A DNA stretch of 64,000 nucleotides from Jatrophihabitans sp. (lineage in GTDB: Bacteria > Actinomycetota > Actinomycetes > Mycobacteriales > Jatrophihabitantaceae), in NCBI GenBank assembly GCA_036399055.1, contig DASWNX010000008.1:59929-123928 (forward strand), in the 5' to 3' direction. This document shows, piece by piece, positions 1-64,000 of this stretch. A model generated the notes under the pieces. It made no database searches, had not been told where the DNA came from, and was given only the letters and a program-made list of their open reading frames with translations. The translations under genes and the position numbers were made by a program. Numbering within the stretch: the stretch's first letter is position 1; every line of letters begins with the position of its first letter.

Positions 1-279
1 GACGTCTCAGGCAAGGCCATCGCCAACCTGGAGATCGAGTCGTTGCGCCACGTGGCGCCGACCTTCCACGGTGACACGATCTACGGCGAGACCCTGGTGC
101 TCGACAAGTGGGAGTCCAAGTCCAAGGACGACCGGGGGGTCGTCTATGTCGAGACCAAGGGCTACAAGCAGGACGGCACGGTGGTCTGCGTGTTCCGGCG
201 CAAGGTCATGGTCCCCAAGCAGAACTACCTCGACGCTCGCGGCGGGGAGCAGCCCGGCCGGCCCACGCCGAGCAGTTGA
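1..279 (+). CDS. MaoC-like hydratase, C-terminal part (5' end outside window)
   Basis: The frame is open from the first base to a TGA at 277-279, so only the last 92 residues are seen. They include a hotdog-fold stretch FHGDTIYGETLVL followed by SKSKDDRGVV, GYKQDGTVVC and FRRKVMVPK, which is the usual C-terminal half of MaoC/mesaconyl-CoA-type enoyl-CoA hydratases acting on CoA thioesters. Substrate cannot be told from this part. The gene faces the NUDIX gene tail to tail with a 3-nt gap. Confidence 0.75.
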   Translation, partial: DVSGKAIANLEIESLRHVAPTFHGDTIYGETLVLDKWESKSKDDRGVVYVETKGYKQDGTVVCVFRRKVMVPKQNYLDARGGEQPGRPTPSS

Positions 280-282
280 GGC

Positions 283-678
283 CTAGACCGGCAGCAGCCG
301 CCAGTCGGTCAGCGCCTCGATCAGGCCAGCGGTCAGCGGTAGCCCGGTCATGCCTGCCAAATCGAACCACCCGGCGGCGGCGGCGTCATCACCGGCCCGC
401 AGCGTGCCACCGAGGACTCGACAGAGAAAGTCGTCGATCACGTACTCCTCATCATTCGGCGCCGGTCGGTGAACCCGGCCCACCCATCGGATGACCTCGA
501 CGGCCAGACCGGTCTCCTCGCCGACCTCGCGCACGCACGCGGCCGCCGGCGATTCCTCAGGCTCGCACTTGCCGCCGGGCACCGACCAGCTCAGGGCAGC
601 GGGGGGCTTGGAACGCAGGATCAGTAGCAGCCTGCCCCGCTCGTCGAAGACGATGCCGCCGGCGGCTGAGATAGACAT
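283..678 (-). CDS. NUDIX hydrolase
   Basis: A 131-residue protein, the usual size of a stand-alone NUDIX domain, starting at ATG 678. The complete Nudix box lies at residues 36-58: G-x5-E-x7-REVGEETGL. Members hydrolyse nucleoside diphosphates linked to another group, using Mg bound by the Glu residues of the box; the substrate is not predictable here. A longer upstream open frame exists, but the box position and the divergent gene starting at 734 favour ATG 678. The 55-bp gap to that gene must hold both promoters. Confidence 0.85.
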   Translation of the reverse strand: MSISAAGGIVFDERGRLLLILRSKPPAALSWSVPGGKCEPEESPAAACVREVGEETGLAVEVIRWVGRVHRPAPNDEEYVIDDFLCRVLGGTLRAGDDAAAAGWFDLAGMTGLPLTAGLIEALTDWRLLPV

Positions 679-733
679 GCGCCACAGTCTGCCAACATTG
701 ACGCGACGCCGGCCTCCGGTGCACCTTGGGCAG

Positions 734-1363
734 ATGGGTTTCTCATGGTGCCCCCGATGCGGCAACGACCTCGTGGCCCCGACCGAATACGACAAGGCGT
801 GGCGATGCTCGCGGCACGGCCAAACCTTGCCGCTCACCCTTCTCGCCAGGTTGGACGAGCCGGCGATCCGGCATCTCTGCGACCACTCGGAGGTGCCGCT
901 CTGGCTGCCGGACCCGATGCCGGTGGGCTGGACGCTGGCGGGCCTGGCCACCGTCGGCGACGTGCCCGGCGGATTCAAGGCCACCGTCGTCTCGTTGCGC
1001 GGCCCCGCGCCGTTGGGTGGGACCGGGGAATGGCTGATCGTGGCGGAGGAGCCGGGTATCGGGCTCGGAGCGAGCTATGCCGGTGCGGAGATGAGCGCGC
1101 CGCCGCCGGTGTCGTCGGAGCTGCCTACTGCCAAAGTGCACGCGCTCGGCCACCCGACCCCGCTCTGGCCGGTCCCGGACTCTCCTGCCGACCGCAGCGC
1201 CTACGTGGGTGAGGCGGCCGGGGTGTGGCTGTGGCTGATCAGTTTTCCTGCCGACGCCGGCTACGCGGTGTTGGAGGACCTCGCCGTGACGGACCTGCGC
1301 GATCAGCACCTGCCGATCCTGGAATCCGGAGAGCTCTCCCTGCGGCTCAGGCCGGGCCACTGA
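734..1363 (+). CDS. DUF6758 family zinc-ribbon protein
   Basis: A 209-residue protein whose N-terminus carries WCPRC (C6, C9) and RCSRHG (C25, H28), a zinc-ribbon-like start, followed by the family's VPLWLPDPMPVGW segment. This matches DUF6758, an actinobacterial family usually found next to the PH-domain and PHP genes, as here. Start ATG 734 was chosen because the family begins directly with the Cys motif; the open frame extends upstream without meaning. Function unknown. Confidence 0.75.
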   Translation: MGFSWCPRCGNDLVAPTEYDKAWRCSRHGQTLPLTLLARLDEPAIRHLCDHSEVPLWLPDPMPVGWTLAGLATVGDVPGGFKATVVSLRGPAPLGGTGEWLIVAEEPGIGLGASYAGAEMSAPPPVSSELPTAKVHALGHPTPLWPVPDSPADRSAYVGEAAGVWLWLISFPADAGYAVLEDLAVTDLRDQHLPILESGELSLRLRPGH

Positions 1364-1406
1364 CGCCGCGCCCGGCCAGCGCCGCCATGCCGTGACCTGC
1401 CGGCAG

Positions 1407-1500
1407 CCGAGCTGGCAGGCGACTGGCACCCGGACTGCGGCCGAGCTGGCAGGCGACTGGCACCCGGACCGCGGCCGAACTGGCAGGCGAACTGGCGGCA
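1407..1500. repeat. 34-bp tandem repeat, about 2.7 copies
   Basis: The unit at 1407-1440 is repeated at 1441-1474 with one mismatch, and a third, diverged copy runs to about 1500. Each unit contains CTGGCAGGCGACTGGCACCC. The array fills the gap between the DUF6758 gene and the small membrane gene. No hairpin or CRISPR layout is seen. Confidence 0.85.
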
Positions 1501-1599
1501 AGGCAGGAGCGCCTCCCACCAAACCTGCCGGCATCCGGTAGACAGGTCTCGACCTGTGGTTGAGATCAATCGCGTCGAACGGGCATCGAGGAGTCAAGC

Positions 1600-1752
1600 G
1601 TGATCAAGAAGCTCGGCATGCTGCTCCTCATCGCGTTCCTGATCTTCTTCGTAGTCAACTCGCCCGCCGACGCCGCCGCAGTGGTGAAGAACACCCAACA
1701 GCTGCTCGCCGACGGGTTCCAGAGCCTCAGCGAATTCATCCGGAGCTTCTAG
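1600..1752 (+). CDS. Small membrane protein (50 aa)
   Basis: GTG start at 1600 with GAGGAG about 6 nt upstream. The 50-residue product begins with basic residues (VIKK), has one hydrophobic helix LGMLLLIAFLIFFVV at 5-19, then SPADAAAVVKNTQQLLADGF and a short amphipathic tail ending FIRSF. It could be a single-pass membrane peptide or a secreted peptide cut near ADAAA. Similar short genes are, to my memory, common just upstream of actinobacterial PH-domain genes, and the next gene starts 22 nt downstream, suggesting an operon. Confidence 0.7.
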   Translation: MIKKLGMLLLIAFLIFFVVNSPADAAAVVKNTQQLLADGFQSLSEFIRSF

Positions 1753-1774
1753 GACGACCTGGCGAGCGCGCGCC

Positions 1775-2326
1775 ATGAAAGATCACGGCAAGTACCTGAT
1801 CCCGTCGGAGCGGTCCGTCGTGGTCACCCGACGGCATTGGGCCAGCCTGGCCAAGGTCGGCGCGGTGTGCGCGGCCGTGTTCCTGGTGGCGCTGCTGATG
1901 GTGATGTACCTCGGCGACGAGCAGTTCTTCGCCGTGATCGGAGTGCTCGGCCTCCTCGGATCGCTCGGATGGTTCGGCTTCGCCTGGTGGTTCTGGGTCA
2001 CCGAGGAGTTCGTCATCACCGACAAGCGGGTGCTCATCGTCAGCGGGGTGATCACCCGGCGGGTGGCCATCATGCCCCTGACGAAGGTCACCGATCTGAC
2101 CTATGAACGCTCGGTTCTGGGCCGGATGCTCGGCTACGGAGTCTTCGTCATGGAATCGGCCGGTCAGCACCAGGCGATGAGCCGGGTCGAGTACCTGCCC
2201 AGGCCCGACCAGCTCTACCACGAAGTCTCGACGTTGCTGTTCGGCCCCCACTCGGTGCTCAGCCCCCGCGGACGTCCCGTCGCCGGCAGTGACCTCCCGA
2301 CAACGCCGCTGCCTCCACTGGGCTGA
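1775..2326 (+). CDS. PH-domain membrane protein (bPH2 type)
   Basis: The 183-residue protein has two membrane helices (about residues 25-48 and 52-76, the second rich in Trp/Phe), then a bacterial PH domain: WVTEEFVITDKRVLIVSG, TRRVAIMPLTKVTDLTYE and GYGVFVMESAG are typical of bPH2/YdbT-like proteins. The domain faces the cytosol in the family; ligand and role are unknown. The last 25 residues are a Pro/Gly-rich tail. It follows the 50-aa membrane gene closely. Confidence 0.85.
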   Translation: MKDHGKYLIPSERSVVVTRRHWASLAKVGAVCAAVFLVALLMVMYLGDEQFFAVIGVLGLLGSLGWFGFAWWFWVTEEFVITDKRVLIVSGVITRRVAIMPLTKVTDLTYERSVLGRMLGYGVFVMESAGQHQAMSRVEYLPRPDQLYHEVSTLLFGPHSVLSPRGRPVAGSDLPTTPLPPLG

Positions 2327-2354
2327 GCGAGGTCATCGGGCGCCAGGGTGCACG

Positions 2355-2360
2355 TAGGGT
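2355..2360 (+). promoter_or_regulatory. -10 element TAGGGT of the PHP gene
   Basis: TAGGGT lies 6 nt before ATG 2367, so transcription would start at or next to the start codon (leaderless mRNA). Confidence 0.6.
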
Positions 2361-2366
2361 GGCCCG

Positions 2367-3248
2367 ATGATCGATCTGCACGCTCACACCACCGCCAGCG
2401 ACGGCAGCGACACCCCGCTTGAGCTGGTGCGCAACGCGGTGGCGGCCGGCCTGCACACCTTGGCCATCACCGATCACGACACCACCGGCGGGTGGGAGGA
2501 AGCCACCACGGCAGTGGAGCAGCTGGACGTGGCGTTCACCCTGATCCGTGGCACCGAGTTCTCCTGCGTCTATGACGACCACGGCGTCCGGATCAGCCTG
2601 CACCTGCTCGGTTACCTGTTCGACCCGGACGCCGAGGCGCTCAAGGCCGAGCGCGCCCGGCTGCGCGAGAGCCGGCTGGGCCGCGGTGAGGCGATCGTCG
2701 ACGCCCTGGTCGCAGCCGGTTACCCGATCAGCTGGCAACAGGTCCTCGACATCGCAGACGGCGGCGCCGTGGGACGTCCGCACATCGGCCAGGCGCTGCT
2801 GCAGGCAGGCGTCGTCGAGAGCGTCACCGACGCTTTCAGCCACCTGCTGTCCAGCTCGTCTCCCTACTACGTGCCGAAGCTCGAGATGCCCGTGCAGGTG
2901 GCGATCGAGCTGATCCGGCAGGCCGGCGGCGTGCCGGTGATCGCCCACCCCTGGGCTCGCAAGCGCGGCCGGATCCTGGACGAGGCGGCGTTGCGAAGCC
3001 TGGTGGACTCGGGGCTGCTCGGCATCGAGGTCGACCACCTCGACCATGCGGGCGCCGACCGGGCCCGGTTGGCCGAGCTCACCGCCGAACTCGGCCTGTT
3101 CGCCACCGGATCCTCTGATTACCACGGCACCCGCAAGTCGGTCCGGCTCGGCGCCGAGACCACGAGCCCGCAGTCCTTGCGACGGCTGCTCAACCTGGCC
3201 ACCGGACTCGACGTCATCCGTTCGGAGCCGGCGGCCCAGGCGGTGTGA
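2367..3248 (+). CDS. PHP-domain metal-dependent phosphoesterase
   Basis: A 293-residue protein of the YciV/TrpH/RNase AM family. Metal ligands are in place: DLHAHTTASDGS (H5, H7, D12), ITDHDTT (D36-D38), the EFSC Glu, VIAHPWARKRG and SSDYHGT near the C-terminus. Family members are 5'-3' exoribonucleases or 3',5'-bisnucleotide phosphatases acting on short RNA and pAp in the cytosol. The insert between the motifs (residues 100-180) is normal for the family. The start is fixed by a leaderless -10 box. Confidence 0.88.
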   Translation: MIDLHAHTTASDGSDTPLELVRNAVAAGLHTLAITDHDTTGGWEEATTAVEQLDVAFTLIRGTEFSCVYDDHGVRISLHLLGYLFDPDAEALKAERARLRESRLGRGEAIVDALVAAGYPISWQQVLDIADGGAVGRPHIGQALLQAGVVESVTDAFSHLLSSSSPYYVPKLEMPVQVAIELIRQAGGVPVIAHPWARKRGRILDEAALRSLVDSGLLGIEVDHLDHAGADRARLAELTAELGLFATGSSDYHGTRKSVRLGAETTSPQSLRRLLNLATGLDVIRSEPAAQAV

Positions 3249-3423
3249 GGCGGTGGGTGTGACAAAACTCGACCGTCGGTCGCTGACGATGTGAGGGTGA
3301 GCAGACACCCCCAGGTCATCAGTAACGGCCGCCCTGGCAAGCACGGAGTTTCAGCCGGGCAGTCGGTCGCTTCACGGCTACCGTGATTGGACCGTCGCCG
3401 GTTTCTACCCCATAAGGAGTGCC

Positions 3424-3672
3424 ATGAGGATCGGAGCGAGCCTCCTCTTGATCGCGTGCGGCGCGATCTTGACGTTCGCGGTCACCGCAGAGCTGAACGG
3501 GGTCGATCTCAGCGCCATCGGAGTGATCCTGATGATCGTGGGTTTGGCCGGATTGCTCATCACGCTGGTCATGGTGGGCACCCGCCGTCGCACCGATATC
3601 ATCCACAGGGGAAACAGCACGACCTACATCGCGCCAGGGGATCCGGCCGATCCGGTCGATCCTCGGTACTAA
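3424..3672 (+). CDS. DUF6458 small membrane protein
   Basis: 82 residues, ATG 3424 with AAGGAG at 3414-3419. Two hydrophobic helices, about 3-25 (GASLLLIACGAILTFAV) and 32-52, then a basic TRRRTDIIHR stretch and a Pro/Asp-rich tail. This is the DUF6458 pattern, a small actinobacterial membrane family of unknown function. A second tiny membrane gene follows 56 nt downstream. Confidence 0.75.
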   Translation: MRIGASLLLIACGAILTFAVTAELNGVDLSAIGVILMIVGLAGLLITLVMVGTRRRTDIIHRGNSTTYIAPGDPADPVDPRY

Positions 3673-3728
3673 CTGATCGTCCGAACGACACCGTCCGCAC
3701 GTAACGCAACAACTGCCTGGAGGCACCA

Positions 3729-3884
3729 GTGATTGTCCTCGGAATCATCCTGCTCATCATCGGAATCGTTGCCGACATCGGCATCCTGACGACGCTGGGA
3801 ATCATCCTGCTGGTGATCGGCGCCATTCTCGCCATCATGGGAGGAATGGGCCGCGCTGTCGGTGGCCGCAAGCACTACTACTAA
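3729..3884 (+). CDS. DUF6131 tiny membrane protein (51 aa)
   Basis: GTG 3729 with TGGAGG at 3718-3723. The 51-residue product is nearly all hydrophobic: IVLGIILLIIGIVADIGIL and IILLVIGAILAIMGGMG, ending GGRKHYY. This matches the actinobacterial DUF6131 family of two-helix membrane proteins. It is followed by a strong terminator, so it ends the small operon begun at 3424. Function unknown. Confidence 0.75.
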   Translation: MIVLGIILLIIGIVADIGILTTLGIILLVIGAILAIMGGMGRAVGGRKHYY

Positions 3885-3920
3885 AACCGGGCCGGTCTCG
3901 CACCGAATTCCGAGTTTTAT

Positions 3921-3960
3921 CCGAAGGCCCGTCCGCCAACGCGGACGGGCCTTCGGCCTT
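3921..3960 (+). terminator. Intrinsic terminator after the DUF6458/DUF6131 genes
   Basis: A perfect 16-bp GC-rich stem (3921-3936 with 3941-3956), loop CAAC, followed by CCTTT. It lies 36 nt after the DUF6131 stop. Confidence 0.85.
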
Positions 3961-4126
3961 TCCCGTGCACCGGAGCCGAGACGGGCGCCTGTCGTTTCTC
4001 AGCCATGACCGGGTCGGTCACAGGCCGACACCCGCGTGTCAGCGGCCAATCCCACGCCCGGTGGATAGCTGATCCGGTACCGTCCTGCCAGTTCGATCTA
4101 CGAGATCGACCTGAGCGGCAAGGTGG

Positions 4127-4765
4127 GTGCGTCACCGTGAACCGCGCATGCTGACGCGATTGCGTTCAGAGGGTGAGGACCTGCCCCACCAACGGCCCCT
4201 GCTGACGCCGGTCCGTGACGACGATCAGCTGAGCGCGGTCGTGCTGGCCGCCCAAGCCGGTCACGAGGAGGCTTTCAGCGAGCTCTATCAGGTGGTGCAG
4301 CCCGGTCTGTTGCGGTACCTGAGCGTGTTGGTCGGCCGGGACGCCGAGGACATCGCCTCCGAGACCTGGTTGCAGGTCTGCCGCGACCTGCACACCTTCG
4401 CCGGTGACGCCGACGGCTTCCGCGGCTGGGTCATCACCATCGGCCGGCACCGCGGGCTCGACCACATTCGCAGCCGCAGCCGCCGGCCCGCTGATCCCAC
4501 GTCCTGGGAAGCGCTGCTGACGGTGGCCGGGCGCGATGACACCGCTGTTCAGGCGGAGGAGTCGTTGTCGACGGCAGCCGCGCTGAACCTGATCGGCGAG
4601 CTGCCCCAGGAGCAGGCTGAGGCTGTGCTGCTGCGCGCGGTGATCGGTCTGGACGCCAAGAGCGCCGCCGCGGTGCTGGGCAAGAGCCCCGGCGCGGTTC
4701 GCACCTCGGCCTATCGAGGCCTGAAGAACCTGGCCGTCAGGTTGGAGCAGGACCGCGCCGACTGA
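4127..4765 (+). CDS. ECF-type sigma-70 family factor
   Basis: 212 residues from GTG 4127; ATG 4148 is an equally possible start because the first 7 codons carry no motif. Region 2 (about residues 35-105) has AAQAGHEEAFSELYQVVQ and RDAEDIASETWLQVCRDLH; region 4 (about 150-208) has ELPQEQAEAVLLRAVIGLD and an HTH. Size and two-domain layout fit ECF sigma factors. No anti-sigma with a ZAS motif is next to it, but the following gene encodes a single-pass membrane protein and may fill that role. Confidence 0.85.
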   Translation: MRHREPRMLTRLRSEGEDLPHQRPLLTPVRDDDQLSAVVLAAQAGHEEAFSELYQVVQPGLLRYLSVLVGRDAEDIASETWLQVCRDLHTFAGDADGFRGWVITIGRHRGLDHIRSRSRRPADPTSWEALLTVAGRDDTAVQAEESLSTAAALNLIGELPQEQAEAVLLRAVIGLDAKSAAAVLGKSPGAVRTSAYRGLKNLAVRLEQDRAD

Positions 4766-4818
4766 GGACGCGCGCGGCGGTGTGACAGATGCTCCCGCGT
4801 CGGCGCTGATCAGATGTC

Positions 4819-5832
4819 ATGAGCAACGCTAACGGGCGCAGACCCCCACGCCATCCCGACGAGCAGCGACTCGTCGAGGCTGCCGAGGCCTCCGCCGCCC
4901 TGAGGCAGCTGCTCGCCGCCGCCTCGGCCCCGCCGTCGGCCGCTGAGCTCAAGGGCCGCTCTCAGGCGATCGCGGCTTTCCGAGGGGTGCACCGGCCCGT
5001 CATCCGTCCTCAGCCAGCCATTCCGAGGACCGGCCAACCCGCATCCGAACGGCGCACCCCCGCGAGACTGGCCCGGGTCAGCCGCTGGTCGGCCGCGCGG
5101 CTCACCGTGGCCGGCGCCGCGTTGGCAGTGCTGCTCGGGGGCACCGCCGCGGCAGCTGCGGCCGGGGAACTGCCAGCGGCGCTGCAGAACGCCGTCTCCG
5201 ATCTTCTCAACCCGCCGGCTGGTGTCGGCTCGCCGCCAGCGCCGGACCGGTCCTCCGCCGTCCCCACTGCCCAGCCCACGCCAGGGCTCAGCCACGCGGT
5301 CCCGTCCCTGGTTCCGAACGGCCCGCCGACCACCGGCTCGGCTTCAGGCACGCCTACTCGGCCACCGGGCGCAGCCGCCGCCACCCCGCCGCAGCTGAGC
5401 GCGCTGTGCCGCGCCTACCAGTCGGCCGGCTCGCCTGCGGCGACGCTGGCCACGCCGGGTTTCGCGCCGCTGGTCACGGCCGCCGACGGCGTCGCAGGGG
5501 TCACAGGATTCTGCAGCCGGCTCATCGGTCCCGCCAGGACCGTTGCGCCGAGCTCCCATTCGAGCACCCCTCAGTCGGTCAGCACCCAGTCGGCCAGCTC
5601 TCAGTCAGCCAGCTCTGAGTCGGCCCGCGCTCAGCCGGCCAGCTCTGAGTCGGCCAGCTCTGAGTCGGCCACCTCTCAGTCAGCCAGCTCTCAGGCGGCC
5701 CGCGCTCAGCCGGCTTACCCGCACCGGCTGAGCGGGGGGCGCGAGGGCGGCAGCCGAGTGTCCCCGGCCGCCTCCGGCGCATGGCGTGGAGGGAACGACC
5801 AGGCTTGGCTGGCTGCCACTAGCATGGATTGA
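4819..5832 (+). CDS. Single-pass membrane protein with Ser/Ala repeats, partner of the sigma gene
   Basis: 337 residues, 53 nt after the sigma gene. Cytosolic N-terminus of about 95 residues, one membrane helix at about 97-117 ([20 protein letters not shown]), then a Pro/Ala/Thr-rich outer region with two cysteines (LCRAYQSAG and GFCSRLIG). Residues 250-300 are a repeat region of SQSASSESA-type pentamers, mirrored in DNA by 15-bp repeats at about 5575-5712. Position and topology resemble proteins encoded behind ECF sigma factors in actinobacteria. I see no zinc-binding anti-sigma motif, so an anti-sigma role is inference. Confidence 0.65.
5575..5712. repeat. 15-bp in-frame repeats (Ser/Ala-rich coding repeat)
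   Basis: Repeated CTCAGTCGGCCAGCT-like units inside the membrane protein gene, each coding for a variant of [10 protein letters not shown] or AQPAS. Confidence 0.8.
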
Positions 5833-5845
5833 TGATCAGATTGAC

Positions 5846-7111
5846 GTGTCCGTGAGGCAGCTACGCACAGCCGTGATGCTGGCGATTGCTGTCGTGGGGC
5901 TGCTCTTGCTCACAGCCGGCCCGGCCGTGGCCGACGTCGATGAGGCGATCAGCACCCTGCGCTCGGAGCACCTCTACGTCGATCCGGACGCTGACCCGAA
6001 GCTGGATCAGGACGCCGCGGAGTCCGCGTTGAACCCCTCGATCAAGATCGCCGTGCTGCCCTCCGGCGCCGGCGACCCGGGGCGGCTCGCCAACCAGATC
6101 GGTCAAGCCGTCGACACCGGTGAGAAGCTCACGGTGGGTGTGTTCGTCGGCAACGCGTTCAACGCGGCCTCCAGCGAGTTGTGCGCAGGCCGGGCCGGTC
6201 AACTGGCCCGCAGGGCGGTCGATGACAACCGCGGCCAATTGCGGTCCGACGGCGACCTCACCGAGACGATCAAGGACTTCGCCGAGCTGGTCGACGCCGC
6301 GCCCAAGTGCACCGGTGGCCGCAGCCGGGGCGACAGCAGCGAGCAGACGCAGTCAACCGGTGGCAGCGGCTGGGCGACGCTCGGCGTGCTCGGCCTCCTG
6401 GGAGGCGGTGTCGTGGGGGCGCTGGTGTGGCGGCGCAAGCGCAGGGACCGGCAGGCGTTGGCCGACGCCCGCGCGCTGATCCAGCCCTACCATGACCGGC
6501 TCGCCGCCGATGTCGCCTCGCTGCAACCCGGCGACAACGCCACTGCCCGGCAGGCCCTGGCCGACGCCTCTGAGCGTTACAACTCCGGTGGGTCGCAACT
6601 GGCGACGGCGACCACGCTGGCGCAACTGGGCGGCGCCCGGCGCAGCATCCTGGAAGGGCTGCAGGCGGCCAGGACCGCCCGGCTGGCGCTTGGCCTGGAC
6701 CCCGGCCCCGAGCTGCCGCCGCTGGCAGAGTCCAACGCTCCGCAACTGTCGCAGGCCCAGCAGGTCGACGTCGGCGGCCAGGCTGTGCAGGGTTATCCCG
6801 ACTACACCCCTGGGGCGCCGTACTACTTCGCGGGCGGCGGCGGGTACCCAGGTGGTTGGTACTCGATGCCGTTCTGGCAGACCTTGCTCATCGCCGAAGC
6901 CTTGACGCCGGGTTGGGGTTTCGGCTTCGGCGGCTGGGGCGGCGGCTGGGGCGGTTACGGTTACGGCTCCGGCTACGACAGCGGCTTCGAGGCCGGGCGC
7001 GAATCGACCGAGCATGATGGCGGTGGCGGCGATTGGGGCGGCGGCGGCGATTGGGGCGGCGGCGGCGGTGACTGGGGCGGCGGCGGCGACTCGGGCGGTG
7101 GCAGCTGGTGA
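5846..7111 (+). CDS. TPM-like membrane protein with Gly/Trp-rich tail
   Basis: Start taken as GTG 5846, 13 nt after the preceding stop, which gives a clean signal peptide (VRQLRTAVMLAIAVVGLLLL, cut near AVADV); an in-frame ATG at 5786 would add meaningless residues. 421 residues: an outer alpha/beta domain (about 30-155, two Cys), a membrane helix at about 175-193 (WATLGVLGLLGGGVVGALVW), then a basic RRKRR stop-transfer, a helical stretch and a tail of GGW and GGGGDWGGG repeats. Signal peptide, domain, helix and glycine tail follow the layout of TPM-domain proteins, but I do not see a firm TPM motif. Confidence 0.65.
   Translation: MSVRQLRTAVMLAIAVVGLLLLTAGPAVADVDEAISTLRSEHLYVDPDADPKLDQDAAESALNPSIKIAVLPSGAGDPGRLANQIGQAVDTGEKLTVGVFVGNAFNAASSELCAGRAGQLARRAVDDNRGQLRSDGDLTETIKDFAELVDAAPKCTGGRSRGDSSEQTQSTGGSGWATLGVLGLLGGGVVGALVWRRKRRDRQALADARALIQPYHDRLAADVASLQPGDNATARQALADASERYNSGGSQLATATTLAQLGGARRSILEGLQAARTARLALGLDPGPELPPLAESNAPQLSQAQQVDVGGQAVQGYPDYTPGAPYYFAGGGGYPGGWYSMPFWQTLLIAEALTPGWGFGFGGWGGGWGGYGYGSGYDSGFEAGRESTEHDGGGGDWGGGGDWGGGGGDWGGGGDSGGGSW
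7018..7108. repeat. GGCGGCGGCGAtTGGGGC coding repeats
   Basis: Short tandem repeats encoding GGGGDWG at the end of the TPM-like gene; they run up to the start of the next gene. Confidence 0.7.
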
Positions 7112-7977
7112 CAAGCGCGCCTGAGCAGCTTGAGCTGGCAGGGCTTCCTCGGCCGCTGTTCGCGGCGACGCCGTCCAAGCTGGCCAACTTCGACTGCCCG
7201 CGGCGGTACCGGTTGACCTACCTGCAACGGCCCGCGCCGCCGAAGGGGCCACCCTGGGCGCACAACACCGTGGGCGCGGTCGTCCACCTGGCGCTGGCTC
7301 GCTGGTGGCAGCTCGAGCTGGCGCGACGGACGCCGCAGGCCGGATCCGCGATGGTGATCCGGAGCTGGCAGCACGACGGTTTCGCCGACCGTGAGCAGTC
7401 CGAAGCCTGGCGTGAGCAGGCCGCCCACTGGGTCGCCGGCTACCTGGCCGACGAGGCCGAACGCGGCGATCCCCACCGTGAGCCACGGGGTGTGGAGCGC
7501 ACGGTGGCCACCCGCACCGACCGGTTGGCGATCTCCGGGCGGGTCGACCGGATCGACGAGCGGGACGGCGAACTGGTCATCGTGGACTACAAGACCGGGC
7601 GGTCCCGGCTGGACGCCGACGACGCCCGCGGCTCGTTGGCCCTGGCGCTGTATGCCGTGGCCGCCGAGTCGACCCTGCACCAGCGCTGCCGCAGGGTCGA
7701 ACTGCACCACCTGCCCACCGGGGAGGTGGCGGCCTTCGAGCACACCGAGCAAACGCTCAGCCAGCACCTGAACCGGGCAGGCGAGACCGCGACCGACATC
7801 CTCGCCGCGACTGACACCGTGGCCGGCGGCGCCGAGCCGGAGCAGGTGTTCGCCCCGGTTCCGGGGCCGTCCTGCAGCTGGTGTGATTTCCGGCGGCTGT
7901 GCCCCGAAGGCCAGGCAAGCTCGCGTCCGCGGGCCAGTTGGGACGGCCTGGGACTGCTGGACTCCAGTCAGCCCTGA
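7108..7977 (+). CDS. RecB/Cas4-like PD-(D/E)XK nuclease
   Basis: 289 residues; GTG 7108 overlaps the previous stop as GTGA. Motifs: SKLANFDCPRRYRLTYL (residues 23-39), GRVDRIDE and VIVDYKTG (the D...DxK nuclease core, about 148-167), and CSWCDFRRLC (about 258-267). The Cys before the core plus three after it fit the 4Fe-4S staple of AddB/Cas4/AdnA-type nucleases. It is a stand-alone version of the nuclease domain; it likely acts on DNA ends, but its partner is not evident. Confidence 0.85.
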   Translation: MTSAPEQLELAGLPRPLFAATPSKLANFDCPRRYRLTYLQRPAPPKGPPWAHNTVGAVVHLALARWWQLELARRTPQAGSAMVIRSWQHDGFADREQSEAWREQAAHWVAGYLADEAERGDPHREPRGVERTVATRTDRLAISGRVDRIDERDGELVIVDYKTGRSRLDADDARGSLALALYAVAAESTLHQRCRRVELHHLPTGEVAAFEHTEQTLSQHLNRAGETATDILAATDTVAGGAEPEQVFAPVPGPSCSWCDFRRLCPEGQASSRPRASWDGLGLLDSSQP

Positions 7978-7987
7978 TCAGCCTCGG

Positions 7988-8818
7988 TCAGCGCAGGCTC
8001 TGCCAGAAGTCGAGCAGCGCGCGCAGGGTCGCCCCGGGGTTCTCCACTGCCGGTGAATGCGCCGCGGCGGCGATCACGGCATGAGCGGCGCCGAGCCGGC
8101 GAGCCATGTCGGCCTGCACCGTCGGCGTCCAGGCGTCATCGGACTCCCCGTGCAGCACGAGCATCGGCAGGCCGGTCGCGGCGAGTTCGGCGGTGCGGTC
8201 GGCGACGGTGCGCAACTCCTGGCCCATGACCTGCAGGCCGACCGGGTCGGTGGCCATGAATCGCGTGCGCAGAAACGCCCGCAGCGCAGGCGATGAGTCC
8301 GCGTACTTCGAGTCGGCCTGCGCGCTGAACTCCAACTGGCTCCACAGGCCGGCCATGCCCCGCTCGGCCAGCGCCAGCTCGCCGACGTCGAGCAGGGTCC
8401 GCCGCTGGCCGGTCACCGCCGCCGGCCCGGAACCCATCAAGGTGAAGCTGTCGAACAGCTCGGCCTTGGCCAGCACCGCGGCGCGGCCGACCAGCCCGCC
8501 GAACGAGTGCCCGACCAGATGCACCCGGGACTCGGCCGGTGCCAGCTCGACGGCGAGTTGGCAGAGGTCCTCAGCCAGCGCCTGAAGGGTGTAACCGGCC
8601 GGCTCGCTCGCCCACTCCGATTCGAACTGGCCGCGCTGGTCAATGGCCACCGCGCGGTAGCCGGCGTCGGCCAGCGGCCGCAGCAGTGGCCGGAAGTCCT
8701 CTTTGCTGCCGGTGTAACCAGGCGTCAGCAGCACCACCGGATGCGGCCCGGCCGGTAACGCCTCGCTGTTGTCCAAAGCGGCGATGCTGCCGCTGGGCAG
8801 CGTGAAGCGAGCTCTCAC
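7988..8818 (-). CDS. Alpha/beta hydrolase
   Basis: 276 residues, start GTG 8816-8818, overlapping the upstream stop as GTGA, so translationally coupled. Nucleophile elbow GHSFGG (Ser about residue 103), oxyanion region LLTPGYTGSKEDF near 30-43, GESDDAW carrying the likely catalytic Asp, and AAHSPAVENP with the catalytic His. Esterase- or lipase-like; substrate unknown. Confidence 0.85.
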   Translation of the reverse strand: MRARFTLPSGSIAALDNSEALPAGPHPVVLLTPGYTGSKEDFRPLLRPLADAGYRAVAIDQRGQFESEWASEPAGYTLQALAEDLCQLAVELAPAESRVHLVGHSFGGLVGRAAVLAKAELFDSFTLMGSGPAAVTGQRRTLLDVGELALAERGMAGLWSQLEFSAQADSKYADSSPALRAFLRTRFMATDPVGLQVMGQELRTVADRTAELAATGLPMLVLHGESDDAWTPTVQADMARRLGAAHAVIAAAAHSPAVENPGATLRALLDFWQSLR

Positions 8819-10125
8819 TGGTACATCCGGGTGTCTGTTCCGGCGAGCAGCAACCCGTGGCCGACCGGGAAGACGGCGGCGCCGGCCGACGCCGGTGACA
8901 GGCTGACCCGCGCCAGGACCCGGCCGGTGGCGCCGGCGTGACGCTGGACCGTCGAGCCGGCGGCCAGAGCCAGCACGTCGGACCCCAGCACCGTCGCCGG
9001 CCCAGTGGCCGCCGAGGACCAGTTGACCGTCCCGGTCTTGGCGAAGCTGTACAGCCGTCCGAGCCAGAGCACCTCCACCGGTTCACCGCTGGCGGCGAAG
9101 CCGTCGACCGCGGTCGAGGCGCGGGGCAACCTCGACAGCGCGAGGCGCAACTCGGCGGGTTCGGCCAGCTGGCCCGATCTGGTGTCGGCGCCCTTGTCCG
9201 CGCTGTAGCTGTGCAGCATCCCGGTGCTCGGGTCCAGCGCGCCGACGAACGCGCTCGCCGCGACCGGCACCATGGCTCGGGGCACGGTCACCGTCCACTT
9301 CAGCTCGTCGGAGGTCAGCGCCCGCAGGACCAGCCGGTGCTCTGAGCCGCAGGTCGTGCTGATCAGCACCCCCTGGGACCCGGCCAGCGCCCGGTTGACC
9401 GAGCAGCGGTCTGGAGCTACCCAGTTCCAGCGGTCGAGACCGCCGGCGTTGTCGATGACGTGCACCGAGTGACGAGCCACGGTCAGCACCACATTGGGCG
9501 CGCTGGCGGCCTCGGTGACGCCGTTGTCGGTCATGGTCCGTTGCCACTTGAGGGCGCCTGTGGCGCTCACGAACCCGGTCACCTGGTCGCAGTTGCCGTG
9601 CCGGTTGTAGATCGCGATCGTCGAGGCGTCCTGCTGCAGCACCGAGCAGATCGTCTGATCCGAGCGGGTGTAATGCCAGCGGAGCTCACCGGTCCGGGCA
9701 TCCCGGCCATGCACGCTGTGACTGTCATAGGTGATCACCACCCCCTCGTGGACCGGGGTTCCAGCTGCGGGGCGGTCCGCGTCGTGCCAGGCCAGGGCCA
9801 GCGCGTCGGCGGTGGGACCGGCCGGGATGGGCGCCGCCGCCGGAGCGCTGCTCCTGCTGACGTGCGTCAGCTCTCCGCGGGCGTAGGCGGTGCGCACGGC
9901 GAGCACCGCGGTCACCAGGACGATCGCCAGGACCCCGGCGTAGATCCGCATCGCCCGGGCGTTGCTGGCCTGATAGGCAAGCAACGCCGGATGAGCCGGC
10001 CGGGTGGTCGAGGCTGACACTGCCTGATCGCGGGCGGTCTGATCGCGGGCGATCTGATCGCGGCCGTCCGGATGGGCAGTCGGCTGGCGGGAGGCCGTGG
10101 GAGGCAGCTCGTCCGGTCCTGACAC
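8815..10125 (-). CDS. Membrane-anchored PQQ-like beta-propeller protein
   Basis: 436 residues, start GTG 10123-10125. A 65-residue cytosolic N-terminus, one membrane helix at about 60-80 (MRIYAGVLAIVLVTAVLAV), then repeated blades such as GVVITYDSHSVHGRDARTG, GFVSATGALKWQRT and FVGALDPSTGMLHSY that resemble PQQ/YxWG repeats without PQQ-dehydrogenase residues. It corresponds in position to Rv3212 of M. tuberculosis, beside the DEAD-box helicase. Probably an extracytoplasmic scaffold or sensor; function unknown. Confidence 0.7.
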   Translation of the reverse strand: MSGPDELPPTASRQPTAHPDGRDQIARDQTARDQAVSASTTRPAHPALLAYQASNARAMRIYAGVLAIVLVTAVLAVRTAYARGELTHVSRSSAPAAAPIPAGPTADALALAWHDADRPAAGTPVHEGVVITYDSHSVHGRDARTGELRWHYTRSDQTICSVLQQDASTIAIYNRHGNCDQVTGFVSATGALKWQRTMTDNGVTEAASAPNVVLTVARHSVHVIDNAGGLDRWNWVAPDRCSVNRALAGSQGVLISTTCGSEHRLVLRALTSDELKWTVTVPRAMVPVAASAFVGALDPSTGMLHSYSADKGADTRSGQLAEPAELRLALSRLPRASTAVDGFAASGEPVEVLWLGRLYSFAKTGTVNWSSAATGPATVLGSDVLALAAGSTVQRHAGATGRVLARVSLSPASAGAAVFPVGHGLLLAGTDTRMYQ

Positions 10126-10142
10126 GTGAGGGTGATCCTGAC

Positions 10143-11783
10143 TCAGCCGGCGCTGCTCTGCTCCGCGGAGGACGCGCCGGTCACCGGTGCGCCGGCCCGG
10201 GTGCGCCGACGGCGCCGGTTGCGACTGGCCGCCGGCTTGCGCTCGGACGGCTCGGTCTCCGAACCGCTCGCCGGAGCCTCAGCGCGGGAGCGGGAGCGCC
10301 CGGAACCCTCAGCGCGTGCCGATCCCTCAGGTCGCCCGGACCGGCTGGAACGCCCGGCGGGCCCGTGATCGCGATCGCCGCGGCCGGACTTCTTGCGGTC
10401 CGAGCCGCCGAGGTCCTCCACCGCTTCGGCGCCCAGACCCGCCCGGGTCCGCGCCGCGCGCGGCAGCACGCCCTTGACCGAGGTCGGGATGCTGAGCTCC
10501 AGGAAGAGGTGGTCGGAGGTGGAGTAGGTCTCGACCGGCTCGTGCAACGGCAGGTTCAGCGTGTCGCAGATCAGCTTCCACTTGGCCAGGTCGTCCCAGT
10601 CCACCAGCGTCACCGAGGTGCCGGACTTGCCGGCCCGGGCGGTGCGCCCGATGCGGTGCACGTAGGTCATCGCGTCCTCCGGGCACTGGTAGTTGATCAC
10701 GTGCGTCACATCGTCGATGTCCAGGCCGCGAGCGGCGACATCGGTGGCCACCAGCACATCCACCTTGCCGGAGCGGAAGGCCCGCAGCGCCTGCTCGCGG
10801 GCGCCCTGGCTGAGGTCACCGTGCACCGCGCCGGCCGCGAAGCCGCGTTCGACCAGGTCGTCGGCGACCTTCTGGGCCGTCCGCTTGGTGCGGGTGAAGA
10901 TCAGGGTCAGACCACGGCCTTCGGCCTGCAGAATCCGGGCGAGCACCTCGGTCTTGTCCATCGCGTGCGCCCGGTAGGCGAACTGGTCGACGTGCTCGGT
11001 GGCCGGGATGTGGCTGTCGGACTCGGCCCGGATCTGGATCGGCTGGTTGAGGAACTGCCGGGCCAGCGCCACGATCGGGCCCGGCATGGTGGCCGAGAAC
11101 AGCATCGTCTGGCGGCCGGCGGGCAGCTGCGACATCAGCTTCTCGATGTCGGGCAGGAAGCCCAGGTCCAGCATCTCGTCGGCTTCATCCAGCACCAGGC
11201 AGCGAACGAAACCGAGGTTCAGGTGACCCTGCTGGGACAGGTCCAGCAGCCGGCCGGGCGTTCCGACGACCACGTCGCAGCCGGACTTGAGCGCCTCGAC
11301 CTGCGGCTCGTAGGCGCGGCCGCCGTAGATCGTGACGACCTTGGCGCCGAGCCGCTTGCCGGCGGTGGTCAGGTCACCGGCCACCTGCACGGCCAGCTCG
11401 CGGGTGGGCGCGATCACCAGCGCCTGCGGCTTGGCGCCCTTGGCGCTGGGCAGCTCGAGCCGGTTGAGCATCGGGACGCCGAAGCCCAGCGTCTTGCCGG
11501 TGCCGGTCCGGGCCTGTCCGATCAGGTCCGAGCCGGCCAGCGCGATCGGCAAGGTCAGTTCCTGGATCGCGAAGGTGTGCTCGATCCCGACCGCCTGCAA
11601 CGCGGCGATGATCTCGGGCTTGATGGCGAAGCTGGAGAACAGCGGGCTGTCGGGCTTGACCGGGGCGATCCCGACCAGCGGGGCCGGATCGATCACCGCG
11701 ACGCTCTCGGCGCTCAGCTCGTCGACCGCCGGCTCATGGGTGTCGTGGGGGTGCGGGGCATCGCTGAAGGCAGCGTCTGTCAT
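10143..11783 (-). CDS. DEAD-box ATP-dependent RNA helicase (RhlE type)
   Basis: 546 residues from ATG 11783. All core motifs are present: Q motif near IEHTFAIQELTLP, ARTGTGKT (I), PTRELAVQV (Ia), TPGRLLDL, VLDEADEML (II), FSATMP (III), TRTKRTAQ (IV), VATDVAARGLDI (V) and HRIGRTARAG (VI). The last 110 residues are a disordered Arg/Ser/Gly-rich tail that probably binds RNA. It likely unwinds structured RNA in ribosome assembly or mRNA turnover. Syntenic with Rv3211. Confidence 0.95.
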   Translation of the reverse strand: MTDAAFSDAPHPHDTHEPAVDELSAESVAVIDPAPLVGIAPVKPDSPLFSSFAIKPEIIAALQAVGIEHTFAIQELTLPIALAGSDLIGQARTGTGKTLGFGVPMLNRLELPSAKGAKPQALVIAPTRELAVQVAGDLTTAGKRLGAKVVTIYGGRAYEPQVEALKSGCDVVVGTPGRLLDLSQQGHLNLGFVRCLVLDEADEMLDLGFLPDIEKLMSQLPAGRQTMLFSATMPGPIVALARQFLNQPIQIRAESDSHIPATEHVDQFAYRAHAMDKTEVLARILQAEGRGLTLIFTRTKRTAQKVADDLVERGFAAGAVHGDLSQGAREQALRAFRSGKVDVLVATDVAARGLDIDDVTHVINYQCPEDAMTYVHRIGRTARAGKSGTSVTLVDWDDLAKWKLICDTLNLPLHEPVETYSTSDHLFLELSIPTSVKGVLPRAARTRAGLGAEAVEDLGGSDRKKSGRGDRDHGPAGRSSRSGRPEGSARAEGSGRSRSRAEAPASGSETEPSERKPAASRNRRRRRTRAGAPVTGASSAEQSSAG

Positions 11784-12046
11784 GGTGGGTATCCAATTCT
11801 GCGTACAGGTGCGAACAATTCGTGGGCACCTGTGGCGGGGCCATCGCTACTGGCCGCCAGCGCGGCAGACACCCGCTAGGACGTTGAAGCCGGCTCGAGG
11901 ACGCTGAATCAGGCCAGCAGCCCACCAAAAAACCCAAGCTTCATCCCGCAGTCTAGCTGCCGCCGTCCAGAAAACCTTGCACCCAGGGTTAGCGTGGGCC
12001 GCGCACCCGCGCACCGCGGAGTTCGGCGAAGGGGAACCCAAGGGCC

Positions 12047-12706
12047 ATGATGGCTGTGAACGAGCTAGACGAGGCTGCGATAGTCGACCTGCTGGGCGTG
12101 CTCGCCTACGGCGAGTTGAGCGCCTTCGACCGGTTGGCCGCCGATGCCAGGATGGCGCCGACGACGGCGTTGCGAGCCGCGCTGTCCGAGGTCGCGGCGC
12201 TGGAGATGTCTCACTACCGCAAGCTGGTCAACCGGATCGCCGAACTGGGAGCAGACCCGCAACAGGCGATGGCGCCGTTCATCGAAGCCGTCGAGACCTT
12301 TCACCACCGCACCGAGCCGCGGACCTGGGGCGAGGCGTTGGTCAAGGCCTACGTGGGGGACGGGCTGGCAGCTGACTTCTACCTGGAGGTCGCTGAGTAC
12401 GTCGACCCCTCGACCCGGCAACTGGTCACCGAGGCGTTGGCCGACTCTGGCAACGCCGAGTTCGCCATCCGGGAGGTGGGCGCGCTGATCAGCAGCGACC
12501 CGACCGCGGCGTCCCGGCTGTCGCTGTGGGCGCGGCGGCTGGTGGGGGAGGCGATCACCCAGGCCCAGCGGGTGGCGGCCGAGCGGGACACCCTGACGAT
12601 GCTGATCGTCGGCGGCGTGGGAGACCTGACCGGCATCAGCTTGCTCATCGATCGGATCATGGGCAAGCACACCCAGCGGATGGCCGCGATCGGCCTGTCG
12701 AACTGA
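12047..12706 (+). CDS. Ferritin-like fold protein
   Basis: 219 residues; ATG 12047 is followed at once by a second in-frame ATG. Helical throughout, with ExxH-type pairs (EVAALEMSHYRKL, and EVAEYVD further on) of the ferritin-like/MiaE-like diiron family, though not all ligands are obvious. Syntenic with Rv3210c, always beside the DEAD-box gene from which it diverges here. Enzymatic activity is unproven. Confidence 0.75.
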   Translation: MMAVNELDEAAIVDLLGVLAYGELSAFDRLAADARMAPTTALRAALSEVAALEMSHYRKLVNRIAELGADPQQAMAPFIEAVETFHHRTEPRTWGEALVKAYVGDGLAADFYLEVAEYVDPSTRQLVTEALADSGNAEFAIREVGALISSDPTAASRLSLWARRLVGEAITQAQRVAAERDTLTMLIVGGVGDLTGISLLIDRIMGKHTQRMAAIGLSN

Positions 12707-12726
12707 GCCGGAAGGCCCGGCCTTCG

Positions 12727-12954
12727 TCAGCCGGCGACGAAGCCGACCCGTCGGGCGTCGGCCTGGGCGATCTCGACGTAGGCCACCAGGTTGGCCGGCA
12801 CGATCACCTTGCGGCCCCGCTCGTCGGTCAGCGACAGTTGGCCGTCCACGCTCTTGAGCGCCGCGCCGATCAGTTCCTCGACCTCGGCAGGAGTCTGGGT
12901 GCTCTCCAGCACGATCTCGCGAGGGGTGTGCAGCACGCCGATCTTGACCTCCAC
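12727..12954 (-). CDS. DUF3107 family protein
   Basis: 75 residues from GTG 12954, chosen because GGAGG lies 5 nt upstream and the family starts exactly with VEVKIGVLHTPREIV; an upstream ATG at 13026 would add 24 unsupported residues. The end, LTDERGRKVIVPANLVAYVE, is diagnostic. Syntenic with Rv3208A, next to the TetR gene. Function unknown. Confidence 0.88.
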   Translation of the reverse strand: MEVKIGVLHTPREIVLESTQTPAEVEELIGAALKSVDGQLSLTDERGRKVIVPANLVAYVEIAQADARRVGFVAG

Positions 12955-13132
12955 GCGGTCCTCCAGTTCAGTTGCCGAGACGGTCGCGGTGACCGGTCCG
13001 GCTGTCAGCTCGATCGCCGGAGACATCGATCTCCGGACGCCCCCACGCTAGTCGAACGCCGGCGCCGGGCCGCCGCCCGGTCGCTGCGCTGTGAGCGAAC
13101 GAGCCCGGCGAGGCCGCACCGACGTAGCGGGG

Positions 13133-13789
13133 TCAGCCGTTACCCGGCGGCGCCGCAGCGCCGGCCTGCAGCGGGAAGAAGGAGATGCCGCGCCATTGCA
13201 GCGTCTCCAGCAGCCGGACCGCCTCGGCCTTCGGAATCGGCCGATCGGCGTCCAGCCACCAGGTCGCGGTGATCTGGGCGGCGCCGGTGAGCGCCACCGA
13301 CAGCAGCTCGGCCTGAGGCCGCCCCAGCCCGGTGTCTGCCGCCACCGTGGCGGCCACAGCCTGCATGGTGATCCGCGCCACCCGGTCGACCCGCTCCCGC
13401 ACCGCCGGCTCGTTGCCCAGGTCGGACTCGAAGATCAGCCGGAACGCGCCCTCGTCACCGCGGTCGGCGCCGTCGACGAAGTCGAAGTAGGCGGTCAGCA
13501 CGTTGTGCACCCGGACGCGGTTGTCCTCGGTCTCGGCCAGCGCTCGCCGGACCCGGTCGAGCACGTCCTCGGCATGGGTGTCCAGCAGGGCCAGGTAGAG
13601 CTCGAGCTTGCCGGGGAAGTGCTGGTACAGCACGGGTTTGGACACCCCGGCCCGGATCGCGATGTCGTCCATCGCCGCGGCGTGGTAGCCGTTGGTCACG
13701 AAGACTTCCTGGGCGGCGGCGAGCAGTTGCTTCCGGCGCGCCGAACGGGGTAGTCGAGCTCCTCGTGAGGCGTCCATGGTCTCGGTCAT
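13133..13789 (-). CDS. TetR family transcriptional regulator
   Basis: 218 residues; ATG 13789 with AGGAGG a few nt upstream. N-terminal HTH at about 17-63: RKQLLAAAQEVFVTNGYHAA, DDIAIRAGVSKPVLYQHF. The C-terminal ligand domain is helical. It corresponds to Rv3208 and lies in the same order beside DUF3107. Ligand and operator are not known; the divergent hydrolase at 13904 shares its promoter region and may be a target (inference). Confidence 0.9.
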   Translation of the reverse strand: MTETMDASRGARLPRSARRKQLLAAAQEVFVTNGYHAAAMDDIAIRAGVSKPVLYQHFPGKLELYLALLDTHAEDVLDRVRRALAETEDNRVRVHNVLTAYFDFVDGADRGDEGAFRLIFESDLGNEPAVRERVDRVARITMQAVAATVAADTGLGRPQAELLSVALTGAAQITATWWLDADRPIPKAEAVRLLETLQWRGISFFPLQAGAAAPPGNG

Positions 13790-13890
13790 GACGAACCTCC
13801 TGGCGAACGCTGGGCAGGCTCGATGCTACCGGTGGGTAGCGGCGCCGGCCGCATGGTCGTCCGGGCGGGGCGCTCGGGGTGCTGAGAAGG

Positions 13891-13896
13891 TACTTT
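13891..13896 (+). promoter_or_regulatory. -10 element TACTTT of the hydrolase gene
   Basis: TACTTT 7 nt before ATG 13904; leaderless layout. Confidence 0.5.
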
Positions 13897-13903
13897 TGCT
13901 CCA

Positions 13904-14998
13904 ATGAAGACCCCGTCGGTGGCCCAGGGCCACCCGCTGCTGGACAGTCGCCCGCTAGCTCAGGGCCGTCGGGTGCTGCAGGCCGGCCGTGGCCGGTTGC
14001 GGACGCGGCCCGACCGGCCGCTGCGCACGGCCGCCCTGGCCAGCCCGGCCGACTACCGGCTGGCCGCGCCGGATCCCCAGCGCCCGCCGTGGCCGGCCAC
14101 CGAGGTTCAGGTCGGCCCGATCGCGATCAACGTCCGCAGGACGCCCTCGGCCGATCCCCACGCCGAGCCGGCGCTGTACGTGCACGGTCTGGGCGGGGCC
14201 TCGACGAACTTCACCGACCTGGCCGACCTGCTCTCACCCTGGCTGGACGGCCACGCCATCGACCTGCCGGGTTTCGGCCGGTCCGGGCCGCCGCCACGCC
14301 GGGACTACTCGATCCCGGCCCACACCCGGCTGGTCATCGACTACCTGGAGCAGAGCGGGCGCGGGCCGGTGCACCTGGTGGGCAACTCGATGGGCGGGGC
14401 GGTCTCGATCCAGGTGGCAGCCAGCCGGCCGGATCTGGTGCGCACCCTGAGCCTGGTCTCCCCGGCGGTGCCGGACCTGCGCCCGAAAAAGGGCTCGGAC
14501 GCGCTGATGCCGCTGTTGCTGGTGCCCGGACTGGGAGACCGGGTGCTGGCCCGACTGGACCAGCTGCCGCCCGAACGGCGGGTGCGGGCAGTGATCGAAG
14601 TGTGCTTCGCCCATCCCGAGCTGGTCCCGGCCAATCGGCTCGCCGAGGCGGTCGACGAGCTGCGGGCCCGCCGGGGCTACGCGTGGTCCGGTGAGGCGAT
14701 GCTGCGGTCGTTGCGCGGACTGGTCCGCAGCTACCTGACTGTCGGCTCCCGGTCGCCGTGGCACGCCCTGAGCCAGATCCAGGCGCCGACGGTGGTGGTG
14801 TGGGGACAGCTGGATCGGCTGGTCGACGTCGCCAACGCGCCCCGGGTCGCCCGGACCCTGCCCGACGCCAGCTTGCTGGTGCTGCCCGATGTCGGGCACA
14901 CCGCGCAGCTGGAGGATCCGGTGAGCACCGCCAGGGCCATCCTGGCGCTACTGGCACGCGCAAATGACGCGCACCGACAGGCGGGTGTGGGATCGTGA
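13904..14998 (+). CDS. Alpha/beta hydrolase
   Basis: 364 residues. Oxyanion motif YVHGLGGASTNF (about 90-101), nucleophile elbow GNSMGG (Ser near 163), VVWGQLDRLVD with the catalytic Asp and DVGHTAQLEDP with the His. The first 75 residues are a basic, Pro-rich extension without signal peptide. Substrate unknown. The divergent neighbour is the TetR gene and the next gene overlaps by 35 nt. Confidence 0.85.
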   Translation: MKTPSVAQGHPLLDSRPLAQGRRVLQAGRGRLRTRPDRPLRTAALASPADYRLAAPDPQRPPWPATEVQVGPIAINVRRTPSADPHAEPALYVHGLGGASTNFTDLADLLSPWLDGHAIDLPGFGRSGPPPRRDYSIPAHTRLVIDYLEQSGRGPVHLVGNSMGGAVSIQVAASRPDLVRTLSLVSPAVPDLRPKKGSDALMPLLLVPGLGDRVLARLDQLPPERRVRAVIEVCFAHPELVPANRLAEAVDELRARRGYAWSGEAMLRSLRGLVRSYLTVGSRSPWHALSQIQAPTVVVWGQLDRLVDVANAPRVARTLPDASLLVLPDVGHTAQLEDPVSTARAILALLARANDAHRQAGVGS

Positions 14999-16013
14999 GC
15001 CGGTGACCCGACCGAGCGCCCAGTCGCGCGAGCGGAATGCCGCCGGCGGCGGTTACCCGCCGGATGGTCCCGCCGGGCGTCGGGACGCCCGCTCCCGTTG
15101 GCGTGCCTTCGCCGGCCGTTACGGCTGGCGGGCATACGCGCTGCCGCTGCTCACGGCGATCAGCGTGGTGGCGATCTTCAACATCGGCACGCATCCAGAC
15201 CCGCCAGCCGCCCGCGCGGTGCTCAGCACCCCGGCGCTCAGCACCCAAGCGAGCCCGCCTGCCTCGGGGACCAGCCGGCCCACCGCTGTCAGCAGCAAGC
15301 CGGCCACCAGCAAGCCGGCCACCAGCACACCCGCCAGCTCGGTCACCCGGCCGCTGCCGCTGCCCGCGCTGCCGCCAGGCGCGCCCTACTCCTTCAGCGC
15401 CCAGGGCACCTTCTCGATTCTCGCCGGCGCCTCGGGCGTGCTCGGCAAGGGGGGCCAGCTGTACCGGTTCACGATCGACGTCGAGGACGGCGTCACCGGT
15501 GCTGACCCCAAGGCGTTCGCCGCCGGAGTGATGAATGCGCTCAGCGATCAGCGGTCCTGGATCGGCAACGGCGCGGTGTCGCTGCAACGAGTGGATTCCG
15601 GACCGGTCGACTTCCGGATCACCCTGGCGGCGCCGGCGACCCTACGCCCCGTCTGCGGGTACTCCCTGCGGGTCGAGACCTCCTGCTACGCCGGCGGCGA
15701 GGGCAGGGTGATGCTCAACGTGTCCCGCTGGGTGCGTGGCGCGCAGGTGTTCGGCGCGGACCTGGCCAACTACCGCCGCTACGCCGTCAACCACGAGGTG
15801 GGTCACGCGATCGGGCACAACCACGCCCACTACTGCCTTGACAGCGGGCTGGCGCCGGTGATGATGCAGCAGAGCCTGGGAAACAAGACCGCCGGCGGCC
15901 GGGCCTGCCGAGCGAACCCCTGGCCGTTCCCGCCCGGCGTGCCGGACGCGCCGGGCGCCGAGCAGGTCGGTGACGCGGCTGACGCGGAGTTCTTCCAGCG
16001 CAACTCTTCCTGA
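14964..16013 (+). CDS. DUF3152 zinc metalloprotease-like membrane protein
   Basis: 349 residues from ATG 14964 (GTG 15003 is an alternative that removes the overlap with the previous gene). One membrane helix at about 58-75 (AYALPLLTAISVVAIFNIG), a Ser/Thr/Pro-rich linker with STPALSTQAS and SKPAT repeats, then the DUF3152 domain. Residues about 272-286 read NHEVGHAIGHNHAHY, a full HExxHxxxxxH zinc site of the metzincin type, and four Cys probably pair. Outside the cell; Rv3207c is the counterpart. Protease activity is inferred from the motif. Confidence 0.8.
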   Translation: MTRTDRRVWDREPVTRPSAQSRERNAAGGGYPPDGPAGRRDARSRWRAFAGRYGWRAYALPLLTAISVVAIFNIGTHPDPPAARAVLSTPALSTQASPPASGTSRPTAVSSKPATSKPATSTPASSVTRPLPLPALPPGAPYSFSAQGTFSILAGASGVLGKGGQLYRFTIDVEDGVTGADPKAFAAGVMNALSDQRSWIGNGAVSLQRVDSGPVDFRITLAAPATLRPVCGYSLRVETSCYAGGEGRVMLNVSRWVRGAQVFGADLANYRRYAVNHEVGHAIGHNHAHYCLDSGLAPVMMQQSLGNKTAGGRACRANPWPFPPGVPDAPGAEQVGDAADAEFFQRNSS

Positions 16014-16126
16014 GGCCGCGCGGCGCCGAGGCCCGAATCCACGCGAAGACGGCGAGGGAATCTGTCAGGATGGTCGCGACGTTGTGCCAGCGACCGCAGA
16101 AGTGATGCCCTTGAAGGGGAAACCTC

Positions 16127-17287
16127 GTGTCTTTGCCGCCGCTTGTGGAACCAGCCGAATCCCTGACCGTCGACGAGGTGCGCCGCTACAGCCGGCACCT
16201 GATCATCCCCGACGTGGCGATGGCCGGCCAGAAGCGCCTGAAGAACGCCAGGGTGCTGTGCGTCGGCGCAGGCGGCCTCGGTTCGCCGGCCCTGATGTAC
16301 CTCGCCGCCGCCGGCGTGGGCACGCTGGGCATCGTGGAGTTCGACGTGGTCGACGAGTCCAACCTGCAGCGTCAGATCATCCACGGCCAGTCCGACATCG
16401 GCCGGCCCAAGGCCGAGTCAGCCCGTGACAGCGTGCGTGAGATCAACCCGCTGGTGAACGTCGTGGTCCACCCGACCCGCCTGGACAACGACAACGTGCT
16501 GGAGATCTTCGCCCAGTACGACCTGATCGTCGACGGCACCGACAACTTCGCCACCCGTTACCTGGTCAACGACGCCGCGGTGCTGCTGGACAAGCCCTAC
16601 GTCTGGGGCTCGATCTACCGGTTCGACGGCCAGGCCTCGGTGTTCTGGAATCGCTACGGGCCCAACTACCGCGACCTCTACCCCGACCCGCCGCCTCCGG
16701 GCATGGTGCCCTCGTGCGCCGAGGGCGGCGTGCTGGGCGTGCTGTGCGCCTCGATCGGCTCGATCATGGCCACCGAGGCGATCAAGCTGATCACCGGAGT
16801 CGGCGACCCGCTGGTGGGACGGCTGATGGTCTATGACGCCCTGGAGATGTCCTACACCACGATCAAGATCCGCAAGGACCCGCAGGCCCGGCCGATCACC
16901 GAGTTGATCGACTACGAGTCCTTCTGCGGTGTGGTGTCGGAGGAGGCCCAGCAGGCCGCGGCCGGCTCCACCATCACGGCTGCCGAGCTGAAGACCCTGC
17001 TCGACTCGGGCAAGCCGATCGAGCTGATCGACGTCCGTGAGCCTGCCGAGTGGGAGATCGTCTCGATCCCCGGCGCGAAGCTGGTTCCCAAGGACGAGAT
17101 CCTGCGCGGCGACGCGCTCTCGGGGTTGCCGCAGGACCGCCAGATCGTCATGTACTGCAAGACCGGGGTGCGCTCGGCCGAGACACTGGCGGCCGTCAAG
17201 TCCGCCGGGTTCTCCGACGCGGTGCACGTCCAGGGCGGCGTGACCGCCTGGGTGAAGCAAGTGGACCCGTCGCTGCCGTCCTACTGA
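16127..17287 (+). CDS. moeZ: MoeZ: adenylyltransferase/sulfurtransferase
   Basis: 386 residues from GTG 16127. The MoeB/ThiF-type domain has the ATP loop GAGGLGSPALMYLAAAGVG (about 44-62), the DNFATRY segment and a conserved PSCAEGGVLGVL Cys. A rhodanese domain follows (about 285-386) with active-site YCKTGVRS. The fused protein adenylates and thiolates the C-terminal GG of sulfur carrier proteins for molybdopterin, thiamine or cysteine synthesis. Note only single zinc-type Cys are seen, as in other MoeZ. Syntenic with Rv3206c. Confidence 0.93.
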   Translation: MSLPPLVEPAESLTVDEVRRYSRHLIIPDVAMAGQKRLKNARVLCVGAGGLGSPALMYLAAAGVGTLGIVEFDVVDESNLQRQIIHGQSDIGRPKAESARDSVREINPLVNVVVHPTRLDNDNVLEIFAQYDLIVDGTDNFATRYLVNDAAVLLDKPYVWGSIYRFDGQASVFWNRYGPNYRDLYPDPPPPGMVPSCAEGGVLGVLCASIGSIMATEAIKLITGVGDPLVGRLMVYDALEMSYTTIKIRKDPQARPITELIDYESFCGVVSEEAQQAAAGSTITAAELKTLLDSGKPIELIDVREPAEWEIVSIPGAKLVPKDEILRGDALSGLPQDRQIVMYCKTGVRSAETLAAVKSAGFSDAVHVQGGVTAWVKQVDPSLPSY

Positions 17288-17333
17288 TCTGAGCGCCAGC
17301 GATGTCGCCGGCCGTGACCGCGCCCGCCGCGCC

Positions 17334-17648
17334 GTGACCGAGGACCTGTCGTTGGCGCGGCGAATCCTGGACTGCGTCGAGTCGATTCCGGCCGGCAAGG
17401 TGATGTCCTACGGCGATGTCGCCGAGTTCGTCGGCAGCCGGGCTGCTCGCAATGTCGGGCGGGTGCTGGCCGCCGACGGCGCGACGGTGACCTGGCACCG
17501 GGTGCTGCGTGCCGACGGCAGTTGCGCCGAGCACCTGCGGGCCGAGCAACTGGCCCGGCTGGCGGCCGAAGGGGTGCCGATCCGGGGGGAGCGGGTGGAC
17601 ATGAGCGCTGCCCGCTGGGACGGTCGCCGAGCGAGCCGCGCGAGGTGA
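17334..17648 (+). CDS. Alkyltransferase-like protein (ATL)
   Basis: 104 residues from GTG 17334. AGKVMSYGDVAEFVG and ARNVGRVLA are the MGMT-type DNA-binding HTH region. The active-site PCHRV of the repair methyltransferase is replaced by TWHRVLRADG, so the acceptor Cys is Trp. ATLs bind O6-alkylguanine and hand it to nucleotide excision repair instead of repairing it. Syntenic with Rv3204. Confidence 0.9.
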   Translation: MTEDLSLARRILDCVESIPAGKVMSYGDVAEFVGSRAARNVGRVLAADGATVTWHRVLRADGSCAEHLRAEQLARLAAEGVPIRGERVDMSAARWDGRRASRAR

Positions 17649-17771
17649 GGTCTGAGCGGTTCGGGCGGTGAGAGGCAGGCGTCGGAGTAGGCGCTGAACC
17701 AGACGCTGGAGGCCGCTGGAACAGCAGCGCGCCTGCCAGAATCTGTCGGTGCGACATGGTGCTATTGCCAT

Positions 17772-20700
17772 GTGTCCGCAAGCGTCACCTCCGAGCCCGT
17801 GTTCCGCCTGGTGCGCCCGCACCTGCCGGCGTTGGCGGCGCCGGTCCTCGACGCCGACCAGCAGCGGGTGCTGACCCACGGACACGGCGTGCTGAGGGTG
17901 CTGGCCGGCCCGGGCACCGGCAAGACCACCACCCTGGTCGAGTCGGTGGTCGAACGCGTCACGCGGCGCGCAGTGCCGATCGAGGACATCTTGCTGCTCA
18001 CGTTCTCCCGGCGAGCTGCCGGGCAGTTGCGTGACCAGGTGACGGCCCGGCTGCAGCGCACCATCTCTGAGCCGGTCGCGCGCACCTTCCACTCCTACGC
18101 CTTCGGAGTGGTGCGCCGGGCCGCCGTGCTCGCCGGTGATCCGCCGCCCCGCTTGCTGTCCGGTTCCGAGCAGGACGTCACGCTGCGCGAGCTGCTGGCC
18201 GGCAGGCTGGCCGACCAGGTCGACTCGTGGCCGGTGGAGCTGTCGGCCGCCGTGCGCACCCAGGCGTTCGCCGAGGAGCTGCGCGACCTGCTGATGCGGG
18301 CCATCGAGCGTGACGTCAGCCCGCCGACCCTGGCCGCGCTGGGCGCCAAGCACCACCGTCCGGACTGGGTGGTCGCCGCCGATGTGCTGCGCGAGTACCT
18401 CGACGTCACCGCTCTGAAGGCGCCTGGCGCCTTCGACGCCGCCGAGCTGATCCAGCGGGCCAACGCCGAGCTGCGGCACAACCCGCAGCTGCTGGCCGCC
18501 GAGCGCCGGCAACGCCGTCGGATCTTCGTCGATGAGTATCAGGACACCGACCCGGCCCAGATCGAGCTGTTGAAGCTGATCGCCGCCGGCGCCGACGAGC
18601 TGGTGCTGATCGGCGACCCGGACCAGGCGATCTACTCCTTCCGGGGCGCGGAGCAGTCCGCGATGGCCGACATCGACCTGCACTTCGGATCGTTCACCGG
18701 CGGCGTGCGGCGCGAGCCCGAGCCGGCCGGTCAGCTCGAGCTGAGCCTGCCGGTGGAGACCGTGTCACTGAGGCAGTGCCGGCGCAGCGGGCCGGTGCTG
18801 CTCGCGGCCTCGCGGCGGATCGCCGCCCGGCTCAGCGGCCCGGCCCAGCACCGGACACTGGTGTCGGCCGGCGATCTGGGCCCCGGCACGGTCGAGGTGG
18901 CGGTGTTCGGCTCGGCCAGCCAAGAGGCCGCCCACATCGCCTCGGCGCTGCGTCGATCGCACGTCGAGGACCAGGTGCCCTGGTCGCAGATGGCGGTTGT
19001 GGTCCGGTCGGTCGGCCCGGCTGCGGACACCCTGCGGCGCGGCTTGGCGGCGGCCGGCGTGCCGGTCGGGCAGGCGGTCCGCGGGCCTCTGGCCGAGGAG
19101 CCGGTGGTGGCGCAGTTGCTGGAGTTGCTGCGGTGCGTGGCCGATCCGGCGGCCGTGCAGCCCGAGGCCGCCGAGACGCTGCTGCTCGGTGCGGTGGGCC
19201 GGGCCGACCCGCTGCAGGTGCTGCGGATGCGCCGGCACCTGCGGCACGCGCCCGCCGGCCCGCTCACGCTCGCCGACCTGATCACCGAGCCTGGCGCGCT
19301 GGCCCTGGTGCCGGCCGCGGTTCGCCAGCCGGTCGAGCGGCTGCGCGCGGTGATCGACGCCGCTGTCACCGCGGCAGCGGCGCCAGGGTGCTCTGCTGAG
19401 GACGTGCTGTGGGCGCTCTGGCAGGCCAGCGGCCTGTCGTCCCGGCTCAATAGCCGCAGCCTGGCCGGCGGTCCGGACGGCGCCCGCGCCGACCGAGCGC
19501 TGGACGCGGTGTTGGCCTTGTTCATCGAGGCGGCGAAGCTGTCTGACCGCAGCCCGGGCGGCGGGATCGACCAGCTGCGGGACTGGGTGAGCCAGCTGCA
19601 GATCACCGACACCGGGACGGGGCGGCGGGCGGTGACCGACGAGGTGTCGATTCTCACCGCGCATGCCAGCAAGGGCCTGGAGTGGCAGGTGGTGTGCGTG
19701 GCCGGCGTGCAGGACGGTGTCTGGCCAGATCTGCGTCCGCGCGGCTCGCTGTTGGGCTCGGATCTGCTGGTGGACCTGGTGGCCCATCGAGCCAGAGTCT
19801 CCAGCGGCCTGCTCACCGAGCGGTTGACCGAGGAGCGCCGGCTGTTCTACGTGGCGATCACCCGGGCCAGCCGCGCGTTGCTGGTGACCGCGGTCGACAG
19901 CGATGAGTCCCAGCCCTCGCGTTTCGTCGAGGAGCTGGACCCGTTGCCCGACACCGTCACGGCCCGGCCGGTGGCCACCGCCTCCCGCAGGTTCCTGCTC
20001 TCCGGCCTGGTCGCCGAGTTGCGCGGGGTGCTGGTCGACCCGAACGCCGATGAGGATGAGCTGGCCGCCGCCGCCGAGCAGCTGGCCCGGCTGGCTGAAG
20101 CGGGGGTGTCCGGCGCGCACCCCCGGGAGTGGTGGGGCCGGGCGCCGCTGTCCAGCGATGCCCCGATCCGGCCACAGGCGCTCGGGCCGGTGCCGATCCG
20201 GCCCTCGAAGTTCCAGGCCTACATCGACTGCGAGTTCCGGGCGCTGCTGATGGACCTCGGCGCCACCGATGCCACCGACGAGGTGGCCGCGTCCCTGGGC
20301 ACCCTGGTGCACTGGGTCGCCGAGCAGGCCGAGCCGGGGGCAGGAGTCGAGCAGCTGACCGAACTGCTGGAACGGGGCTGGTCCCGGCTGGACTTCTCCG
20401 CGCCCTGGCACGCCGTCACCGAGCGGGCTCGGGCGCAGCGGATGTTGGAGGCGCTGGCGTCCTGGCTGGTCAAGAGCCGGACCGAGCTGACGTTGGTGGC
20501 TCGCGAGGAGCCGTTCACCGTGCAGATCGGTGACGCGGTGTTGTCGGGCAAGGTGGACCGGCTCGAGCGCGACCGCGACGGGCGGCTGGTGGTGATCGAC
20601 CTCAAGACCGGCAAGAGCAAGCCGACCCAGAAGGACGTCAGCGTCCACCCGCAGCTGGCGGTGTACCAGCTCGCGGTGGCTGAAGGCGCCTTCACCGGCG

Positions 20701-20942
20701 GCGAGCCGGCCGAGCCGGGTGGAGCCCAGCTCGTCCAGATCGGCACGGCGACGACCGGTCCGCAGACCCAGCCCCCACTGGCGGAGTTCCCCGATCCCGG
20801 ATCGGTCGCCGCCGACCTCGCCAGGATCGCCGCGGTGCTACGCGGCAACACGGTGACGGCGCAGCCTGGCAAGGGTTGCAGCCGGTGCCCGGTGCGCGGC
20901 TGCTGCCCGGCTCAGGACGACGGCCGGCAGGTGACCCAGTGA
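17772..20942 (+). CDS. adnA: AdnA subunit of the AdnAB helicase-nuclease
   Basis: 1056 residues. UvrD-family motor with Walker A LAGPGTGKTTTL (44-55), Walker B IFVDEYQDTDPAQ, GDPDQAIYSFRG, LTAHASKGLEWQ and RRLFYVAITRA. C-terminal nuclease with VVIDLKTGKSKP (near 940), and the iron-sulfur Cys set: YIDCEFRALL before the core and GCSRCPVRGCC at the end. AdnAB resects double-strand breaks in actinobacteria that lack RecBCD in this role. It starts at GTG 17772 and its stop overlaps adnB as GTGA. Counterpart of Rv3202c. Confidence 0.92.
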   Translation: MSASVTSEPVFRLVRPHLPALAAPVLDADQQRVLTHGHGVLRVLAGPGTGKTTTLVESVVERVTRRAVPIEDILLLTFSRRAAGQLRDQVTARLQRTISEPVARTFHSYAFGVVRRAAVLAGDPPPRLLSGSEQDVTLRELLAGRLADQVDSWPVELSAAVRTQAFAEELRDLLMRAIERDVSPPTLAALGAKHHRPDWVVAADVLREYLDVTALKAPGAFDAAELIQRANAELRHNPQLLAAERRQRRRIFVDEYQDTDPAQIELLKLIAAGADELVLIGDPDQAIYSFRGAEQSAMADIDLHFGSFTGGVRREPEPAGQLELSLPVETVSLRQCRRSGPVLLAASRRIAARLSGPAQHRTLVSAGDLGPGTVEVAVFGSASQEAAHIASALRRSHVEDQVPWSQMAVVVRSVGPAADTLRRGLAAAGVPVGQAVRGPLAEEPVVAQLLELLRCVADPAAVQPEAAETLLLGAVGRADPLQVLRMRRHLRHAPAGPLTLADLITEPGALALVPAAVRQPVERLRAVIDAAVTAAAAPGCSAEDVLWALWQASGLSSRLNSRSLAGGPDGARADRALDAVLALFIEAAKLSDRSPGGGIDQLRDWVSQLQITDTGTGRRAVTDEVSILTAHASKGLEWQVVCVAGVQDGVWPDLRPRGSLLGSDLLVDLVAHRARVSSGLLTERLTEERRLFYVAITRASRALLVTAVDSDESQPSRFVEELDPLPDTVTARPVATASRRFLLSGLVAELRGVLVDPNADEDELAAAAEQLARLAEAGVSGAHPREWWGRAPLSSDAPIRPQALGPVPIRPSKFQAYIDCEFRALLMDLGATDATDEVAASLGTLVHWVAEQAEPGAGVEQLTELLERGWSRLDFSAPWHAVTERARAQRMLEALASWLVKSRTELTLVAREEPFTVQIGDAVLSGKVDRLERDRDGRLVVIDLKTGKSKPTQKDVSVHPQLAVYQLAVAEGAFTGGEPAEPGGAQLVQIGTATTGPQTQPPLAEFPDPGSVAADLARIAAVLRGNTVTAQPGKGCSRCPVRGCCPAQDDGRQVTQ

Positions 20943-23900
20943 CGGCCCAGTCCCTGACGGCCCAGTCTCCGACGGCCCAGTCCCTGAGGGCCCAGTCCCT
21001 GACGGCCCAGTCCCTGACGGCCCAGTCCCCGAAGGCCGAGATCCGCTACCAGCCTGCCGACGTAGCCCGGCTGCTGGGGCTGTTCCCGCCGACCGACGAG
21101 CAGGCCGCGGTGATCCAGGCGCCGTTGGAACCGGCGGTGGTGATCGCCGGGGCGGGTTCGGGCAAGACCGAGACGATGGCCGCCCGGGTGGTCTGGCTGG
21201 TCGCCAACGAGCTGGTCGCGCCGGACCGGATCCTCGGATTGACCTTCACCCGCAAGGCGGCCGGTGAGCTGCAGCATCGGATCAGGGCTCGGCTGAAGTC
21301 CTTGCATCGGGTGCTGGACAGGAACGTGGAGTCCGCCGATCCCACGGTTCTCACCTACGCCGCGTACTCCGGGCGGCTGGTCGAGGAGCATGGCATCGTG
21401 CTGGGCTGCGAGCCTGGAGCGCGGCTGCTCACCGAAGCGGCCCGCTGGCAGGTCGCCGACGCCGTGGTCCGGCACTATGACGGCGCGTTCTCGCTGGAAC
21501 CGGGCGTGGTCGCCACGGTGACCGAGCGGTTGCTGGACCTGTCCGGCCAGCTTGCCGACCACCTGGCCGAGCCCGAGCAGGTGCGCCGGCTCGCGGCTCG
21601 GTTGCGGGCTGAGCTGCTGGCCCTGCCGCAGAAGCCGAAAACCCGCCGAGCCTTGCCGGAGAACGTCGAGAAGCTGCTGGAGAGCTTCACCAAGCGGGCT
21701 GAGCTGCTGCCACTGGTCGAGCTGTTCAGCGAGCGCAAGCGGTCCGAAGGCTTGCTGGACTTCGCCGATCAGATGGTGCTGGCGAGCAGGTTGGCCGCGA
21801 TACCGGCGGTGGCGGCAGTCGAGCGCTCACGCTATGACGTCGTGTTGCTCGATGAGTACCAGGACAGCGGCCATGCCCAGATCCAGATGCTGGCGGCGCT
21901 GTTCGGCGACGGCCGGGCAGTCACCGCGGTGGGCGATCCGCTGCAGTCGATCTACAGCTGGCGCGGCGCCAGCGCGGCGAGCATCGGCAAGTTCGCAGAC
22001 CGGTTCCGCACCAGCGCGGGCGCGCCGGCGCCGGCGTACTCGCTGATGACGAGCTGGCGCAACGACCGCCGCGTCCTCTCGGTCGCCAACCGGGTCGCCG
22101 AGGATCTGCGGGTCGCCGGCAGCCTGCCTCTGACGGCCCGGCCAGAGGCCCCGGAGGGCCGGGTGGTGGCCCGGTACAGCGAGTCCGTCGCCGACGAGGC
22201 GACCTGGCTGGCCGAGCGGCTGCGGGCGGAGTGGGACGGCCGGCTCAACTGGACGTCGGGGCAGCGGACCCTCGCGGTGCTGGTGCGCAAGCGCTCAGGC
22301 ATCGCGCTGATCGCCCAGGCGCTGCGCGAGGCCCGGCTACCGGTCGAGGTCGTCGACATCGGCGGCCTGCTGACGTTGCCCGAGATCGCCGACGTCCGGG
22401 CGGTGTTGCAGGTGCTCGCAGATCACAACGCCGGCGGCTCGCTGGCCCGGTTGCTGACCGGAGCTCGCTGGCGGATCGGTCCGGCCGACCTGGTGGCGCT
22501 GCACCAGCGGGCCCGGGTGCTGGCCAAGATGACCGGACTGTCGATCCACGGCCCGGCCGCCGAGGCCGAGACAGTCGCCGAGGCCGCGACGGGCTCCCAG
22601 CCGGCCGGCGGCTCCGGCCGGCCCGGTGACGACGAGCGGGTCGAGCCGTCCCTGATCGAAGCGCTCGACGATCTCGGTGAGGCGTCGGGGTACTCCGCCG
22701 AGGGCTACCGCCGGCTTGCCGACTGCGCCTTCATGCTGCGGCGGCTGCGCCGGCGGCTGGACCTGCCGCTGCCGGACCTGGTCGCCGAGGTCGAGCAAGC
22801 TCTCGGCCTGGACGTCGAGATCGCTTCGCGGCCGGGCGCTGAGCACGCCGGCCGGGCCAATCTCGACCGGTTCATCGACGAGGCTGCCCGATTCGCCAAC
22901 GATCGCGCCGCTGCCGGGGTGTCGGCCTTCCTGGGTTACCTGCGCGCGGCCGAGGAGGAGGAGTACGGGCTCAAACCCGCCACGCTGGAGGTGTTGCCCG
23001 ACCGGGTGCAGGTCTTGACCGTGCACGGCGCCAAGGGCCTGGAATGGGACGTGGTCGCGGTGGCCGGGCTGGTCACCGACGGCTTTCCCGACGCGGCCAA
23101 GAACTATGACTGGACCAGCACCCCGGCCCTGCTGCCCTCTCCGCTGCGCGGTGACGCCGGCGATCTGCCGGTGCTGGACTTCGGCGGCTGCCAGCACCAC
23201 GGAGACGCCGAGGCCCGGATCGCCGAGCACCGCGATCGGGTGAAGCAGCGGCACCTGAAAGAGGAGCGACGGCTGGCCTATGTGGCTTTCACCCGGGCTC
23301 GCAAGGCGCTCTACGCCTGCGGGGCCGCCTGGGGCGCGGGCAGCAAGTCGCGGCCGGCGTCGGTGTTCCTGGAGGAGCTGCGTTCCTCCGACGCGGTCGA
23401 GGTCGACGGCTGGTGGCAGGTGGCGCCCGACGAGCAGAATCCGATGGCGGGCAAGGACCTCGGGCAGAGCTGGCCGGCTGATCCGCTGGCCGGCCGGCGG
23501 GCGATGGTCGAGCGTGGCGCCGCTCAGGTGCTGAGCGCTCTGAACGACGCCGGTGACCCGAGCCCGCTGGCGGCTTCTCAGCGGAGCCCGCTGGCCAAGC
23601 TGTGGGAGCGGGATGTGGAGCTGCTGCTCGCCGAGCGGGCCGCGGCGGCCGAACTGGGCGTCATCGAGGTGACGGTCCCGCAGCAGCTGTCGGTGTCAGA
23701 TGTGGTGGCCCTCTCAGCCGATCCGAGCGAGCTCGCCCGCCGGCTGCGCAGGCCCTTGCCGCAGCAGCCGGCCAAGCAGGCCCGCCGCGGCACGGCGTTT
23801 CACCAGTGGCTGGAGCAACGCTGGGCTGCCGAGTCGCTGCTCGACATCGAGGACCTGCCCGGAGCGGTCGACGAGCTCGCTGACGCCGGTGAGCTTGAAG

Positions 23901-24274
23901 CGCTCAAGGCCGCCTTCGAGCGCAGCAGCTGGGCCGACCGCACGCCGGTCGCGGTCGAGGTGGGGTTTGAGATGTCCTTCGGCGCCCGGGTGGTGCGGGG
24001 CCGGATGGACGCGGTCTTCACCGACCCGGACGGCCGTTTCACCGTCGTGGACTGGAAGACCGGCAGGCCGCCGACCGGTGCGGACGCCCACGCCAAATCG
24101 GTTCAGCTTGCCCTGTACCGGCTGGCCTGGGCCGCTATCGCCGGGATCGCCGACACCGAGCTCGATTCGGTCGCAGCGGCGTTCTACTACGTCGGCGCGG
24201 GCCTGACGGTGGCGCCTGCGAACCTCCTGGACGCCCGCCAGTTGCGCGAGTTGGTCAACGGCGCGCACGCCTGA
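20939..24274 (+). CDS. adnB: AdnB subunit of the AdnAB helicase-nuclease
   Basis: 1111 residues from GTG 20939, which overlaps the adnA stop; earlier in-frame codons lie inside adnA. Residues 2-31 are six TAQSL-type pentapeptide repeats, absent from the family to my knowledge. Then the motor: IAGAGSGKTETM (69-80), LLDEYQDSGHAQIQ, GDPLQSIYSWRGAS, VLTVHGAKGLEWD and RRLAYVAFTRAR. C-terminal nuclease FTVVDWKTGRPP. AdnB is the main motor of the heterodimer. Counterpart of Rv3201c. Confidence 0.92.
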   Translation: MTAQSLTAQSPTAQSLRAQSLTAQSLTAQSPKAEIRYQPADVARLLGLFPPTDEQAAVIQAPLEPAVVIAGAGSGKTETMAARVVWLVANELVAPDRILGLTFTRKAAGELQHRIRARLKSLHRVLDRNVESADPTVLTYAAYSGRLVEEHGIVLGCEPGARLLTEAARWQVADAVVRHYDGAFSLEPGVVATVTERLLDLSGQLADHLAEPEQVRRLAARLRAELLALPQKPKTRRALPENVEKLLESFTKRAELLPLVELFSERKRSEGLLDFADQMVLASRLAAIPAVAAVERSRYDVVLLDEYQDSGHAQIQMLAALFGDGRAVTAVGDPLQSIYSWRGASAASIGKFADRFRTSAGAPAPAYSLMTSWRNDRRVLSVANRVAEDLRVAGSLPLTARPEAPEGRVVARYSESVADEATWLAERLRAEWDGRLNWTSGQRTLAVLVRKRSGIALIAQALREARLPVEVVDIGGLLTLPEIADVRAVLQVLADHNAGGSLARLLTGARWRIGPADLVALHQRARVLAKMTGLSIHGPAAEAETVAEAATGSQPAGGSGRPGDDERVEPSLIEALDDLGEASGYSAEGYRRLADCAFMLRRLRRRLDLPLPDLVAEVEQALGLDVEIASRPGAEHAGRANLDRFIDEAARFANDRAAAGVSAFLGYLRAAEEEEYGLKPATLEVLPDRVQVLTVHGAKGLEWDVVAVAGLVTDGFPDAAKNYDWTSTPALLPSPLRGDAGDLPVLDFGGCQHHGDAEARIAEHRDRVKQRHLKEERRLAYVAFTRARKALYACGAAWGAGSKSRPASVFLEELRSSDAVEVDGWWQVAPDEQNPMAGKDLGQSWPADPLAGRRAMVERGAAQVLSALNDAGDPSPLAASQRSPLAKLWERDVELLLAERAAAAELGVIEVTVPQQLSVSDVVALSADPSELARRLRRPLPQQPAKQARRGTAFHQWLEQRWAAESLLDIEDLPGAVDELADAGELEALKAAFERSSWADRTPVAVEVGFEMSFGARVVRGRMDAVFTDPDGRFTVVDWKTGRPPTGADAHAKSVQLALYRLAWAAIAGIADTELDSVAAAFYYVGAGLTVAPANLLDARQLRELVNGAHA
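20941..21030. repeat. 15-bp tandem repeat, six copies, at the 5' end of adnB
   Basis: Six units of GACGGCCCAGTCCCT (two with single changes) run from 20941 to 21030 directly behind the adnA stop, in frame with adnB. Confidence 0.95.
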
Positions 24275-24321
24275 GTGGCCACATCGTCACGGGTCAGCTG
24301 CCATCGGCAGCCGGCGCGGGA

Positions 24322-24327
24322 TAACCT
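24322..24327 (+). promoter_or_regulatory. -10 element TAACCT of the M20 peptidase gene
   Basis: TAACCT 7 nt before GTG 24335; supports that start and a leaderless mRNA. Confidence 0.55.
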
Positions 24328-24334
24328 GCCGGAC

Positions 24335-25738
24335 GTGACCAACGACGTGCGCGCATACGTGAGAGACCATTCGGCCGAGCTGCTCGCCGACCTCGACGCG
24401 TGGTTGCGGATCCCGGGCATCAGCTCCGAGCCCGACCGTCGCGACGACGTGATCCGCAGCGCCGAGTGGTTCGCCGAGGCCTGCCGGGGCGTCGGCTTCC
24501 CGACCGTCGAGATCTGGCCCACGCCCGGGCTGCCGACCGTGTACGCCGAGTGGCCGAGCGAGGACCCGGACGCGCCCACCGTGCTGGTGTACGGCCATCA
24601 CGACGTGCAGCCGGTCGATCCGATCGACCTGTGGCACACCGACCCGTTCGAGCCCACTGTCGACGGCCCGGTGCTGCGAGGCCGCGGCGCCTCCGACGAC
24701 AAGGGCCAGTTGCTGTTCCACCTGCTCGGCGTGCGCGCCCACCTGGCCGCCACCGGCCGCGCCACGCCTGCCGTGCACCTCAAATTCCTCATCGAGGGCG
24801 AGGAGGAGTCCGGCTCGCCGAACTTCGAGGCGTTGCTGCGGGAGCGGCGCCAGCGCCTGGACTGCGACGTGGTCGTCATCACCGACACGGGCATGGTCGC
24901 CGAGGACATGCCGAGCTCGGTGACCGGAATGCGCGGCCTGGTGCTGGCGGACGTGCGCTTTCACGGGCCCGACCTCGACCTGCACTCCGGCGTTTTCGGG
25001 GGAGCGGTGCCCAACCCCGTCACCGTGGCAGCACGCATGGTGGCGGCCCTGCACGACGCCGACGGCCGGGTGCAGATCCCCGGTTTCTACGACGACGTGG
25101 TGGAGCTGACCGATCTGGAGCGGGAGTTGATGGCGCGGACTCCCTTCGACGAGGCCAGGTTCCTGGCCACCAGCAAGTCCCGGGCGCTGGCCGGCGAGGC
25201 CGGTTACTCGACCCTGGAGCGGATCGGCGCCAGGCCGACCGCCGAGGTCAACGGCATCGGCGGGGGTTACCAGGGTGATGGCACCAAGACCATCATCCCT
25301 AGCGACGCCTTCGTCAAGCTGTCGTTCCGGTTGGTGGCCAACCAGGACCCGGCCACGATCACCGCGGCGATCGAGGCCTTCATCGCCGAGCACACCCCGG
25401 CCGGCATCTCCCACCGTGTCCGGTGGGCCGGCGACGGGGTCGCCCCCTGCCTGGTGCCTATCGGAACCCCTGCCTACCAGGCGCTGTCGAAGGCGATCTG
25501 CGCCGCCTTCGACACCGACCTGATCCTGCCGACCCGCGAAGGCGGCTCGGGCCCCGAAGCGGCCATCCAGCAGGCGCTGGGAGCTCCGATGGTCTTTCTC
25601 GGCGTCGGCCTGCCCGATGACCAGATCCACGCCCCGAACGAGAAGGTGACCCTGTCGATGCTCTACAAGGGCGCCGAGGCGGCCGCCCACCTGTGGGGGG
25701 AATTCGCAGCACTGGGCCGAAAGGGACTCACAAGCTAG
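24335..25738 (+). CDS. M20 family dipeptidase
   Basis: 467 residues from GTG 24335, placed by the -10 box; the frame is open further upstream but would run through that box. Metal site: VYGHHDVQPVDP (first His, Asp), RGASDDKGQ (bridging Asp), FLIEGEEESGS (Glu pair, general base), DTGM, and RVLVR-type loop later, with EGGSGPEAAIQ and PNEKV near the end. Di-zinc dipeptidase of the M20 CNDP/DapE-like group; cytosolic, cleaving small peptides. Confidence 0.9.
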   Translation: MTNDVRAYVRDHSAELLADLDAWLRIPGISSEPDRRDDVIRSAEWFAEACRGVGFPTVEIWPTPGLPTVYAEWPSEDPDAPTVLVYGHHDVQPVDPIDLWHTDPFEPTVDGPVLRGRGASDDKGQLLFHLLGVRAHLAATGRATPAVHLKFLIEGEEESGSPNFEALLRERRQRLDCDVVVITDTGMVAEDMPSSVTGMRGLVLADVRFHGPDLDLHSGVFGGAVPNPVTVAARMVAALHDADGRVQIPGFYDDVVELTDLERELMARTPFDEARFLATSKSRALAGEAGYSTLERIGARPTAEVNGIGGGYQGDGTKTIIPSDAFVKLSFRLVANQDPATITAAIEAFIAEHTPAGISHRVRWAGDGVAPCLVPIGTPAYQALSKAICAAFDTDLILPTREGGSGPEAAIQQALGAPMVFLGVGLPDDQIHAPNEKVTLSMLYKGAEAAAHLWGEFAALGRKGLTS

Positions 25739-25747
25739 TTTCAAGAG

Positions 25748-26557
25748 ATGATCGAGCTACCGCAGCCGCCGGCGCCCGTGCCGCCCCGAAGCAGTCGCGG
25801 TCTGGCCATGGCGGCCGTGGCTGCCGTGCTGGCCCTGGTCGTGGCGGTGGCGCTCATCAACTCCCACCGCAACCGTGACAGCGCCGCGCGACTCGAGTCC
25901 GACCGGGTCAGCCAGCTCACCCAGGCGCCGTCGATCCCGTCTGCCCCCAGAAGCTCAGCGCCGGGCGACGGCCCGACCGAGCGCTTGCCGCTGGTCACCT
26001 GCCCGCGGATCCGCGACGAGCAGTCCCGGTTGGCCTATCGCTGCATCGACAACGCGCTTCGGCAGGACGGCTCCGACGTCGCTCTGGGCCTGCGGATCTC
26101 ACTGAACCAGGAGGTCGAGCCCGGCTGGGTGATCAGCCAGGGCTCGGGCAACCCGCAGAGCCTGACGTCCCCGCCGTCCAACGACGTGGTGACCTTCCGG
26201 TCCGCGCGACGAGCCGCCGCCCCCGCGCCGCCCTCGGCCGCCGAGGTCCGCGCCGAGGTGCTACGTCGCACCACGCGGGCTCTGGACCGGGCCTACGGTG
26301 ACACTCCGTCCAGCAGAACGCTGGCCGCGCGCTCGAGGTCCTTCGGCGGCGTGCTGGGATACCAGGTCCTCACCGAGGTGACGATCAACCCGGCGTACCG
26401 GGCGCGCCACAACCTGGCCACTCGCGTCGAGCGGTTGTGGACCGTGGGGCTGCCCACCACCGCGGGGGTCAGCATCTTCATGCTCTCGATCCCTGACAAG
26501 CGGGCTGACCTGTGGGCCAAGGCCGAGGCGACTATCGCGACCGTGCGCGTACTCTGA
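25748..26557 (+). CDS. Single-pass membrane protein, function unknown
   Basis: 269 residues, starting 9 nt after the peptidase stop. Pro-rich N-terminus, membrane helix at about 18-38 (LAMAAVAAVLALVVAVALI), then an outer domain with two cysteines (LVTCPRIRDEQ, YRCIDNAL) likely to pair. I do not recognise a family. Next to the M16 pair; it may share their extracytoplasmic setting, but nothing proves it. Confidence 0.7.
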   Translation: MIELPQPPAPVPPRSSRGLAMAAVAAVLALVVAVALINSHRNRDSAARLESDRVSQLTQAPSIPSAPRSSAPGDGPTERLPLVTCPRIRDEQSRLAYRCIDNALRQDGSDVALGLRISLNQEVEPGWVISQGSGNPQSLTSPPSNDVVTFRSARRAAAPAPPSAAEVRAEVLRRTTRALDRAYGDTPSSRTLAARSRSFGGVLGYQVLTEVTINPAYRARHNLATRVERLWTVGLPTTAGVSIFMLSIPDKRADLWAKAEATIATVRVL

Positions 26558-26571
26558 GCGACCGACTTGGC

Positions 26572-26577
26572 TAGTGT
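26572..26577 (+). promoter_or_regulatory. -10 element TAGTGT of the M16 peptidase operon
   Basis: TAGTGT 6 nt before GTG 26584; leaderless layout. Confidence 0.5.
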
Positions 26578-26583
26578 GGGCCG

Positions 26584-27900
26584 GTGCCCACCTCGTCGCG
26601 CATCCCCACCTTGCCCTCCTTGTCCTTCCAGTTGCAGCACCACACGCTGCGCAACGGCCTGCGGGTGGTGCTGGCGCCGGATCGACGAGCACCGGTGATC
26701 GCCGTCGCGGTGCTTTACGACGTCGGATTCCGTTCCGAGCCCGAGGGCCGGACCGGCTTCGCGCACCTGTTCGAGCATCTGATGTTCCAGGGGTCGGCCA
26801 ACCTGGAGAAGCTGGAGCACTTTCACTACATCCAGTCCTCCGGCGGGATGTTCAACGGCAGCACCCACCTGGACTACACCAGCTACTACGAGCTGCTGCC
26901 CTCCCATGCCCTGGAGCGCGCGCTGTTCCTGGAAGCCGACCGGATGCGCTCGCCGCGGATCACCGAGGAGAACCTCGCCAACCAGATCGACGTGGTGAAG
27001 GAGGAGATCCGGGTCAACGTGCTCAACCGGCCCTATGGCGGTTTCCCGTGGCTGCAGCTGCCCGAGCTGATGTATGACACTTTCGCCAACGCGCACAACG
27101 GTTACGGCGGCTTCGAGGACCTCACCAACGCCACCGTGGCCGACGCCAGCTCGTTCTTCGACAGCTACTACGCCCCGGCCAACGCGGTGCTCAGCGTCTC
27201 CGGCGACTTCGACCCGGCCGGGGCCCTGGAGATGATCGAGCGCCACTTCGCCGGCATCAAGCGACGCAAGAAGCCGCAGCGGCCGAACTTCGCCGAACCG
27301 CCGCTGACCAGTGAGCGGCGGGAGGTGGTGGTGGATGAGATGGCGCCTATGCCGGCGCTGGCGATCGGCTACCGGGTCGTCGATCCGGCTGCCGACTTCA
27401 ACCGCTACCTGGCCACGGTGCTGCTCGCTGAGATCCTGTCCAACGGCGACGCCTCCCGGCTGCACCGCTCGCTCGTGCAGTCCAAGGGGCTGGTGACCGA
27501 CGTGAACGCCTATCTGGGCACCTTCGGCGACCCGCTGGAGGAACGCGACCCCACCAGGCTCAACATCACCACCCACTACGCCGACCGCGACGCCACCGGC
27601 GCCGTGATCGCCGCCGTAGACGAGGAGCTGGACCGGTTGGCCACCGACGGCGTCGAGCCGGGCGAGCTGCACCGGGCGGGCGTCCAGCTGGCCGCCACCA
27701 TCTCCCACGAGCTGGATCAGGTGGCCAACCGCAGCCAGGAGTTCGGCAAGTTCGAGCTGCTGTTCGGCGACGCGTCGCTGATCCTGCGGCTGCCCAGCTT
27801 GCTGAGCCAAGTCACCGACTCCGACATCCGCACGGTCGCCGGCGACCTGCTCCCCACCAGCCGCGCCGTCCTCGAACTCATTCCAGGAGCCACCAGATGA
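26584..27900 (+). CDS. M16 family zinc peptidase, active subunit
   Basis: 438 residues from GTG 26584. The inverted zinc motif HLFEHLMFQG (HxxEH, near residues 60-69) with a distal ENLANQIDVVKEEIRVN segment that supplies the third ligand. Size is that of the two-chain M16B peptidases, in which a second, inactive chain completes the chamber. The next gene is that chain and overlaps by 4 bp (ATGA). Confidence 0.9.
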   Translation: MPTSSRIPTLPSLSFQLQHHTLRNGLRVVLAPDRRAPVIAVAVLYDVGFRSEPEGRTGFAHLFEHLMFQGSANLEKLEHFHYIQSSGGMFNGSTHLDYTSYYELLPSHALERALFLEADRMRSPRITEENLANQIDVVKEEIRVNVLNRPYGGFPWLQLPELMYDTFANAHNGYGGFEDLTNATVADASSFFDSYYAPANAVLSVSGDFDPAGALEMIERHFAGIKRRKKPQRPNFAEPPLTSERREVVVDEMAPMPALAIGYRVVDPAADFNRYLATVLLAEILSNGDASRLHRSLVQSKGLVTDVNAYLGTFGDPLEERDPTRLNITTHYADRDATGAVIAAVDEELDRLATDGVEPGELHRAGVQLAATISHELDQVANRSQEFGKFELLFGDASLILRLPSLLSQVTDSDIRTVAGDLLPTSRAVLELIPGATR

Positions 27901-29216
27901 GCGCGTTGTCGCAGGTCCCCGGGTTGGCCAAGGCCGCGAAGCCGAAGAAGCTCGCCTTCTCCGAGCGGGTGCTGGCCTCCGGTCTGCGGGTGGTGGCGAT
28001 TCGCCGCCCCACCGTTCCCATGGTGGAGGTCCGGCTGCGGATCCCGTTCTTCTCCGCCAAGGAGCACCATCTGGCCCAGTCCTCCCTGCTGGCAGGCACG
28101 ATCCGCACCGGCACCGCCGAGCACGACCGGGCGGCGCTGGCGATCGCGCTGGGTGATCTGGGCGCGGAGCTGTCGGTCGGCCTGGACCCTGACCGGCTGC
28201 AACTGTCTGCCTCGGCGATCGCGGCCGGCCTGCCGGCGCTGCTGGAGCTGTACGCCGAAATCCTCAACTCGGCCAGCTACCCCAACGCCGAGGTCGACGG
28301 CGAGCGCGGCCGGCTGCTGGAGCGGATCACCATGTCCCGGTCCCAAGCCGGCGTGATCGCCGGTGAGGCGCTGGCCGACCGGATGTCGCCCGGGCACCCC
28401 TATGGCCGGACCCTGCCGGCTGAGCAGAGCGTCGCCGCCACCACGGCGGCCCAACTGCGGCGCCTGCACGCGAGCCTGGTGCGCCCGCAGGGCTCCCTGC
28501 TGGTCATCGTCGGCGACATCTCCCCGGCGCGCGCGCTGGACGCGGCCGAGTCGGCGCTGCAGGGCTGGAGCGGCGCCGCGCCGGCCGCCAAAGCCGCCCC
28601 GCTGCCGCCGCTCACCGAGCGCCCGCTGCTGATCATGAACCGGCCCGGCTCGGTGCAGACCGCCTTCCGGTTCGCCGGCGCCGGCCTGCCAAGACAGGAC
28701 GAGCGCTATCCGGCGCTGCAGCTGGCGAACCTGATCTTCGGCGGCTACTTCTCCTCCCGGTGGGTGGAGAACATCAGGGAGCGCAAGGGCTACTCCTACT
28801 CACCGCGCAGCGCGCTGGACCACTCGGCGCTGCGCTCGAGCGTGACCATCACCGCCGACGTGGCCACCGAGGTCACCACGCCCGCCCTGCTGGAGACGCT
28901 GTACGAGCTGGGCCGGATGGCCTCGACCCCGGTCGCCGAGGCCGAGCTGGAGTCGGTGCGCCAGTACGCCATCGGCGTCCTGGCGCTGTCGACGGCCACC
29001 CAGTCAGGGCTGGCCTCCACGGCGGCCTCGCTGCTGGGCACCGGGGTCGAGCTGGAGTGGCTCAGCAGCCACCCGGCCAGGCTGGCCGGTGTCACGGTGG
29101 CCGAGGTGGCCGAGGTGGCCGCCGAGTTCCTGGCGCCGCGCAAGCTGATCGGTGTCGCGGTCGGTGACGCCAGCGCCATCACAGCCGGCCTGGCGGGCAT
29201 AGTGGAGGTCGAGTGA
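27897..29216 (+). CDS. M16 family peptidase, inactive partner subunit
   Basis: 439 residues. It has the M16 fold sequence pattern but no HxxEH: the matching place reads FFSAKEHHLAQSSLLAGT. The Arg/Tyr substrate-binding motif is kept (RERKGYSYSPRSAL). Such pairs of catalytic and Arg/Tyr-bearing chains form one heterodimeric peptidase. The pair is followed 3 nt later by nudC in the same frame. Confidence 0.88.
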   Translation: MSALSQVPGLAKAAKPKKLAFSERVLASGLRVVAIRRPTVPMVEVRLRIPFFSAKEHHLAQSSLLAGTIRTGTAEHDRAALAIALGDLGAELSVGLDPDRLQLSASAIAAGLPALLELYAEILNSASYPNAEVDGERGRLLERITMSRSQAGVIAGEALADRMSPGHPYGRTLPAEQSVAATTAAQLRRLHASLVRPQGSLLVIVGDISPARALDAAESALQGWSGAAPAAKAAPLPPLTERPLLIMNRPGSVQTAFRFAGAGLPRQDERYPALQLANLIFGGYFSSRWVENIRERKGYSYSPRSALDHSALRSSVTITADVATEVTTPALLETLYELGRMASTPVAEAELESVRQYAIGVLALSTATQSGLASTAASLLGTGVELEWLSSHPARLAGVTVAEVAEVAAEFLAPRKLIGVAVGDASAITAGLAGIVEVE

Positions 29217-29219
29217 TCC

Positions 29220-30173
29220 TTGGTCGCTGACCGGCCGGCGCGCGACCCCTGGGCGGTGCCCGACATCCCCATCCTGGCGCGCTCGGCACATGATCGGATC
29301 GCCCACCGCCGCGCCGACGAGGACTGGTGCGCCGCCGCCTGGCAGAACCCGGCCAGCCGGGTGCTGCGGCTCTCCCGATCCGGGACCGCCCCGGTGCAGT
29401 CCGACGGTGGGGCGTTGCGGTTCGCCAGCCCGGCCGAGGTCGAGCACGACGGCATCCGGGTGCTGCTGGGCGCTGTCGGGGACGTGGCCTATCTCGCGGT
29501 GCTCACGAGCCAGGACGTCGACGAGCCGGACTGGCTGGGCCTGCGCCAGCTGGCCACCGAGCTGACCGACCTCGACGTCGGGCTGCTCACCACCGCGGTG
29601 GCGTTGCAGGCCTGGCATCAGGGGCACCGGCACTGCCCACGCTGTGGCGCGGTGACCGAGGTGAGCAAGGCGGGCTGGAGCAGGAGCTGTCCGGTGGACT
29701 CCTCAGAGCACTTCCCCCGGACCGACCCGGCCGTGATCGTGCTGGTGCACGACGGCGCCGGCCGGTGCGTGCTGGCCCGTGGTCCGCAGTGGCCGGCCGG
29801 GCGGATGTCGGTGCTGGCCGGATTCGTCGAGGCGGGGGAGTCCGCGGAGGCCGCGATCGCTCGTGAGATCCGCGAAGAGGTCGGCATCGACGTGTGTGAC
29901 GTGGCCTACGTGGCTAGCCAGCCGCATCCGTTCCCCGCCTCGTTGATGCTCGGCTACACCGCGCGGGTGGCAGGCGACACGCGGCTGGTGATCGACGCCG
30001 ACGAGATCGCCGAGGCCGGCTGGTACACCCGTGAGGAAGTCCGCCGCACCAGCGACTGGGGCGCGGAGTCGGAGTCCGTGACCGGCGAGGGGCGTCCGGA
30101 GCTGCGCGGCCTGCCCGGCGCGATGTCGATCGCCAGGCAGCTGATCAACGCCTGGCTGCTCGCCGAGGACTGA
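29220..30173 (+). CDS. nudC: NudC: NAD(H) diphosphatase / NAD-cap remover
   Basis: 317 residues. The only usable start is TTG 29220, 3 nt after the previous stop, with GGAGG 11 nt upstream. Zinc-ribbon part HCPRCGAV and SCPVDSSEHFPRTDP has only three of the usual four Cys. Nudix box GFVEAGESAEAAIAREIREE, and the NudC signature SQPHPFPASLMLGY, with His where Trp is usual. Cleaves NADH/NAD and NAD-capped RNA in the family. Counterpart of Rv3199c. Confidence 0.9.
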   Translation: MVADRPARDPWAVPDIPILARSAHDRIAHRRADEDWCAAAWQNPASRVLRLSRSGTAPVQSDGGALRFASPAEVEHDGIRVLLGAVGDVAYLAVLTSQDVDEPDWLGLRQLATELTDLDVGLLTTAVALQAWHQGHRHCPRCGAVTEVSKAGWSRSCPVDSSEHFPRTDPAVIVLVHDGAGRCVLARGPQWPAGRMSVLAGFVEAGESAEAAIAREIREEVGIDVCDVAYVASQPHPFPASLMLGYTARVAGDTRLVIDADEIAEAGWYTREEVRRTSDWGAESESVTGEGRPELRGLPGAMSIARQLINAWLLAED

Positions 30174-30183
30174 GCCCGCCCGA

Positions 30184-30816
30184 TCACCGCACCGAGACGG
30201 CGGGATGCCGTGGATCGTCGTAACGGATCACCACGTCGGCCAGTCCCACGGGGTCGACGTCGATGTCGTAGCGGTCGAAGGCCGGCAGCGTCCAGCGCCG
30301 GTCTTGGGGAACCTGCCGCTTCCTGGCAGCCCTGCTGAGCGCGAGGTGGACGGTCAGGTCGAAGCTCAGCCCGGCGCCGAGCAGCAACTCGCCGCACACC
30401 AGCAGGACGCCCTGCGCAGGCAGCGGCGCCGGGCTGGCGCGGCTGGCCCGGTTGGTCGCCTCGTCGCGCAGCGCGGGCAGGTAGCAGGCGCCCTCGGCCC
30501 TGGCCAGCGGGCTGAGCACCTCGCGTCGCAGGGCTCCCAGGTCCAGCCAACCGGCGTAGAACGACTCGACGTCGGTCCTGCCGTGCTCGAACCGCAGCGA
30601 GGCGTCGCGGTAGAAGTCCCTGGCGCGCACGAGGCCCACCGGGCGTCCGAGCGCTTGCAGCCCGGTGCGCAGCGCCTCGGTCAGCGGTTCCAGCTCGATC
30701 CAGCCTGGCGCGTCAAGCGCCACCCGCGACGGGTGACTGCCGGGGTGGCGCCTATCCACCAGCTCGGTGAGCTGCTGGGCCAGTGAGTGAGGGGTGACCG
30801 CGGCGTAGCGTCTCAC
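30184..30816 (-). CDS. Uridine-kinase-like protein lacking the P-loop
   Basis: 210 residues from GTG 30816, one nt after the mycoredoxin stop. It resembles actinobacterial proteins annotated as uridine kinases: LRFEHGRTDVESFYAGWLD, LLVCGELLLGAGLSFDLTVH and IRYDDPRHP are typical. At the place of the GxxGxGKT loop stands VALDAPGWIELEP, so ATP binding of the usual kind is lost. Likely a non-kinase paralogue; function unknown. Confidence 0.7.
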   Translation of the reverse strand: MRRYAAVTPHSLAQQLTELVDRRHPGSHPSRVALDAPGWIELEPLTEALRTGLQALGRPVGLVRARDFYRDASLRFEHGRTDVESFYAGWLDLGALRREVLSPLARAEGACYLPALRDEATNRASRASPAPLPAQGVLLVCGELLLGAGLSFDLTVHLALSRAARKRQVPQDRRWTLPAFDRYDIDVDPVGLADVVIRYDDPRHPAVSVR

Positions 30817-30817
30817 C

Positions 30818-31066
30818 TCAGACCAGCGCGGCGAGCTTCTCCTGCACCTGCTGCACGGTCGGGTTGGTCAGCGCCGAGCCGTCGGAGAACTCCACGGTCG
30901 GAACCGTTTGATTGCCCCCGTTGACCTGCATGACGCGCTGGGCCGCGCTCTCGTCCTGCTCGATGTCGACCTCGGTGAAGGTGAGGCCGGCCCGCTCGAG
31001 GCCGTGCTTGAGCCGGACGCAGTATCCGCACCACGGGGTGGTGTACATCGTGAGAGTGGCAGTCAT
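30818..31066 (-). CDS. mrx1: Mycoredoxin 1
   Basis: 82 residues from ATG 31066, chosen for GGAAGG 8 nt upstream and the family's length; an upstream ATG would add 15 residues. TMYTTPWCGYCVRLKHGL carries the CxxC active site at residues 12-15, with TVPTVEFSDG as the cis-Pro glutathione/mycothiol groove. Mycoredoxins reduce mixed disulfides with mycothiol, the actinobacterial thiol. Syntenic with Rv3198A. Confidence 0.92.
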   Translation of the reverse strand: MTATLTMYTTPWCGYCVRLKHGLERAGLTFTEVDIEQDESAAQRVMQVNGGNQTVPTVEFSDGSALTNPTVQQVQEKLAALV

Positions 31067-31170
31067 GCCAGAGCCTTCCGCAGGGGGTAGCCGGGGTTTG
31101 TCTGGATTCAACCGCCGCGACAGCCGCGGATGTTCCCGCGCCTGGGTCGGGACCGACGCGCGCAGTCACC

Positions 31171-31292
31171 CACGGCCTGACTGTCACCCCCCACACGGAC
31201 GGACTGTCGGCCCCACGCCCGACTGTCATGCACGGCCGGACTGTCGGCCCCACGCCCGACTGTCATCCCCACGGCCCGACTTGTCAGCCCCA
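31171..31292. repeat. Repeats between mrx1 and uvrD2, including a perfect 29-bp direct repeat
   Basis: 31201-31229 and 31238-31266 are identical over 29 bp, separated by 8 bp. Around them CGGCCcGACTGTCa-type units recur about six times at roughly 20-bp steps from 31171 to 31292. The array fills the divergent promoter region. Confidence 0.9.
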
Positions 31293-31297
31293 CTTGG

Positions 31298-31303
31298 CAG
31301 GAT
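31298..31303 (+). promoter_or_regulatory. Possible -10 element CAGGAT of uvrD2
   Basis: CAGGAT 6 nt before GTG 31310. Weaker than the other boxes, but at the same distance. Confidence 0.35.
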
Positions 31304-31309
31304 GCAGGG

Positions 31310-33373
31310 GTGACCGCCGCCAGCTCCGCTGAGTACTCCGTCGCTGACGGCCCCCCGGCCGGCTCGGCGGCAGAACGGGTGCTGGCCGGCCTCGACCCCG
31401 AGCAGCGCGCGGCAGCCGAGGCTGTCCGTGGGCCGGTCTGCATCTTGGCCGGCGCCGGAACCGGCAAGACCCGCGCCATCACCCATCGGATCGCCTACGC
31501 GGTGACGGTGGGCGCGGTGCCTGCTGACGCGGTGCTGGCGGTGACCTTCACCGCCCGGGCAGCAGGTGAGTTGCGCACCAGGCTGCGCGCCCTGGGCGCA
31601 GGCGGGGTGCAGGCGCGCACGTTTCACGCGGCCGCGCTGCGGCAGCTCAGCTACTTCGCGCCGCAGATATTGGGTGGCCCGATGCCCGAGGTCGCCAGCA
31701 ATTCGATCCGGTGGGTGTCCCAGGCCGCGAATCGGTTGCGGCTGCGCGTCGACAAGGCAGAACTGCGTGACCTGGCCAGCGAGATCGACTGGGCCAAATC
31801 CTCGCTGATCGCGGCCCAGGACTATCCGAGCGCCGCGGCGAAGGCCAACCGGGGCATCTCGGTGACGCCGGCCCGGGTGGCAGAGGTCTACGCCGGCTAC
31901 GAGGAGGTCAAACGTCACAACAACGAGATCGACTTCTCCGACCTGCTGCTGATCATGGCCGGTGCGCTGGAGGAGATCCCCGAGGTGGCGCGGGCGATCC
32001 GCGCCCAGTACCGCTATTTCGTCATCGACGAGTACCAGGACGTCTCACCGATTCAGCAGCGGCTGCTGGACGCCTGGCTGGGCGGACGCGACGACGTGTG
32101 CGTGGTGGGTGACGCCAACCAGACGATCTACTCCTTCGCCGGGGCGAGACCGTCCTACCTGCTCGACTTCGCCGAACGCTATCCGAATGCCGCCATCGTG
32201 CGGTTGGAGCGTGACTACCGCTCCACCCCGCAGATCGTCGACCTGGCCAATCGGCTGATCAGCGGCGCGCCCGGTGGCCCAGCAGCGCATCTGCGGTTGA
32301 TCGGTCAGCGTCCCGACGGTCCGCAGCCCAGCTTCGCCGAGCATGACGACGAGGTCGCCGAGGCCGAGTCGGTGGCCGCGGCGGCCAAGCGTCTGATCGC
32401 CGAGGGGACGCCGGCGTCCGAGATCGCGGTGCTGTTCCGGATCAACGCCCAGTCCGAGGCCTACGAGCAGGCGCTCACCGAGGCGGGCATCCCGTACGTC
32501 CTGCGCGGGGGTGAGAAGTTCTTCGACCGAGCCGAGGTGCGCCAGGCGCTGGTGTTGCTGCGCGGGGCGGCCCGAGCCGACGACGGCAGCGTGTCGTTGC
32601 CCGAGTCGGTGGCCGAGGTGCTCAGCTCGGTCGGCTGGAACGCCGAGCACCCCCCGCCAGGTGGAGCTGCTCGCGAGCGCTGGGAGTCCCTGGCCGCGCT
32701 GGTCAACCTCGCCGAGCAGTTCAGCGCCGAGCTTCCCGCCGCCCGGCTCGACGAGTTCAACGCCGACCTCGAGCAACGAGCCGCCTCCCAGCACGCCCCC
32801 ACGGTGCAGGGCGTCACTCTGGCGTCCCTGCACTCGGCCAAGGGGCTTGAGTGGGACGCGGTGTTCCTGGTCGGGTTGACCGATCAGACCTTGCCGATCC
32901 AGCACGCCACGACACCTGAGCAGCTGGCCGAGGAACGCCGGCTGTTCTACGTGGGCATCACCCGCGCCCGGCAACGGTTGATGCTGTCCTGGGCGCTGGC
33001 CCGGCATCGGGGGCAGGCCAGGCGGCGGCGGCCCAGCAGATTTCTCGACGGTTTGCGGCCCGGGACGGCCGAGCGCTCCACCGGGCGTTCCGGCGGCTCG
33101 GGCAAGCGGGCCAAGACGAAGGTGCCGGCCGAGGACGCCGCGACGTTCGGACGCCTGCGAGCCTGGCGCAAGAAGCAGGCCGAGGCCCAGGCGGTGCCGG
33201 CCTTCGTGGTGTTCTCCGATGCCACGTTGGTGGCCATCGCCGACCGCGCTCCGGCGAACGAGGCCGAGTTGGCGCAGGTGCCGGGGGTGGGGCCGACCAA
33301 GCTTCAGCGTTATGCCGACGTGGTGTTGGCGGTGCTGGCCGGCCAGGATCCGGACCCGGTCGAGCTGGATTGA
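31310..33373 (+). CDS. uvrD2: UvrD2: SF1 DNA helicase with HRDC domain
   Basis: 687 residues. Walker A LAGAGTGKTRAITHR (about 47-61), VIDEYQDVSPIQQ, GDANQTIYSFAGARPSY, LERDYRSTPQIV, VTLASLHSAKGLEWD and RRLFYVGITRAR form a full UvrD/PcrA motor. Residues about 605-680 are an HRDC domain (RLRAWRKKQAEAQAVPAFVV, VPGVGPTKLQRY). UvrD2 is the essential second UvrD helicase of mycobacteria. It sits upstream of whiB7 as in Rv3198c-Rv3197A. Confidence 0.93.
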   Translation: MTAASSAEYSVADGPPAGSAAERVLAGLDPEQRAAAEAVRGPVCILAGAGTGKTRAITHRIAYAVTVGAVPADAVLAVTFTARAAGELRTRLRALGAGGVQARTFHAAALRQLSYFAPQILGGPMPEVASNSIRWVSQAANRLRLRVDKAELRDLASEIDWAKSSLIAAQDYPSAAAKANRGISVTPARVAEVYAGYEEVKRHNNEIDFSDLLLIMAGALEEIPEVARAIRAQYRYFVIDEYQDVSPIQQRLLDAWLGGRDDVCVVGDANQTIYSFAGARPSYLLDFAERYPNAAIVRLERDYRSTPQIVDLANRLISGAPGGPAAHLRLIGQRPDGPQPSFAEHDDEVAEAESVAAAAKRLIAEGTPASEIAVLFRINAQSEAYEQALTEAGIPYVLRGGEKFFDRAEVRQALVLLRGAARADDGSVSLPESVAEVLSSVGWNAEHPPPGGAARERWESLAALVNLAEQFSAELPAARLDEFNADLEQRAASQHAPTVQGVTLASLHSAKGLEWDAVFLVGLTDQTLPIQHATTPEQLAEERRLFYVGITRARQRLMLSWALARHRGQARRRRPSRFLDGLRPGTAERSTGRSGGSGKRAKTKVPAEDAATFGRLRAWRKKQAEAQAVPAFVVFSDATLVAIADRAPANEAELAQVPGVGPTKLQRYADVVLAVLAGQDPDPVELD

Positions 33374-33463
33374 GCACCGCCGGCGACGAGCCCGGCCCGG
33401 TGCGGCGGCGGCCGATCGGGCTGCTGCTCGGCGGCCCAAAATAAAAGTCGGCGGGTTTTGAAG

Positions 33464-33501
33464 AAAATAGTTTGTGCCGATCCAAGGGGCTCCGCTAGCC
33501 T
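33464..33501 (+). promoter_or_regulatory. whiB7 promoter with AT-rich WhiB7 motif
   Basis: An AT-rich AAAATAG stretch (33464-33470) stands directly before a -35-like TTGTGC (33472-33477); 18 bp later is TAGCCT (33496-33501). WhiB7 with SigA binds an AT-rich motif just upstream of the -35 box and activates its own gene; the layout here fits. Confidence 0.6.
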
Positions 33502-33578
33502 CGCCTACACAACCCCACCATCCACCTTCGCTGCTCGCAGGCAGCCCGCGTCGAGACTCGTAAAGGGAGGCGCCGAAC

Positions 33579-33746
33579 ATGTCCACTAACCCGCTGTTCT
33601 ACGCAGCCGCCGAGTTCGCGGCTGCCTTCGGTGCTGTCCCGACGGGACTGGTGGCTGTTTCGGCCGTCCGCGATCACGGCATCACCGGCACCGAGATGAC
33701 GAAGGACTTCGGTCAGGCTCGCCGACCTCGAAAGACACCGCTCTGA
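33579..33746 (+). CDS. whiB7 leader uORF (55 aa)
   Basis: ATG 33579 with AGGGAGG about 9 nt upstream. The 55-residue peptide starts MSTNPLFYAAAEFAAAFGAV and ends QARRPRKTPL. It lies between the whiB7 promoter and an intrinsic terminator. In mycobacteria and streptomycetes a uORF in this position senses ribosome stalling and controls read-through into whiB7. The stop codon lies inside a small hairpin (33740-33757), so a ribosome at the stop would melt it. Confidence 0.75.
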   Translation: MSTNPLFYAAAEFAAAFGAVPTGLVAVSAVRDHGITGTEMTKDFGQARRPRKTPL

Positions 33747-33810
33747 TTTCGCAGAGCGAGCTCCTCGAGGCCGCGGATTCCCTGACCGGGAACCGCGGCC
33801 TTTGTTATTT
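33740..33810 (+). terminator. whiB7 attenuator: hairpin at uORF stop plus intrinsic terminator
   Basis: Hairpin 1: GCTCTG 33740-33745 with CAGAGC 33752-33757. Hairpin 2: 33768-33776 and 33778-33782 pair with 33788-33801 (14 bp, one bulged A, loop TGACC), then TTTGTTATTT. The second is a classical terminator 100 nt upstream of whiB7. Confidence 0.82.
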
Positions 33811-33912
33811 CCCGGCATCGCGCAGGCACGAGGGGCGCCGATTCGGCTTCTCGCCCACAACTCCAGCAGGACAAGAAATCAGTTTCTACAACGAAGTAGG
33901 AGGTGACCCGAC

Positions 33913-34275
33913 GTGTTCGCCACTGCAACTCTGACTGAGCCGCAGACGCAACCGTGGGTTGTAGCCGAACAGCCGGCTGCTGTCTCGATCTGTGAGCCGT
34001 TGGCTGCCACAGTCGACCCGGCCTTCGGCGCCGACATCGAGGACCTGCCCTGCCGGTCACTCGATGCCGACCTCTGGTTCGCCGAGTCGCCGACCGAGCT
34101 GGAGCAGGCCAAGGCGCTGTGCGTGCAGTGCCCGGTCCGGGCCGGCTGCCTGGCAGGCGCGCTGGACCGCCGTGAGCCCTGGGGCGTCTGGGGTGGCGAG
34201 ATCTTCGATCAGGGAACCGTGATCGCTCGCAAGCGTCCACGGGGGCGGCCACGCAAGAGCGAGGTCGCCGCATGA
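33913..34275 (+). CDS. whiB7: WhiB7 transcription factor
   Basis: 120 residues from GTG 33913 with AGGAGG at 33898-33903. Iron-sulfur ligands C47, C70, C73, C79 (C-x22-C-x2-C-x5-C), the WhiB signature GVWGG at 91-95, and a C-terminal AT-hook KRPRGRPRK (about 107-115), which marks WhiB7 among WhiB proteins. It binds region 4 of SigA and AT-rich promoters to activate intrinsic antibiotic resistance genes. Expression is likely controlled by the upstream uORF and attenuator. Syntenic with Rv3197A beside uvrD2. Confidence 0.93.
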   Translation: MFATATLTEPQTQPWVVAEQPAAVSICEPLAATVDPAFGADIEDLPCRSLDADLWFAESPTELEQAKALCVQCPVRAGCLAGALDRREPWGVWGGEIFDQGTVIARKRPRGRPRKSEVAA

Positions 34276-34355
34276 GAAGGACGTCGCATGAAGGACGTCG
34301 CATGAAGGACGCCGCATGAAGGACGTCGCATGAAGGACGTCGCATGAGAAGGCCG
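34271..34355. repeat. 14-bp tandem repeat after whiB7
   Basis: Units of CATGAAGGACGTCG: four close copies flanked by two CATGAGAAGG variants, from 34271 to about 34355. The first unit overlaps the whiB7 stop codon. Each unit contains an ATG. Confidence 0.9.
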
Positions 34356-34458
34356 TCGCGCAGCGGTGGGTGAGCCTGCCGCTGAGCGCGACGGGTTCAC
34401 CCGCTCGCCACTGGGCGACGGGACTGTTCAGCAATTCCCAGACTTAGGAGTCAGACAG

Positions 34459-34656
34459 ATGTACACGATGTATGAAGCACTTGCCCGAGAACGAACGCAG
34501 GAGCACGCGGCGCTGGCAGCTCAGCACCGGCTGTCCCAGCAACTCGTTCAAGCCCGGCGCTGGCACCGGTTGGCGGCCTACTCCGCTCACCGGGCAGCAC
34601 GCTCCGAGCGTCGGCTGGCCGAGCAGTTGGGGGCCGATTACCAACTGGTCGGCTAG
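34459..34656 (+). CDS. Small basic coiled-coil protein (65 aa)
   Basis: ATG 34459 with AGGAG 8 nt upstream. 65 residues, almost all helix: MYEALARERTQEHAALAAQ then RRWHRLAAYSAHRAARSERR. No membrane helix or Cys. Similar short Arg/Ala-rich proteins starting MY-YE-LAR occur in actinobacteria near WhiB genes, to my memory. Function unknown. Confidence 0.6.
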   Translation: MYTMYEALARERTQEHAALAAQHRLSQQLVQARRWHRLAAYSAHRAARSERRLAEQLGADYQLVG

Positions 34657-34671
34657 CCCGGCCCGTCGGCT

Positions 34672-34770
34672 GGCCGGCCTGGCCGTGGAGCCGGGCCGGC
34701 CTGGCCGTGGAGCCGGACCGGCCTGGCCGTGGAGCCGGCCGGTCTGGCGGTGAGCTGGGCCGGCCTGCCC
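34672..34770. repeat. 21-22-bp tandem repeat, about four copies
   Basis: GGCCGGCCTGGCCGTGGAGCC is repeated with small changes between 34672 and about 34770. Intergenic; no gene covers it. Confidence 0.8.
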
Positions 34771-34897
34771 GACCAAGCGGGCGGCGCGTCGGCGGACCGC
34801 CGTTGAAGTCCGTTGCACCACCGCACTCGCGGTCGCGATTTCCCGTGGCCGCGGTGTGGTGGCTTGGCGTTGTGGTCGCGGCGCGCTGAAATGAGGT

Positions 34898-35077
34898 GTG
34901 ACTCGACCACCGGTGACCTGCCAGCGTTGTGGTCGCACGGCTGAGGCCGCCGAGGGCGATCCGCCGCTGACCTGGGTGCTGGACACCGAAGGTGAGCGGC
35001 GCAGTTGGACCTGCCCGCGGTGCGCTCGCGACAACGTCCGGTCCATGGAGGCCAAGCTTGAGCCGGACTGGTGGTGA
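34898..35077 (+). CDS. Small zinc-ribbon protein (59 aa)
   Basis: GTG 34898 to TGA 35077. Two CxxC pairs, TCQRCGRTAE (C8, C11) and WTCPRCARDNV (C39, C42), frame PLTWVLDTEGERRSW, and the end is LEPDWW. This is a conserved actinobacterial mini zinc ribbon, to my memory. Function unknown. It lies tail to tail with the ABC1 kinase gene. Confidence 0.7.
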   Translation: MTRPPVTCQRCGRTAEAAEGDPPLTWVLDTEGERRSWTCPRCARDNVRSMEAKLEPDWW

Positions 35078-35152
35078 CGCCCGTAGCCGCGCGGGCCACC
35101 TGCGTGAGGCGTGACCGGCGGCGCACTGGCTACCGGCGTGACCGGGCCGGGC

Positions 35153-36463
35153 TCACCTGGCGAAGCCGGGCTGCCAGGCCTCCGCGATCTGACGGTAGGG
35201 CGCTCGAGCCCCGAGCTGGCACAGCACCCCTATCGATCCTATGGTCACTCGATGCAGTAGCAGGTACTCCGGCGGCAGGTTGAGCATCCGGCCGACCCGC
35301 GCAGCCTCGTTGCGGGGGTCGGCGATCCGTTGGGCTTGCTCCCGCATCCATTCCCGGCTGAAAGTGAACTCGGGCTGGGCCAAGGGCTCGAGGATCGGGC
35401 GGAGGTAGTCCATCACCTTGTCGGCGTCGATGCTCAGACCCGGCCGGATGAACCGCTCAGCGAGCATCGCGGCGATGACGGCCTCAGTCTCGCCGTCGAG
35501 CACCAGCCGGGTGATCCGCCCCAGTGGCTCGGGGGTCCCGTGCGGCAGCCGAGCCATCGCGCCGAAGTCAAGCACCCCGATCCGGCCGTCGTCGAGCAGC
35601 CTGAAATTGCCGGGATGAGGATCGGCGTGCAACAGCTGACTGCGTTGCGGAGCTGAGAAGTGCAGCAGGGCCAGTAACCGGCCGGCCCGGTCGCGTTGCT
35701 CCTGGGTGCCGGTCGCGATGATCTTCGACAGGGGGATGCCTTCCAGCCACTCGCTCACCACGACCTTGGGCGCGCTGGCCACCACGCGGGGCGCGACGAT
35801 ATCCGGGTCGCCCTCGTAGGCGGCGACGAACTGACGCTGGGCGCTGGCTTCCAACGTGTAGTCCAGCTCCTCGCTGACTCGCGCCTTCAGCTCCGTGAGC
35901 AGCGGCTTGACGTCCAGGCCGGGCGAGATCCTGCTGAAGACCTTGGCAAAACGGGACAGCTGGTTGAAATCGGCCATCAGGGCGGGTCCGGCGCCGGGGT
36001 ACTGGATCTTCACCGCCACCTCGCGACCGTCGATCCACACGGCCCGGTGGACCTGCCCGATCGAGGCGGCCGCCGCCGGTACGTCGTCGAAGGAAGTGAA
36101 GCGAGAGCGCCAGGACGTGCCGAACTGCTCATCGAGCACCCGGTGCATGATGGCCGGCGCCATCGGGGGAGCGGCCTCCTGCAGCCGGGTGAGCGCCTCT
36201 CGGTACGGCGCCGCGGAGCTCTCGGGCAGGGCAGCCTCGAACACCGACAGCGCCTGCCCGAACTTCATCGCCCCACCCTTGAGCTGGCCCAACACCGAGA
36301 ACAGCTGCTCGGCCGTGCGCTGGGCCAGGTCGGCCTGGATGTCTTCGGAGGATTGACCGGACAAGCGTCTGCCAAAGCCGACTGTCGCCCGGCCGGCGAC
36401 GCCGAGGGGCAAGCTGGCGAGCCGGGCTGTTCGGGCCACGCCGCGCTGCGGGATATCTGTCAC
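35153..36463 (-). CDS. ABC1/AarF (UbiB-like) kinase
   Basis: 436 residues from GTG 36463, 6 nt behind a CAGAAT -10-like box; a longer open frame upstream reaches into thiF-like coding sequence. ABC1 family landmarks: LKGGAMKFGQALS (the KxGQ motif), AAASIGQVHRA (the Ala-rich loop), VAVKIQYPG (Lys), EELDYTLEA, LLHADPHPGNF and VLDFGAM (catalytic and metal Asp). Atypical kinases of this family act as ATPases on quinone or lipid pathways at the membrane. Syntenic with Rv3197. Confidence 0.9.
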   Translation of the reverse strand: MTDIPQRGVARTARLASLPLGVAGRATVGFGRRLSGQSSEDIQADLAQRTAEQLFSVLGQLKGGAMKFGQALSVFEAALPESSAAPYREALTRLQEAAPPMAPAIMHRVLDEQFGTSWRSRFTSFDDVPAAAASIGQVHRAVWIDGREVAVKIQYPGAGPALMADFNQLSRFAKVFSRISPGLDVKPLLTELKARVSEELDYTLEASAQRQFVAAYEGDPDIVAPRVVASAPKVVVSEWLEGIPLSKIIATGTQEQRDRAGRLLALLHFSAPQRSQLLHADPHPGNFRLLDDGRIGVLDFGAMARLPHGTPEPLGRITRLVLDGETEAVIAAMLAERFIRPGLSIDADKVMDYLRPILEPLAQPEFTFSREWMREQAQRIADPRNEAARVGRMLNLPPEYLLLHRVTIGSIGVLCQLGARAPYRQIAEAWQPGFAR

Positions 36464-36467
36464 GGCT

Positions 36468-37577
36468 CTATTCTGCCGTGTCCGTCGGCTCTGGGGGGTT
36501 TGCCGTCGCGGCGCCGCAGTCGCAACCGTAGTGAGCAGGCCAACCACGGCGGCGTAATCGCCAGTCCGGCAGCTGCCATTCCAGGCTCGCCCCGATAGTC
36601 GCCGGGCGCTGCCGGTCCAGGTAAGCCAGCCCCTGCCCGACCGCTACACCTGCTGTCGCCACGCACAGCGCGACGTCGGAGGTGATCCGCCGCCGGGGCC
36701 TGGCGCCGAGCTGCACGGCCAGCGCCGGCCAGGCCGGGTCGCGATCAGCGCGGTGCAGGTCGGCGCAGCGCAGGCAACCGGTGCGCCCGGGCAACACCAG
36801 CGGGCCTATGACGGCACGCTGGCCGTCCACGCTGGCCGGCAGGTGCGGCACCTGGTCCTGATGCAGCGCCGAGCGCAGCGAGTCGTCCACGGGCGCGGGG
36901 TCGGTGAGCACCACCAGGTCGGTGGAACGCTCGGGTGGAATCGGGGTGGTCACCACGTCGGGGGCGTGCCGGAGCACCGCCTCATCGGCTGCGACGGCGA
37001 ACCTGCGGCCCTCGTCGGCAGGCGTCACGCCACCCGGGCAGGAGTCGCTGGCTGACACCTCGCCGGCATGCACCAACTGAACCCAGCCGACCCCGGCGGC
37101 GGCGAAGGTGGCGGCCACCGACGTCGCCAGCCTGGAGGTGCCGTGCACCGCGACGGCCGCCGCGCGGCGGGCCTGCAGAACGGCCACCGCGCGGTCTCCG
37201 AACTGGGCCGTGAGCGCGCCCAGATCGGCCGACAGCCGGGCTGGTAAGGCCGGAGACCCGGATGGCTGGCCGTCGGCGCTGGTCAGAAAGCCGGCCTTGT
37301 CCAGCACAGCGGCGAGCTCATCGCAGCCTTGCGGGACGTCACGGTGCGCCGGCGCCAGCGGCCTGCGGCCAGGACGCCACAGCAGCGGCGACAGCTGTTC
37401 GGGCTCGACGCCTTCGACGACGATTCGCCGAGCGCCTAGCTCGAATTGGACCACCCGCCGCGAACGCCACAGCACGATCGCCGCGCGGTTCAGCCGCCGG
37501 GCGCCCAGTTGCGAGGACGCAGAGCTGACGCCTGAGGTCGGACCGGCGGCTGGCAGGGGGTGGTGCTCCGGTGTCAT
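36468..37577 (-). CDS. ThiF-like protein, degenerate nucleotide loop
   Basis: 369 residues from ATG 37577; the frame is open upstream through the DnaA-box region and that part is ignored. The middle reads VAVHGTSRLATSVAATFAAAGVG, a ThiF/E1-like Rossmann start in which GxGxxG is degraded. Zinc-type pairs: GCLRCADLHR and CDCGAA. This resembles the E1-like part of TOMM cyclodehydratases, but no precursor peptide is near. It ends 4 nt before the ABC1 gene and is probably cotranscribed. Likely a non-adenylating paralogue. Confidence 0.65.
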   Translation of the reverse strand: MTPEHHPLPAAGPTSGVSSASSQLGARRLNRAAIVLWRSRRVVQFELGARRIVVEGVEPEQLSPLLWRPGRRPLAPAHRDVPQGCDELAAVLDKAGFLTSADGQPSGSPALPARLSADLGALTAQFGDRAVAVLQARRAAAVAVHGTSRLATSVAATFAAAGVGWVQLVHAGEVSASDSCPGGVTPADEGRRFAVAADEAVLRHAPDVVTTPIPPERSTDLVVLTDPAPVDDSLRSALHQDQVPHLPASVDGQRAVIGPLVLPGRTGCLRCADLHRADRDPAWPALAVQLGARPRRRITSDVALCVATAGVAVGQGLAYLDRQRPATIGASLEWQLPDWRLRRRGWPAHYGCDCGAATANPPEPTDTAE

Positions 37578-37617
37578 GACCAGGACGTTGGCACACCTCA
37601 CCGACGCTGGCGAAGGA

Positions 37618-37788
37618 CCGTCCACAGGGTGCAGAGAACCCTCAACCGTATGTCCACACTTGTGGAGCGCGTTGTGGATAACCTCTGGACGACGCGCCGC
37701 TCTTCCGGTTGACAGGCTGTGGACAAGTCGCGTCGCCTGCCTGGGGGCAGACCCCGTGAGGCTTGACGGGCAACGCGTTTTATCCACA
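37618..37788. promoter_or_regulatory. Cluster of DnaA boxes
   Basis: Perfect boxes: TGTGGATAA 37673-37681, TGTGGACAA 37718-37726 (both minus orientation) and TTATCCACA 37780-37788. Near-perfect: ATGTCCACA 37650-37658 and CCGTCCACA 37618-37626, with a TGTGGAGCG at 37661-37669. All lie in the 262-bp gap between two divergent genes. Confidence 0.75.
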
Positions 37789-37826
37789 ATCGGCTCGCCC
37801 ACGCGGGTCCTGTCACCGGCGCGGCC

Positions 37827-37832
37827 TAGGGT
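37827..37832 (+). promoter_or_regulatory. -10 element TAGGGT of the YgjP-type gene
   Basis: TAGGGT 7 nt before ATG 37840; leaderless layout. Confidence 0.6.
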
Positions 37833-37839
37833 GACGTCC

Positions 37840-38658
37840 ATGGCAGATGCATCCCCGTCGATCGAGGTACGGCGAAGCGCCCGTCGCCGACGCACGGTGT
37901 CCGCCTACCGAGACGGCGACAAGATCGTCATCTTGATGCCGGCACGCACCAGCAAAGCCGAGGAACAGCGCCTGATCACCGAGATGGTCGAGCGGGTCAC
38001 CCGCCGGGAGGCCAAGATGGCCAGCACCGGCCCCCGAGCAGGCGACGATCAGCTGCTCAGCCGCGCACGGTGGCTGTCTGAGGCCTACCTGGAGGGGCGG
38101 CCCCAGCCGGTCAGCGTCCGCTGGGTGAGGAACATGCACCATCGTTGGGGCTCGTGCACCCCTGCCGATCGGACCATCCGGCTCTCACACCGGCTGCACT
38201 CGACGCCGTCCTGGGTCATCGACTACGTCCTGGTGCACGAGCTGAGCCACCTGCTCGAGCCGGGGCACGACCGCGCCTTCTGGGCGTGGGCAGAGCGCTA
38301 CCCGCGCACCGAACGCGCCCGCGGGTTTCTGGAGGGCGTGGCCGTGGCGGCTCAGCTACCCGAGCTGTCCGACTGTGACTCGCCGGAGCTGGACTGCGGA
38401 CCCGCTGACTCATCCGGGCTGCCCGGCCGCTTGGCCGCGTTCGGGTCCTCCGCGCCGGCGGCGCCAGATGACCCCGCGTTGCCGGCGGGGCTGGACGGCT
38501 CCGTGTCGGCGGCGGGCGGGCTGGCGCCGGCCTCGGGTGACGGCGGCGCATCCGCTCCCGCCCTCGGCGGCGTGTCGGTCAGGTCATCGGCCTGCTCGGC
38601 GGCCGGCCTGAAACTGGCGAGATCGGGATCGTCCAACTCGGGCATCCGCATGTCGTGA
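37840..38658 (+). CDS. YgjP-like (DUF45) zinc metallopeptidase with C-terminal extension
   Basis: 272 residues from ATG 37840. The M48-type YgjP domain fills residues 1-175: MHHRWGSCTPADRTIRL and YVLVHELSHLLEPGHDRAFW with the HELSH zinc site. The remaining 100 residues are a Ser/Ala/Gly/Pro-rich tail that overlaps the convergent DUF2342 gene by 307 bp. The tail may be real or the result of a missing stop. Upstream -10 box supports the start. Confidence 0.82.
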   Translation: MADASPSIEVRRSARRRRTVSAYRDGDKIVILMPARTSKAEEQRLITEMVERVTRREAKMASTGPRAGDDQLLSRARWLSEAYLEGRPQPVSVRWVRNMHHRWGSCTPADRTIRLSHRLHSTPSWVIDYVLVHELSHLLEPGHDRAFWAWAERYPRTERARGFLEGVAVAAQLPELSDCDSPELDCGPADSSGLPGRLAAFGSSAPAAPDDPALPAGLDGSVSAAGGLAPASGDGGASAPALGGVSVRSSACSAAGLKLARSGSSNSGIRMS

Positions 38659-39845
38659 GCAGCGCCGTGCTCGGCCGCGAAGGCCATCGGGTCATCGAGG
38701 TCCTCGGCACGGGGGAGCAGGTCCGGGTGATTCCACAGCCCGTCCCGGGTCGAGGTTCCGTGCAGTTGGTACATCGCCGCCCACAGCGCGGCGGCATCGC
38801 GTAACCGTCGTGGGCGAAGCTCCAGGCCAACCAGGGTGGCGAAGGTCTGCTCAGCCGGCCCGCCGGAGGCGCGCCGCCGCCGCATGGCCTCGGTCAACGC
38901 CTGCCCGCCAGGCATCCGCTCGTCGGCCGCCTGGCCGACGACCGTGTCGACCCAGCCTTCGATCAGGGCTAACAGCGTCTCCAACCGGCGCAGCGCGGCG
39001 TTCTGGGCATCGGTGTTCTGCGGTTCGAACAGGCCGCCGGTCAGCGCGTTCTGCATCGACTCGGGATTGGTCGGATCGATGTCGCTGAGCGCTGCCGAGA
39101 TCGCCTCAGGATCGATGGAGATGCCGCGGCCGTAGGCGTCCACGGCCTCGATCAACTGCTGGCGCAGCCACGGCACGTGACTGAACAACCGGTGATGCGC
39201 CGCTTCGCGCAAGGCCATGAACAGCCTGACATCGGCGATCGGGCGTTCGAGTCCTTCAGCCAGGGCGTCCAGGTTGGCCAGCACCAGCGCGCCGGTACCA
39301 GCCGGACCGAGCGGCAGCCCCACCTCGGTGGCCGAGACGACCTCGTCAGCCAGCGCCGCGATGCCCTGACCCAGTTGGGCGCCGAACATCATGCCGCCGA
39401 GCTGGGCCATCATCGGCGCCATCGGCCCGGCCTGGGCGGCCACCTCTGGCGGGATCGCGCCCGACATCGCGGTCACCACCCGGCTGGCGACCGGGTCACA
39501 CAGCGCCGCCCAGGTGCCGATGGTCTTCTCCACCCAGTCGATCTGGCTCCACGCTTCGGTGGTGGTGATGCCCGAGGGCAGGTCGGTGACCCCGTCCAGC
39601 CAGATGTCGGCCAGCCGCAAGGCGTCGGCGACGGCGGCGTTGTCAGCCGGACCCATCCTGCGGTGCTGACCGGCCAGGCTCGAAATCGCCAGTTGCCGCG
39701 CCAGATCCCAGTTCACCGGACCGCCGGAGCTGGACAGCAGGCGTTGCAACTCGGCGAAAAGCGGGATCTTGCTCGCCAGGTCGTCTGGATCCCGGCCTGG
39801 CTCATCCTGGCCGAACTGCCCGAATCCGAATCCGAAGTTGCTCAT
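38352..39845 (-). CDS. DUF2342 zinc-dependent metalloprotease-like protein
   Basis: 497 residues from ATG 39845. Family features: PVNWDLARQLAISSLA, a coil around MMAQLGGMMFGAQLGQGIA, RLFMALREAAHHRLF, and a late QTFATLVGLELRPRRLRDAA segment. The HExxH-like place reads REAAHHRLF. The last 105 residues are Pro/Ala/Ser/Asp-rich and overlap the convergent gene. Syntenic with Rv3195. Function unknown despite the protease name. Confidence 0.82.
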   Translation of the reverse strand: MSNFGFGFGQFGQDEPGRDPDDLASKIPLFAELQRLLSSSGGPVNWDLARQLAISSLAGQHRRMGPADNAAVADALRLADIWLDGVTDLPSGITTTEAWSQIDWVEKTIGTWAALCDPVASRVVTAMSGAIPPEVAAQAGPMAPMMAQLGGMMFGAQLGQGIAALADEVVSATEVGLPLGPAGTGALVLANLDALAEGLERPIADVRLFMALREAAHHRLFSHVPWLRQQLIEAVDAYGRGISIDPEAISAALSDIDPTNPESMQNALTGGLFEPQNTDAQNAALRRLETLLALIEGWVDTVVGQAADERMPGGQALTEAMRRRRASGGPAEQTFATLVGLELRPRRLRDAAALWAAMYQLHGTSTRDGLWNHPDLLPRAEDLDDPMAFAAEHGAAHDMRMPELDDPDLASFRPAAEQADDLTDTPPRAGADAPPSPEAGASPPAADTEPSSPAGNAGSSGAAGAEDPNAAKRPGSPDESAGPQSSSGESQSDSSGS

Positions 39846-39852
39846 GTCAGCC

Positions 39853-39858
39853 ACGTTA
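39853..39858 (-). promoter_or_regulatory. -10 element TAACGT of the DUF2342 gene
   Basis: On the minus strand TAACGT lies 7 nt before ATG 39845; leaderless layout. Confidence 0.55.
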
Positions 39859-39959
39859 TCTGCAACGAGTGACACGCAGCGGCGGTGCCCACCAGACTGC
39901 GCCGTCAGCGAACGGCGTCGGGCCCGGCGCGCGTCCGCACCGACCGCTGACCAACGGCC

Positions 39960-39965
39960 TAACGT
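39960..39965 (+). promoter_or_regulatory. -10 element TAACGT of the small membrane gene
   Basis: TAACGT 7 nt before ATG 39973; mirror image of the divergent DUF2342 promoter. Confidence 0.55.
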
Positions 39966-39972
39966 GCACCGC

Positions 39973-40233
39973 ATGGCGTGGATGTGGTGGTTGCTGGCGC
40001 CGGTGGCCAGCACCGGGTTGGGCGCCGTCGTGATCTGGTGGCGGACCCCGGTCCAGACCGGCCGCCGGCTTCGCCGCATGGATGCGATGTCTGAGCACCA
40101 GGCGCTCCTGCGGGCACTGGAGCGGCGCTCGCCAGCCCTGTCTCCGCCGGCCCTGTCTCCGCCGGCCCTGTCTCCGCCTGCCCTGCCTCGGGCTGACATG
40201 CGGGTGCTCGCCGCCGAGCAGGGCGCGGACTGA
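39973..40233 (+). CDS. Small membrane protein with SPPAL repeats (86 aa)
   Basis: 86 residues from ATG 39973, supported by a leaderless -10 box. One membrane helix (WMWWLLAPVASTGLGAVVIW, residues 3-22), a basic segment RRLRRMDAMSEHQ, then four SPPAL repeats encoded by a 15-bp repeat (about 40135-40190). Function unknown. Starts divergently from the DUF2342 gene. Confidence 0.65.
   Translation: MAWMWWLLAPVASTGLGAVVIWWRTPVQTGRRLRRMDAMSEHQALLRALERRSPALSPPALSPPALSPPALPRADMRVLAAEQGAD
40135..40192. repeat. 15-bp coding repeat (SPPAL), about four copies
   Basis: CTGTCTCCGCCGGCC tandem units within the small membrane gene. Confidence 0.85.
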
Positions 40234-40364
40234 CATTCGCGCGAGCCGCCGCAGACTCCACTCGCGCCGGCCCGGGGCGCGCTTCGCCCCGGCCACCGCA
40301 CCGCCGGCGCCTGGCGAAGGCGCGGATACCCACGCCGCGACGGCCTTGATCGGCATGCGGCGGC

Positions 40365-40370
40365 TACTGT
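40365..40370 (+). promoter_or_regulatory. -10 element TACTGT of the PDZ/Lon protease gene
   Basis: TACTGT 7 nt before ATG 40378. An in-frame GTG at 40369 overlaps this box and is therefore unlikely to be the start. Confidence 0.6.
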
Positions 40371-40377
40371 GATCGCA

Positions 40378-41400
40378 ATGTCTCGTCAGCTGCGCACGCT
40401 CATCTTCGGTGCTGTCCTGTGCCTGGTGCTGGGCATCCTGAGCTTCGGGCTGCAGGTGCCCTACCTGGTCGAGAGTCCCGGGCCGACGTTCAACACCCTG
40501 GGCAAGGACGACGGCAAGGACATCATCGCCATCAGCGGGCACCCGGTGACTCCCACGTCAGGTCATCTGAACCTGACGACCGTCTCTGCCGACACCCAGA
40601 AGACCACCGTCCTGGGCGCGGTCCGCGGCTGGTTGCGCAACGATGAGGTCGTGGTGCCCCACGACAGCCTGTACCCGCCGGGAACCTCGCAAGAACAGCA
40701 GAACGAGCAGAACTCCCAGGACTTCCTGGTCTCACAGCAGAACGCCGTCGAGGCGGCGGCCTGCGAGTTGGGCTACCCGGAGGGTCTGGGGGTGAACTCG
40801 GTGTCGAAGGACTCGCCGAACACCGCGCTCAAGGCCGGTGACCAGTTCGTGTCGGTGGACCGAACGCCCATCGCCGATGACACCGCCTTGCGCAAGGTCC
40901 TCAACGCCCACCGGGTCGGCGACCGCCTGCCGGCCGTCATGCGGCGGGCCGGCAAACAGGTCGAGGTGACACTGCTGCTGCAGGCGCCGGCGGCCGAGAG
41001 CGACACGCCGCGCATCGGCATCACCATCGTCCAGGGCTGCCTGCCGCCGTTTCAGATCACCCTGAGCCTGACCGGTATCGGCGGCCCGTCGGCGGGGCTG
41101 ATGTTCTCGCTCGGCATCATCGACAAGATCAGCGCCGAGGACCTGACTCGCGGCAGGTTCATCGCCGGCACCGGCACCATCGACTCCTCGGGCAAGGTGG
41201 GCCCGATCGGCGGCATCGCGCTGAAGATGATCGCCGCCCGGCGGGCCGGGGCCACCGTGTTCCTGGCGCCGGCGGACAACTGCCTCGACGTCGACGGCAA
41301 CATCCCTTCGGGCCTGGACGTCATCAGGGTGGCCACCCTGGATGAGGCGATCGACAACCTCAAAGCCCACGCCGACGGCGGCCCGGTGGCGCGCTGCTAG
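40378..41400 (+). CDS. YlbL-type PDZ/Lon-like serine protease
   Basis: 340 residues from ATG 40378. Membrane helix at about 7-27 (LIFGAVLCLVLGILSFGL), a PDZ domain around residues 130-200 (SPNTALKAGDQFVSVD), and a Lon-like catalytic domain with GGPSAGLMFSLG (Ser) and SSGKVGPIGGIALKM (Lys). The Ser-Lys dyad is complete. Membrane-anchored, outward-facing protease of the YlbL family. Syntenic with Rv3194c. Confidence 0.92.
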   Translation: MSRQLRTLIFGAVLCLVLGILSFGLQVPYLVESPGPTFNTLGKDDGKDIIAISGHPVTPTSGHLNLTTVSADTQKTTVLGAVRGWLRNDEVVVPHDSLYPPGTSQEQQNEQNSQDFLVSQQNAVEAAACELGYPEGLGVNSVSKDSPNTALKAGDQFVSVDRTPIADDTALRKVLNAHRVGDRLPAVMRRAGKQVEVTLLLQAPAAESDTPRIGITIVQGCLPPFQITLSLTGIGGPSAGLMFSLGIIDKISAEDLTRGRFIAGTGTIDSSGKVGPIGGIALKMIAARRAGATVFLAPADNCLDVDGNIPSGLDVIRVATLDEAIDNLKAHADGGPVARC

Positions 41401-41446
41401 CAGCTCAGCCCGACGACCGAGCTCAAGCCGCCTCCAGCGCTGGCAC

Positions 41447-42028
41447 TCAGTCGAGCAGGGTGGCGCTCAGCGCGGCCACCAGGTTGGGCGCCAGCTCCGG
41501 CCCGGTCAGCAACTCATCCGGCGCCTCGGCCGCGCCGCGCAGCCGCAGGACGCTGGCCGACCGGCCGCCGCGCAGCACAGCCACCACCAGCCGGGCCTCC
41601 CGGCGATCCGGGTGCTCCAAGGCGGTGGTGGCCGCCGACGCGACCGTCAGGTCGTCCAGTTCGGGCTCAGCCGACGGGGGCAGCAGGACGATCTCTTGAC
41701 TGAGCGCGCAGCCGAGCACCTCCTCCGGCCAGCCGATCTGAGCCAGCACCTCGTCCAGCGGGCCCTCGGGCAGCTCCTCCTGGGCCACCGGAGTGATCGA
41801 CTCGGGGGATATCTCCGACGGGTCCGAGCCCGCGGCGGCCCCTAGCAGGCCCGCCGCTGTGGGGTCGGCTGCCAGCACCCGGGTCGGCACCAGGGCGAAC
41901 AGAGCCGGCGCCAGGTCCCAGCCGGCCTGGCCCACGTAGGCTTCGATCTCGGCCGCGACGGCTTCGAGCAGGATCTGCTCGGGCTCGGGCTCGGGGGCGG
42001 GGCCGGCTGAAAACTGGTCATCAGACAT
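41447..42028 (-). CDS. PPA1309 family protein
   Basis: 193 residues from ATG 42028; a much longer open frame upstream is antisense to UPF0182 and is ignored. Conserved stretches: AEIEAYVGQAGWDLAPALFALV and IGWPEEVLGCALSQEIVLLPP, typical of the actinobacterial PPA1309 family of unknown function. It lies between the protease and the UPF0182 gene, as usual for this locus. Confidence 0.75.
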   Translation of the reverse strand: MSDDQFSAGPAPEPEPEQILLEAVAAEIEAYVGQAGWDLAPALFALVPTRVLAADPTAAGLLGAAAGSDPSEISPESITPVAQEELPEGPLDEVLAQIGWPEEVLGCALSQEIVLLPPSAEPELDDLTVASAATTALEHPDRREARLVVAVLRGGRSASVLRLRGAAEAPDELLTGPELAPNLVAALSATLLD

Positions 42029-42157
42029 AGCTAGATCGTGCCATCCCTCGGAACCTGTGCCCGGCTCGGTACGTTGCTGCTGAAGGACGAGATCGAGAGC
42101 GTTCCAGACCGCGCCGGCGCAGCTGGCGGCGGCTGGGCGCCAGGTGAGGAGAACCTC

Positions 42158-45109
42158 GTGGCCATGCGGCCTGATATGCCGAGCATCCGGGTGTCGCGGC
42201 GCGGCAAGATCGTGATCGGGGTGCTGGCCTCGCTCTTCGTGCTGCTGTCGGCCCTCGGCTCGTTGGTGCGCGTCTACACAGACTGGCTGTGGTTCGGCGA
42301 GGTGGGCTTTCGCAGCGTGTTCAGCACCATCCTCATGACCCGCATCGTGCTGTTCCTGACGGTGGGCCTCGCGCTGGCCGCGATCATCGGCGCCAATGTG
42401 TTCCTGGCCTACCGGATGCGCCCGCCGTTCCGGCCGATCTCGCAGGAGCAGGAGAACCTGGAGCGCTACCGGGTGGCCCTGGAGCCGAGGAAGCGGTTGA
42501 TCTTCATCGGGCTGGTGGGGCTGATCTTCCTCGCCTCCGGCATGTCGGCCCAGGCCAACTGGAAGGTGTGGCAGCTGTGGCGCCACGGCGAGACCTTCGG
42601 CGTCACCGACCCGCAGTTCAACCGTGACATCTCCTTCTTCGCCTGGGACTACCCCGCTTACCGGCTGATCCTCGGGCTCGGCTTCAACGCGGTGGTGTTC
42701 TCGCTGCTGCTGAGCCTGGCTGTGCACTACCTGTTCGGCGCCTTCCGCATCGCGACTCCGGGGCCCAAGCTCACCATCGCCGCTCGCCGGCACGTCACCC
42801 TGTTGGTGTTCTTCTTCATCGTGCTCAAGGCCTGCGCCTACTGGCTGGACCGCTACGGCCTGGTGTTCTCCGGCCGCGGCAAGGTCACCGGCGCCTCCTA
42901 CACCGATGTCAACGCCTCGCTGCCGGCGAAGATGATCCTGTTCTGGGTGGCGGTGCTGATCGCGCTGGCGGTGCTGGCCAGCCTGTGGCTCAAGAGCGCC
43001 CAGATCCCGGTCATCTCGTTCGTGGTGCTGCTGATCCTCTCGATCGGCATCAACGGCATCTACCCGGCGATCGTGCAGCAGGTGACGGTCAAGCCGAACG
43101 CCAGTGACAAGGAAGCCCCCTACATCGACCGGAATATCCAAGCCACCCGGCAGGCCTACGACATCGTCACCGACAAAGACGGCGGCAAGGTGACCTATCA
43201 GGACTACGAGGTGACCAACCGGCCGGACAACTCCGCGCTCACCGCCTCCGATCCGACGGTGGCCAACCTGCGCATCCTGGACCCCAACGTGGTGTCACCG
43301 ACGTTCAGCAAGTTCCAGCAGCTGCGCAACCAGTACGGCTTTCCGGCCAAGCTCGACATCGACCGTTACGAGGTCGACGGCGAGGTCGCCGACTACGTGG
43401 TCGGAGTCCGCGAGCTGGACCAGAGCAAGTTGACGGGCAACCAGACCAACTGGATCAACGCCCACACCTTCTACACCCACGGTTTCGGGTTCGCAGCGGC
43501 CGCGGCCAGCAGCGATGTGACCAACACCAAGCAGTTCACCGAGGGTGACATCCCCCCGAAGGGACCGCTGAAGCTGACCACGCCCCAGGTGTACTACGGC
43601 GAGCTGCTGCCCAACTACTCGATCGTCGGCGCCTCCGGCGCGCCACGCGAGTACGACGGCGCGGACGTCAAGAACACCTACGGCGGAAGCGGCGGGGTGT
43701 CGCTGTCCAACGTCATCAACCGGCTGGCGTTCGGCATGAAGTACCGCGAGACGAACTTCCTGCTCAACGACGCCGCCAGCGCCAAGGGCGCGAAGATCAT
43801 GTTCGACCGCGATCCGCGTGAGCGGGTCAAGAAGGTCGCGCCGTTCCTGACCGTGGACGGCGACCCCTATCCCGCCGTGATCGAGGGCCGGGTGCAGTGG
43901 TTCGTCGACGCCTACACCACCATCGCCAACTACCCGTACTCGGAAAGGCAGAGCCTTTCCGACCTGACCACCGACTCGCTGACGGCGACCAACCGGACCG
44001 CGTCACAGGCCGACAGCCAGGTGAACTACATCCGCAACTCGGTCAAGGCAACCGTCGACGCGTACTCGGGCAAGGTGACCTTGTACGAGTGGGACGATGA
44101 CCCGGTGCTCAAAAGCTGGAAGAAGGTGTTCCCGAACCTGGTCCAGGACAAGAAATCCATTCCTGCCAGCGTGCTGGCCCACGTCCGCTACCCGCAGGAT
44201 CTGTTCGAGGTGCAGCGCAAGCTGCTGGAGCAGTACCACGTCGACAGCGCCACCGACTTCTACAACGTGGCTGACAAGTGGACGGTCCCCAACGACCCCT
44301 ACCTGGACTCCAACGTGGCCCAGCCGCCCTACTACGTGCTCGCCAGCGCACCGGGGACCAAGGACGGCCAGCCCAAGTTCCAGCTGACCACCCCGATGAA
44401 GGTGAACAACAGCACGAACCTGGCGGCCTACATCACGGTCGACAGCGACCCGGGTGAGAACTACGGCAAGATGACGGTGCTCAACGTGCCTGACAGCACG
44501 GTGATCCAGGGGCCAGAGCAGATCGCCAACACCTTCCGCTCGAACGCCACCATCTCCCAGAACATCTCGCTGCTGGACTCCGGCGGCTCCCAGGTCATCC
44601 ACGGCAACCTGCTGACCCTGCCGATCGGTGACTCGTTCCTGTACGTGGAGCCGCTGTACGTGCAGGCCTCCGGGTCGACCGGGTACCCGATCCTGCAGAG
44701 GGTCATGGTGGCCTACGGCGACAAGATCGGCTACGCCGCCGACCTCGCCGGCGCGTTGGAGAACCTCAGCCGGGGGCCGGTCGGCGTCTCGCTGCTCAAC
44801 GGCGGGGTGGGCGCGGGCAGCAGTTCGCCGCCCAGCACCAGCAGTCCCAGCCCGACGCCGCCTGCGTCGGGGTCCTCCGCGCCGCCCACGGCCGAGCCGA
44901 CCACCCCGCCGGTCACTGGGAGCCAGGCGCAGATCGTGACCCAGCTCAACGCGTCGCTGGCCAGGCTGCAGACGGCTTACCGCAGCGGTGACTTCGCCGC
45001 CATCGGCCAGGCGCAGGCAGAGGTCCAGCGGCTGACCGAGGCCTACCTCAAGTCTCAGTCCGGCGCGAACGGGTCGCCGTCGCCGAAGCCCTCGTCCTCG
45101 CCGTCGTAG
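42158..45109 (+). CDS. UPF0182 large membrane protein
   Basis: 983 residues from GTG 42158, chosen for AGGAG 6 nt upstream; the frame is open earlier. Seven membrane helices in the first 330 residues (first: IVIGVLASLFVLLSALGSLV), with VYTDWLWFGEVGF and FFAWDYPAYRLILGL. A large outer domain follows (RVQWFVDAYTTIANYPYSE, NSVKATVDAYSGKVTLYEWD), then a Ser/Pro linker and a short coiled coil (QLNASLARLQTAY). Conserved and syntenic with Rv3193c; function unknown. Confidence 0.92.
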   Translation: MAMRPDMPSIRVSRRGKIVIGVLASLFVLLSALGSLVRVYTDWLWFGEVGFRSVFSTILMTRIVLFLTVGLALAAIIGANVFLAYRMRPPFRPISQEQENLERYRVALEPRKRLIFIGLVGLIFLASGMSAQANWKVWQLWRHGETFGVTDPQFNRDISFFAWDYPAYRLILGLGFNAVVFSLLLSLAVHYLFGAFRIATPGPKLTIAARRHVTLLVFFFIVLKACAYWLDRYGLVFSGRGKVTGASYTDVNASLPAKMILFWVAVLIALAVLASLWLKSAQIPVISFVVLLILSIGINGIYPAIVQQVTVKPNASDKEAPYIDRNIQATRQAYDIVTDKDGGKVTYQDYEVTNRPDNSALTASDPTVANLRILDPNVVSPTFSKFQQLRNQYGFPAKLDIDRYEVDGEVADYVVGVRELDQSKLTGNQTNWINAHTFYTHGFGFAAAAASSDVTNTKQFTEGDIPPKGPLKLTTPQVYYGELLPNYSIVGASGAPREYDGADVKNTYGGSGGVSLSNVINRLAFGMKYRETNFLLNDAASAKGAKIMFDRDPRERVKKVAPFLTVDGDPYPAVIEGRVQWFVDAYTTIANYPYSERQSLSDLTTDSLTATNRTASQADSQVNYIRNSVKATVDAYSGKVTLYEWDDDPVLKSWKKVFPNLVQDKKSIPASVLAHVRYPQDLFEVQRKLLEQYHVDSATDFYNVADKWTVPNDPYLDSNVAQPPYYVLASAPGTKDGQPKFQLTTPMKVNNSTNLAAYITVDSDPGENYGKMTVLNVPDSTVIQGPEQIANTFRSNATISQNISLLDSGGSQVIHGNLLTLPIGDSFLYVEPLYVQASGSTGYPILQRVMVAYGDKIGYAADLAGALENLSRGPVGVSLLNGGVGAGSSSPPSTSSPSPTPPASGSSAPPTAEPTTPPVTGSQAQIVTQLNASLARLQTAYRSGDFAAIGQAQAEVQRLTEAYLKSQSGANGSPSPKPSSSPS

Positions 45110-45146
45110 CTGATTGCGGGCCTGAGTTCTGCCCGTTCGCTGCCCG

Positions 45147-45182
45147 ATCGGGGTCACCTCACCACTGGGGTGACCCCGATTT
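45147..45182 (+). terminator. Intrinsic terminator after UPF0182
   Basis: 12-bp perfect stem (45147-45158 with 45169-45180), 10-nt loop, then TT. GC-rich; few T residues follow. Confidence 0.6.
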
Positions 45183-45203
45183 GGCGGTGAGCAGGTGGGC
45201 GGG

Positions 45204-45209
45204 TAGGGT
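45204..45209 (+). promoter_or_regulatory. -10 element TAGGGT of the tRNA gene
   Basis: TAGGGT ends 11 nt before the first base of the tRNA. Confidence 0.6.
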
Positions 45210-45220
45210 TGGTCTTACGA

Positions 45221-45294
45221 CGCGGGGTGGAGCAGCTCGGTAGCTCGCTGGGCTCATAACCCAGAGGTCGCAGGTTCAAATCCTGTCCCCGCTA
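45221..45294 (+). tRNA. Initiator tRNA-fMet (CAT)
   Basis: 74-nt cloverleaf, anticodon CAT at 45255-45257. The anticodon stem ends in three G:C pairs (GGG / CCC) and the first base C1 is not paired with its partner, both hallmarks of the initiator. T-loop GTTCAAATC is standard. CCA is not encoded. A strong terminator follows and the accessory island begins right behind. Confidence 0.93.
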
Positions 45295-45300
45295 CTGTCA

Positions 45301-45343
45301 GATTGAGGGCCCGGACGCGGAAGCGTCCGGGCCCTCAATCGTT
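45301..45343 (+). terminator. Terminator of the tRNA gene
   Basis: 18-bp perfect stem (45301-45318 with 45323-45340), loop GGAA, then GTT. Begins 7 nt after the tRNA. Confidence 0.85.
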
Positions 45344-45451
45344 GGCTTCGTCACGTCCACGAGCACCAGGTGACCGGATCGGGTCAAACCACGATCTCAG
45401 CGTCGTCGGTAGGTCTTCGAGTTCATGCGTCCGACTCCGGACAAGACTGCT

Positions 45452-46411
45452 CTACAACGTAAGCTGGCGAAGCCCGCTCGTCGCAAACTCGTCCACGATT
45501 AAAAAGGCCTTGCCAAGTTCGCTAAGGGTTAGTTCGAGGCGGTAGTAATCGACCTCGCCGGCCGAGTTGCTGTAGGGACGAATGCCCATTGCCACGCGAC
45601 CACGACGCCAGTCGTCGAAGGACACGGTGAAGTACTGCTCGCCTTCATCCCAGGTTGAGCATTCCTGCTCGTATTGGTCGTGGTCGGCTTCGTCGTAGGT
45701 CTGCTCGTGGACGTCGACGTCCGCCCACGCGAAGAACTGTGGAATTGACTCTGCATAACTCGTAGGGCCGACCCACAGATGCCAAGCCACGAGTTCCTCT
45801 GGTTCGTTGCCGTCCTCATGGTCGATCCCAATCGAGATCGAGCCGCGACCAGAGCTCTTGTTGATCCACTCCTCGAAGTCGACGACAAGACGCGTACCGT
45901 CCGCCAACATTTCCATCCAGGGCTTAGCCAGCCGAAGTTCGCGGACGCGTAGCTCGTAGGGATCGCCGTCCGCTGCATTGCGCCATGCCTCAGCTGCATT
46001 TGCGTCGAGCAAATTTGTCTCAGGCACGCGTAGCTTCCAACCGCCGTTCTTGCTCTGCTCGAGGGTCGTAGCGTTGACGAGCTGCTAGTGGCATGCCTTG
46101 CTGACCGGGTTGTATAGCACGACGGCGATGGGCAGCGAGTGGTGCGACCAGTACGTGACATGGTCTTCGTCTGGGCGGTACCACCAGCCACCGTCGGTCG
46201 GCTCTCGAAACCAGCTTGCGCCACTCTTGATCTGAAGGGCGAGCAGGCGACCGCGGACGTTCTCGCCATCGACGATCTCGACGTGGGCATCTATGCCGTA
46301 GTCCTCTGTCGGCTGTCGGCGGAACAGCCATTCGAGTTGCTCTTCGACATACAGCTGCGTTCGCGTGACGCCGACGCTTGCGACCTTCGCTGACGGTTTT
46401 CGGATCGGCAC
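45452..46411 (-). pseudogene. DUF4365 nuclease-like gene interrupted by an in-frame amber codon
   Basis: Read from GTG 46411, the frame is open to a TAG at 46085-46087 and continues in the same frame, without other stops, to 45452. Part 1 (108 residues) has the DUF4365 core: YGIDAHVEIVDGENVRG and LLALQIKSG (QxK), with DHVTYWSHHSLPIAVVLYNP. The stop stands in ...KACH(stop)QLVNATTLEQ where the family usually has Trp, so TGG to TAG is likely. Part 2 goes on with GGWKLRVPETNLLDANAAEAW. An intact gene would give 319 residues. DUF4365 is a PD-(D/E)XK-like domain common in defence islands. Confidence 0.75.
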
Positions 46412-46423
46412 GGACTCATTCTC

Positions 46424-47522
46424 TCAATTGATTGTGTTGGACACGATTTTGCAGGTAAACGGACCATGCTTGTCCCGCAGCTCCCACTCCTCGCCTTGAA
46501 GCGAGCGGTACAGCGCCTCGATGTCCTGGTTTGCCCCAGCTGCCTTACAACGAGCGCCATCGTGTGCGGTGAGGATCAGGTACGAGGCTGGACATTTACA
46601 CCGCGTTATGAATGCGTAGTACCGTCCGCATCGAGCCTCCTCGACCAGCTCCGCTGGGTAGTTAACGACATGCTTGTGGCACGCCGTTGGAAGCTGGACC
46701 CGCCCGTCTACAAGTCTGCTAGCGCGGAGCTCGGTGGCAGGAGCCCAGGGCCGTATTTCGAGATGATCCTGGGCTACGACTAAATCTTTGCCAACCGCGA
46801 AGTCAAGGAAGTCCGTATCGGTAATTATTTCGCCGCTCGGCCATACCACATCGGCCGCCCCGGGCCATATCGAAGGCATCCGGTGGCGGGTCGTCAACGT
46901 AAGGTCTAGCGCTGGTGGGGTGAAGCGAACGCCCCGAAGAATCATCTCTCCCAGCAAACACCGTCATGGCGTAGCCCTGCGGCGCTTCCGGCTCGGGCAT
47001 TCCTGTCGCCTCAATGACAAGGGGCGTTACCCGGACTGACCAGCCCCGGCCGCCGACATACCGACCAAGCCAGAACTGACTCGCGGGCAGCGGGCGAAGA
47101 TCGTCCCGCAACCTATGCAGCGCGTGGTACTCATCGGGCGAGAGGCCGTACCCTGTGGCTCGATCCTCCTCGGCTGATACCAGCATGGCGGTCAACGCAG
47201 TTTTCTGCGTCCACGCAGCGACGGCCCCGAGGTCGGATGATGACAGTTGCGACGGCTGCCCCAGGATGCACGGCGTGAGCACGCGTTGAGCCATGCTTTC
47301 AAGCCGACTCATCCAACCGTGATTGCAGGTTCCACAGACGTCCTTAACCGTTTGCCGAAACGGTGGGCGCGTCCCCATGAGCTTTCCGACGTGGTTCAGC
47401 GGGCCTGCTCCATGCGGTACAGGTTCCAAATCCAAGCCGCTGCGAGCCACCCAGTCGCCAAAGACGTGCTCGCCCGTGAGCTTGCCGAAATAGCCGCAGA
47501 ACGCGCAGGTGGGCACCAACAT
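46424..47522 (-). pseudogene. HNH-type endonuclease gene with a frameshift
   Basis: The first part, from ATG 47522, carries CAFCGYFGKLTGEHVFGDWV and CGTCNHGWMSRLE, the treble-clef Cys pairs and EHV of an HNH family. It loses homology after PQGYAMTV near 46957; the next frame then continues with LLGEMILRGVRFTPPALDL and SIWPGAADVVWPSGE, the expected family C-terminus, to 46424. A single extra base near 46955 explains this. The last 110 residues (with several Cys) are not recognised. GC is lower than in the flanking chromosome. Confidence 0.65.
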
Positions 47523-47530
47523 CCTCCGGT

Positions 47531-48751
47531 CTATTCGAGTGTTAACGCGAAGATCGACCCGTCGGGAGCTGCCGAGAACACTGCATCAGACGACGCTTCA
47601 TGGTCGTCCGACTGTGCCCTGTCTTGAGCGAATGCAGCCTGCGCATCGGCTACTTCCTCAACTGAACCATTTGCCAGTTGCTGGTCCACGGTCGTGGCAA
47701 TCGCGTGCCAGACGGCGAGCTGCCTTCCATCGATGTTGAACGTGACTCGGGTGCCGCGCGCGAGACCGAAGGGCGTCTGGATAGTCAGTCGATCTCGCTG
47801 CGGTCTCCACCGGCGTTCAAGCATGGCTGAGGGGGCCCATCGACTCAGCGCAGCTATGTTCCCGCCGAAGTCAGCGAGGACTGCCCATGATCCGCGCACT
47901 GCGACTCCGGCAGGAATTTCCTTGGACTCGTCCTGCAGAACGAAGTTGCTATATTGCTCGACGCTGTTAGAGCTGACGTCGAAAGACAGTTCACCGTCGT
48001 CTGGATCGACCGCGAGGTACGAGACGCCATCGTCTGCCGTGATCGTGCTCACGGCGAGCCCCCGCGGTATATGGCCGCCCACGCTCACGCCTTCCAGCTG
48101 CGTGACAGCTCCCGCAAGCTGTCGTATGGCGTGGCCCTTCGACTTCGTTCCTTTGCACTCCAATGCTCGTACCAGATAGCGACGCGGGTTACTAGCATTT
48201 TGGCCGATGATCAAGTAGTCAGGCCGACGGCTTGTACTCGACTGGACTACCTGCCTCCTGCCGGCGGCGTATACATACCGGTTGCTGAGGGCGACATCGA
48301 TGTCGATGATCGTCATCGCGGAGCCAGCTCCGCCGGTCCGAGCGAGCCAGCGTTGACCCAGTATCGCGCCGAACCCGATCCCCATGTCCTCAGATGTCAC
48401 ACGGCGCTGGTTCCCGGCGATTCGGGCGCCAGCCGCGCTGAGCCGCAGGTCGACTTGCGAAGCCGCGCCGTACGAGCGATCAAAGAATCCGAGGTAGCGA
48501 TGCAGGCCCCACTGCACGTATTGGTCGAAAACGTCATCTTGGTACGCGGGTGCCGTGACAAAGGAAAGCTGATGCAGCGCGTCGATCGGCCGCAATGTAA
48601 TTCCCTGATTTAGCGAAGGGACGGCCATGAGAGCCTTTGAGGGAGGGACGAAGTTCGACGCGTTGCTGATGCTCGTAAGCAGGCTACGGTCACTTCGGCC
48701 CGGGACTGTGAACGACGTGCTGACGATCTGCATGGCTTCGGAAATATCCAC
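47531..48751 (-). CDS. Putative PD-(D/E)XK-type nuclease, defence-associated
   Basis: 406 residues from GTG 48751; ends 8 nt before the HNH gene start, so one operon. The centre has GIGFGAILGQRWL, then SRRPDYLIIG and YLVRALECKGTKS, an order (D...ExK) like restriction-endonuclease cores. The N-terminal 120 residues and the beta-rich C-terminus are not recognised. Context (HNH, DUF4365, RAMA genes) suggests a role against foreign DNA. Activity is inference. Confidence 0.55.
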   Translation of the reverse strand: MDISEAMQIVSTSFTVPGRSDRSLLTSISNASNFVPPSKALMAVPSLNQGITLRPIDALHQLSFVTAPAYQDDVFDQYVQWGLHRYLGFFDRSYGAASQVDLRLSAAGARIAGNQRRVTSEDMGIGFGAILGQRWLARTGGAGSAMTIIDIDVALSNRYVYAAGRRQVVQSSTSRRPDYLIIGQNASNPRRYLVRALECKGTKSKGHAIRQLAGAVTQLEGVSVGGHIPRGLAVSTITADDGVSYLAVDPDDGELSFDVSSNSVEQYSNFVLQDESKEIPAGVAVRGSWAVLADFGGNIAALSRWAPSAMLERRWRPQRDRLTIQTPFGLARGTRVTFNIDGRQLAVWHAIATTVDQQLANGSVEEVADAQAAFAQDRAQSDDHEASSDAVFSAAPDGSIFALTLE

Positions 48752-48851
48752 GGCCTGCCGACCTAGCTCGTCAGCGCGCTAGCGGCTACCACGGGACAGA
48801 TATGCCCAGTGAGCGAGGCCCCACGAGAGCTCACCTGGAAGTCCGGCATGC

Positions 48852-49205
48852 TCATGACGTCTCATCTTGGCTGGTGGCGTCTCGGACGAATCGCTCGATG
48901 TCGAAGCCATGCTCGGTCAGTCGCCGTTCTGCGGCGTCTCGCTCAGCGTCGGAGAACAATCCCTGATACCAAGGGAGCAGCACGAACGCCTCGACGCTGA
49001 CATCGAGTCGACGGTGCTCCCGCAGCGTCGTAAATCCATCACTGGCGTCTCTGCCCTGCAGGAGCTGCCGTGCTGCGGCGGGCCCCCCGTGCTCGCTGAC
49101 CATCTGCATGAACCGCGTCGGGTTGTAGCCGATCTCGCGCTTCAGTCGTTCTGCGCCGGTCACCGTATCTCGGTGAAATCGTTGCTCAAGCTGGGTCATG
49201 GTCAT
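48852..49205 (-). CDS. Small protein with the LKREIGYNPTRF motif
   Basis: 117 residues; the start overlaps the stop of the RAMA gene (ATGA). Conserved-looking stretch: ERLKREIGYNPTRFMQMVSE, HGGPAAARQLL, DGFTTLREHRRLDVSVEAFV and LPWYQGLFSDAER. I have seen this module as a stand-alone protein or at the end of restriction-linked proteins; its function is not established. No catalytic motif visible. Confidence 0.6.
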   Translation of the reverse strand: MTMTQLEQRFHRDTVTGAERLKREIGYNPTRFMQMVSEHGGPAAARQLLQGRDASDGFTTLREHRRLDVSVEAFVLLPWYQGLFSDAERDAAERRLTEHGFDIERFVRDATSQDETS

Positions 49206-49600
49206 GAGTAGCGGATCTCTTGCAGCAGGCGGCCGGTCCCATCGTTGATCGTCCAGAACGACCAGCCGTTGCGGTTGGGGGAAATGCTCGGCTTATAGTG
49301 GCCGACAATGGCTCGTGCAGCGCCGGTCGGCGTCTTAAAGCTGCGGCCCGCCAGCGGACCTGAAGTCACATCGATACGCTTCGTCTGCCTGTCATACGCC
49401 GCGTCCGTCCGATGTCCTTCGTACGTGACAAAGACAGGGACGCTAGCCCCTGATACGTCGGCTGCCGCCTTTGCCGGCTCGGGCAGGCTCGCAGCCGCCA
49501 CCAGCTTTGCCACGACCGCGCCGGTCGAAATGTTGCCGATGCGTGCAGCGAACTCCAGCGACCGGTAGGTCTGATCATCTACCTGAACCATTGCTGCCAT
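49202..49600 (-). CDS. RAMA-domain protein
   Basis: 132 residues from ATG 49600 with GAGGAG 7 nt upstream. N-terminal half resembles a small helical DNA-binding part (QVDDQTYRSLEFAARIG). The second half has GRSFKTPTGAARAIVGHYKP and NGWSFWTINDGTGRLLQEIR, the Ser/Thr-Ala-Ala...NGW-FW pattern of RAMA domains (restriction enzyme and adenine methylase associated). RAMA domains are thought to recognise modified DNA. Coupled to the next gene. Confidence 0.6.
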   Translation of the reverse strand: MAAMVQVDDQTYRSLEFAARIGNISTGAVVAKLVAAASLPEPAKAAADVSGASVPVFVTYEGHRTDAAYDRQTKRIDVTSGPLAGRSFKTPTGAARAIVGHYKPSISPNRNGWSFWTINDGTGRLLQEIRYS

Positions 49601-49711
49601 GCGCCGCTCCTCGTTCGCCGTGTGCAAGGAGCCTAGTAGGCCAGAGTACGTAACGCAAATAGAGAACGCATACGGAGAAATTTGCATGGTGAGGGCATCT
49701 GCTATCCCGGA

Positions 49712-49921
49712 CTCGTAGTGGCGGCCGGCTGGCTTATGGAAACTTCCGTGGCGTGAAGAACCTTAAGCACGGTGGCCTTGCCCATGCCGAGCGCGAGCGC
49801 GAGCGGTACGCATGGACTCGCCGCGTTCATACCTCGCCCTCACATCCCTGGCTAAGCCAGCCGTCACGCGGGTGCGAAGGTACCGGCGTGGGTTGGCGAA
49901 CCTGGACGGTTCGGCCAGCAC
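49712..49921 (-). pseudogene. Decayed copy of the small HTH gene
   Basis: The segment is homologous to the intact gene at 56711-56920: EPSRFANPRRYLRTRVTAGL and ARYERGESMR are shared. One extra base after ESMRT shifts the frame, and one base is missing near the end (AT-AAG for ATCAAG) which restores KPAGRHY in another frame; the stop codon is lost. DNA identity is about three quarters by eye. Confidence 0.8.
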
Positions 49922-50031
49922 GGCGCTGACGTATGAGGTGTCCGCGGCAGGCAGGCGCGCTTCGCCTGGTTCGGGCGTGCTGCACACCAGCCCAGAATGA
50001 CGCCGCGGGTGGACGTTGGTAGGGGCCGAAT

Positions 50032-51195
50032 TCAGACGTCGGACTCGTCGTTTAGATCCTCATCAGGGCCCTCGCGAAGGGTGGCTCCGAACCGCAAATC
50101 GAATCGTTCCTTGCCCAAGGCGGCCTTGAGCTTATCGTAAAGGTCGGATCGCAGGATGAGGTCGGCGCCGTGGACTCCTGGGACGAGGGGGTCGTAGTTG
50201 CCGTCGTGGACGAGGAAGCCGCGCCACACGCGGCCGACAAGAGCAGGCCCGTCGTCGTCAACAAGAACGTGTCTCAGTGCGGGGCGCTCCGGGCGTAGCC
50301 CTAGGAGTACGACGACCTCGAACCTCGGAGTCAGAGCGAACGGGTGGAGGCCGACGCCTCGCTGACGGTGAGGCGCACCCAGCTCGAGGTTGTAGTCGAC
50401 GACCGCGGCAAGCGGCCCCCCGGCCGCGAGGGCTGTGTGCGCGTCGCGCGAGTCCAGGTCGGGGTCGAGCCGGTTGTGTGGTGCAATCCAGGCCAGTGGA
50501 CGTGCCGCGGCGAGCGGGAGGCTTCCGTCGGACGGGTTGCTGCCAGGTGCCTCGAGACCGGCCACGATTAGCAGCCGCCGCGTGGGAACGTCGGGGTAAG
50601 TGCTGGCGAGAGTCGCTTGCCGCTCAAGCAGCCCCAGCTGGACCCAACCGGCGTACGGTTCCTCGACAACCCGCACCGGCTCGTCGTTTGTACCGGCCAG
50701 CTGCTTGGTCTCGGCAACGGCACCAGGCGGTGGCCACTTCGAATCGTCTTCGACCCAGGGAATCGGGCTCAGTGACCACCACAAGCCCTCTGGCCGGGTC
50801 GGGGGCCGTGGCACGCGGGACGCTTCCTCACGCATCGCCCACTGCGCGGACGGCGCCAGTCGACGTGCCAGCACCTGCTCGAACCGGACAGGGTCGCGCA
50901 TTCGGCCACCCTCGAGCGCTTGCGCGGTGCGAAGGCCGGCGGCTCCACGCTGGAGTTCGTCCTCGAGCACAACCTCATCGTGGAGGTACGCGTCAGGCAT
51001 CCGCGTCGAAGACGCCGACCTCAACTGGCTGAGTTGCCCACTGCCCCGTTTACGGACTTCCTCGACCCTGTCCTTCAACGCTTCGACGACGGCTTGGCGA
51101 AGCCCGGGCGGTTCATTCGCCAATCCGAGTCGTTCGTCGAGGAAGGAACGGACAAGGCCCTCCGCGTGCTCGCGCGACTCGCCGTCCCGAGTCAT
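50032..51195 (-). CDS. Unknown protein, partner of the STAND protein
   Basis: 387 residues from ATG 51195, overlapping the stop of the 1783-residue gene by 4 bp (ATGA). Acidic, soluble. Helical N-terminus (EGLVRSFLDERLGL, VVEALKDRVEEVRKRG) and a beta-rich rest with PEGLWWSLSPIPWVEDDSKW, YAGWVQLGLLERQ, HTALAAGGPLAAVVDYNLEL and GRVWRGFLVHDGNY. No nuclease, protease or nucleotide motif that I recognise. Tight coupling implies it works with the large protein. Confidence 0.75.
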   Translation of the reverse strand: MTRDGESREHAEGLVRSFLDERLGLANEPPGLRQAVVEALKDRVEEVRKRGSGQLSQLRSASSTRMPDAYLHDEVVLEDELQRGAAGLRTAQALEGGRMRDPVRFEQVLARRLAPSAQWAMREEASRVPRPPTRPEGLWWSLSPIPWVEDDSKWPPPGAVAETKQLAGTNDEPVRVVEEPYAGWVQLGLLERQATLASTYPDVPTRRLLIVAGLEAPGSNPSDGSLPLAAARPLAWIAPHNRLDPDLDSRDAHTALAAGGPLAAVVDYNLELGAPHRQRGVGLHPFALTPRFEVVVLLGLRPERPALRHVLVDDDGPALVGRVWRGFLVHDGNYDPLVPGVHGADLILRSDLYDKLKAALGKERFDLRFGATLREGPDEDLNDESDV

Positions 51196-54100
51196 CGCGT
51201 CTCGTCCATTAAGTCGTTAAACGCAGCTCGGACCGATGGCGCTGGCTCACTAGCGGGTAGTTCGGGCACCGGTCGGTCATGGGCTGTCAAGACCGAAGTG
51301 GCGGCTGCGCGAACCGACAGGAAGTCGGTAGCCGCCAGCTGGGTTGCGACCGCGGCCAGATCGTCGGTCAGGTCGCCCTCACGCAGGCAGGTACGAACCA
51401 CGTCCAGCAGCCAGGTGGCACGGCCGCTGTCGAGGTCGGCAGCCAGGACATGTGCGACCGCGGCCTGGCCGACGTCGGGTCGGCAGGTTAGCAAGAGCGT
51501 GCTGGCAAGAAGCGCCTGGCGGAGGTCTGCGCGCATCGGCTGCGCAACCGTCGCAACTGCTAACGTTGCCATCGCAACGGCGAGCATCTCGGCCAAGTGG
51601 GGCGTCGCGGTTGGCCTGTACGTGTGGCCGAACCGGTCTGCGTCACCGGGCAGGCGGTTGCTGATGACGGCGAACGCCGCGTTCCAGCACTCGGCCGCGG
51701 TGCCACAAGCGGAGTTGTCACCGGCGCCGATCGCGCCGGTCGGGGTCACGGTGAGCGCGGCGACGATGGCCTGGGTGACGCCGTAGGTGCTCGTGGCTTT
51801 GCTGGCGACGGTTCCGGCGACTGCAGCCGCCAGCGCGGCTTCCGCGGTCCTGGGGTCTAGAGCGTGGGCAGTGGCCCATAGGTCGGCTCGCTCTCGGCCA
51901 GCGAAGGCGCGCCACCCACCCCCGCCACGGATACGGATGTAGGCGAGCGACAGACAGTACGCTGCGACCTTCCTCAGGTCCTTCTTCGGTTCTTCCTTTG
52001 CCTCCCCGTCAAGGTCCTCCGACGGCGGGCCGTCGGCCCGGAGCGCGAGACCGGCACCGATAACCGCGAAGAGCTCATTGTCGGAATAGGTGGCCACTTC
52101 GCGAGCGATGCCATCGATAAGTTCAATGCCTGCTGCGGCTCCATGGTTGATAGTCGCCTCAATGATCCGCCAGCCGATGGCGTTTGCGAGCGCATCGATC
52201 GTCCAGCTAGGCGCGACGATCTCGTCGCGGTACCGCTTTTTTTGATGCTCGCGCGCGGCTAGTACAACACCCGCACGTCCCTCGGGAATCACCGGCCGTT
52301 GGTCGCTGACGATGCGCTTCTGTAGTTCCAGCGGATCCGGGCGGGACTCGGAGTCCCAGCGCCGACTGGAGCGGTCGTCCTCGGGTCGTGGCGTACGAGA
52401 TGCGAACGACGGCCCGCCGAGCGTGACGACGGCGTCCACCAGTTCCGGCGTGACGACTGCGGACGATTGGCCGCTGGCATAGCGCATCGCTTGGTCGTCG
52501 TAGCTCGCGGCGACGTTGTTGGCGACGATAGCGAGCATTGCGTCCGCGTTGGGGCTGGCTCCGAGCTCGCCGGCGAGCCGGGTCAACAGCTCGGTGTCCG
52601 TGCTCGGGTCCCGCCAGCTCATCCCAACGGTGAGGCGCAGCGCTGCGAGGACAATGGGGTCGCCGGTCGAGACTTGGTGCGCTAGGAGATGCTTGTGCGC
52701 GGCGTGTGCCCGCGAGTCTTCGAGCCCAACGGTGCTGAGCAGTACGTCAGCGCCGTCCATCGCGGCCGCGGTCGGGTCGATATCGGCCGCACGTTCCCAC
52801 CACTGGTTGACGTAGTGGGAGGTGTCGCGACCGTCGGTGTGTTGTACGACGAGATAGACGAGGTCGACAAGCTTGGCAAGGCTGTTTCGGGCGACATCGA
52901 GGTCGGCAGAGGCGATGTCCTCGAGGCTGTCGGTGAGCTCGGACAAGGTCGGGTCCTTGTGTCCGCCGTAGCAAGAGAGGAAGTGGCACGCTCTGTGCCA
53001 CCTCGCGGCAGCTTCGGCGGTTGCGTCCGCGGCATGGCATATACGAGCGAGGGCAAGCTCGAACGCGGCTGACTCTCCGTACCCCGCGTTGGCGTCCTCG
53101 CGCCGTTCCTCGACGACGTCCAAGAGCGCATGGACGGACTCAACTCCGATGTGGTCCGATGCCCTGGCCAAGATGTCGAGCAGGTCGTTGGTAACCAGCG
53201 GCCCGCTCGGTGGGGTGCCGAGGTTGGTGACGGTGGTGGTTCCGTCGCCGATGGAGATGAACCGTACGAGGATCTCATCGAGGTCATCGGGATCTACGAC
53301 GGCGAGTGAGTTCTCGATTACCTGGTGGATGAGTGGGTGGATGAAGTAGAGCCTGCTCGCATCGGGGTCACCGATGAACGGGCTGTGCGACTGGGCGGCG
53401 AGGTCATCCAGCGCGGCGAGTACGGCGCTGGATGCTGCTTTGGGAGCGATCGCGTCGTTCGCGACATCATCGGCGAGACCGACGGTAGCGACCGCGTAGC
53501 GCAGCCAGGCGCGGTAGAAGCCGGGGCCGCCGAGCTTGCCCAACTGCTTGAGCGGCAGGGACCGGTCGATCCCGTGCGCCAGGGCGAGGAGCGACAACCA
53601 GTGCCCGACGTCCGCCTCCTTGACCGACCCGCTCGCGAGCACCGCGTTGGTCGCGGTGTTGAGCTCGTCGTCGAGGTCGGCGCACCCCATACCCGCCACG
53701 ACGTCGGTCGGCGCGATGCCGTGCTTGAGGTAGCAGGCGATGTTGAGTCCCGGCGCCCTGTTCCATGCCTCGCGGGCAAGGTCGGACGCGGCGGGCAGCC
53801 CCGGTTCGCCGGTGGCGGCGAGGTCAGCGAGTGTCAGGTACACCTGCGCGGCCTTGCTTGGGTCGGTCATCGCAGCCGCAACTTCGAGCATCATTCCAGC
53901 AGGGAGCCCGGAGGCGAACACCTCGACGAGCTCGCCGAGCGATGCTTCATGGTCCCACTGGAGGTGCGCTGCGATCTCCTTGACGAATGTGGCCGGATAG
54001 TCGCGCCGCTGGGCGCGGAGACGAAGCGCACCACGTTGGAGCGCGAGCTGGAGACTGCCGTCGCTGTCGGAGGAGTACTTAGTGCTGCGCTCGGACTCGG

Positions 54101-56543
54101 ACTTCCACGCGTCCATGTAGGCCTTCCACGGCGCGGCGGCACCGGCCCGGTCGACGGAGGCGCAGATACGCAGACCCCAGCGAGCCTCGAAAGTGGTTCT
54201 GCCCTCGTACATCATCCTCTCGGCGACGGCATCGGCGCCTAGGATGGCCACCACGACGTCTGCGTACTGGACAATGGAGTCTGTCAGCGACTCGCTCTCG
54301 TAGGTGTCGATAGACTTGCGTGTCTCCACGCAGGTGATGAGAGTGGGCCAATCAAGGCGCATCTGGCTCTCGCGAGCGACGATGCCGACCACCTTCGTGA
54401 GCGCTTCGGGCGGCTGGAATGCTTCAATGGCGTCGGCAACGAACCCAGGTTCGATAAGGGCTTTCAGCTCGTCGTATCTGTTCAGGCGCGCGAGCAGGTC
54501 AGGCAGGTGCCGGAACGCGCGGGCATCGGCGAGGAACCCCCGCGCCGTCAGCCAGGCGGCCACGGCTTGCCGGATGGATCGGACCGCTCCAGAGTCCCAA
54601 TCGCGAAGGATATGTCGGCTGAAGCTCTCATGGTGGATACGGAGTCCACCGAGACTGGGCTGAGAGTTCAAAACCGGTGCCAGCGTGTCGAGCGCCGGAC
54701 CAAGCAGGGGCTTGACGGCAGGCAGGACCTCGCCGAGTTCGTCGGCGGACAACGCGAAGTCACACAACGCCAGGGTCCTGATTGCGTAGTGCTGGCCTTC
54801 CGTCATTCCCGCCAATAGGTGCTTGTAGTAAGCGTCAAGGTCGTTGGCGCTAACCGGGACCTGCATGAGCCGGCCAACCATGTCGATGGCAGTCACCGGC
54901 TCGCTGCCAGCGGCTTCCAGAGGCGAGACGCGTGTGGCGTGTCGGCACAGGTAAGTGGCGTAGAGGGCGTTCCCGCCGGACCGTTCATGGACGAGGTCGA
55001 CGATGGCGCGTTCGTCGTCCTCATCGACTGCGTCGCCCCTACCTGGCGGGGGAAGGACTCCGTGTTTGACGGCGAGCGTGTGCACTTCGTCCCGCGACAT
55101 ACGCGGCATTCGGACCGATCCACCAGCGCCGCCCGAGCCACTGAGACCGTTGGATAGGTCGAAACTAGCCAGGTGTGGACCTGGTTGACTGGCGAGAAGG
55201 AGGGATACGCCTGGGGGTAGGTCTATGCCAGCAAGCTCATCGACAAGCAATCGAGAGGGGTCGGCAGCTTGATTGGTGTTCCGTCCGAGAATGCGGTCGA
55301 TGTGGTCGAGGCCATCGACGATGAGGAGTACGTTGCGCTCCTGATCGATCTCACGGCACCGGCCGACAGCCCAGGTGAGCGCGTCGATGGTCGCGGCGAA
55401 CCTCGGCTGTAGTCCCACGGTAGCCCCAGGCATCGCCTTCTCGAGCTGGCGCAGGAGGCTGCCGATGACAACATTGGTCAGAACTCGCCGCTCGGCCTGG
55501 TTGACGTCGTCGCGGCCGAGCCAGCAGTGGTGCCTGGCGACGATCCACCCCTCTTGACGGTAGGTGTCGGCGAGCTGCTCACACAGCCACGACTTCCCGA
55601 CGCCGGGTTCGCCGGTGACCACGACTCGGCCACCGGCAGGGGTGACCAACTCGATGTGCTTGCTGACCTCAGCCGCTGCGCCGTCGCGATGGACGGCGAC
55701 AGCGGCCTCTACGGGATGGCCTTCGACAACTGCGCCGAAGTCTGTGACCAGGCCCAATTCAGGGAGAAGTTTGCCGCGGGCAACCATCCCGTCGATTGCG
55801 CGTGCGCCGGTGGCAGCGCTCGCGAGCGCTCGCGCGACGCTTTCCGGCGAGATGCCGGAGTTCGGAGGCCGGCCGGCACCGAGCTCTTCTGTGGCGCGTC
55901 GCAAGAGCACGCGTTCGACCTGACCTGGGTCGGCGAAGCTGAGGGAGGACTGTGGCGCATTCGTGTCGATGACCAGTTGCCGGCACACGCCGTCGAGCTC
56001 CTGCTTGCTCAGGTGAGAGACTAGGTCCTTCCACGGCGAGCTGGCCGCAAGCTCCTCCGGATCAAACTGGTACCTGGAGGTCGACAGTCCTACGAGGGGA
56101 TCGCCGAGATCCCGGCCGACGTCGATTGGCTTGAGAACTCTTGCAAGGTCGTCCTCGGGGTGTCCGTCGCGAACGACGACACGGAATGTCGTCTCTGGCG
56201 CGTCGGTCAGGTCGTGGAGGACGGAGTTGAAGAGTTTGTCCAGCTTCAGGTTGCGGGCATCTGCTGTGAACGTGGCCTTCGTCAGCTCGCGGTCGGTAAC
56301 GGTGTGCTTGATTTGCAGACGGACGCGTCGGCGGCCACGGAAAGCGATGGTGAGGTCGTCGAACCGGTCGCCCGCGAACCTCTTGGCGTCGACAGTGACG
56401 GACTCGGCGGACCCGAGAGCAAGATCGACGAGCGCGATACCGCATACGAGGTCCTGGTAGGCGTACCCGTGGTGCGTGGCCCTCAAGTTCAATGCGGTCC
56501 TCCGGCCATCCCAAGCCCTGCGATTCGAGCTCCCCGGGCTCAT
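51192..56543 (-). CDS. Avs-like STAND NTPase with Cap4/DUF4297-like N-terminus
   Basis: 1783 residues from ATG 56543. Residues about 20-110 resemble the Cap4/DUF4297 nuclease: HHGYAYQDL (25-32), DRFDDLTIAF (59-68) and VRLQIKHT (74-81, the QxK). A STAND-type NTPase follows: Walker A GEPGVGKSW (311-319), Walker B VLLIVDGLDHID (405-416), LLLASQPG (448-455). Residues about 520-1783 are helical, without known motif, and would be the sensor. Nuclease, STAND module and long helical sensor is the layout of Avs antiviral proteins, which recognise phage proteins. No membrane helix. The partner gene is coupled behind it. Confidence 0.78.
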   Translation of the reverse strand: MSPGSSNRRAWDGRRTALNLRATHHGYAYQDLVCGIALVDLALGSAESVTVDAKRFAGDRFDDLTIAFRGRRRVRLQIKHTVTDRELTKATFTADARNLKLDKLFNSVLHDLTDAPETTFRVVVRDGHPEDDLARVLKPIDVGRDLGDPLVGLSTSRYQFDPEELAASSPWKDLVSHLSKQELDGVCRQLVIDTNAPQSSLSFADPGQVERVLLRRATEELGAGRPPNSGISPESVARALASAATGARAIDGMVARGKLLPELGLVTDFGAVVEGHPVEAAVAVHRDGAAAEVSKHIELVTPAGGRVVVTGEPGVGKSWLCEQLADTYRQEGWIVARHHCWLGRDDVNQAERRVLTNVVIGSLLRQLEKAMPGATVGLQPRFAATIDALTWAVGRCREIDQERNVLLIVDGLDHIDRILGRNTNQAADPSRLLVDELAGIDLPPGVSLLLASQPGPHLASFDLSNGLSGSGGAGGSVRMPRMSRDEVHTLAVKHGVLPPPGRGDAVDEDDERAIVDLVHERSGGNALYATYLCRHATRVSPLEAAGSEPVTAIDMVGRLMQVPVSANDLDAYYKHLLAGMTEGQHYAIRTLALCDFALSADELGEVLPAVKPLLGPALDTLAPVLNSQPSLGGLRIHHESFSRHILRDWDSGAVRSIRQAVAAWLTARGFLADARAFRHLPDLLARLNRYDELKALIEPGFVADAIEAFQPPEALTKVVGIVARESQMRLDWPTLITCVETRKSIDTYESESLTDSIVQYADVVVAILGADAVAERMMYEGRTTFEARWGLRICASVDRAGAAAPWKAYMDAWKSESERSTKYSSDSDGSLQLALQRGALRLRAQRRDYPATFVKEIAAHLQWDHEASLGELVEVFASGLPAGMMLEVAAAMTDPSKAAQVYLTLADLAATGEPGLPAASDLAREAWNRAPGLNIACYLKHGIAPTDVVAGMGCADLDDELNTATNAVLASGSVKEADVGHWLSLLALAHGIDRSLPLKQLGKLGGPGFYRAWLRYAVATVGLADDVANDAIAPKAASSAVLAALDDLAAQSHSPFIGDPDASRLYFIHPLIHQVIENSLAVVDPDDLDEILVRFISIGDGTTTVTNLGTPPSGPLVTNDLLDILARASDHIGVESVHALLDVVEERREDANAGYGESAAFELALARICHAADATAEAAARWHRACHFLSCYGGHKDPTLSELTDSLEDIASADLDVARNSLAKLVDLVYLVVQHTDGRDTSHYVNQWWERAADIDPTAAAMDGADVLLSTVGLEDSRAHAAHKHLLAHQVSTGDPIVLAALRLTVGMSWRDPSTDTELLTRLAGELGASPNADAMLAIVANNVAASYDDQAMRYASGQSSAVVTPELVDAVVTLGGPSFASRTPRPEDDRSSRRWDSESRPDPLELQKRIVSDQRPVIPEGRAGVVLAAREHQKKRYRDEIVAPSWTIDALANAIGWRIIEATINHGAAAGIELIDGIAREVATYSDNELFAVIGAGLALRADGPPSEDLDGEAKEEPKKDLRKVAAYCLSLAYIRIRGGGGWRAFAGRERADLWATAHALDPRTAEAALAAAVAGTVASKATSTYGVTQAIVAALTVTPTGAIGAGDNSACGTAAECWNAAFAVISNRLPGDADRFGHTYRPTATPHLAEMLAVAMATLAVATVAQPMRADLRQALLASTLLLTCRPDVGQAAVAHVLAADLDSGRATWLLDVVRTCLREGDLTDDLAAVATQLAATDFLSVRAAATSVLTAHDRPVPELPASEPAPSVRAAFNDLMDETR

Positions 56544-56560
56544 GGTCCGAGCCGCGTCAA

Positions 56561-56610
56561 GATCAGGAGGCCTGATCGTCGCATAGATAGGCTGCTACCC
56601 GATCTATCAA
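56561..56610 (-). promoter_or_regulatory. Candidate promoter and inverted repeats before the STAND gene
   Basis: On the minus strand TTGATA (56605-56610) and TATCTA (56584-56589) could be -35 and -10 boxes, though with a short 15-bp spacer. ATAGAT/ATCTAT arms lie over them, and a second inverted repeat, GATCAGG-AGG-CCTGATC, covers 56561-56577. No strong ribosome site precedes ATG 56543. Confidence 0.4.
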
Positions 56611-56710
56611 ATGGGCGGCGACGCACCGTGTGGGCGTGTGTCCTTTCTGCGCATCTTACGATGGCTTCACGTGCGGGTGGAGTCCCTATGGCCATGCATG
56701 GATACGAGTC

Positions 56711-56920
56711 TCAGTAATGGCGACCAGCTGGCTTGATGGGAACTCCCGCTGCATAAAGGATCTTCAGTACGGTCGCCTTGCCCATCCCGAGTGCCAGCGC
56801 GATGTTGCGCATCGACTCACCGCGTTCATACCTCGCCGTCACGTCCATGATTAAGCCAGCCGTCACGCGAGTGCGGACGTACCGGCGTGGGTTGGCGAAC
56901 CGGGACGGCTCCGACGCCAC
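56711..56920 (-). CDS. Small HTH protein, resolvase-like DNA-binding domain (69 aa)
   Basis: Start GTG 56920 with GAGGG 7 nt upstream; the open frame further up runs across a terminator and is ignored. 69 residues: EPSRFANPRRYVRTRVTAGL, then ARYERGESMRNIALALGMGK and ATVLKILYAAGVPIKPAGRH, a Hin/resolvase-type helix-turn-helix. No recombinase catalytic part is encoded. It may be a regulator of the adjacent STAND unit or a leftover of a mobile element. A decayed copy lies at 49712-49921. Confidence 0.65.
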   Translation of the reverse strand: MASEPSRFANPRRYVRTRVTAGLIMDVTARYERGESMRNIALALGMGKATVLKILYAAGVPIKPAGRHY

Positions 56921-56994
56921 AGCAGCACCCTCCGCCGAGAGGCACGCGATGTTCAACGAAACCCGACTCAGGACTACCACAAGTAGTCGGTTTA

Positions 56995-57025
56995 AACCAG
57001 CGCCCTCAGGGCGCTGGTTTTTTCG
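56995..57025. terminator. Bidirectional terminator behind the ycaQ-like operon
   Basis: AAACCAGCGCCCT 56995-57007 pairs with 57009-57021, followed on the plus strand by TTTT. It lies 33 nt after the YcaQ-like stop (minus strand), where the tail is only TTT, so it may work on both strands. Confidence 0.7.
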
Positions 57026-57057
57026 TTGCAGGGCCTTAGAGCCACGCACGTCGTTAA

Positions 57058-58188
57058 TCAACTCGACGGGATGACGTCCTTCATCTGCGCCGTGAGAATG
57101 GCGACTGCACTGGCAACGCCGGCGGCCAGATGCGCTTCATCGACTTCGGGTTCGGCAAAGGATCGAATCACCTCGAGTGCACCCGCCTGTCTTCTGAGAT
57201 CGACTCGGCCCAGCATGCGGCCGTGTGTGTCGAGCACTCCCATCACGTAATGGCCGTAGACCCTTTTGTGGGCTGGCTTGTAGGCCTCGAAGCTGTAGTC
57301 GAAGTCGTGGACGCGGCGGGTGCGGTCGCGGTCCCAGATGAGGTTGTCGAAGGGGCCGATCAGGCGGGCTTCCGGCAGGAGCTGGTGTGCGGGTGGGTCC
57401 TTCTGCAGCGTCCAGGCCGGTGTGGGCCAACCTTGGACCGTGACTGGGTTGGCTCCGCAGCTCGCCAGGCCTTCGGCGGCTTCGGCGGTGGTCAGGTTGT
57501 AGTAGACGGCGACGTCCTGGGTGGTGGCGACGCCGGTCGCGTTCAGGACCCGGGTGGCGATGGTCTCGAGGATGGCTTCGCGGGATAGCTCGGTTTCCAG
57601 GACGGATTGGGGGAGGCGTCGTTCGGGGAGGTCATAGACCCGTCGGTTTCCCCGGCGCTCGCTGCAGATCAGCTCGCCGCACCAGAGCAGGTGTTCAGCC
57701 GCCCGTTTGCGCTCAGACCATTCCCACCCGTCAGTGCGCGGGCCGGCCCCCTCGATCTCGCGGATCGTGACGCCGTGTTCGCTGCCACCCACGATGGCCA
57801 GCACCTCCGCGCATGCCGCCTCATCCGGCTTGCGTTCGCGGTCAGCGGTCTTGGCTCGCGCCAGGCGGAGCAGCGGCCAGTCTTCGGCGGGCACCAGGCA
57901 GGCCGCGTGCACCCAGGTCTCGAAGGCACGGGCTGGACCGCTAGACCACAGCCCACCGTCGACGGATTCCACGGAGGCGTTCGCCGGCATCCGCGCCAGG
58001 CAGGTCAGCCGGTGGGCCCGGTCGACGCGGCGCAGGGCGTCGAGTTGCAGCAACCCCAGCCGACGCAAGACCCTGGCGCTGTCCTTGGCAGGCTCGCCGC
58101 CGAACTGGGCTGCCACCACCAACGCGCGTGCCTCGGCCGCGCTGAGGTCAGCAGGCTCCCCGCCGGCTTGAACAGGGGGAGATTTCAC
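57058..58188 (-). CDS. YcaQ-like winged-helix DNA glycosylase
   Basis: 376 residues, GTG 58188 overlapping the upstream stop (GTGA). HTH_42 family: RLGLLQLDALRRVDRAH holds the QxD catalytic motif, and IGPFDNLIWDRDRTRRVHDF with YEFSFEAYKP-like YSFEAYKPAHKRVYGHY and VDLRRQAGAL are strongly conserved. YcaQ/AlkZ proteins unhook interstrand crosslinks or remove alkylated bases. The operon has two small genes upstream. Confidence 0.88.
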   Translation of the reverse strand: MKSPPVQAGGEPADLSAAEARALVVAAQFGGEPAKDSARVLRRLGLLQLDALRRVDRAHRLTCLARMPANASVESVDGGLWSSGPARAFETWVHAACLVPAEDWPLLRLARAKTADRERKPDEAACAEVLAIVGGSEHGVTIREIEGAGPRTDGWEWSERKRAAEHLLWCGELICSERRGNRRVYDLPERRLPQSVLETELSREAILETIATRVLNATGVATTQDVAVYYNLTTAEAAEGLASCGANPVTVQGWPTPAWTLQKDPPAHQLLPEARLIGPFDNLIWDRDRTRRVHDFDYSFEAYKPAHKRVYGHYVMGVLDTHGRMLGRVDLRRQAGALEVIRSFAEPEVDEAHLAAGVASAVAILTAQMKDVIPSS

Positions 58189-58382
58189 GCGGGCACCGCC
58201 GGCTGCGCTAGGTCCTTGCCGGTCGCAGCGAGACCGGGCGACGCTGTCGCGCGCAGCTGGAAGATGGAGTAGAGCAGGCGCAGCGCCACCCGTGTCTCGG
58301 CCGGCAGTAGCGCCAGCACGCCGCCGGCGATCACACCGGCGGCCACCAGCTTGTCCCGGACGACCGTGGTAGGCGCGCTCAT
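58185..58382 (-). CDS. Small hydrophobic protein in the ycaQ-like operon (65 aa)
   Basis: ATG 58382 overlaps the stop of the preceding frame (ATGA) and its own stop overlaps the glycosylase start (GTGA). 65 residues: VVRDKLVAAGVIAGGVLALLP, one probable membrane helix, then TRVALRLLYSIFQLRATA. No family recognised. The double overlap supports that it is translated. Confidence 0.55.
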   Translation of the reverse strand: MSAPTTVVRDKLVAAGVIAGGVLALLPAETRVALRLLYSIFQLRATASPGLAATGKDLAQPAVPA

Positions 58383-58570
58383 GTCACCTCTTCGAGCTTG
58401 GCTTGCAGCGAATCTCGGTGCAGCAGCACCATACGGGCGAAGGGCTGACCACGAGTGAGCTGCACTATCTGTAACGGGCGGATAGCGACGCTCAGCCCGG
58501 TGCGGTCCCAGACGCCGTTGACCTGGCGATCGGTCAGTATTCCGGTTGGGGTCTCGCCGCATGAGCGCAA
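58379..58570 (-). CDS. Small protein at the head of the ycaQ-like operon (63 aa)
   Basis: Open from TTG 58570 to TGA 58379, 63 residues: GETPTGILTDRQVNGVWDRT, LSVAIRPLQIVQLTRGQPFA and MVLLHRDSLQAKLEEV. It has the size and mixed alpha/beta pattern of small regulators or antitoxins, but I recognise no family and the start is unsure. The 4-bp overlap with the next gene is its main support. Confidence 0.4.
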   Translation of the reverse strand: MRSCGETPTGILTDRQVNGVWDRTGLSVAIRPLQIVQLTRGQPFARMVLLHRDSLQAKLEEVT

Positions 58571-58621
58571 TAGAGCCGACCACGCGCCGTTTCACGCTGC
58601 TTGGTCGAGTTTGGGCGCCTG

Positions 58622-58645
58622 AGTACTAGTACTAGCTCCTAGGAG
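58622..58645. promoter_or_regulatory. Two adjacent perfect palindromes (CTAG-containing)
   Basis: AGTACTAGTACT (58622-58633) and CTCCTAGGAG (58636-58645) are both perfect palindromes, 2 bp apart, in the gap between divergent operons. A further CCTAGG is at about 58663. CTAG is normally rare. Confidence 0.6.
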
Positions 58646-58803
58646 TGATCGCGCCGATGCTTCCTAGGTCTGTCATCGGTCCTGGTGAGGGCGCTCGAAG
58701 CCAGCCTGCCGCCTGACCCAGCCAGGAGCGCTCGCACACCAGGGTGGTTCTAGCCCCAACGTCGTATTGAGCAGCGCCCCTTCGATACGGATAAATACTT
58801 AAC

Positions 58804-59394
58804 ATGAAACAAATTCCCCGGACGCTGCTGACGGGCGTGGTCGTCACCGCGATCACCGCTTGCGTCATCGCCATCTCGCTGTCGGTCGCGGCCGCCGGCC
58901 GATCCGAACCGCCAGGCCCGGTCACCGGTGCGGTGACGAGCAACCGCCCCGACGCGAGCGCCACGGTCAAGGCGCGGCTCGCGGCCCAGGGCAAGACGGC
59001 CGCCGAGCTGCGCGCCAAGATCGCCAAGGCCCAGGCCGCGCTCGCGGCCAAGCGTGCGCAGGCCGGTGATGCCGCCCGCCGGGCAGCGGCGCCGCCGGCT
59101 GCCGCCGCCCACATCCGGGTCCTGGCGCCGGCTGCCGCCGCCCAGGCGCCGGCGCAGCGCACCAACGGCGATCACCATGCCGAGGATGATCACCGCTCCG
59201 GTTCCGACGACGACAGAGACGACGACAGCCATCACTCCGGATCATCCGGCCGCGATGACGACGATCACAGCGGCAGCGGCCGCGATGACGACTCCAGCGG
59301 GCACGGCGGCGATGACGACGACGATCACAGCGACAACGACAGCGACCGCGACGGCGACTCCAGCGGGCACGGCGGGAGCGACGACGATGACTGA
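58804..59394 (+). CDS. Membrane-anchored protein with Asp/His-rich acidic tail
   Basis: 196 residues, first gene of the electron-transfer operon. Membrane helix at about 8-30 (LLTGVVVTAITACVIAISLS), an Ala/Lys-rich coiled coil (about 50-90), then from residue 120 an almost pure Asp/Ser/His/Gly tail (DDDRDDDSHHSGSSGRDDDD and similar). The tail could bind metal ions or act as an acidic brush. Outside orientation follows from the short basic N-terminus. No known domain. Confidence 0.7.
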   Translation: MKQIPRTLLTGVVVTAITACVIAISLSVAAAGRSEPPGPVTGAVTSNRPDASATVKARLAAQGKTAAELRAKIAKAQAALAAKRAQAGDAARRAAAPPAAAAHIRVLAPAAAAQAPAQRTNGDHHAEDDHRSGSDDDRDDDSHHSGSSGRDDDDHSGSGRDDDSSGHGGDDDDDHSDNDSDRDGDSSGHGGSDDDD

Positions 59395-59824
59395 GCGCAC
59401 CCGCTCCCGGTCGAGCACGGTCGCGGCGATCGTGGCGCCGGGCGCAGCCGCACTGCTGTCCGCGGCGACAGCGTTTGCGCTGCACCACAGCCCTGAACCG
59501 GCCGCCAAGGCGTCACCGGTTAAGCCGGTTAAGGCAGCGACGCCCGCAACCGGGGCGGACGACGCGGCCGTCGCTCGCTTGCGCCGCCAGAGCACGACCG
59601 CCGACGCCGAACTCAAGCGTCTGCGTGCGCAGTTGGCGCAGGTGAACTCCGAACTCGCGAAGGCAGCTGCAGCGCCCATCGAGCTTCCGCGTGTGGACCC
59701 CGCCGGGCCGCCGGTCGAGGTCCTACCCGCGGCACCCGGGCCCGCCGCTGCGCCGCCGCCCGCCGCCCCGCCCGCACCCGCGCCACCCCCACCACCGGTG
59801 GACGCCTCGACGGGGGCGTCATGA
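59387..59824 (+). CDS. Membrane coiled-coil protein ending in a flavinylation-like motif
   Basis: 145 residues; ATG 59387 overlaps the previous gene by 8 nt and its stop overlaps apbE (ATGA). Basic N-terminus RTRSRS, membrane helix at about 12-32 (VAAIVAPGAAALLSAATAFAL), coiled coil at about 63-96 (ADAELKRLRAQLAQVNSELA), Pro/Ala linker, and the last residues DASTGAS. This fits the ApbE target consensus D-x-x-(S/T)-G-A-(T/S), with the last Ser as possible FMN acceptor. No FMN_bind domain is present. Flavinylation is inference. Confidence 0.72.
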   Translation: MTERTRSRSSTVAAIVAPGAAALLSAATAFALHHSPEPAAKASPVKPVKAATPATGADDAAVARLRRQSTTADAELKRLRAQLAQVNSELAKAAAAPIELPRVDPAGPPVEVLPAAPGPAAAPPPAAPPAPAPPPPPVDASTGAS

Positions 59825-60795
59825 CCGCGCTGCTGACCGAGCCGCTGGTCCGGCAGTTCGCCACGATGGGGACGACCGCCCGCGTGCGCGTCGAGCGTCC
59901 CGGACCCGACGCAGAGCGTGCCGTCGACGCGGTCCAGGCGCTGTTCGGTGAGGTGCAGGCGCAATGCACCCGGTTCGACCCGGCGAGCCCGCTCATGCGA
60001 GCCAACGCCGCCGGCAGCTGGCACCCGGTGCCGCAGTGGTGTTATGCCGCGCTCGAGGAGGCGGCGGCTGCGCATGTGCGCACCGGCCGTCTGTTCGACC
60101 CGCGGGTCCTGACCGAGCTCGTCGAGCTCGGCTACGACACCAGCCTGCCGTTCAGCGCCGGTCCCGTCTCGCTCCCGGCACGGCAGTCACAGCAGTCACG
60201 GCAGCCACAGCGGCCGGTGCGCAGCGTCCGGGTGCTGCCGTGGCAGCCGCGCTTCGACGCTGCCGCCCGCGCCGTCGCGGTCGGCCCGGCTGCTGTCGAC
60301 CTCGGCGGCATCGCGAAGGGGCTGGCAGTTCGCTGGGCCGCGGACCTGCTGCGCGCCAGCGCCGACACGTTCTTCGTCGACGCCGGCGGCGACGGGTACT
60401 TCGCCGGAGCCGGTCCGGCCGATCGCGGCTGGTCGGTCGGGGTCGAGGACCCGCTCGGCGGCACGGACCCGGTCGCCGTGCTGGCCGTGCGGGATCAGGC
60501 GTGCGCGACGTCGTCGACGCGGCTTCGGCGGTGGCAGGTCGGTGACCGAACCGCTCATCACCTGATCGATCCTCGAACCGGCGGCCCGAGCGCCGGCGGG
60601 CTGGCGTCGGTCACCGTCGTCGGGTCCGACCCCGCCGCGGCCGAGGTCTGGAGCAAGGCCCTGTTCCTGCACGGAGCCGATCAGATCTCCTCCGTCGCCA
60701 CAGCTGAGGGAATCGCAGCGCTGTGGGTGCGCGACGACGGCCGGATCGGCGCGACCGACGACCTGGCGCCGGCGCTCATCTGGAGCCGGCCGTGA
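59821..60795 (+). CDS. apbE: FAD:protein FMN transferase (ApbE)
   Basis: 324 residues from ATG 59821. Family motifs: RQFATMGTTARVRV, AVDLGGIAKGLAVRWAADLL (about 158-177), FVDAGGDGYFAG and HHLIDPRTGGPSAGGLASVT. ApbE moves FMN from FAD to Ser/Thr of target proteins with Mg. Unlike most ApbE there is no signal peptide or lipobox. The motif at the end of the preceding product is a candidate target. Confidence 0.92.
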   Translation: MTALLTEPLVRQFATMGTTARVRVERPGPDAERAVDAVQALFGEVQAQCTRFDPASPLMRANAAGSWHPVPQWCYAALEEAAAAHVRTGRLFDPRVLTELVELGYDTSLPFSAGPVSLPARQSQQSRQPQRPVRSVRVLPWQPRFDAAARAVAVGPAAVDLGGIAKGLAVRWAADLLRASADTFFVDAGGDGYFAGAGPADRGWSVGVEDPLGGTDPVAVLAVRDQACATSSTRLRRWQVGDRTAHHLIDPRTGGPSAGGLASVTVVGSDPAAAEVWSKALFLHGADQISSVATAEGIAALWVRDDGRIGATDDLAPALIWSRP

Positions 60796-61439
60796 ACCGG
60801 GTCGTGTCCACGGTCGCGACGATCGCCGGTGGCGCGGTCGTCGGCGTGTTCGCCGGGCAGATCGCCACCGCGGTGAGTGGCAATCGGATGGCCCCGTGGA
60901 TCGTCGGGCGAGCGACCGGCCTGGCCGCCTATCTGCTGATGGTGCTGCTCGTCCTCGCCGGGCTGCTGCTCTCGCACCCCTGGCGCGCGGAGTTCGGTCG
61001 GCCGAGCACGCTGACCCGCATCCGGGTGCACGCCGCGCTCGCCGCGGCAGCGTTCGTCATGACCGGGCTGCACATCGCTGTGCTCGCCACGGACCACCAT
61101 GCCGGTGTCGGCTGGGCCGGCGTCTTGGCGCCGATGGGCTCGCAGTACCGCCCGGTTCCCGTCACGCTGGGACTCCTCGGCATGTGGCTCGGCCTCGCGG
61201 CCGGGATCACGGCAGCGCTCGCACCGCGCATCGGCCCGCGAGCGTGGTGGCCGGTGCACAAGGTGGCGATCCTCAGCATCGTCGGAGTCTGGGCACACGC
61301 CGTGCTGGCCGGCACAGACTCGGCGGCGCTGCTCACCTGGTACCTCGTCACCGCGGGGCTGGTGATCGCGGTCGCCGCCAGTCGCTACCTCGCCATCTCG
61401 CCGCAGCGCCGCGGCCCGGTCGTCGGGCAGGGAACCTGA
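60792..61439 (+). CDS. Ferric-reductase-like heme membrane protein
   Basis: 215 residues from GTG 60792 (GTGA overlap). Five or six membrane helices: STVATIAGGAVVGVFAG, IVGRATGLAAYLLMVLLVLA, ALAAAAFVMTGLHIAVLATD, VTLGLLGMWLGLAAGITAAL, VAILSIVGVWAHAVLAG. Histidines HAALAA, GLHIAV, PVHKVAIL and WAHAVL are placed to hold b-type hemes as in the ferric reductase superfamily. It would carry electrons through the membrane. Confidence 0.82.
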   Translation: MNRVVSTVATIAGGAVVGVFAGQIATAVSGNRMAPWIVGRATGLAAYLLMVLLVLAGLLLSHPWRAEFGRPSTLTRIRVHAALAAAAFVMTGLHIAVLATDHHAGVGWAGVLAPMGSQYRPVPVTLGLLGMWLGLAAGITAALAPRIGPRAWWPVHKVAILSIVGVWAHAVLAGTDSAALLTWYLVTAGLVIAVAASRYLAISPQRRGPVVGQGT

Positions 61440-62650
61440 TGTTCTCGTCCGAGACCCGCCTTGCGACCGGGGCCGGCCTGCTTCCTGCTCCGATCCGATT
61501 CGATCCCGTCCATGCCGTGCCGATCGAGGCGGTGTTCGCCGAATCGCTGCACCAGCACACCGTTCGGCTCGGCCCGCGACCCGTGGGATCGGCCGGCCTG
61601 ATCGACGTTATCGACACACGCGGCGAGGGTGGCCGCGGCGGCGCCTGGTTCCCGGTCGCGGCCAAGTGGCGATCGATGCTGGCGCAGCCGCCGGGAGGTG
61701 TGGTCGTCGGCAACGGCGCCGAGGGTGAGCCGGCCAGCGCGAAGGATGCCGCTGTCCTGCAGAGCCGCCCGCACCTGGTGCTCGACGGCATCGAGATCGC
61801 CGCCGAGGCGGTCGGCGCCACAGAGATGGTCATCTGGCTGCACGAAGGCGAGGACCGCACCGAGCTCGCGGTTCGGGAGGCGCTGGCGCAACGTCAGCGC
61901 AACGGCCCGCGCCCCGCGATCCGCGTGGAGGTGGGTCCGGCCGGATACCTGACCGGCGAGTCCAGCGCGGTGATCCGCGCGTTGTCCGGCGGGCCCGCCT
62001 TGCCGATGTTCCGCCACGCGCCGGCCACGGTCAGCGGCGTGGGAGGCCGCCCGACACTGCTGCACAACGTCGAGACACTCGCCAGGATCGCCCTCGCCGC
62101 GCGCGACAGACTCGTTCCGGACACCCGGCTGCTCACCATCACCGGGGACGGCGGCCAGAGCGTGATCGAGATCGAGCCGGACGCGAGGATCACCGACGCC
62201 GTCCTCGCCGGCGGTGTCGACCCGAAGACGCTGCAGGCAGTGCTGCTCGGCGGGTACGGCGGGCAGTGGCTGCCCTGGTCGGACGCCGCGGGCCTGCCGC
62301 TGTCGGCGCTCGGGAAGAGTCTCGGCGCGGGCATCCTCATCCCGCTCGCCCGCGATCGGTGCGGCCTGCGCCTCACCGCCGAGCTGGACCGCTATCTCGC
62401 CGCTGCGAGCGCGCGGCAGTGCGGGCCGTGCATGTTCGGCCTGCCTGCCCTGGCCGACTTGTTCCGGCAGGTGGCCGACGGCGGCGGCGGGCGCCGTCGC
62501 CTGCGCCGGGTGCGCGAACTGCTCGACGAGGTCACTGGACGTGGCGCCTGCCATCTGCCGGAGGCGGCCGTGAACATCACCACGACGGCCCTGGCCTGCT
62601 TCGCCGCCGACGTCGACAGCCACGTCAACCGGGGCAGGTGCCTGCACTGA
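61439..62650 (+). CDS. NuoF-like flavo/iron-sulfur oxidoreductase
   Basis: 403 residues, ATG overlapping the previous stop (ATGA-type). Similar to the 51-kDa NADH dehydrogenase subunit: VVGNGAEGEPASAKDAAVLQ (FMN/NADH loop), HNVETLARIALA, an SLBB-like part (GGYGGQWLPWSDAAG), and the cluster motif SARQCGPCMFGLPAL with a late TGRGACHLP Cys. It probably takes electrons from NAD(P)H or ferredoxin. Not part of a nuo operon here. Confidence 0.85.
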   Translation: MFSSETRLATGAGLLPAPIRFDPVHAVPIEAVFAESLHQHTVRLGPRPVGSAGLIDVIDTRGEGGRGGAWFPVAAKWRSMLAQPPGGVVVGNGAEGEPASAKDAAVLQSRPHLVLDGIEIAAEAVGATEMVIWLHEGEDRTELAVREALAQRQRNGPRPAIRVEVGPAGYLTGESSAVIRALSGGPALPMFRHAPATVSGVGGRPTLLHNVETLARIALAARDRLVPDTRLLTITGDGGQSVIEIEPDARITDAVLAGGVDPKTLQAVLLGGYGGQWLPWSDAAGLPLSALGKSLGAGILIPLARDRCGLRLTAELDRYLAAASARQCGPCMFGLPALADLFRQVADGGGGRRRLRRVRELLDEVTGRGACHLPEAAVNITTTALACFAADVDSHVNRGRCLH

Positions 62651-62859
62651 TGACGGCGCGAATGACGCTCGACCCGACGATCTGTCGCGGTGTGGGGATG
62701 TGCGCGTACGCGGCGGCGGGCCTGGTGCGTCTGGACAGGTGGGGTTATCCGATCCTGCCGAGGACGCCGCTCGATGACGGCGAGACGGCCAAGGCGAACC
62801 GGGCGGCGAAGGCATGTCCGCATCGCGCGTTGTCCGTGCGAGAGGCGGGTGTGGACTGA
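62650..62859 (+). CDS. Small ferredoxin, three-Cys type
   Basis: 69 residues; ATG 62650 overlaps the preceding stop. DPTICRGVGMCAYAAAGLV (C13, C18 region) and AAKACPHRALSV give C-x5-C...CP, the pattern of [3Fe-4S] ferredoxins. Coupled to the NuoF-like gene, so probably its electron donor or acceptor. Last gene of the operon. Confidence 0.85.
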   Translation: MTARMTLDPTICRGVGMCAYAAAGLVRLDRWGYPILPRTPLDDGETAKANRAAKACPHRALSVREAGVD

Positions 62860-62875
62860 CCCGGTCATCACTTAG

Positions 62876-63133
62876 TCACGAATGTGCTCGGTCGGCGCGT
62901 AAGCGTCCCGCCAGGGTCGGCGCCACGATCGCCGCGGCGACGATGTCCAGCGTGATCAGGGTGGCGGCGGAGCCGGCGTCGAAGCCGAACGTGAGATCCG
63001 GGACGAAGGACAGCGCGGTCAGGATGAGGGCCGTCCGCACGAACGCGGCCCGCGGCCGACGCGCCTTGCGCGCCAGAACGGCGGCTATGCCGACGCCGGT
63101 GAGGGAGAAGAGCAGCGGCGCGGGGTGTAGGCC
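62876..63133 (-). pseudogene. Remnant of a DUF6069 membrane protein
   Basis: On the minus strand the frame reads GLHPAPLLFSLTGVGIAAVL, FVRTALILTALSFVPDLTFG, FDAGSAATLITLDIVAAAIV to a stop at 62876, with two membrane helices typical of the C-terminal half of DUF6069. No start codon or N-terminal half is found upstream, where a stop in the frame appears near 63215. A truncated gene is the simplest reading. Confidence 0.5.
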
Positions 63134-63247
63134 TGGCGAAGAACCGACCGCAAAAAATTCTCGTGGCAGGTTGTCGTGCTGGCGGATGGCCGTTCGTAGT
63201 GGAGTGGAAGGCGGTCATCGGGGCCGCCCGGAACTAGGAGAAGTGTG

Positions 63248-63610
63248 ATGACGCACTACTTGTTGAGCGTGCACGGCCCCGCCGAGATGGGCGAGTACGG
63301 CAACTACGGCTCCAAGGAGGCGATGGAGGAGGCCTTCGCCGCGACGGGCGCCTTCAATGACAAGCTTCGCGCCGATGGCTACTGGGTCTTCGCCGGTGGG
63401 CTGCAGTCGGCATCGACCGCGACCGTCGTCGATGGCCAGGGCGAGACTCCGGTGCTGACCGACGGTCCTTACCTGGAGTCCAAGGAGGTCATCGGGGGTT
63501 TCTGGGTCATCGACGCGCCCGACCTCGACGTGGCGCTCAAGCTTGCGGCCGAGGGGTCCAAGGCGTGCCGGGGCAAGGTCGAGGTCCGTCCGTTCGACGG
63601 CATCGCCTGA
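63248..63610 (+). CDS. YCII-related (DGPF) domain protein
   Basis: 120 residues from ATG 63248 with AGGAG 7 nt upstream. YLLSVHGPAE, GAFNDKLRADGYWVFAGGLQ, TDGPYLESKEVIGGFWVIDA and KVEVRPFDG are the usual YCII/DGPF pattern. These small dimeric proteins usually precede a DUF6596-type sigma factor gene; here only a remnant follows. Confidence 0.88.
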   Translation: MTHYLLSVHGPAEMGEYGNYGSKEAMEEAFAATGAFNDKLRADGYWVFAGGLQSASTATVVDGQGETPVLTDGPYLESKEVIGGFWVIDAPDLDVALKLAAEGSKACRGKVEVRPFDGIA

Positions 63611-63612
63611 GC

Positions 63613-63730
63613 CGGTCCGAAACGTCGCGCTGTGCAACCAGCTGACCCGGCTCGATCCGTCGCCGGTCGCCGCGCTGTACCGCGCGGTCGCGGGGCTGGA
63701 CGGCCCGCAGGCCGAGCCGGTCTGGGCGCC
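63613..63730 (+). pseudogene. Fragment of a DUF6596-type sigma factor
   Basis: NVALCNQLTRLDPSPVAALY and RAVAGLDGPQAEPV recall the helical C-terminal part of the sigma factors normally encoded behind YCII genes (LYDxLxxLxPSPVVxLNRAVA). The N-terminal sigma domains are missing. Too short for certainty. Confidence 0.4.
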
Positions 63731-64000
63731 TGACCATCCGGGTACGGCCGACATCGTTGCTTTCACCGGAGGCGACTTCTACACTTTTGTCAGCAGCCAA
63801 CCGCTACGTCCGGACTTGCGCGGTCGACCAGAATTCGCTGCTCGCGACTCAAGCACGACACTCCGGTTCACTGCCACGTCTCAACTGGTGAGGGGGTCAA
63901 GATCATGTCGAAGTCCATCCTGCGTTCGCACGTCATCAAGGGCAAGAAGAACCGTTGATCTTCGAAGTGCAGGTGTCGGCGCGCCATGACCATGGCGCGC
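63731..64000. other. End of window: no clear gene; short ORF and a palindrome
   Basis: A 17-codon frame (63905-63958, MSKSILRSHVIKGKKNR) has GAGGGGG about 9 nt upstream and could be a real micro-gene or chance. A perfect 10-bp inverted repeat (63979-63988 with 63991-64000) touches the window end and may be a terminator stem. Nothing else is recognised in this stretch. Confidence 0.3.

Follow-up and report, generated by a model that had tools for sequence, protein, structure and literature searches.

A putative Avs3-like receptor encoded as two overlapping genes in Jatrophihabitans sp., and its split and fused relatives

The window (the whole stretch of 64,000 nucleotides of Jatrophihabitans sp. 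DNA that was analysed) contains two coupled genes on the minus strand, here called A and B. A preliminary description of this DNA had reported the two ORFs and the ATGA that couples them, and both are present. The five motifs it had read in A (GYAYQDL, DRFDDL, LQIKH, GEPGVGKS, and VLLIVDGLDH) are all seen in the translation. The features of the locus, in window coordinates, are as follows.

51192..56543, minus strand: gene A, 1783 aa, nuclease, STAND part and long C-terminal region, Avs3-like receptor (putative)
50032..51195, minus strand: gene B, 387 aa, putative receptor C-terminal domain as a separate gene
51192..51195, minus strand: ATGA overlap between the stop of A and the start of B
55749..56486, minus strand: A residues 20-265, predicted Cap4-type PD-(D/E)XK nuclease
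56307-56369, minus strand: nuclease motif residues D59/D62/D63...Q77-x-K79 of A
54564..55730, minus strand: A residues 272-660, STAND NTPase and winged-helix part (Pfam NACHT, 1.8e-08; folds of NLR, Apaf-1, and Avs3)
55590-55613, minus strand: Walker A of A, GEPGVGKS
55302-55331, minus strand: Walker B of A, VLLIVDGLDH
51195..54563, minus strand: A residues 661-1783, C-terminal region (helical to 772 in the model; whole A against Avs3a 1-1697 by profile)

A promoter scan at the locus returned nothing. Elsewhere in the window, a tRNA-Met gene lies at 45221-45295, and DNA similarity to the relatives G395 and G397 ends at the 3' end of this tRNA. In G395, 45 bases of the tRNA end are repeated about 5.1 kb further along (L152), as is seen at integration sites; a second copy was sought within the window and was not found. 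A short ORF at 46085-46411 (108 aa) matches part of the DUF4365 family model (E 1.2e-27) as well as PADLOC Aga_REase models. A 161-aa ORF at 49202-49687 shows weak C-terminal matches to PADLOC PDC-S14, PtuB, and the RAMA domain. The region upstream of A, 56711-58188, contains the gene of an AlkZ-like DNA glycosylase (PF06224, 3.4e-44) and an ORF of 116 aa that weakly matches helix-turn-helix models.

The N-terminus of A was earlier considered Cap4/DUF4297-like, and its predicted structure is that of a Cap4-type nuclease, the fold shared by the CBASS Cap4 and DUF4297-HerA nucleases. Fold matches, here and below, come from a second pass of VIA-align over the list of Foldseek and cover the folds on that list. 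According to PMC11291478, the DUF4297 nuclease acts through D40, Q53, and K55; A has the corresponding D...Q-x-K residues, D62/D63, Q77, and K79. The nuclease of A is joined to a STAND switch, whereas Cap4 and DUF4297 nucleases are joined to SAVED or HerA instead. The STAND-type NTPase, also proposed earlier, is confirmed: it has Walker A and B motifs, a NACHT-like NTPase, and a winged-helix part. Pfam matches several P-loop NTPase families here, NACHT best and above its cut-off, PADLOC gives marginal P-loop matches, and the folds of Apaf-1 and plant NLRs match the model. In an alignment of 64 rows of A homologues, window included, H24, G26, Y27, Y29, Q30, D31, D59, D62, D63, Q77, K79, P313, G314, G316, K317, D410, G411, D413, and H414 are invariant, and the motifs are therefore not due to chance. 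The rest of A had been described as helical; this holds up to residue 772, the extent of the model.

B had been introduced as a partner of unknown fold. This is ruled out, as the predicted fold of B matches residues 1716-2049 of Avs3 (PDB 8dgc, SeAvs3), its C-terminal domain. The C-terminal domain of Avs3a thus appears to be present at the locus, as B. Pfam gives nothing better than E 0.18 on B, and PADLOC and NCBIfam assign it no family.

The reference set for profile comparison comprised ten Avs3a or Avs3a-like proteins: L120 plus those of nine plasmid loci, of which two are annotated avs3a; the unannotated L130 was left out. With hhalign, A 1-772 matches their N-terminal part at E 4e-21 over 667 columns, and B matches their C-terminal part at E 5.2e-5 (probability 67%, 320 columns). 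B against the N-terminal part gives E 0.36, and reversed controls give 0.48 and 0.35. Against one single Avs3a sequence B has no match (E 0.36), and the link between B and Avs3a rests on the fold match together with the ten-row alignment. Twenty-nine fused relatives are aligned with Avs3a over 1881 columns (E 1.5e-21). Split A covers positions 1-1697 of Avs3a (E 4.9e-13), and split B (16 close rows) falls at 1727-2080 of the whole Avs3a, a match that is weak alone (E 0.017, probability 2.6%) and in the expected place. In the arrangement of its domains, A departs from Avs3 (rmsd 21.1).

AVAST type 3 of PADLOC is composed of a large protein, Avs3a (2090 positions), and a small second gene, Avs3b (238 positions). 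B lies at the same position as Avs3b, since several operons show an overlap between the end of avs3a and avs3b; B might thus be considered the counterpart of Avs3b. This is extremely improbable. B aligns with eight Avs3b or Avs3b-like proteins at E 0.8 versus 5.2e-5 with the C-terminus of Avs3a, and its structure model already points away from Avs3b. An Avs3b profile (8 rows), which matches all of its own rows, has no match at E <= 1 in the window or in the 80 loci described below. The candidate was rejected, and no avs3b gene accompanies A and B. The PADLOC Avs3a model (PDLC02167) finds no match at E <= 1 in the genome of the window, while it detects a true Avs3a, one among 369 genomes around G804, with 1990 bits. 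PADLOC on the window proteins gave no route to Avs3, and PDB sequence searches did not find Avs3.

Avs3a, as represented by SeAvs3, and the A-B pair show a Cap4-type nuclease, a STAND NTPase, a long C-terminal region, and a C-terminal domain in the same order. The last domain is in-chain in Avs3a but encoded by a separate gene in A-B, and Avs3b, a part of AVAST type 3, is missing from the locus. Based on layout, predicted fold, and whole-length profile match, the A-B pair is Avs3-like. AVAST type 3 in its present models does not include it, the Avs3a model being negative and Avs3b absent.

The distribution of A is patchy. Among the 61 genomes searched as relatives, its own included, A is full length only in its own genome, and short stretches are matched in two others. 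Among 394 genomes of the class, B is found well beyond chance in two further genomes: in G308 it neighbours A, and in G101 it forms the end of a long chain that includes A. On plasmids, a fused form of 2005 aa is seen in Pseudanabaena, and overlapping second genes of 287-290 aa are seen in Pseudoalteromonas and Moraxella. A plasmid of Rhodococcus koreensis (L011, 11773-13062) contains an unannotated B ORF adjoining 60 residues that remain of A; this copy has probably decayed. Neither phage records searched with A nor viral contigs gave a match.

When genome contigs were scanned with an alignment of six A rows, 210 relatives emerged, and the best 80 of them were analysed. Ten phyla are represented in the record titles of these 80 and one plasmid, and multicellular actinobacteria hold many of the 80. 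Twenty-five are split, 48 are fused, and 7 are on contigs or in frames ending before the domain. Of the fused loci, 44 were identified with a profile made from 23 separate B proteins (in one of these, L057, the frame ends inside the domain), three have frames broken before the domain (L063, L065, and L068), and L096, which neither B profile found, was counted by eye from its last 170 residues. L072 (E 9.5e-9), L078 (2.2e-4), and L088 (3.4e-5) are weak matches of the first profile, and the second, with fused members added, missed them. L042, L059, L060, and L068 duplicate, or nearly duplicate, other loci in the set. From the 25 split and 48 fused loci, B is therefore carried, separate or fused, by 73 of the 73 readable loci among the best 80 of 210.

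The arrangement in two genes is conserved among the split loci: in 24 of the 25, A stops in NTGA and the B frame begins on that NTGA; in the 25th, L029, the frame of A is broken. The B frame stops early in L025 (325 aa), L027 (268 aa), and L061 (116 aa). As single-chain relatives exist, one could suspect that the locus is a single-chain gene whose frame was shifted by an error of sequencing or assembly. Such an error is close to inconceivable, because the overlap and the own start of B recur in those 24 loci from different genomes and the clade of the window is split in 17 of 17 rows.

This clade, all of actinobacteria, was defined in a tree of the nuclease-STAND part. Its 64 rows comprise the window, five loci found earlier, and 58 from the set of 80, of which 22, mostly near copies, were left out by hand. 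Twenty rows are labelled split and 37 fused, and 7 are unlabelled. The label requires three changes, forced by well-supported branches. Trees that unite the actinobacterial with the gammaproteobacterial split rows are rejected (p-AU 4e-80), as are those that unite the actinobacterial split rows with L086, a long branch (p-AU 1e-6); both groups were defined by gene layout but after the tree had been seen, and unlabelled rows were not counted. The simplest account of these sequences is a single-chain ancestor cut three times. As the tree is rooted at its midpoint, the direction from single chain to split is inferred. Mean pairwise identity in 16 hand-picked pairs of the split clade is 55.5% for the nuclease and 54.0% for STAND; it drops to 49.5% and then 45.9% in the two halves of the C-terminal region, and B has 44.8%. 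This fall along the A-B chain is expected if the far end meets changing ligands, for which it is weak evidence.

B might have a function of its own outside the sensing end, acting as an enzyme or toxin or inhibiting A, and the fused forms would then be two joined functions. B is separate in 25 of the 73 readable loci and seems intact beside the A remnant of the Rhodococcus koreensis plasmid, in agreement with such a function. Yet only W184 and W324 are invariant among 57 B rows, which contain no invariant polar set of the active-site kind. Together with the fold match to the Avs3 C-terminus and the lack of a family in Pfam, PADLOC, and NCBIfam, this makes an independent function of B very unlikely.

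The name "Avs3" is safer for the layout than for the branch, because the N-terminal part of A is nearer to three plasmid proteins, L121 (E 1.2e-24), L122 (3.3e-25), and L123 (5e-26), than to Avs3a (4e-21) in hhalign. L121 and L123 match the Avs1b model (1.9e-8 and 1.4e-31). Compared with B, the C-terminal stretches of L121 (E 0.3) and L122 (E 0.51) show no match, and that of L123 a weak one (E 0.037). L123 (6362-12514), a 2051-aa protein of a Rhizobium gallicum plasmid with an Avs1b-like STAND part and an A-like N-terminal half, is perhaps a further Avs type. The Avs1b STAND core is also matched by three relatives of A (L013, L014, and L016) at E 3.1e-8 to 1.2e-5, far below the NCBIfam cut-off. 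PMC12799240 describes Avs1b as a trypsin-like protease, the nuclease being a separate protein, Avs1a. The N-terminus of A models as a Cap4-type nuclease instead, and no such protease precedes its STAND part.

Computation establishes the anatomy of the pair, its common descent with Avs3a, and the recurrence of the split. The two overlapping genes probably encode a single bacterial NLR of Avs3-like type, and the earlier interpretation as a candidate antiviral unit is in this sense partly supported. For SeAvs3, PMC11291478 and PMC10952240 describe a viral protein on the sensor domain that leads to tetramerisation and brings the N-terminal nucleases together. The target is the large terminase for Avs1-3 and the portal for Avs4, according to PMC12724215, and phage and host genomes are both cut, as stated in PMC12931631. 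A and B would be translated in coupling and assemble into a complex, with B on the end of A, its place in the single-chain relatives, as fusion and tiling suggest. B would be part of the sensing end, and the composite A-B end may bind a conserved phage protein, the large terminase being the first guess. Binding would free the STAND switch for ATP binding and oligomerisation. DNA cleavage by the clustered Cap4 nuclease domains could then end the infection, probably at the cost of the cell.

Alternatively, A-B might be a STAND signalling ATPase of host physiology or of another conflict system rather than of anti-phage defence, given the many members in multicellular actinobacteria and the phage records without a match. 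The Avs3 layout with its nuclease, the patchy presence, and the plasmid copies argue against it, as do the neighbouring genes. These were collected as 187 ORFs (up to two upstream and one downstream per locus, 120-1000 aa, longest-ORF rule; four loci were left out). The 127 of them that fitted the size limit were compared with PADLOC and gave matches to 304 families at E <= 1e-5, including PglZ, BrxL, GajB, and type I methyltransferases, versus 7 families in a control of 104 ORFs from 20 actinobacterial genome stretches; this difference is a trend and not a rate, because families instead of proteins were counted, many PADLOC models overlap, and the control was not matched by phylum. A role outside anti-phage defence is thus unlikely.

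It can also be speculated, with considerable doubt, that the NLR is bipartite and that a part of its sensing end, B, is a separate, possibly exchangeable subunit. B would capture the phage protein and dock on A only afterwards, and the assembly of the receptor would be the switch. The independent splits in actinobacteria, gammaproteobacteria, and one further lineage would then reflect selection for a two-part receptor, and the family would be its own Avs type, outside present models.

In the literature covered (titles and the starts of abstracts, with subscription papers mostly outside the scope), no split Avs3 is named, nor are Avs3a and Avs3b by name. The new findings here are that the split is repeated and that a family of this size stands behind A-B. 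A single pattern scan yields 210 relatives, a broad Avs3-like family that the models tried leave unnamed. The same receptor appears to have been divided three times or more, always at one domain boundary. For A and B as one Avs3-like receptor, the split offers a natural way to express or swap the C-terminal end apart from the nuclease and the switch, and to ask its role. It is also a warning that the conserved second gene of a defence operon may descend from a domain that once belonged to the first gene, and need not be a new partner.
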